A DNA stretch of 20,368 nucleotides from IMG/VR virus record IMGVR_UViG_3300031885_001374, positions 1 to 20,368 of that record, one strand, 5' to 3'. The position numbers were made by a program, and so were the translations under genes. The notes beneath the pieces were generated by a model. That model searched no databases, was not told where the DNA came from, and worked only from the letters and a program-made list of their open reading frames with translations. Positions 1-20,368 of the stretch are shown in pieces. Each line of letters starts with the position of its first letter. Position 1 is the stretch's first letter. Source of the stretch: a virus.

Positions 1-1
1 G

Positions 2-385
2 CAGAACCTAGAGTGGAAGTGGAGAGGTGTTGGGAACAGGCAGACGAAACTCACTCATGGTGTCAATGGCTGGCTGTTCGAGCACAACAACACGCCCCTT
101 GCACCTGGTACAGACTGCCAGGTATTCTCGCACGGGCAGGTAGACCCTGAGCAACTACTCAGTGATTTGAGGGAGGAAGATATGCAGTCAACTCCGTTTA
201 TAGTTGCAGGCCATACCTACGTTCTCACAGAGACTGGCTTCCTGCATGTCCACGACAACGCAGAACAAGCACGTCTGGAGCGCATAGGGTATGACTTCAG
301 CAAGTCGGTGATACTACGATCTGATGACCCCATCCTAGACCACTGTCCTGTGACCTACCAGGAAATCCCAGGACCAATGAGGTAG
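2..385 (+). CDS. Hypothetical phage protein, 5' end outside window
   Basis: The frame is open from the left edge of the window to TAG at 383-385, giving at least 127 residues, with no in-frame ATG, GTG or TTG before TTG 167. The first 55 codons translate to a plausible mixed sequence (for example GVNGWLFEHNN and CQVFSHGQVDPEQLLSDL), so I take the gene as cut by the window edge. An internal ATG at 182 sits 5 nt after GGGAGG (171-176) and could give a shorter 67-residue product, so the start is ambiguous. I recognise no domain; the product has no membrane segment or Cys pair. It heads the run of small genes that follows. Confidence 0.55.
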   Translation, partial: QNLEWKWRGVGNRQTKLTHGVNGWLFEHNNTPLAPGTDCQVFSHGQVDPEQLLSDLREEDMQSTPFIVAGHTYVLTETGFLHVHDNAEQARLERIGYDFSKSVILRSDDPILDHCPVTYQEIPGPMR

Positions 386-403
386 AAAGGAGACGAACAA
401 AAA

Positions 404-505
404 ATGGGATTCTGGAAATCCTTGCGTTGGAAGGTCTACAACTTGGCCTTTCTGGTATTCGGGCACACTCCACTATGGCCCAAACTGGGTTTCATCCTTT
501 GGTAG
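404..505 (+). CDS. Small hydrophobic peptide, 33 aa
   Basis: ATG 404 opens a 33-codon frame ending at TAG 503-505. AAGGAG lies at 387-392, about 11 nt upstream, a rather long spacing. The peptide starts basic (MGFWKSLRWKVYN) and continues hydrophobic and aromatic (LAFLVFG, LGFILW), which would suit a small membrane-associated phage peptide. There is no recognisable family. It sits 18 nt after the preceding gene. Support is the start, the ribosome site and the amphipathic composition only; a chance frame is possible. Confidence 0.4.
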   Translation: MGFWKSLRWKVYNLAFLVFGHTPLWPKLGFILW

Positions 506-630
506 GAAGGAGGGAAGGTTTGGAGTAAGCCCTGGGGGCGCGCCATCAGTGGGGGCCAACCGAAGAGGCAGAAGCTAAATCGGTGCGTCAATCAATACAG
601 GTTGGCTCCCTGGAATTATCAAGGAGAGAG

Positions 631-834
631 ATGACCTCTAAACAGCATGAAGCCCTAGCAGCGGCCTTCAAGAGCTTCCTTCACCAGACCTATAGCTCTG
701 TAGCAAAGGAGAGAAGGAAAGGTGTAATCTGGGGACAGTGGGAGCCTATCATGAGCAGGGTGTGTATTGTCCTCAGGCACGACAATCCTGGGTTTGACGA
801 GAAGAGGTTTCTGAAGGAGTGTGGAGTAGCATGA
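631..834 (+). CDS. Small conserved phage protein, 67 aa
   Basis: I choose ATG 631 because AAGGAG at 621-626 precedes it by 4 nt; an in-frame GTG at 583 has no such site. The product begins MTSKQHEALAAAFKSFL and ends NPGFDEKRFLKECGVA. This pattern, a short helical N-terminus followed by NPxFDxxRFLxxCG, recurs in small uncharacterised phage proteins as I recall them; no function is known to me. The stop overlaps the next start by 4 nt (ATGA at 831-834), so the two genes are probably translationally coupled. Confidence 0.65.
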   Translation: MTSKQHEALAAAFKSFLHQTYSSVAKERRKGVIWGQWEPIMSRVCIVLRHDNPGFDEKRFLKECGVA

Positions 835-1097
835 GTGATCCTACTGTAGTCCCTAGCACAGCAGGCATGCAGGCAGTCAGCAGCGCAGCCGTATTCCTGG
901 CGAGGGCACGCAATATACCGCTAGGTGCCAGGATTGACGCTATGAATGCTTCTAGGATGACAGAGGGTTACACTTTTCTATCTGTCCTCTGGACAGCCAC
1001 TTTTGAGACATCCCTGGCCTTGTATGTGAAAGAAGCACCTGCGAGGTTGAATAGGCAGCAGAGGAGGAGCAGGCGAGTTGCTAACCTCCATCGTTAG
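831..1097 (+). CDS. Hypothetical protein, 88 aa
   Basis: ATG 831 overlaps the preceding stop as ATGA, with GGAG at 823-826 four nt upstream; an in-frame GTG at 819 would be the less likely alternative. The product is Ala/Arg-rich, with a strongly basic C-terminus (RLNRQQRRSRRVANLHR) that could contact nucleic acid, although no fold is recognisable. Its last 20 bases overlap the start of the Cys-cluster gene that follows. The evidence is gene packing and ribosome site rather than homology. Confidence 0.5.
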   Translation: MSDPTVVPSTAGMQAVSSAAVFLARARNIPLGARIDAMNASRMTEGYTFLSVLWTATFETSLALYVKEAPARLNRQQRRSRRVANLHR

Positions 1098-1473
1098 TCG
1101 AGAAGTGTTTGAGTCTCTCGTCTGCAACCGCTGCGGTCGGTGCTGTGAGGGGTTCACGCTTTGTGACGCAAGTCCGCTGGATCTGATCAAGACTATCGGC
1201 CTTTACCCTCACTCGGTGGGGTGGATGGATTACGATGTCTGGATAGGTCAGTTGATTCCTCTGGGATCTAGGGACGGCGGTAAGTGGCATTGGTATAGAT
1301 GTCCCCTTATGGTCAGGGGCGGAGACGTGGGGACGTGTACGGTACACGATCACAGGCCTGGTGTTTGCTATCACTTTCCATATGGTCGGTCATCGCCATA
1401 TGAGGGGTGTCCTTGGCATGTGGAAATCCTGGAAGAGCATCTGCCCTGGATGCCAGAGAGGTTCATAACATGA
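1078..1473 (+). CDS. YkgJ-like cysteine cluster protein, 131 aa
   Basis: The start is TTG 1078, with GGAGGAG at 1062-1068 nine nt upstream; GTG 1105 is a possible internal alternative. Near the N-terminus is CNRCGRCCEGFTLC (residues 16-29), followed by YRCPLM, GTCTVHDHRPGVCYHFP and GCPWH. CxxCxxCC plus a later C...RPxxCxxFP is the signature of the YkgJ / zinc-or-iron-chelating family (Pfam PF03692). Metal binding is therefore likely; the biochemical role of this family in phages is not established. The gene overlaps its upstream neighbour by 20 nt and couples to the next gene through an ATGA overlap at 1470-1473. Confidence 0.75.
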   Translation: MLTSIVSREVFESLVCNRCGRCCEGFTLCDASPLDLIKTIGLYPHSVGWMDYDVWIGQLIPLGSRDGGKWHWYRCPLMVRGGDVGTCTVHDHRPGVCYHFPYGRSSPYEGCPWHVEILEEHLPWMPERFIT

Positions 1474-1658
1474 CTGACTGCATTCATCACTGGTGGATAG
1501 AAGAAGCTGCAGGGCCAGAAAGCAGAGGCGTCTGTAAGCTCTGCGGAGAGGGGCGCTTCTTCCGAAACAGTGTGCCAGAGGAGAAGAGGTACTTCGACTT
1601 CGAGCGAGGCAGGCAGCACTGGATAAGCCTGCGCAAGAAAGACTTGACAGTTAGTTAG
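1470..1658 (+). CDS. Small zinc-ribbon-like phage protein, 62 aa
   Basis: ATG 1470 overlaps the previous TGA by 4 nt. The product begins MTDCIHHWWIEEAAGPESRG, followed by VCKLCGEGRFFRNS. C-x-HHW-I-x-GPxSxGxCxxCGxxxxFxN is a pattern I recall from short phage and metagenomic proteins; C4, H6/H7, C26 and C29 could bind one zinc. No function is assigned to such proteins that I know of. An in-frame upstream TTG at 1407 lies inside the preceding gene and is not favoured. Confidence 0.65.
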   Translation: MTDCIHHWWIEEAAGPESRGVCKLCGEGRFFRNSVPEEKRYFDFERGRQHWISLRKKDLTVS

Positions 1659-1669
1659 GAGGAACTAAG

Positions 1670-1894
1670 ATGAAGACAATGAAGGTCACCTACACCTGCG
1701 ATGAGTGCGGGACAGTCCTAAGTGAAAGCAGTCAGGCCCTCAGGCATCTTTCCTTAGCGCTAGGGGGATTCTGCGGTTGGGTAGAGTCTGATGCAAGCGG
1801 CAAGTGGAGGCATCTGCATTCCCTTCCTAACATCACTTCTGCGGCTGGCCTTGCGCTATTTGCTATGTTGACAGGGGAGGCCCTTGCCGATTAA
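1670..1894 (+). CDS. Hypothetical protein with N-terminal Cys pair, 74 aa
   Basis: ATG 1670 is preceded by TTAGGAGGAA (AGGAGG about 9 nt upstream), a strong site. The N-terminus carries TYTCDECGTVL (residues 7-17), a knuckle as in zinc ribbons, but the only other Cys is in GGFCGW (about residue 35), so a full four-Cys site is not visible. The C-terminus (SAAGLALFAMLTGEALAD) is helical and hydrophobic. Possibly a small regulatory or structural phage protein; function unknown. Confidence 0.55.
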   Translation: MKTMKVTYTCDECGTVLSESSQALRHLSLALGGFCGWVESDASGKWRHLHSLPNITSAAGLALFAMLTGEALAD

Positions 1895-1907
1895 AAGAGG
1901 AGGGATG

Positions 1908-2177
1908 ATGACACACAAGGAGATGATCACAGCGCTTCAAGGGCTAGACGCAGATACAGGAACCCTCTTGACGTGGCATCACAACATCGTCAAGGCCGTT
2001 ATCGCTGCCCTCGAAGCTGAACCGTTGGCGGAGGGGTGGGCTGGTAAGCAGCGGTTCCGCAGACGGGTGAGAGGGCCAATGTGCGAACCTATCTATGATG
2101 ACTACATTCCTGTTTGGCTGAACTACCAGCCCAAAGAGGGGAAGCGCGTCGCCATCTACGGAGTCGAAGATGCGTAG
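1908..2177 (+). CDS. Hypothetical protein, 89 aa
   Basis: Two adjacent ATGs (1905, 1908) follow AGGAGG at 1898-1903; 1908 has the better 4-nt spacing. The first half (MTHKEMITALQGLD, then VKAVIAALEAEPL) looks helical; the second half is basic (KQRFRRRVRG) and ends YQPKEGKRVAIYGVEDA. No family recognised. The gene starts 13 nt after its upstream neighbour and ends 20 nt before the next start. Confidence 0.5.
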   Translation: MTHKEMITALQGLDADTGTLLTWHHNIVKAVIAALEAEPLAEGWAGKQRFRRRVRGPMCEPIYDDYIPVWLNYQPKEGKRVAIYGVEDA

Positions 2178-2197
2178 CCGAAAGAAGGAGGAGCAGA

Positions 2198-2473
2198 GTG
2201 GATAATTCTACAGAAGCATTGGTATTGCAGCTAGAAGCTATTCGGCTAGAGATGCGGGCTGCGTTCGCTTGCCTCATATTGGCGGTGGGGACATTGAAAG
2301 GGGTAGCAGGATCTTCCCTCGAGGAAGCTGTAAAAATCGTGGTCTTACAACGAGAAGGCGATCTGCTCTCTGATAAGGCGCAGCGTATTAGCCGAGGCGA
2401 TCTGCTCTCTGATAAGGCGCAGCGTATTAGCCGAGGCGAGTGGTCTCCAGGGAAGCCAAAGGAGGAGAAGTGA
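2198..2473 (+). CDS. Hypothetical protein with 13-aa tandem duplication, 91 aa
   Basis: The start is taken at GTG 2198, because AAGGAGGAG at 2185-2193 lies just upstream; the frame continues further back but inside the preceding gene. The first two thirds are helical and partly hydrophobic (RLEMRAAFACLILAVGTLKGVAG). The C-terminal part holds an exact in-frame tandem repeat, GDLLSDKAQRISR twice, from a 39-bp DNA duplication, followed by a charged tail (PGKPKEEK). No homology recognised. It is followed after one base by the next start region, with GGAGGAG at 2461-2467 inside its 3' end. Confidence 0.5.
   Translation: MDNSTEALVLQLEAIRLEMRAAFACLILAVGTLKGVAGSSLEEAVKIVVLQREGDLLSDKAQRISRGDLLSDKAQRISRGEWSPGKPKEEK
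2357..2434 (+). repeat. Exact 39-bp tandem duplication
   Basis: Two identical 39-bp copies (2357-2395 and 2396-2434), each beginning GGCGATCTGCTC and ending TTAGCCGA. The length is a multiple of three, so the host frame is kept. Zero mismatches suggest a recent event or selection for a short repeat. Confidence 0.95.
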
Positions 2474-2474
2474 G

Positions 2475-2669
2475 ATGAGTATGACCAGAGAGGAGCAATT
2501 CAAGACTCTCGCCGTGCTGAAAGGCTACATAGAAGACTTGGAGCATCAACTGCGAGAAGGGAAGATAGACGTAAAGACAACCACTCTCTCGCAGGAGTCT
2601 CATTTCCACATTACCGAGAATCCTTCAGCAGATGTGGAAATAGCTATTGCCTGGGAGATATTGCCGTGA
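2475..2669 (+). CDS. Hypothetical protein, 64 aa
   Basis: ATG 2475 follows GGAGGAG (2461-2467) by 7 nt; ATG 2481 is a second possibility. The product starts helical (MSMTREEQFKTLAVLKGYIEDLEHQL) and ends in strand-like sequence (VEIAIAWEILP). No family recognised. Its stop overlaps the next GTG start by 4 nt (GTGA 2666-2669), implying coupled translation. Confidence 0.5.
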   Translation: MSMTREEQFKTLAVLKGYIEDLEHQLREGKIDVKTTTLSQESHFHITENPSADVEIAIAWEILP

Positions 2670-2986
2670 GCGATTTCTATGACATGGATGGTAAGCCGAT
2701 GACGCTGGCGGAGTGGGCAAAGGCATTTGGCGAGCCACGGCAAATCGGGAAGACAACTGTTGGCGAGGCTGAGGTTAGCACTGTGTGGCTTGGAAGCGAT
2801 CACCAATTCGGTTCAGGCCCACCACTCATTTTCGAGACGATGATTTTTGGCGGGCCACACGATCAATTCTGTGACCGATACACTACAAAAGAAGAGGCAG
2901 CTGCGGGCCATCAACGGGTTGTATTGGCACTGCAAGAAGGTCGCAATCCGAGGAGGGGCAGGGATGAAAGTATTCCTAAGGTTTGA
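2666..2986 (+). CDS. Conserved phage protein of unknown function, 106 aa
   Basis: GTG 2666 overlaps the preceding stop (GTGA). The protein has the layout FYDMDGKPMTLAEWAKAFG, then VSTVWLGSDHQFGSGPPLIFETMIFGG and an ending with a TTKEEAAAGHQRVV helix. This FYDxxGxPxxxxEW...VSTVWLGxDHxFG.GPPLIFETMxFGG pattern recurs widely in phage genomes as an uncharacterised small protein (from memory of the family). Its 3' end overlaps the start of the next gene by 23 nt. Confidence 0.7.
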   Translation: MSDFYDMDGKPMTLAEWAKAFGEPRQIGKTTVGEAEVSTVWLGSDHQFGSGPPLIFETMIFGGPHDQFCDRYTTKEEAAAGHQRVVLALQEGRNPRRGRDESIPKV

Positions 2987-3224
2987 CGGGTCTCCAGGTC
3001 CAGTGCCGCCGAGGTTCATAGAGGCAGAGAATGTGCGCGGTGAAAGCATCTCTGTGGGAGAGTGGTTCAAAGAGTTACCTAGAAATAAGAGCGAAGACTG
3101 GTTCCTAGTCCTGGAGGTCCGGGTTGAGGACGTTCTGGAGGATAAAAAGCGCTCGAAGACATTTTCTGGTCTCAAAAGCGCATTTACGGTTGGGATGATG
3201 TTGCCGGGAGGGGAGGATGAATGA
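2964..3224 (+). CDS. Hypothetical protein, 86 aa
   Basis: ATG 2964 is chosen because AGGAGGGG at 2951-2958 lies 5 nt upstream; the frame is open further back but only as the shadow of the previous gene. The product starts MKVFLRFDGSPGPVPPRFIE and contains an acidic/aromatic middle (SEDWFLVLEVRVEDV). No domain recognised. It overlaps the start of the methyltransferase remnant by 4 nt (ATGA 3221-3224), so it was originally coupled to it. Confidence 0.5.
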   Translation: MKVFLRFDGSPGPVPPRFIEAENVRGESISVGEWFKELPRNKSEDWFLVLEVRVEDVLEDKKRSKTFSGLKSAFTVGMMLPGGEDE

Positions 3225-4071
3225 AGTTTGGAAGTCTTTTCGCTGGCATCGGTGGTCTAGACTTGGGCTTGGAACGTGTGGGTATGAAATGTATCTGGCA
3301 AGTGGAGGTTGATGATTACTGCTCCCGAGTCCTCGCCCGGCACTTCCCCGATGTTGCCCGGTTTCGAGACGTGCGAGACTGCCACGGAGCCGGAGCGTGT
3401 CCTGTGGCCGACACCGAGGGCGAATCTGGTAACTGGCGCGACGTTGGAAGCCGCATCTTCGCGCTTGGATCACCACAACCTGGAGGACTATGCGGTTGTT
3501 GCAGCCGGCATCACTGGACAGTTGAACCCGACGTGGGTAGCTACCCTGATGGGATTTTCACCCGATTGGACGGAGGTGGACTAGATGCCGATGCATCGCA
3601 GGCAGGAGCCGATTCAGTTTTGCAACTTCTGCGGGAAGTCCTTGGAACGCAAGATGTTCAATGGGCGCCTAGAGGACTTCGGAGACGATACTGCGACCGT
3701 TGGTGCATGGGGCAAGCATTTGTCAAAGACACGTCCTTGAAGTCGGCATTGTTGAAGTGGGTGAAACCGTACCGTGGGACGAGTTGCGAATTGTGTGGGG
3801 CTATGAGGAACGTACACGTTCACCACATCGACGGGAACTTGCTCAACGACTCTGCCAGCAATATCCAAACCTTATGCGGCAGTTGTCATATTACCCACCA
3901 CCACCGTGTCCGGCGTGCTGGATTGACGGTTCCTGGGAGAGCGGTTTGCCCCGTGTAGCCACGGGCGTTCCCGCTAGGGTGGACAGACTTAGGGCACTCG
4001 GAAACGCCGTCGTCCCTCAAGTTGCAGAGTACGTTGGACGACTGATTATGGCGCAAGAGGTGCTGCTATGA
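3221..4071 (+). pseudogene. Broken DNA (cytosine-5) methyltransferase interrupted by HNH gene
   Basis: Three stretches in three frames look like pieces of one C5-cytosine methyltransferase. The first, from ATG 3221 to about 3385, gives MKFGSLFAGIGGLDLGLERV, the SAM-binding motif I, then WQVEVDDYCSRVLARHFPDV and RFRDVRD. The second, in another frame and ending at TAG 3582-3584, gives LWPTPRANLV and LNPTWVATLMGFSPDW, typical of the C-terminal third of phage enzymes. The third, about 3905-4071, gives WIDGSWESGLPRVATGVPA and RLRALGNAVVPQVAEYVG, the conserved end. The catalytic PCQ loop and the ENV motif are absent, so most of the centre has been deleted. An HNH gene separates pieces two and three. 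The enzyme should be inactive. Assembly error is the main alternative. Confidence 0.75.
3585..3958 (+). pseudogene. Frameshifted HNH homing-type endonuclease
   Basis: ATG 3585 directly follows the stop of the methyltransferase middle piece and has GGAGGTG at 3572-3578 upstream. The first frame gives QFCNFCGKSLERKMFNGRLE, then runs to a stop soon after; the second frame resumes at about 3680 with RRRYCDRWCMGQAFVKD, then CELCGAMRNVHVHHIDGN and NIQTLCGSCHITHHH to TAG 3956-3958. These are the zinc knuckles and HNH catalytic core (HHIDGN...N...CxxCHxxxH) of free-standing phage HNH nucleases. The shift is equivalent to loss of 1 (or 10, 13...) bases between GRLEDFG and RRRYCDR. It is likely inactive as a single polypeptide unless the shift is a sequencing error or is recoded. 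Confidence 0.75.
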
Positions 4072-4182
4072 CCCACATTCATCGCTGGATAAAGATATTT
4101 AACGAGGCTAAAAAGTGAATTTACGAGGATTTTCCGTAGATAGGCAAATGAATTACTTTGCCTTATTTAAGGGGAAGTTTCT

Positions 4183-4722
4183 ATGGAAATAAAAAGAAAG
4201 AGAGGAAGGCCAAAGGGAACAAAGTATCAAGTAGGATTAGAGGTGAGACGCAGGCAAGCTGTGCAGTTGAAAGTAGTAGGTTATACCTACGAGGAGATAG
4301 CCAAGGCTACAGGATATGCTTCTCCTGGAGCTGCCTACAATGCAGTGATGCTTCAGTTGCAGAAGGAGCGTTCCTCCTCAGTAGAAGACCTCAGAAGTGT
4401 TGAAGGCAGACGCCTGGACGAACTCTCCAAGATTCTCTGGCCGCTATGTCTGACAGCGGACATAGGAGCTATAGACGCCTACCTTCGCCTGATGAATAGG
4501 AGGGCAAAGCTATTCGGCCTCGACCTCACGCTGCCGCCTAGCACTACAATAGAAGGCAATGTATTCCTAGTGAAGGTGGAAGGCAGGGAGGCTAGGCCGC
4601 TGAAGGAGCTTGGCGACGATGAGTTGAGCATTTACATCCAGGAGTTGCGCCAGCTTGCTGGCCCAGAAGATTCAGCTAGCATAAACGTAACGGTTGAGGG
4701 AGAGGTAACGGAACTTCCGTGA
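4183..4722 (+). CDS. Terminase small subunit-like DNA-binding protein
   Basis: Start ATG 4183, with AAGGGGAAG ending 6 nt upstream. Of 179 residues, the N-terminus is an AT-hook-like basic segment (KRKRGRPKGTK), followed by a helix-turn-helix (about residues 22-60: QAVQLKVVGYTYEEIAKATG and GAAYNAVMLQL). Then come a helical region LDELSKILWPLCL, the signature YLRLMNRRAKLFGLDL, and a beta-rich acidic tail. The HTH plus RRAKLxGLD layout is that of small terminase-like proteins of many phages, which recognise the packaging site and pass DNA to the large subunit. The large subunit lies two genes downstream, which supports the call. A plain regulator is the alternative. Its 3' end carries the first copy of the AAACGTAACG repeat. 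Confidence 0.7.
   Translation: MEIKRKRGRPKGTKYQVGLEVRRRQAVQLKVVGYTYEEIAKATGYASPGAAYNAVMLQLQKERSSSVEDLRSVEGRRLDELSKILWPLCLTADIGAIDAYLRLMNRRAKLFGLDLTLPPSTTIEGNVFLVKVEGREARPLKELGDDELSIYIQELRQLAGPEDSASINVTVEGEVTELP
4683..4692 (+). repeat. AAACGTAACG repeat, copy 1
   Basis: Ten-base word AAACGTAACG inside the 3' end of the small-terminase gene. It recurs at 4900-4909 and 5028-5037. Three copies within 355 bp of a 20-kb window are not expected by chance. Confidence 0.7.
4708..4720. repeat. Short perfect inverted repeat at gene end
   Basis: ACGGAA-C-TTCCGT, six-base arms around one base, ending on the first base of the small-terminase stop codon. It could be a protein-binding dyad; it is too short-looped to be a terminator. 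Confidence 0.4.
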
Positions 4723-4835
4723 CTCCTACAGGGAGAAGGTAATTTCTCTCGGGAGATCTAGTACTACTGAAGTCTGGCGACCGACGAACTGTCCTGAGAC
4801 TGAAACGCAAGAGGGTAAGAGACTCCAGGGTAGTG

Positions 4836-4849
4836 ATTACATATGTAAT
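4836..4849. promoter_or_regulatory. 14-bp perfect palindrome, possible operator
   Basis: ATTACATATGTAAT is its own reverse complement. AT-rich palindromes of this size are typical of dimeric repressor sites. There is no other copy that I noticed in the window. Confidence 0.4.
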
Positions 4850-4891
4850 TGCCGTTGCTGGAGTAGGTGAGTGGCGGTTTTGAAAGATTGG

Positions 4892-4910
4892 AATAGGAGA
4901 AACGTAACGC
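4892..4910 (+). repeat. AATAGGAGAAACGTAACGC repeat, copy 2
   Basis: Nineteen bases matching copy 3 at 5020-5038 with one mismatch (G/C at the sixth base) and containing the AAACGTAACG core shared with copy 1. Core-to-core spacings are 217 bp (copy 1 to 2) and 128 bp (copy 2 to 3). Confidence 0.8.
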
Positions 4911-4944
4911 GGTGGTGGAACAAAACACCGAAAATACGAAATGG

Positions 4945-4989
4945 GATCCAGAATCCGCCTCTCGAATGGATCTATGATTTTTTGTTTTT
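4945..4989 (+). terminator. Candidate intrinsic terminator
   Basis: GATCCA (4945-4950) pairs with TGGATC (4967-4972) around a 16-base loop. Five bases later a T-rich tract follows (TTTTTTGTTTTT, 4978-4989). The stem is short and the T-tract slightly displaced, so strength is doubtful, but it sits just upstream of a promoter where a unit boundary is expected. Confidence 0.4.
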
Positions 4990-5019
4990 GAACACATATA
5001 GGCTATAGAAAAGAATTCC

Positions 5020-5038
5020 AATAGCAGAAACGTAACGC
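5020..5038 (+). repeat. AATAGCAGAAACGTAACGC repeat, copy 3
   Basis: It matches copy 2 in 18 of 19 bases. It ends immediately before the -35 element at 5039, the position of an activator or operator site. Confidence 0.8.
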
Positions 5039-5067
5039 TTTACTTCCCAGGCAAGAGGGGTTATAAT
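5039..5067 (+). promoter_or_regulatory. Sigma70-like promoter, copy 1 of phage motif
   Basis: TTTACT (5039-5044), a 17-base spacer and a perfect TATAAT (5062-5067). The block GAGGGG-T-TATAAT (5055-5067) is repeated at 11730-11742 upstream of the protease/capsid genes, with the same upstream TTTACTT. The expected start of transcription, about 7 nt after the -10, falls at 5074-5075, on the ATG of the next gene. Confidence 0.75.
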
Positions 5068-5074
5068 TAGGAAG

Positions 5075-5539
5075 ATGAAAAGGGTTAGCTTCAGGAAATA
5101 CAGACGACAGTGGATAGCTCATGCTCCCCAGACTCTCCTCTTGCGCCATCCTCGCGGCCACACTCTTGCCAAAAAGGCAGGAGAGGTCATTATCTGGCGA
5201 GCAGGCAGGATTCACGGGAGAGCTATTAGACATGTGTATTTAGTGCCTTGTGAGTCCTGTGGCTGCTGGTGCATTGCGCTGAGGCGAAACAGGCGCTATT
5301 GCTCTGCCGCCTGCAGGATGCGACTGTACCGCCAGAGGAAACGGAGGAAGGTAGCTGCTCCTCACCTTCAAGGCTGGCCGAGGGCGGAGCGTTGGTGCAT
5401 AGAGGACTATCTGCTTGAGCGCTTCTGTGGCGTGAAGCTGCGTGGGCCGCCACCTGCTGGAAAAGGTCAGGAGGGGGTCAAAATACACCTCTTATTTGGA
5501 GGTATGAAAAGAGGTGCTTACGGTGAAACTCTATGGTGA
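5075..5539 (+). CDS. Zinc-finger DNA-binding phage protein, 154 aa
   Basis: ATG 5075 is the first start in frame; AGGAAG (5069-5074) abuts it, but a perfect -10 at 5062-5067 predicts a leaderless or near-leaderless transcript. The protein is very basic. Its centre (about residues 59-90) holds CESCGCWCIALRRNRRYCS and AACRMRLYRQRKRR, a CxxC...CxxxC finger followed by an Arg-rich helix. The form CxxCxxxF..RRRxxRYCSxxCRxxxYRxRxR is familiar from phage and bacterial zinc fingers of unknown role. The C-terminal 50 residues show no domain. Lying between the small and large terminase genes, it may act in packaging-site recognition or late control; this is inferred from position only. Confidence 0.6.
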   Translation: MKRVSFRKYRRQWIAHAPQTLLLRHPRGHTLAKKAGEVIIWRAGRIHGRAIRHVYLVPCESCGCWCIALRRNRRYCSAACRMRLYRQRKRRKVAAPHLQGWPRAERWCIEDYLLERFCGVKLRGPPPAGKGQEGVKIHLLFGGMKRGAYGETLW

Positions 5540-5548
5540 GGAGGCATA

Positions 5549-7075
5549 ATGGCAACCTCTAGCAGGGGCGAGGAGTGGCAGCTAGAAAAGGCTGAGCAGG
5601 AGCTTCAGCGCAGGCTCGCGCTGCGTGAGTTCTCCCGCTTCCTGCCTCACTGGCGATTCATAGACAGAGAGACAGGCGAGGTGAGGAATTTCTCTGCCGA
5701 CCAGCTTCGCCACTGGCCTGGACAGCTCAGGCTAGCTGCCGCCATGGAAGAGCATACTCACATCATAGCCTTGAAGGCAGGGAAGCTAGGCTTCACAGAA
5801 CTTGAATGTGCTTATGATGCCTTTCGCGCTCTAGGCGTGCCTAACGCCAGGGTACATATTTTCAGCCGTGTGGGCACTGCGGCGGAGGAGAACCTGGAGA
5901 AAGTGAGGTTCGGCCTGAAGCACCTGCCTGAGTGGATGAGGCCACGTATCCTGGCAGGCGAGGCAGGCGGGGACACTATTTCCAGCATCAAGCTCAGCAT
6001 GGGGCCTGATGACATCCGCAGTATCCTATCCTACACGGCGGCACCAGATTCCTCAATTGAAAGCACCGCCATTCATGTGCATGTTGACGAGCTTGCCATG
6101 ATGGCCTTCCCAGAGAAGACTTGGCAGGCCATTTCTTCTACTGTTGCTCCTGAAGGAACCTGCCATGTCGTCAGCCGTGGCGCAGGAGATGACAACTACC
6201 TCGCTGTACTCTGGGAAGCTGCCTGCCAAGGAAGTTCAAGGTACTTTCCTGTGTTCGCCAACTGGCGGGAGAGACCAGGCAGGGACGAGGTATGGATGGA
6301 GGAGAAGTCAGGGGAAATGTCGCTTCAAGGCTTGAAGTTCTTCGCTCCTGAGACGGCGGAGGACGCGTTGAGTGCTGAGGATGTGCTGCCTTTCCTGCCG
6401 ATAGAAATCTGGAAGGCTTGCAAGGAGGAGCTCCCCTCCTTTGAGCCAGCCGTCTATGGCGGCCATGGTGGTGAGCCTGTGGTGATAGCGGTAGACGCAG
6501 CCGTGAGCGGAGACTGCTTCGCTGTAGTAGCGGTCACTAGGCATCCTGTGCGCCACCTTGACCCAGCAGTGCGGGCAGTTAGGATATGGTCGCCACCAGG
6601 AAATGGTGGCAAGATAGATTACACAGAGCCTGAGAGTTTCATCAGGGCGTTGGTGGAAGGCGGCTGTGCGGCTGGCCATCACCAGGATCCTCGCTTCAGG
6701 AGGGAGGACTGTCCTGCTTGTCTAGGCAGTGTGCTGGTGAAGGGCTACAATGTGGTGGAAATAACCTACGACCCCTTCCAACTAGAAGACATGATGCAGC
6801 GCATCAATAGAGAACTAGGTGTGTGGTGTGTGCCCTTTGACCAGGGAGGGCAACGACTCAAGTCAGACAGAATGCTGTATGATCTTATCGTCCAGCGCAG
6901 GCTGGCTCACTCAGGAGCAGAGGTTCTGGAGGAGCACATGAAGAATGCTGCTGCCAAGCTCCAGAAGGGTGAGGACAGCAAGATGCGTATTATCAAGCGA
7001 GCACAGAACAAGAAGGTAGATGCCGTTGTGGCCATGAGTATGGGGGTCTACGAGTGCTTGAGGCTGACGCTTTAG
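5549..7075 (+). CDS. terL: Terminase large subunit (ATPase/nuclease)
   Basis: Start ATG 5549 with GAGGAGG just upstream; 508 residues, normal for TerL. The protein drives DNA into the procapsid and cuts the concatemer. A deviant Walker A is visible at about 76-84 (KAGKLGFTE) and Walker B at about 176-182 (HVHVDEL, D180/E181). The RNase H-like nuclease domain has its acidic residues in VVIAVDAAVSG (D316), VEITYDPFQLEDM (D408) and KKVDAVVAMSMGV (D491). Between the first two acids a Cys/His cluster (C373, H377/H378, C388, C391) could bind zinc. The context (small terminase upstream, portal downstream) agrees. Confidence 0.92.
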   Translation: MATSSRGEEWQLEKAEQELQRRLALREFSRFLPHWRFIDRETGEVRNFSADQLRHWPGQLRLAAAMEEHTHIIALKAGKLGFTELECAYDAFRALGVPNARVHIFSRVGTAAEENLEKVRFGLKHLPEWMRPRILAGEAGGDTISSIKLSMGPDDIRSILSYTAAPDSSIESTAIHVHVDELAMMAFPEKTWQAISSTVAPEGTCHVVSRGAGDDNYLAVLWEAACQGSSRYFPVFANWRERPGRDEVWMEEKSGEMSLQGLKFFAPETAEDALSAEDVLPFLPIEIWKACKEELPSFEPAVYGGHGGEPVVIAVDAAVSGDCFAVVAVTRHPVRHLDPAVRAVRIWSPPGNGGKIDYTEPESFIRALVEGGCAAGHHQDPRFRREDCPACLGSVLVKGYNVVEITYDPFQLEDMMQRINRELGVWCVPFDQGGQRLKSDRMLYDLIVQRRLAHSGAEVLEEHMKNAAAKLQKGEDSKMRIIKRAQNKKVDAVVAMSMGVYECLRLTL

Positions 7076-7088
7076 AGGTGGGGAAAGA

Positions 7089-7286
7089 ATGAGACCAGAA
7101 TGGGCAAAGGAAAGGGCAAAGAAACAAAGGCTTGTTGAGCATTACGCTAAGAAATGTGATCCTTTCTTGGCGTATCGCTGTCTTAGTACTGTTCGTTGGG
7201 ATTATCTGCCGCACTTCGGAGGTTTGCCAACAGCCTCGGAATTTCTAGCTAATAGGGGCGATGATGGGCAAGAACAAGAAGAGTAG
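7089..7286 (+). CDS. Hypothetical protein, 65 aa
   Basis: ATG 7089 lies 13 nt after the large terminase stop, with GAGGTGGGGAAAG upstream. The product is basic at first (MRPEWAKERAKKQRLVEHYA), contains CDPFLAYRCLSTVRWDYLPHF and ends acidic (GDDGQEQEE). No family recognised. Its last 26 bases overlap a Lys-rich mini-gene. Confidence 0.5.
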   Translation: MRPEWAKERAKKQRLVEHYAKKCDPFLAYRCLSTVRWDYLPHFGGLPTASEFLANRGDDGQEQEE

Positions 7287-7353
7287 GAAGGCCAAGAACA
7301 AGGCCAAACAGGCTCGTAAGCAGAAGAAGGAGAAGAAGGACGACCACAGCTAG
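7261..7353 (+). CDS. Lysine-rich mini-protein, about 30 aa
   Basis: ATGATG at 7261/7264 opens a frame to TAG 7351-7353. GGGG at 7255-7258 gives acceptable spacing to the second ATG. The peptide is almost wholly Lys/Arg/Ala/Gln (MGKNKKSRKAKNKAKQARKQ, then KKEKKDDHS), a composition suited to binding nucleic acid or to an unstructured virion peptide. It overlaps the previous gene by 26 nt. Low complexity makes a chance frame possible. Confidence 0.4.
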   Translation: MMGKNKKSRKAKNKAKQARKQKKEKKDDHS

Positions 7354-7468
7354 CATCTATACCATAAAATCTCGCTGCAGCCACGAGTACTGTGGCTGTG
7401 CGGAGGCTCCTTGCTGCTTAGAGTGTCCTACTCGCTTCTGCCGATACAACATCGGGGGTGTACGCACT

Positions 7469-7612
7469 ATGCGGCAGGAACGGCAAGTTGCCGTAAAGCG
7501 CTTGGCGGCAGACGGCCTGCGGCTTAGCGAGATAGCTATCAAACTCAGAGTGTCTAGAAAGACAGTAGAATATGACCTAATTGTGCTTCGTAGGCAGGAA
7601 GTGAGGGTGTGA
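7469..7612 (+). CDS. Helix-turn-helix protein; longer Cys-rich frame lacks a start codon
   Basis: From ATG 7469 the product is 47 aa with a clear HTH: RLAADGLRLSEIAIKLRVSR, then KTVEYDLIVLRR. The same frame is open back to 7265 and upstream of the ATG encodes CSHEYCGCAEAPCCLECPTR and FCRYNIGGVRT, a Cys-rich segment that in phage proteins I recall is joined to such an HTH. Yet no ATG, GTG, TTG or CTG occurs in that stretch. Either the real start is rare (ATC 7355 or ATA 7364), or the frame is reached by +1 frameshifting from the Lys-rich mini-gene, or the original start was lost. The stop lies one base before the next ATG. Confidence 0.55.
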   Translation: MRQERQVAVKRLAADGLRLSEIAIKLRVSRKTVEYDLIVLRRQEVRV

Positions 7613-7613
7613 G

Positions 7614-8042
7614 ATGAGTCCAGGAGAGAATAAGGCAACTCTGAACTTCCCAGGTGGCAACGAGGTTGTGCAGTCTTATGTGGATGACCTGTTGAAAGAG
7701 AAGGTAGGAGAGAAGCACGACACGCCGAAGTCTCCTCACAAGGCACATATGCATGGTGGCGGAGGCGAGAGCATAGGCTATACGGTCGTCAGTACAGACA
7801 AGACGATGGGCGGATTCACAACTAAGATCAAACTCAAGGACGGTACACCTGTCAAGTATAGCGAGATCAAGAGCGGGATGACTCATCTAGCATCTATCAG
7901 AAAAGGGCACTTCTTGACTGTGGGATCTGAGAAAGAGCGATTCTTCAGCGAAGAGTCAGCTGGGAAGACTCGCTTTCATGAAGCTCTCAAGAAGTTGGGA
8001 GTGAATGAGATCGTGAGCCCAGCAGGAGTTGAGAAGATATGA
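7614..8042 (+). CDS. Hypothetical protein between terminase and portal, 142 aa
   Basis: ATG 7614 follows the previous TGA by one base; GAGGG (7604-7608) is a modest ribosome site. The N-terminus is charged; a Gly/His patch (HKAHMHGGGGES, about 43-54) leads into a likely beta-rich domain (IGYTVVSTDK, then GGFTTKIKLKDGTPVKYSEI) and a helical end (ESAGKTRFHEALKKLGVNEI). I recognise no family. The gene couples to the portal gene by ATGA overlap (8039-8042). The flexible patch before a compact domain suggests an added domain or small virion cargo, without direct evidence. Confidence 0.55.
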   Translation: MSPGENKATLNFPGGNEVVQSYVDDLLKEKVGEKHDTPKSPHKAHMHGGGGESIGYTVVSTDKTMGGFTTKIKLKDGTPVKYSEIKSGMTHLASIRKGHFLTVGSEKERFFSEESAGKTRFHEALKKLGVNEIVSPAGVEKI

Positions 8043-9523
8043 TTATTGATGAAGATGGAGAGAAGCAAGTAAGTTCGCAGGCACTGTCCCGCTCTGTCAT
8101 AGAGACTATGCCTGTGCCAGCGGCAGGGGCTGCGCCTATCGGCACTATAGAGTCCTCCCTGCTCTACTTCGTAGCACGTGTAGCGGAGGAGATATCTCCT
8201 TGGGGTCTGTCGCCTACCATGCGAGATTGCCAGTTGCGGGCCTTCTGGCCTAATGAGTCCTATTTCTGCTCCGCACTCGGCACAGTGACGGCTCGCAACT
8301 CCGCCTTCTCCTGGACGACAGAAGGGCCCCCTCGTACCAGCAAAGCTATGCAGGAAGTGCTGTATAACGCCAACAAGGGAGAAGGTTGGCAAGACCTGAT
8401 GGCAAAGACCTCTGTAGACCTTTACACTCAGGACAAAGGCGCATTTTGGGAGGTTGTGAGGGGAACAGACTCGCCAGATGGGGTGCTGATTGGCCTCAAT
8501 ACCTTGGACGCATCACATTGTGAGCACACAGGCAACCCTAAATATCCGGTCATCTACCGAGACCGTCTGGAGCGCTTCCACAGGCTTGCCTGGTATCAGG
8601 TAGTTACACTGGCGGAAATGGCGATGCCTCTGGAGGACAGGCCAGGTCTGCAGATGTGCGCACTCAGCCGAATGCTGCGAGCAGCACAGATCATTCGCAA
8701 CATCATAATTTACAAGGAAGAGAAGACAGGCGGGCGCTTCAATCGTGCCATCCACATTACCAAGGGAGTTACTAGAGCACAGATGGACGATGCTATGGCT
8801 AAGGCTTCCGCCAGAGCGGATGCGCAAGGTGCGCTCCGCTACGTTCAGCCTCTCATTGTGCCAGCCGTAGATCCCAAGGCAGACATAGACATCAAGACCT
8901 TGGAGCTAGCAGGTATGCCAGATGGCTACGATGAGAAGCAGACAATGGAACTTTACATCACCATCATTGCTATGGCCTTTCTCTCCGATTATCAGGACTT
9001 CGCTCCTATGCCAGGCGGAAACATCGGTACCAGTATGCAGAGCAACATTCTGCACCTGAAGACCAAAGGGAAGGGGCCAGCGCTGTTCCGCAAGCTCATA
9101 ACGCATGCTCTGAACTTCAAGGTGCTGCCAAAGGCCGTCACGTTCACATTCGAGGAGCAGGACATTCAGGCCGATCAGGATCAGGCCAACGTGCGCAAGA
9201 CGCGGGCTGAAACACGGGCCTTGCAGGTGACCAGCGGAGAGCTTACGGCGGAGGCTGCTCGGCAGATAGCGCTGGACGCGGGCGACATGCCTCAGGAGGT
9301 CTTTGACAAGCTCGGCGGCGTAGACGTGACACCACACATCACGGCACCAGATGAGGCTTTTCCCAAGGAACCTGAGGAAGGTGCTAGAATAGCTCCATAT
9401 CCTGCTCCACCAGTTGCTCCGCCTAAGCCAGTAACTCCTGTGGCTGCTGCCAAGGGCTATGACATAGTAACACTAGACGAGTCCTTCTGGGAGAAGGTAC
9501 TGTCTGAATACTACGAGGTGTAG
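8039..9523 (+). CDS. Portal protein
   Basis: 494 residues from ATG 8039, overlapping the previous stop. The portal forms the dodecameric ring at the capsid vertex through which DNA is packaged and to which the tail attaches. The pattern LNTLDASHCEHTGNPKYPVI ... HRLAWYQVVTLAEMAMPL ... GLQMCALSRMLRAAQIIRNI ... YKEEKTGGRFNRAIHI matches phage portal proteins of this kind as I know them, followed by the helical clip/wing part and a Pro-rich tail (APYPAPPVAPPKPVTP). Length and position between the large terminase and the MuF protein fit. The stop TAG abuts the next ATG. Confidence 0.82.
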   Translation: MIIDEDGEKQVSSQALSRSVIETMPVPAAGAAPIGTIESSLLYFVARVAEEISPWGLSPTMRDCQLRAFWPNESYFCSALGTVTARNSAFSWTTEGPPRTSKAMQEVLYNANKGEGWQDLMAKTSVDLYTQDKGAFWEVVRGTDSPDGVLIGLNTLDASHCEHTGNPKYPVIYRDRLERFHRLAWYQVVTLAEMAMPLEDRPGLQMCALSRMLRAAQIIRNIIIYKEEKTGGRFNRAIHITKGVTRAQMDDAMAKASARADAQGALRYVQPLIVPAVDPKADIDIKTLELAGMPDGYDEKQTMELYITIIAMAFLSDYQDFAPMPGGNIGTSMQSNILHLKTKGKGPALFRKLITHALNFKVLPKAVTFTFEEQDIQADQDQANVRKTRAETRALQVTSGELTAEAARQIALDAGDMPQEVFDKLGGVDVTPHITAPDEAFPKEPEEGARIAPYPAPPVAPPKPVTPVAAAKGYDIVTLDESFWEKVLSEYYEV

Positions 9524-10978
9524 ATGACTGCACTGGTTGACTTCTACGAAGCGGTTGGCTTCAAGTTCAATCCTCATCATGATGCGAGGGGAAGGTTCTC
9601 TGAAGGTGCGGGTTCGATATCGCCTGCGGACATCCCAGAACTTGAAGCTTGGGAAGGGGAACGTGGTCGTTTTGCGGCGCAGGCGTACTACGATATACGA
9701 GATACACCAGACGTTCGCGGTATAGTGATGCGGGACAAGGGCGAGATTGTTGGGATTGTATCTATTAGAGATTTCCCAAAAGTGTCTGTGGTTCGTAGAC
9801 TGGCGACAAAACGAGCGGGATACGGGCGTCAGATGATGCTAGAAATTGCTCGTAGTTCGACTGAGCAGCGTCGAGGGATCTATCTCCAGGCTGCTCCTGA
9901 TGCTAAGCCGTTTTATCAGCACCTGGGCATGGTTGAAGGAACTGGGCGAGAAAGTGGCACATTCAGTTGGACGTTTAAGCAAACCAAAGCCTTTACGAGC
10001 GAGGTAGGAGAGAAGCAAAAGGTGCAACGGCCAAAGAAAGAGTCGATCAGTCTGGAGGAGTTGGAGCCTGAAGACGGAATATTTGTTAAGCCCAAGAAGA
10101 AGGGCAAGGCTGGGAACAAGAAGAATGGAACCAAATCCATCGTAGCTCTAGGCTGCTCACCAGACGGATTCCCTGTGGTAGCTTTCAAGCATCTGCCTAG
10201 GCTGCAACTAGAGGCAACTAAAGCCCTCTCTCCCAGCGCCTACCCCTTCGAGGACGAGCGATTCGCCACAGAGAAGAAGCTAGCCGAGGCAGTAGCGGTA
10301 GCACTGGCGGCCATTCAGCAGGCAGTATTCAAGAGGCTGAACAGAGAGGCAAGAAGCCTGAAGGAACTGATAGAGGAGTATGGAAGAAAAGCTCTCTCCG
10401 ATGTTCCTGCCGACCAAGCATTCTGGGATGGGCAGAAGGCAGCCTTCTTCGAGCAGGCAGGGCCTGCCACCCAGGATGCTCTCATGGCTGCCGCTATGCA
10501 AGCAGAGTCCTTTGGCCTAGCCTTCGACTTCGACCTGGTGAACCAAGGAGTCCTGGAGTTCACTCGCACGTTCGGCGACGAATGGTGGAGCAGGCTGGAA
10601 GGTACTACCCGGGAAGGGCTGCGGGCTGCCATCGGTGCTAACATTTCCACAGGTGCTCCACTGAGCACTCTCAAGAAGAGCTTGGAGCCTTTGTTCGGGC
10701 GCACGCGGGCGGACATGATCGCCAGCACAGAGACCACTCGTCTGTATGCTGAGGGTAACATCCTTGCCTATCGTGCAGCAGGAGTCACGCAGTTGGAGTT
10801 CCGCACGAGGAGGGAGTTTCACCTAGGCAAAGGTAGGGTATGCGACCGCTGCCGAGAGCATGATGGTGAGAAGTTTCCTATAGATGATACTAGTTTGAGG
10901 CCGCCTCTTCACGTCCGCTGCGCGTGCTGGGCGGTTCCCGTAGTAGACGATAAACCTCTGGAGATACTTAATGCCTAG
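9524..10978 (+). CDS. MuF head morphogenesis protein with N-terminal GNAT domain
   Basis: 484 residues starting directly after the portal stop. After FNPHHDARGRFSEG (15-28), a GRFS-type motif common at the front of phage head-cargo proteins, residues about 44-150 look like a GNAT acetyltransferase: GEIVGIVSIRDFP, an acetyl-CoA loop region TKRAGYGRQMMLEIAR (95-110), then FYQHLGM (130-136). A Lys-rich linker (160-205) leads to a helical region and a C-terminal MuF domain (about 340-470, Phage_Mu_F, PF04233): ADMIASTETTRLYAEGN, VCDRCREHDGEKFPI and RPPLHVRCACWAV. The MuF part should join the capsid near the portal; the GNAT part could acetylate a small molecule, a protein or an amino group. Its Arg codons are mostly CGN, unlike the AGA/AGG-rich remainder. 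Confidence 0.8.
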   Translation: MTALVDFYEAVGFKFNPHHDARGRFSEGAGSISPADIPELEAWEGERGRFAAQAYYDIRDTPDVRGIVMRDKGEIVGIVSIRDFPKVSVVRRLATKRAGYGRQMMLEIARSSTEQRRGIYLQAAPDAKPFYQHLGMVEGTGRESGTFSWTFKQTKAFTSEVGEKQKVQRPKKESISLEELEPEDGIFVKPKKKGKAGNKKNGTKSIVALGCSPDGFPVVAFKHLPRLQLEATKALSPSAYPFEDERFATEKKLAEAVAVALAAIQQAVFKRLNREARSLKELIEEYGRKALSDVPADQAFWDGQKAAFFEQAGPATQDALMAAAMQAESFGLAFDFDLVNQGVLEFTRTFGDEWWSRLEGTTREGLRAAIGANISTGAPLSTLKKSLEPLFGRTRADMIASTETTRLYAEGNILAYRAAGVTQLEFRTRREFHLGKGRVCDRCREHDGEKFPIDDTSLRPPLHVRCACWAVPVVDDKPLEILNA

Positions 10979-11375
10979 CATCCTCTGGGAAGCCATCCTA
11001 CCTAAGAAGCCTGTCATTGATGAGGCCAAGCTCCGCAAAGTAGTGGCCGAGATGCAGTCTTTCTCCTTCGACACAGTGCAAGATATTGCTGAGTATCCTG
11101 TGCAACGCCCGAGCGTCCACTACATCAGAACAGGGCAACTTGGCAGAACATGGGTGGCGCGGGGGCCTTTGGGTGTCTACGAGGAGGCTGGAGCGCTAAT
11201 CTCCCAGGTTGGCAACAAGACAGAGTATACCGCCACGGTGCAGGGATTCAAGAGCAAATCGCCGCAGCAGAAGGCAGTGTTCGCTTCCTACGGCTGGAAG
11301 AGTGTAGAAGAGGTAGCAAAGCGGCAGTGGGCTAAGCACAAGCCGATGATAGAGAGAGCATTGGAGGGTAAATAG
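10971..11375 (+). CDS. HK97 gp10-like neck/tail-completion protein, 134 aa
   Basis: ATG 10971 overlaps the MuF stop by 8 nt. The middle reads VHYIRTGQLGRTWVARGPLG ... SQVGNKTEYTATVQGF, then QKAVFASYGWKSVEEVAKRQ. The order YxRTGxLGRxW ... GNxxxYxxxVQG ... GWxxxxxV is characteristic of small phage head-tail joining or tail-completion proteins of the gp10 type. The helical C-terminus KPMIERALEG also fits. Position between head protein and capsid maturation gene is compatible. Assignment rests on pattern memory, not a search. Confidence 0.6.
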   Translation: MPSILWEAILPKKPVIDEAKLRKVVAEMQSFSFDTVQDIAEYPVQRPSVHYIRTGQLGRTWVARGPLGVYEEAGALISQVGNKTEYTATVQGFKSKSPQQKAVFASYGWKSVEEVAKRQWAKHKPMIERALEGK

Positions 11376-11540
11376 ATGCAGCAGGAGCAGGAGCAGGTTG
11401 TTCTGGTGCAGAAGGGGATACGTTGTCCGACTTGCAGGAAGCTCCTGGTGATAGTTCTTGATCCATACTATGCTCTTTCCATCAAGTGTTCACGATGCGG
11501 CAATGTGAGTGTTCATGAATATAAAGATACTGGTAGTTGA
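11376..11540 (+). CDS. Com-like zinc ribbon protein, 54 aa
   Basis: ATG 11376 starts on the base after the previous stop; GGAGGG at about 11363-11368 is a good ribosome site. The product is MQQEQEQVVLVQ, then IRCPTCRKLLVIV, a spacer, and IKCSRCGNVSVHEY. Two CxxC knuckles about 21 residues apart, in the form IRCPxCxKLL ... IKCxRCG, match the Com family (PF10122), named for Mu Com, a zinc protein that activates translation of the mom mRNA by binding RNA. Com-like proteins also occur in phages without mom, so the role here is open. Two strong RNA hairpins lie just downstream. Confidence 0.7.
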   Translation: MQQEQEQVVLVQKGIRCPTCRKLLVIVLDPYYALSIKCSRCGNVSVHEYKDTGS

Positions 11541-11541
11541 A

Positions 11542-11560
11542 CCTCCTCACACGCAGGAGG
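11542..11560 (+). promoter_or_regulatory. Hairpin CCTCCT / AGGAGG
   Basis: Perfect 6-bp stem, 7-base loop (CACACGC), two bases after the Com-like stop. There is no U-tract, so it is a weak terminator candidate; the 3' arm is a Shine-Dalgarno sequence held in the stem. Confidence 0.45.
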
Positions 11561-11603
11561 AAGGCTCTAAAATAGCAATCATGTGCTTTTATAGCAATGC
11601 TTG

Positions 11604-11644
11604 TCCATGGTTCCCTCTGTGGCAAAGGAGAGAGGGGCCATGGA
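11604..11644 (+). promoter_or_regulatory. Long two-part RNA hairpin
   Basis: TCCATGG (11604-11610) pairs with CCATGGA (11638-11644), and CCCTCT (11613-11618) with AGAGGG (11631-11636), separated by a TT/G internal loop and closed by a 12-base loop. Thirteen pairs in 41 nt. No poly-U follows; processing site, protein-binding RNA or attenuator are possible. Confidence 0.55.
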
Positions 11645-11712
11645 ATATCTGGGTATTCGATGGTAGCAAGATAGGAGCAGGTTGAGAAGGTAAAAGGACA
11701 GCTTCTCACACC

Positions 11713-11742
11713 TTTACTTTTCTCCAAGTGAGGGGCTATAAT
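11713..11742 (+). promoter_or_regulatory. Sigma70-like promoter, copy 2 of phage motif
   Basis: TTTACT (11713-11718), 18-base spacer, TATAAT (11737-11742). It shares TTTACTT, CAAG and GAGGGG-N-TATAAT with the promoter at 5039-5067. The leader to the protease ATG would be about 65 nt and contains GGAAAGGGCCTTTTCC, which can fold on itself. Confidence 0.75.
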
Positions 11743-11813
11743 AAATCAAGAATACAAGGCTCCTGAAAGCCCGTTCAGTGGGAAAGGGCCTTTTCCTTTG
11801 CCAAGGAGGAAAG

Positions 11814-13571
11814 ATGCCATATAGCGGAGCTGATGATCCGAATCTACCGCCTGATATAAAGAAGCTAGATGCCAAGAAGAGGCGACAGTTCACGGCAGTA
11901 TGGAATTCTGCCTATCAAAATTGCAGAGATTCTAAGACTGGCGGCGGGACAGGCGGCACAGCGGGTTGCGAGGGAGTAGCCTTCCGTTTCGCCCGTTCTG
12001 CTGTAAAGGAGATGACCATGGAAGAGGAGGAAGAGACGAAAGAAGGTCGGATGATTTCCACTGCCAACCTCAAGAAGATACGAGACGCTCTGGCAGCACT
12101 CAATGAACTCCTATCTGCTGCTGAACCACCTGCGCTTACAGGCAAGGAACTCGATGAGGAGGAGCCTGGGCTGGTGGAACGTATCCTGGATGGTATGAAG
12201 GGCATACTGTTCGGCAACTCCAGGGAGGAAGGCGAGAAGGCTGAATGGGATGGCAAATATATCAACGATCTACCTGACTCCGCTTTTGCTTTCATCTCCG
12301 CTGGCGGAGAGAAGGATAAGGATGGCAAGACTGTCCCTCGTGCCCTGCGCCACCTGCCATATAAGAACAGTGGCGGAGAGATAGACCTTCCCCACCTGCG
12401 AAATGCTCTGGCTCGCCTGTCACAGAGTTCACTATCTCCAGCAGAGAAGGAGAGCGCGGGTGCTGTGCTTAGGAAGGCGGCAGAGGCGAAGAAGGTAGGG
12501 GAGTTCAGCCAGAAGGATATCATTGGCTCCTTCAAGGTATCTAAGGATGCTGAGGGGAACTGGCGATGGCTCTCGCTGACCACCAACAAGTACAAGGATC
12601 GCGAAGGCGAGATCTTCAGCGATGAGGCCCACAAGGAGTATGTGGAGTACGCTACTGCCTTCAAACACTATCCAGAGTTGTGGATCTGGCATACACCAGG
12701 CAGCAAGGTAGGAACGGCGGACTTCACTGATTATGTAGATGGATTCGTGCTTCACTCTGGCACGTTTGATAAGGGCAAAGAAACAGTGGCAGCCTCCCTA
12801 GCTGCTGCTACTGATCTAGCAGTCAGTCACGGGTATAAGTACCGAGCAACTGACAAAGAGGATGGTGTATATGATTGGTATCGAACTTTCGAGGTAAGCG
12901 CTCTGCCCGCAGCAAGGGCAGCCAACGCATGGACAGACATACTTTCACAGAAGGAGGTAGTAATGAGTTTTTCCGAAGACAAGAAAGCCTTCTTGACTAA
13001 GCATCTTGGAGAAGACGCTGTTAAGGACATAGAGTCCAAGATAGCAGAACTCTCCAAGCAGCTAGAGGACGCGGGAGTAGCCTTCAAGGACTTGGTGGAG
13101 GGCACCCCTGTGTCAGAGGCGAAGGCTGAGGAGCCAGTGGCTGAGGTAGAAGAGGAGACAGAGGCTGACGACAATGTGTCGGTTCCAGCGGGCGACAATG
13201 TGTCGGTTCCAGCGGGCGACAATGTGTCTGCTCAGCTTCAGGACATATCCTCCAAGATCGAGGCTCTCGGCTCTCAGGTAGAAGAAGTCAGAGGGGAATT
13301 GACTGGCTTCAAGGGCGAATTGGCGCAACTGAAGCGCTCCGATGCTCAGAAGATAGACGACCAGGTTGCTCCGCGCAGGCCTGCTCCTGGTAATGGCGAA
13401 GGCCCTGCTAACTCAGAGAAGACCCTGGTCGATGCTGAGAAGCAGGCACAGCTAGAAGAAGCTGCTAATAAGGCAGCGGCAGGAGGAAAGGACCCTTATA
13501 TCGGCCCTTATGTAGATGACTTGGTCAGCGGCAGGCTTGTCGGCGGCGGAGTCGTCACCTCGGGCGAATAA
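11814..13571 (+). CDS. ChaB-like / capsid maturation protease / scaffold fusion
   Basis: ATG 11814 has AAGGAGGAAAG immediately upstream; 585 residues. Residues 1-68 resemble ChaB (MPYSGADDPNLPPDIKKLD ... VWNSAYQNC ... VAFRFARSAVKEM). Residues 149-230 hold INDLPDSAFAFI ... RALRHLPYK ... IDLPHLRNALARL, a small domain seen in other phage head proteins. Residues about 235-375 are a probable prohead protease: LWIWHTPGSKVGTADF (H293) and GFVLHSGTFD (S315) are candidate catalytic residues. The last 200 residues are acidic and coiled-coil-like, as in scaffolds, ending in PYIGPYVDDLVSGRL. It would shape the procapsid and cleave its inner parts. The protease call is by pattern and position; the catalytic residues are proposed. 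Confidence 0.72.
   Translation: MPYSGADDPNLPPDIKKLDAKKRRQFTAVWNSAYQNCRDSKTGGGTGGTAGCEGVAFRFARSAVKEMTMEEEEETKEGRMISTANLKKIRDALAALNELLSAAEPPALTGKELDEEEPGLVERILDGMKGILFGNSREEGEKAEWDGKYINDLPDSAFAFISAGGEKDKDGKTVPRALRHLPYKNSGGEIDLPHLRNALARLSQSSLSPAEKESAGAVLRKAAEAKKVGEFSQKDIIGSFKVSKDAEGNWRWLSLTTNKYKDREGEIFSDEAHKEYVEYATAFKHYPELWIWHTPGSKVGTADFTDYVDGFVLHSGTFDKGKETVAASLAAATDLAVSHGYKYRATDKEDGVYDWYRTFEVSALPAARAANAWTDILSQKEVVMSFSEDKKAFLTKHLGEDAVKDIESKIAELSKQLEDAGVAFKDLVEGTPVSEAKAEEPVAEVEEETEADDNVSVPAGDNVSVPAGDNVSAQLQDISSKIEALGSQVEEVRGELTGFKGELAQLKRSDAQKIDDQVAPRRPAPGNGEGPANSEKTLVDAEKQAQLEEAANKAAAGGKDPYIGPYVDDLVSGRLVGGGVVTSGE
12963..13571 (+). CDS. Nested scaffold protein from internal in-frame start
   Basis: Inside the protease gene, in the same frame, AAGGAGGT (12951-12958) is followed after 4-5 nt by ATG 12963 (residue 384). 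This is as strong a start as any in the window. It would yield a 202-residue acidic, helical protein (MSFSEDKKAFLTKHLGEDAV ... IESKIAELSKQLEDAG) equal to the scaffold part alone. Phage lambda makes its Nu3 scaffold the same way from within gene C. It contains the DNVSVPAG repeat. That the product is made is inference from the ribosome site and domain boundary. Confidence 0.6.
   Translation: MSFSEDKKAFLTKHLGEDAVKDIESKIAELSKQLEDAGVAFKDLVEGTPVSEAKAEEPVAEVEEETEADDNVSVPAGDNVSVPAGDNVSAQLQDISSKIEALGSQVEEVRGELTGFKGELAQLKRSDAQKIDDQVAPRRPAPGNGEGPANSEKTLVDAEKQAQLEEAANKAAAGGKDPYIGPYVDDLVSGRLVGGGVVTSGE
13170..13228 (+). repeat. 24-bp tandem repeat (2 copies plus 11 bp)
   Basis: Identical 24-bp units at 13170-13193 and 13194-13217 (GACAATGTGTCGG...) and an 11-bp partial copy at 13218-13228. 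It encodes DNVSVPAG twice and then DNVSA, in the linker between the acidic segment and coiled coil of the scaffold part. Confidence 0.9.
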
Positions 13572-13598
13572 AAGGTAACTCGAAAGAAGGAGGTCTAA

Positions 13599-15065
13599 AT
13601 GAGTCTAGAAGAAGTCCTGGTTAGAGAACTCGCCCCTCTCCTTGAGCGGGAGAAGGGACGAAGGTATGGCGTCGACTATAAGCATGATGCCACCGGCACA
13701 CCGAATGCCCAGTATGCTCACGGTCCAGGAGGGTTGCTGACCTACCCTGGTGTTGATCCCCTCATCTTCCACACAGTGGTCGGCAATAAGGGTATCCTAG
13801 GCCAACTGCCTACCAAGCCTAGCCTCTCCACCAACCCCACTTACTTCACCATCACAGGTGTGCAGGGCGACACAGGCGCTGAGAAGATAACCGTGTGCGC
13901 TAACGCGCCTTACGCTGGTCTGAAGAAGGGCTGCCTAACTACTAGTGTATTCGGGCGCTACGAGCGAGCGACGCGAGAGATCGAGCTAAACAGGCTCGGT
14001 CAACTTGTTGATCGTGCCGACCCGATGGACATTCGCCTCATCGGCAGTCCCATTCACGAGGCTCACATCTTCGCAGGTGGGCCTGAGAGTCCTGGTGTTC
14101 CTGGCGACTTGCTGACGAACGAGATTCGTCAGAAGTTCTGGGAGCGCAACGTCAGCATCCATCGCCTCTTGTCCCTGCAGCTATGGCGTGGCACTCCTGT
14201 TAACAACTCTGCTGGCGGTGGCTACAAGGAACTCACGGGCTTCGAACTCCTGGTCAATACGGGCTACCAAGATGCTGAGACTGGCACTCTCTGCCCTTCT
14301 CTAAACAGCGATGTCAAGAACTTCAACTGGGCGTGCATCAGTACGAACGCTAACAACGCCGACAATCTGGTGTGGTACGTTAGCGAGATGTATAAGTACC
14401 TGCATTCCCTGGCTGAGAGGACTGGCCTCTCGCCTGTGCGTTGGGTACTCGCTATGCGAGAGGATCTGTTCTGGGACATCACAGCCATCTGGCCGTGCTC
14501 CTACCTGACCGCTCGCTGCCTGAACACGCATGACAGCAACGAGATCATCATGAACACGGGTGCAGAGCAGGTGAGAATGCGCGACGAGATGAGGGCAGGC
14601 AAGTACCTGCTCATCAACGGTGAGCGCATAGAAGTAGTCCTGGACGATGGCATCACTGAGTGGAGCGCAGTTAACGAGGGCCATCTGGCTCCTGGCTGCT
14701 TCTCCAGCGACATCTTCTTCATTCCGATGAGTGTTGTTGGTGGCCAGAGCGTGACATTCCTGGAGTACTTCGACTACACCAACCCGAGCATCAGCGACGC
14801 CTTGGCGAACATGGTGCTCGGCAGGGTGGAAGGCCCGTTCATCACCTGGCCTCGCCAGACTAACCAGTGTGTCGTGTGGCAGACCAAGATCGAGCCTCGA
14901 CTGGTGCTGAGAACGCCGTGGCTAGCAGGTCGTATCCAGAACGTGTGTTACTGCCCGTTGCAGCACATCCGCCAGCCGTTCCCTAACGACCCGTACTTCG
15001 TTGACGGCGGCAAGACCTACCGACCTGGGCCTAGCCTTCACAGTCTCTGGGATCAGGGTCGGTAG
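13599..15065 (+). CDS. Major capsid protein (HK97-like)
   Basis: ATG 13599 follows AAGGAGGT, a near-perfect ribosome site suited to the most abundant virion protein. The 488 residues include GPGGLLTYPGVDPLIFHTVV ... GILGQLPTKPSLSTNPTYFT and later FEYFD-like VTFLEYFDYTNPSISDAL and ITWPRQTNQCVVWQTKIEPR, a layout I associate with HK97-fold major capsid proteins of uncultured phages. Position directly after the protease/scaffold gene is canonical. The N-terminal helical segment of about 25 residues (LEEVLVRELAPLLEREKGRR) could be a short delta-like region cleaved by the protease; this is inferred. No transmembrane or signal features. Confidence 0.85.
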   Translation: MSLEEVLVRELAPLLEREKGRRYGVDYKHDATGTPNAQYAHGPGGLLTYPGVDPLIFHTVVGNKGILGQLPTKPSLSTNPTYFTITGVQGDTGAEKITVCANAPYAGLKKGCLTTSVFGRYERATREIELNRLGQLVDRADPMDIRLIGSPIHEAHIFAGGPESPGVPGDLLTNEIRQKFWERNVSIHRLLSLQLWRGTPVNNSAGGGYKELTGFELLVNTGYQDAETGTLCPSLNSDVKNFNWACISTNANNADNLVWYVSEMYKYLHSLAERTGLSPVRWVLAMREDLFWDITAIWPCSYLTARCLNTHDSNEIIMNTGAEQVRMRDEMRAGKYLLINGERIEVVLDDGITEWSAVNEGHLAPGCFSSDIFFIPMSVVGGQSVTFLEYFDYTNPSISDALANMVLGRVEGPFITWPRQTNQCVVWQTKIEPRLVLRTPWLAGRIQNVCYCPLQHIRQPFPNDPYFVDGGKTYRPGPSLHSLWDQGR

Positions 15066-15145
15066 TAACATAAAGGGAGGACAGGTTTTACGATAGGACA
15101 AGAGGACCGCACCCCTGAGTTCTCTCAATCCTTCTTCCCTAAAGG

Positions 15146-15184
15146 TTGGGAGGGGAGTGGGCTCCTCCTCTCTCCTCCCACCAA
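15146..15184 (+). terminator. GC-rich hairpin after capsid gene
   Basis: GGTTGGGAGGGGAG on the left pairs imperfectly with CTCTCTCCTCCCACC on the right (one bulge, one G-U). No U-tract follows. It could slow transcription or protect the abundant capsid mRNA end. Confidence 0.4.
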
Positions 15185-15226
15185 ACAGAGGGGTTAAGAA
15201 TCTTCAATAGGAGGGAGGTGAAAAAG

Positions 15227-15670
15227 ATGGATAGAGACAAGGATCCTAATGCCACTCAGGAGCGCTACGAGGGCGACACGCAGGAGCGATCATGGGACGC
15301 TAAGGTCAACGCGGCCTTCGAGTTGTTCTTGCTTAATGCCAAGCGTACCTACGACGAGTACCAGGAAGTATCCCTGGAGAGCATCAAGCGCAACGGTCTG
15401 CTGTTCGACAAGATCCTCACTGACGCCCAGCAGTACGACAACCAGCGTGAGGTCATCGCCAACCAGGCGCTGCAGAACGCGGTTACTACCTCGGACATGG
15501 TTGCCAAGCAGACCATTCGCCACGGAGACTTCGCAGTGGATCAGCAGTGGAACCTGGAGCCGCACGAGGCTGCTGCAGAGGCTGAGGTGTTGCCAAAGTT
15601 CTACCTGGACGCGATCAAGGCCATTGTCATCGACGCGCTAGTCGAGGCGGGAGTTGGCAAGAAGTCGTAA
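15227..15670 (+). CDS. Capsid-adjacent conserved phage protein, 147 aa
   Basis: ATG 15227 has GGAGGGAGGTG about 7 nt upstream, another very strong site; the frame is open back to 15146 but only through the intergenic hairpin. The protein is mostly helical and charged: AKVNAAFELFLLNAKRTYDE, SIKRNGLLFDKILTDAQQYD, NQALQNAVTTSDMVAKQTIR, then WNLEPHEAAAEAEVLPKFYL. Similar helical proteins follow major capsid genes in related phages as I recall, with no established function; decoration, connector or internal virion protein are possible. The strong ribosome site suggests high expression. Confidence 0.55.
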   Translation: MDRDKDPNATQERYEGDTQERSWDAKVNAAFELFLLNAKRTYDEYQEVSLESIKRNGLLFDKILTDAQQYDNQREVIANQALQNAVTTSDMVAKQTIRHGDFAVDQQWNLEPHEAAAEAEVLPKFYLDAIKAIVIDALVEAGVGKKS

Positions 15671-15682
15671 TTGGTTGGGAAG

Positions 15683-15708
15683 GGGGGCAGGGTGCGGACT
15701 CTGCCCCC
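15683..15708 (+). terminator. Perfect 8-bp GC hairpin before sugar cassette
   Basis: GGGGGCAG (15683-15690) pairs with CTGCCCCC (15701-15708), 10-base loop. It is not followed by U residues but by GAGGAG, the ribosome site of the next gene. It may be a partial terminator or a translational control element between the head and sugar modules. Confidence 0.5.
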
Positions 15709-15720
15709 GAGGAGCGTGGT

Positions 15721-16653
15721 ATGCGCAAAGTTCTCTGTACTGGCGGGGCTGGCTTCCTTGGTCGTGGCATCCTGCGGCAGATCTCGCAAGGAAAGTTGGA
15801 CTGGGATGTAACAGTCTACTCCACTGACGAGGAGAAGCAGGTCAAGTGCCACCAGCGCTACCCAAACGCTCGCTACGTTCTAGGGGATGTGAGAGACCTG
15901 GAGCGTTTGCGTACTGTGATGGCGGGGCATGAGTGGGTAGTACATGCCGCTGCTGTAAAATATATCCCGGAAGCTGAGATGAATCCGTCAGAGTGCATTG
16001 CCGTCAACATCGACGGAGCACGCAGCGTCATGGCAGCAGCTAGAGCCTGCGGTGTGGAACGAGTCGTAGGCATCTCCACCGACAAGGCTGTGATGCCTGT
16101 GAACGTCTACGGCATGACTAAGGCTGTGATGGAGCGACTGTTCCAGGAAGAGCATCAGCATGCACAGATTCCAGCCTTCACCTGCGTGCGCTATGGTAAC
16201 GTCGTAGGCAGCACAGGATCTGTCATACCGCTGTTCCGCCATCAGTGGCAACAGGAGCATAAGGTCAGAATCACTGACCCGAATATGACTCGCTTCTGGA
16301 TGGGCGTGGATGAAGCGATAGGCGTCATCCAGATAGCGCTAGAGAAAGTTCATTCTGGCAGCATAGTGATCCCGCCTGTACGGGCCGCTACCATTCTGGA
16401 CACGGCCAAGGCTGCTACCTGCGAGGATGTAGAGGTGGAAGTGATAGGAACTCGCCCAGGTGAGAAGAAGCACGAGCTGATACTCCATCATGAAGAGTCT
16501 GTTCGTGCCTTCAAGCAGAAGGGGTACATCGAACTCCTACCGCCAGGAACGCCAGCAGTCAAGGAGGCTTTCACCATCGCCAGCCACACTCCGCAATATT
16601 TTATAAGCATCGAGGAGCTGCGTTCTCTTATTCAGGACTCAGAAAATGTCTGA
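15721..16653 (+). CDS. UDP-sugar 4,6-dehydratase (PseB/CapD/FlaA1-type SDR)
   Basis: ATG 15721 after GAGGAG (15710-15715). 310 residues of an extended short-chain dehydrogenase: TGGAGFLG (7-14) for NAD(P), GDVRDLERL, VVHAAAVKYIPEAEMNP, STDKAVMPVNVYGMTK (119-134; D121, K122, Y130, K134 as catalytic set), VRYGNVVGSTGSVIPLF, MTRFWM and RPGEKKHELI. This is the Polysacc_synt_2 family (PF02719), which converts UDP-GlcNAc to a 4-keto-6-deoxy sugar; the DK pair in place of the usual DE resembles FlaA1/PseB. It opens a cassette of sugar genes. Its final 20 codons have a second, diverged version at 16783-16845, evidence of an insertion at its 3' end. Confidence 0.85.
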   Translation: MRKVLCTGGAGFLGRGILRQISQGKLDWDVTVYSTDEEKQVKCHQRYPNARYVLGDVRDLERLRTVMAGHEWVVHAAAVKYIPEAEMNPSECIAVNIDGARSVMAAARACGVERVVGISTDKAVMPVNVYGMTKAVMERLFQEEHQHAQIPAFTCVRYGNVVGSTGSVIPLFRHQWQQEHKVRITDPNMTRFWMGVDEAIGVIQIALEKVHSGSIVIPPVRAATILDTAKAATCEDVEVEVIGTRPGEKKHELILHHEESVRAFKQKGYIELLPPGTPAVKEAFTIASHTPQYFISIEELRSLIQDSENV

Positions 16654-16798
16654 ATCTGCTGAGACTAGACGAAAGCGGTTAAGAAAACAGGCTTTGATGG
16701 CATGGGCTAGGCCAGGTTTTAGGGAACGTATGTCAGAGTCTCATAAAGGAAAGACTTTGCCAGAGGAACAAAATTGTCGTCACCTCAGTATTCCATAG
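16646..16798 (+). CDS. NUMOD3-like homing endonuclease fragment, 50 aa
   Basis: ATG 16646 overlaps the dehydratase stop by 8 nt and reads to TAG 16796-16798. The sequence is basic: KRLRKQALMAWARPGFRERM, then SESHKGKTLPEEQ. RxRMSExxKGKxLxxEQ resembles the NUMOD3 DNA-binding module of HNH and GIY-YIG homing endonucleases (PF07460). No nuclease domain is present, so this is a remnant or a minimal DNA-binding piece. The final residues (NCRHLSIP) run into the duplicated dehydratase end in another frame. No clear ribosome site; expression would depend on coupling. Confidence 0.5.
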   Translation: MSESAETRRKRLRKQALMAWARPGFRERMSESHKGKTLPEEQNCRHLSIP

Positions 16799-16845
16799 GT
16801 ATCGAGGAGCTAAGAGCGCTTATAGACGATGCGGAGGATGTGTAA
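16783..16845 (+). pseudogene. Displaced original 3' end of dehydratase gene
   Basis: Twenty codons plus TAA, reading PQYSIGIEELRALIDDAEDV, in a frame with no start of its own. Its stop overlaps the next ATG as TAATG, and GGAGG at 16833-16837 within it is the ribosome site for the next gene. It therefore probably is the ancestral gene end, retained because it carries that site. Confidence 0.65.
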
Positions 16846-17627
16846 TGCGGATATGGGTCACAGGAGCGAAGGGTCTTCTGGGTAGATACGTATGCGAGGC
16901 AGTCGAAGAGCGCGGCCATAATCTGTTCGCCACCTCTCACTGGGACTGTCCTATTGAAGATCTCGGCATCGTTCATAGGATATCCAAGGACAAGAATCTA
17001 GACGCTATTATCAACTGCGCTGGAAAAACAACGCCGACTCCTGCCATCGAAATGCTGCTCGCCAACTCTCTCGGCCCACACGTTCTCGCCACTCTGAAGA
17101 TACGTATGGTGCACATGAGCACCGACTGCGTGTTCTCTGGCAAGAGCGGCCAGAATCGCTCCAAGGACAATCCAGATCCCGTAGGCATCTATGGCCGCTC
17201 CAAGCTAGCTGGCGAAGTGGACGCTACACACGTGCTCAACGTGAGAGGCTCCTTCATCTCCAAGGAGGGGGGCTTCCTGTTCTGGCTACTGAACGCTACT
17301 GGCAAGGTAGAGGCCTGGAAGAACGCTGACTGGAACGGGACGACAGCAGCAATCATGGCTGACAAGTTAGTGGAGTTGGCAGAAGGCGAGAAGGTAGGGG
17401 TTGTCCATGCTGCCTCTCCAGAGATGGTATCCAAGGCATGGCTAGTCCATCTGTTTGCCGGGCGACTTGGCCTGCCAGTAGAAGTCATAGATACTGACAT
17501 TCCCAGCATCGGCCTAGCGCTCACGCCTGACGTAATGCTTCCTCCTACCGTGCAGGTAATGGAGGACTATGCTAAGGAAATGGAGGACTATGCTAAGGAG
17601 TTGCAGGAATGTCTGACCTTCGCGTGA
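16845..17627 (+). CDS. RmlD-like nucleotide-sugar reductase
   Basis: ATG 16845 (TAATG overlap), GGAGG 7 nt upstream. 260 residues: VTGAKGLLGRYV (5-16) nucleotide-binding loop, INCAGKT, MSTDCVFSG (91-99) and YGRSKLAGE (116-124; YxxxK). These are hallmarks of the dTDP-4-dehydrorhamnose reductase / RmlD_sub_bind group (PF04321), which reduces the 4-keto group made by a 4,6-dehydratase. It is somewhat shorter than typical RmlD. The C-terminus has a fresh 7-aa duplication (MEDYAKE twice). Paired with the upstream dehydratase it would yield a 6-deoxy sugar nucleotide; the exact sugar is not predictable. Confidence 0.8.
   Translation: MRIWVTGAKGLLGRYVCEAVEERGHNLFATSHWDCPIEDLGIVHRISKDKNLDAIINCAGKTTPTPAIEMLLANSLGPHVLATLKIRMVHMSTDCVFSGKSGQNRSKDNPDPVGIYGRSKLAGEVDATHVLNVRGSFISKEGGFLFWLLNATGKVEAWKNADWNGTTAAIMADKLVELAEGEKVGVVHAASPEMVSKAWLVHLFAGRLGLPVEVIDTDIPSIGLALTPDVMLPPTVQVMEDYAKEMEDYAKELQECLTFA
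17559..17600 (+). repeat. 21-bp tandem duplication
   Basis: Units 17559-17579 and 17580-17600 (ATGGAGGACTATGCTAAGGA + A or G) differ only in the last base. The frame is kept, adding MEDYAKE near the reductase C-terminus; the second unit ends in the AAGGAG that serves the next gene. Confidence 0.92.
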
Positions 17628-18277
17628 CAGTAGCCATCCCAGTAGGGCCGCGTCCTACTGACCAGCAATGGTTGGAGGAATGCCTGGAGAGTGTCAGACA
17701 ACAGACAATGCCACCTGATGAGATTCTCCTTGTAGATGATATGGCGAATCTTCCTCCTCACGATGGGTGCCGTATCTGGCGAGCACCGTGGCGGGTTGGT
17801 GTGGCATGTGCTTTCAATTTCTGCGTAGCGCTAGCCAAGAATGAACTCGTCTTCATGCTTAGCGATGATGATATACTCTACCCTACCTGCCTAGAGCGTT
17901 GCTTAGCGACCTACGAGCGGGTAGGGAGGATAGATGGATTCTATTGGGCGGGGGTACGGTACAGCGATGATCGAGAGGATCAGTTCTTTCCTTTCAACGG
18001 GGCAATGACGACGAAAGGCTTTTGGCGCATGACGGGGGGTTTTCCACCCGAATCTGGCTCGGGTGCGCCTGATGCTGCCTTTCTCTCCATTCTAATGGTC
18101 AATGGGATGTTTGATCGCGTCCAGTGTATCGATACTAAGGAACCACAGTACTGGTATCGTGTCCACGAGAATACTGACACAGGAGCGAGAGGTCCTTGGC
18201 AGGGAGTAATCCTAGAGACGCGCCACTTGCTCACTCACTCCTGGAAGCCGCCAGAGTGGGGCAGGTATGATACTTGA
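17609..18277 (+). CDS. Family 2 glycosyltransferase, 222 aa
   Basis: ATG 17609 overlaps the reductase by 19 nt, with AAGGAG 8 nt upstream. GT-A fold signs: VTVAIPVGPR at the N-terminus, LEECLESVRQQTMPPDEILL, VDDM (42-45), RVGVACAFNFCVALAKNELV and the metal/nucleotide-binding LSDDDIL (85-90). Then FFPFNGAMTTKGFWRMTGGF and a WYRVHENTD acceptor region. It would transfer an activated sugar to an acceptor in the cytoplasm; donor and acceptor are unknown. It is short for the family but holds the full catalytic half. It is a paralog of the next gene. Confidence 0.82.
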   Translation: MSDLRVTVAIPVGPRPTDQQWLEECLESVRQQTMPPDEILLVDDMANLPPHDGCRIWRAPWRVGVACAFNFCVALAKNELVFMLSDDDILYPTCLERCLATYERVGRIDGFYWAGVRYSDDREDQFFPFNGAMTTKGFWRMTGGFPPESGSGAPDAAFLSILMVNGMFDRVQCIDTKEPQYWYRVHENTDTGARGPWQGVILETRHLLTHSWKPPEWGRYDT

Positions 18278-19040
18278 TACCAGGGTATCGGTCGTCATCC
18301 CAGTGGGACCAGAGAAATATCACCAGAAATATCTGGAAGAGTGCGTAGCCAGCGTGCGAGCGCAAACTCATCCAGCAAATGAGATCTTGCTCATAGATGA
18401 CATGACGGATCTCACCACAATAACAGATACAACAACAATGCAGATGGGCAATAATTGGCATGTTGGAGTAGAAACTGCTATAAATGGCTTTCTGGAGGGT
18501 TGCAATATCTGGAGATCTCCTTGGCGGTTAGGGGTAGCTTCTGCTATCAACTGTGGCGTGTCTTTAGCTGTTAATGATCTCGTATATCTCCTCTGTGCTG
18601 ATGATTGGCTAGAGCCAGAATGCTTGGCAGCCTGTGTAGAGGAGTATGAGCGCCGAAAGGATCTGCTCGGCTACTACCATGTGACCGTTCGATTTGCAAT
18701 TGAGGCAGGTCATCAACACCCCTTCCCCTTGCCAGACCCGCCTATACAGGATCTGCCCTGCGGCTCGGCGATGGTTACTAAGCAGTTGTGGAGATGTACG
18801 GGGGGGTTTCCGCTAGAGTCAGGATTTTCGCCTGACGCCGTATTCATCTCAATCCTACTAGGTAATCCAGGCAATGGTTCTCTTCGACCTGTAAAGCAAG
18901 GAGTGCCCCTATGCAACCTCCGCCTTCACGCCGAACAGGACTCGGCTAGTCGTAGCCCTTGGGTGGGGGTAGTAGGCACTGTGCGCGACATGATGACCAG
19001 AGAATGGAAACAACCAACTTGGGGTAGGTTCGATGGTTGA
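18267..19040 (+). CDS. Family 2 glycosyltransferase paralog with insertion, 257 aa
   Basis: ATG 18267 overlaps the first glycosyltransferase by 11 nt. Same layout: VSVVIPVGP, LEECVASVRAQTHPANEILL, IDDM, RLGVASAINCGVSLAVNDLV, ADDW (111-114), then a GGFPLESGFSPDAVF block and a LRLHAEQDSASRSPWVGVV end. Relative to the paralog it has about 25 extra residues after IDDMTDL, including NNWHVGVETAINGF, which echoes the following PWRLGVASAINCGV, so a segment seems duplicated in place. The acidic motif is ADD rather than DDD. Whether it is active is uncertain. Confidence 0.78.
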   Translation: MILDTRVSVVIPVGPEKYHQKYLEECVASVRAQTHPANEILLIDDMTDLTTITDTTTMQMGNNWHVGVETAINGFLEGCNIWRSPWRLGVASAINCGVSLAVNDLVYLLCADDWLEPECLAACVEEYERRKDLLGYYHVTVRFAIEAGHQHPFPLPDPPIQDLPCGSAMVTKQLWRCTGGFPLESGFSPDAVFISILLGNPGNGSLRPVKQGVPLCNLRLHAEQDSASRSPWVGVVGTVRDMMTREWKQPTWGRFDG

Positions 19041-19692
19041 TCATCGCACTTTCGTTGCCTGGACGCCTGATCCTTGGGGCGGAGATCGGCATGGCAGGGA
19101 AGTGCTCGATCTCCTCAAGCGCCACGGGTTGCGGCCCCATCATTATCTGCTTGACTTTGGCTGCGGATCTCTACGGGTTGGCAGGTGGCTTATTGAATAC
19201 TTAAAGGCCAGCAGGTACTTCGGCATCGATTCAGAAAAGTGGTTGGTTGATGCAGCAAGGGAGCATGAGATACCCGCCGATGTTTGGGAGGCAAAGAACC
19301 CTCGATTCGATTACAACGCTGAGTGGGATGTAAATGCCTTTGGCATAGAATTTGACTATATCCTAATCTCGGACGTGTTCCTTCATGCGGCCCACTGGCA
19401 GATCGAAAAGATGCTATCAAATGTAGCACTAGCTTTGGCTCCTGATGGGGTGTGTTTGGCCGATATTATGATTCCAGAGGAAATTGTTGGTGGAAATCCA
19501 ACGGAAGACTACATGGGTACGGATTGGCAGTATCCTGAAGGTGCCTCTATAGTACGGATCGCTCCCCATAATCCAAATTGCTTGGTTGTTCGTGCTGCAG
19601 AATACGGGTTGACCTGCGAGGCTGTTGACGTGGTGAAGAGAGGCCCAAGTCCTCTCCATTGGTTCAAGTTTACACGAGTGGCAGCACAATGA
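19033..19692 (+). CDS. Class I SAM-dependent methyltransferase, 219 aa
   Basis: ATG 19033 overlaps the glycosyltransferase stop by 8 nt. The Rossmann methyltransferase fold shows in motif I LLDFGCGSLRVGRWL (39-53), the acidic end of strand 2 in YFGIDSEKWL (D66), FDYILISDVFLHAAHW and ALAPDGVCLADIM. Such Methyltransf_11/25-like enzymes in polysaccharide clusters O-methylate sugars, but the substrate cannot be read from sequence. It sits between glycosyltransferases and a sugar C-methyltransferase and couples to the latter by ATGA overlap. Confidence 0.75.
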   Translation: MVDHRTFVAWTPDPWGGDRHGREVLDLLKRHGLRPHHYLLDFGCGSLRVGRWLIEYLKASRYFGIDSEKWLVDAAREHEIPADVWEAKNPRFDYNAEWDVNAFGIEFDYILISDVFLHAAHWQIEKMLSNVALALAPDGVCLADIMIPEEIVGGNPTEDYMGTDWQYPEGASIVRIAPHNPNCLVVRAAEYGLTCEAVDVVKRGPSPLHWFKFTRVAAQ

Positions 19693-20368
19693 GAGAGATT
19701 ACTGCTTGTAGAGGATGTGGCTCTTCCCTGCTGGACATAGTATTCACTATGGAGCCGATGCCACTGGCGGGCGCGTTCGCAGACAGCATCAGTCAGGCTC
19801 ACGATGCCGAGCGACTGCCTCTCACCTGGGTGCGGTGTGAAGCCTGCGATCTAGTGCAAGTGGTGGAGGATGTGGAGGATAAGGAATTATACAGCAAGTA
19901 TTGTTATGCGTCATCGACTGTGCCAGGTCTAGTAGAGCATTTCACGAAGTATGCTAAGTTCCTATCCCAGCGCTTCCAAGGCAAAGGCAACACAATGAAC
20001 GTCTTGGAGATAGGTTGTAATGATGGCGTCCTGTTGCGCCGATTGCCTCGCAGTTGGAAATGTGTTGGTGTAGATCCTAGTGATGTAGCAGCCACTACTA
20101 ACCCCAGTGCCTACGAACTAATCAACGAGCCTTTCGGAACAGCGCTAGGATTGACAGGCTTCGACCTAGTACTAGCCTCTAACTGTCTGGCGCACGTAAC
20201 GGCGATTGAGGATATGGTGGAGGCTGCTGCAAAGGCGCTAGTCCCAGGCGGTGAGTTCTGGGTAGAAGTACATGATCTGGAGGCAACGCTCCGCACAAGG
20301 CAGTGGGATACCATCTACCATGAGCATAAAGCAGAATTCAGTCTAGGGGCGCTTTCCAAAGTTGTGAC
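19689..20368 (+). CDS. Sugar C-methyltransferase, 3' end outside window
   Basis: ATG 19689 overlaps the previous TGA; 226 codons are visible to the window end without a stop. The N-terminus has a zinc-binding domain: CRGCGSSLL (C7, C10), LPLTWVRCEACDLVQ (C50, C53), then LYSKYCYASS, matching the Methyltransf_13 zinc domain (PF08421). SAM-binding motif VLEIGCNDGVLL (105-116), GVDPSD, and the family mark YHEHKAEFSL follow. This is the TylCIII/NovU type, which adds a methyl group to carbon of a 4-keto (deoxy)sugar nucleotide, fitting the dehydratase upstream. Family members run about 400 residues, so roughly half is seen. Confidence 0.85.
   Translation, partial: MREITACRGCGSSLLDIVFTMEPMPLAGAFADSISQAHDAERLPLTWVRCEACDLVQVVEDVEDKELYSKYCYASSTVPGLVEHFTKYAKFLSQRFQGKGNTMNVLEIGCNDGVLLRRLPRSWKCVGVDPSDVAATTNPSAYELINEPFGTALGLTGFDLVLASNCLAHVTAIEDMVEAAAKALVPGGEFWVEVHDLEATLRTRQWDTIYHEHKAEFSLGALSKVV

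Follow-up and report, generated by a model that had tools for sequence, protein, structure and literature searches.

In the window analysed here, a stretch of 20,368 nucleotides of the IMG/VR virus record IMGVR_UViG_3300031885_001374, a sugar dehydratase gene is followed by a second, diverged version of its own 3' end, and a short open reading frame resembling the NUMOD3 repeats of phage homing endonucleases lies between the two. We consider it probable that the dehydratase end is the scar of a homing-type recombination, in which a donor endonuclease made the break and the repair was one-sided. The direct part of this model consists of the insertion relative to the closest relative, the empty site in that relative, the native copy of the gene end and the similarity of the peptide; the donor, the cut site, the nuclease type and the one-sided repair form its inferred part.

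The dehydratase locus and its counterpart in the closest relative

The closest relative of the window is IMGVR_UViG_3300031952_003785 (hereafter L002), whose dehydratase is 86% identical in DNA and 94% in protein. The features of the locus in the window are the following.

15721-16653 (+): dehydratase gene (Polysacc_synt_2, UDP-GlcNAc 4,6-dehydratase-like; Pfam PF02719, E 5e-76), now apparently a hybrid of a native body and the copy 1 end
16591-16653 (+): copy 1, the end now used by the gene, PQYFISIEELRSLIQDSENV-TGA, and probably of foreign origin, judging by its mismatches to L002 and to copy 2
16646-16798 (+): open reading frame of 50 aa, a NUMOD3-like fragment (Pfam score, endonuclease alignments, shuffles)
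16654-16782 (+): inserted stretch of 129 bp that L002 lacks (flanking alignments gapless, net gain of 192 bp; composition)
16783-16845 (+): copy 2, the putative displaced native gene end, PQYSIGIEELRALIDDAEDV-TAA (11/63 mismatches to L002, which is the background rate)
16845-17627 (+): RmlD-like sugar nucleotide gene (Pfam PF04321, E 2e-22), found directly 3' of the dehydratase in L002

Copy 2 starts exactly 192 bp downstream of copy 1 and keeps the dehydratase frame. Its stop codon TAA overlaps the ATG of the RmlD-like gene at position 16845 (TAATG), and it contains a ribosome-site-like GGAGGA serving this start. The spacing, the overlap and the ribosome site had been described in a first-pass annotation of the window, which proved correct to the base. 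The ATG of the 50-aa open reading frame overlaps the dehydratase stop codon (ATGTCTGA), and its final few codons extend into copy 2. The GC content of the inserted stretch is 45%, and only 4% of windows of the same length are as low; a search for a promoter or a terminator found none. The dehydratase profile aligns to the closest solved structure, the UDP-GlcNAc C6 dehydratase 2gn4, up to position 307 of 314 and so reaches nearly its C-terminus; on this structural model, the C-terminal tail of the dehydratase belongs to the fold.

L002 has a single dehydratase end, SHTPQYFIGIEELRSLIDDAEDV-TAATG (IDDAEDV-TAATG), which leads directly into the RmlD gene (L002 6930-7691). The DNA of the window aligns to that of L002 without gaps over 15742-16631 and again over 16795-17578, and the offset between the two alignments shifts by exactly 192 bases. 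Given these gapless flanks and this offset, the window has an insertion when compared with L002. An insertion near the 3' end of the gene had been proposed in the first-pass annotation, which recommended a search for uninterrupted genes whose end matches 16783-16845; the dehydratase of L002 is such a gene. A precise loss in L002 is the less likely explanation, because the other loci of the dehydratase family that were examined also lack a second end. Upstream, the window has a 147-aa gene (15227-15667) with no family match between the capsid gene and the dehydratase; it is absent from L002, in which these two genes are approximately 130 bp apart. The capsid protein itself had no match in the bacterial and archaeal genomes searched.

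Both copies align codon by codon, stop codon included, to the single gene end of L002, and their resemblance is therefore beyond chance. In most of the 25 dehydratase loci of the family that were examined, the gene closes with a comparable short C-terminal motif, and the following gene starts close to the stop codon or overlaps it; neither a repeated gene end nor the C-terminal end IQDSENV was found among them. We also scanned 1464 open reading frames of the fetched loci for repeats of the gene end within 2.5 kb downstream. The scan returned 10 matches, the window dehydratase being one of them. Four scored higher, of which three look like whole tandem paralogues and the other is an adjacent pair of endonuclease genes. 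No second case of a diverged gene-end repeat was present in this set; the scan found only a younger, near-identical duplication in the locus L047, where a small zinc-finger-like open reading frame (7990-8160) lies between two nearly identical ~25-base copies of an overlap of gene end and gene start (GAGCTCGATGGAAC.AACCCCCCGGC). This is a gene-end duplication of far more recent date, around an inserted open reading frame. In another relative, L012, a 209-aa gene with no assigned function (5935-6564) lies between the dehydratase and RmlD genes, and because of this extra gene the junction may take up insertions repeatedly.

It could be argued that the window retains the remnant of two tandem dehydratases, of which the paralogue ending in copy 2 lost nearly its whole body, with a NUMOD3-like piece in between. 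The divergence of the copies would suit old paralogues, and tandem paralogues do occur in this operon, in which two adjacent glycosyltransferase family 2 genes (17609-19040) are approximately 41% identical. However, L002 has only one dehydratase, with a body matching the window gene and an end most similar to copy 2; adjacent duplicate dehydratases were absent from the loci inspected, no homologue examined carried the two ends as separate full genes, and the deletion would have had to stop almost exactly at the homologous codon. We therefore regard a tandem remnant as very unlikely. An assembly chimera of two strain variants in the metagenome is highly improbable as well: the two-ended structure is known from one metagenomic contig only, but the longest exact word common to the two copies is 11 nt, by itself too short to mislead an assembler, and the alignment to L002 is regular on both flanks.

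Divergence of the two gene ends

The background divergence between the window and L002 is approximately 14%, or about 8 differences per 20-codon window. Copy 1 has 15 mismatches to L002 over the 63 bases, against the 11 of copy 2, and the difference is concentrated in the last 24 bases, where copy 2 has 2 mismatches and copy 1 has 10; copy 1 differs from copy 2 at 10 of these 24 bases as well. Between the two copies there are 21 differences over the 63 positions, 20 of them in the first 60 (33%), a divergence reached by 0.6% of the background 20-codon windows between the two phages and by none within the dehydratase. Because copy 2 matches L002 at the background rate, and because the mutual divergence of the copies exceeds nearly all background windows, copy 2 is, on these comparisons, the displaced original end, as the first-pass annotation had proposed. 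Compared with L002 alone, copy 1 stands out only mildly (14/60, a value that 6% of windows attain), and its first 15 nt are identical to those of L002, whereas copy 2 differs at 4 of them. The exact crossover points cannot be placed, since these 15 nt favour copy 1 and since copy 1 lies only in the upper 6% relative to L002.

The copies have 14 of 20 residues in common, 8 codons differing synonymously and 6 non-synonymously. Because such a high divergence (20/60) is combined with this proportion of synonymous changes, the copies probably diverged as parts of working genes before being joined in one locus. The earlier view that the many synonymous differences argue against a recent tandem duplication was upheld, and a recent duplication was rejected, because the copies lie further apart than the two phages do. 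An older local tandem duplication followed by divergence, with a middle part derived from unrelated DNA, appears extremely unlikely. Tandem duplications of short sequences are frequent in this phage (2356-2439, 13169-13228 and 17554-17599), but these repeats are 96-100% identical, in contrast to the 33% difference between copies 1 and 2, which exceeds the divergence between the two phages; the copies have nonetheless kept the frame, the position of the stop codon and the 14 common residues. The repeat at 17554-17599 duplicates 21 bp close to the end of the RmlD-like gene, which thus encodes MEDYAKE twice; L002 has one copy. The other two are similar recent repeats.

The most likely source of copy 1 is a different but related phage. 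A donor phage with the copy 1 end was absent from IMG/VR, searched with the whole dehydratase, a family alignment and a C-terminal alignment, and from phage records, searched with the C-terminal 44 residues; the searches gave only orthologues with other ends. Thus, of the previous suggestion that a related phage supplied a replacement end, the part concerning a diverged and probably foreign copy 1 was borne out, and the donor was not found.

The peptide between the gene ends

The Pfam NUMOD3 profile (PF07460) matched the 50-aa peptide with 13.0 bits, under the curated gathering cut-off of 20.4. Peptide residues 9-45 align with homing endonucleases, and the segment FRERMSESHKGKTLPEEQ is 72% identical over 18 aa to the NUMOD3 repeat of a GIY-YIG/NUMOD3 protein (L005). 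In comparisons with four phage homing endonucleases, the score of the peptide was reached by 0, 1, 0 and 0 of 2000 shuffles, and four control proteins scored ordinarily against it. By these measures, the peptide resembles the NUMOD3 repeats of phage homing endonucleases beyond chance and does have endonuclease relatives. No catalytic nuclease domain was detected with Pfam between the two gene ends, where there are only 50 codons, and a Vsr/DUF559 catalytic domain is absent from the fragment. The first-pass annotation had called the peptide a homing-linked NUMOD3 remnant and recommended the profile search; the similarity holds, with a profile score below the cut-off and with no nuclease domain.

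When the 50-aa peptide served as the query for a full endonuclease, IMG/VR yielded only general GIY-YIG/NUMOD3 proteins, bacterial genomes yielded nothing, and plasmids gave no significant match. An intact endonuclease element, at the dehydratase site or any other, was not found in the IMG/VR, phage, bacterial and plasmid searches, and neither was an element with a full HNH or GIY-YIG gene at the same site, for which the first-pass annotation had recommended looking. A match to Pseudomonas phage KPP21 (E 7) was taken as chance because it lies on the strand opposite the annotated genes. The NUMOD3 profile had no match over the contigs of the relatives, the NUMOD3-like stretch of the nuclease described below being too weak for the model.

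This nuclease is encoded in L007, which belongs to the same phage group (60% identity in the capsid protein), by a gene located between the capsid gene and the dehydratase, directly upstream of the latter (L007 11482-12114). It is a 210-aa protein with a NUMOD3-like N-terminus and a C-terminal DUF559/Vsr domain; annotated Hef-like homing endonucleases are among its relatives in phages, and it is a good candidate homing endonuclease for biochemistry. In Mycobacterium phage Camster, a protein matching it sits between two methylase genes. In the peptide, the NUMOD3-like similarity begins within the first residues, unlike in the GIY-YIG enzymes compared, which begin with the nuclease domain, and as in the L007 nuclease, which begins with the repeats. 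For this reason, the fragment is most likely the start of a nuclease with the L007-type architecture (NUMOD3-like first, Vsr/Hef-like), its kinship to Hef/Vsr-like (EDxHD) enzymes being deduced solely from the N-terminal position of the repeat.

It is hardly credible that the 192 nt form a small in-frame intron or RNA element whose splicing restores the native end, even though their number is divisible by three and copy 2 shares the reading frame of the dehydratase. Such an element was rejected, as there was no Rfam match (E up to 5), hence no group I or group II catalytic RNA core, and the folding energy was ordinary (z -1.45); moreover, splicing is not needed, since copy 1 has its own stop codon in the conserved place.

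Elsewhere in the window, a cytosine-5 DNA methylase gene (3221-4071) appears to be broken, in the order N-terminal 54 residues, HNH-endonuclease-like stretch (residues 153-231 of the open reading frame 3221-3958) and C-terminus in another frame (open reading frame 3700-4071).

Proposed recombination and comparison with known systems

In the proposed mechanism, a related donor phage would have carried a homing endonuclease gene just 3' of its dehydratase stop codon (overlap ATGTCTGA), encoding an enzyme that has NUMOD3-like DNA-binding repeats first and is probably Hef/Vsr-like (EDxHD). The recipient dehydratase gene would then have suffered a double-strand break near codon PQY, and the two sides of the break would have been repaired differently. 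On the left, homology within the gene would have allowed the donor's version of the gene end, copy 1, to be copied in together with the first part of the endonuclease gene; on the right, homology-free joining would have linked them to the end that the recipient already had, copy 2. The outcome would be a complete but hybrid dehydratase frame, an endonuclease cut to 50 codons, and an original end persisting as probably untranslated DNA that bears the ribosome site of the next gene. Copy 2 would be retained because it holds the GGAGGA and the overlapping start of that gene. One-sided, illegitimate break repair with microhomology junctions is known from intron homing in phage T4 (PMC2988022).

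A less likely, though appreciable, alternative is that a mobile cassette consisting of a full endonuclease and a replacement gene end was inserted as a unit, most of the endonuclease being deleted later. The layout is that of Allomyces and Glomus mitochondria (PMC3630166), and an in-frame replacement end would leave the insertion harmless. However, an intact example was absent at this and the other sites searched, and unlike one-sided repair, the cassette requires a second event. The present data appear to fit both possibilities; one-sided repair is preferred because a single event suffices. The later decay to 50 aa assumed in the first-pass annotation is not demonstrated, truncation at the moment of insertion explaining the anatomy equally well.

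The most similar known structures are the gene hybrids formed by mobile open reading frames in fungal mitochondria, namely atp6 of Allomyces macrogynus and atp6, atp9, cox2 and nad3 of Glomus sp. (PMC3630166). As in these hybrids, a C-terminal end of foreign origin (probably so in the window) is fused in frame and followed by an endonuclease open reading frame and the displaced native end, the displaced end matches relatives better than the inserted one, and an uninterrupted relative with a single gene end exists (L002). The window differs in its phage setting and in its target, a sugar dehydratase gene; its endonuclease is only a 50-codon remnant, of a family that is different or not assignable, and no donor lineage was matched in IMG/VR or phage records. 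It is not a full member of the class, because neither a complete endonuclease nor a donor was found in the searches described above.

The free-standing homing endonucleases of phages that act with co-conversion, such as T4 Seg/Mob and Hef (PMC2988022), likewise have NUMOD3-like DNA-binding repeats, lie beside conserved genes and cause flanking sequence to be replaced by that of the donor; ordinary homing, however, replaces the recipient allele and leaves no displaced copy, whereas the window keeps the original end. Illegitimate one-sided repair in T4 (PMC2988022) shares the homologous join on one side and the non-homologous join on the other, but was seen in laboratory crosses with limited homology, the present case being inferred from natural sequence. 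In a limited search of the open-access literature, we found no phage example of the layout gene end, endonuclease, displaced end. Friedrich and co-workers (2007, listed in PMC10448857) reportedly described the nrdA gene of phage Aeh1, split by a homing endonuclease. An endonuclease gene lies there too in a phage gene whose function is kept; nrdA is in two pieces, unlike the window dehydratase, whose frame is completed by the replacement end.

The structure suggests that hybrid phage genes can be assembled by homing endonucleases, the protein end of a relative being swapped in and the old end displaced, as in fungal mitochondria. Trees of phage genes formed in this way can combine two different histories. 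The order gene end, NUMOD-like fragment, second gene end offers a footprint for the systematic screening of phage genomes. We consider it possible, but doubtful, that phages harbour homing cassettes carrying a replacement 3' end of the target gene, whose invasion would leave the target as a functional hybrid; the window would then hold a degenerate member, and intact ones would reside in uncultured phages. As far as this comparison goes, the layout is known from fungal mitochondria, and its occurrence in a phage would be what is new.
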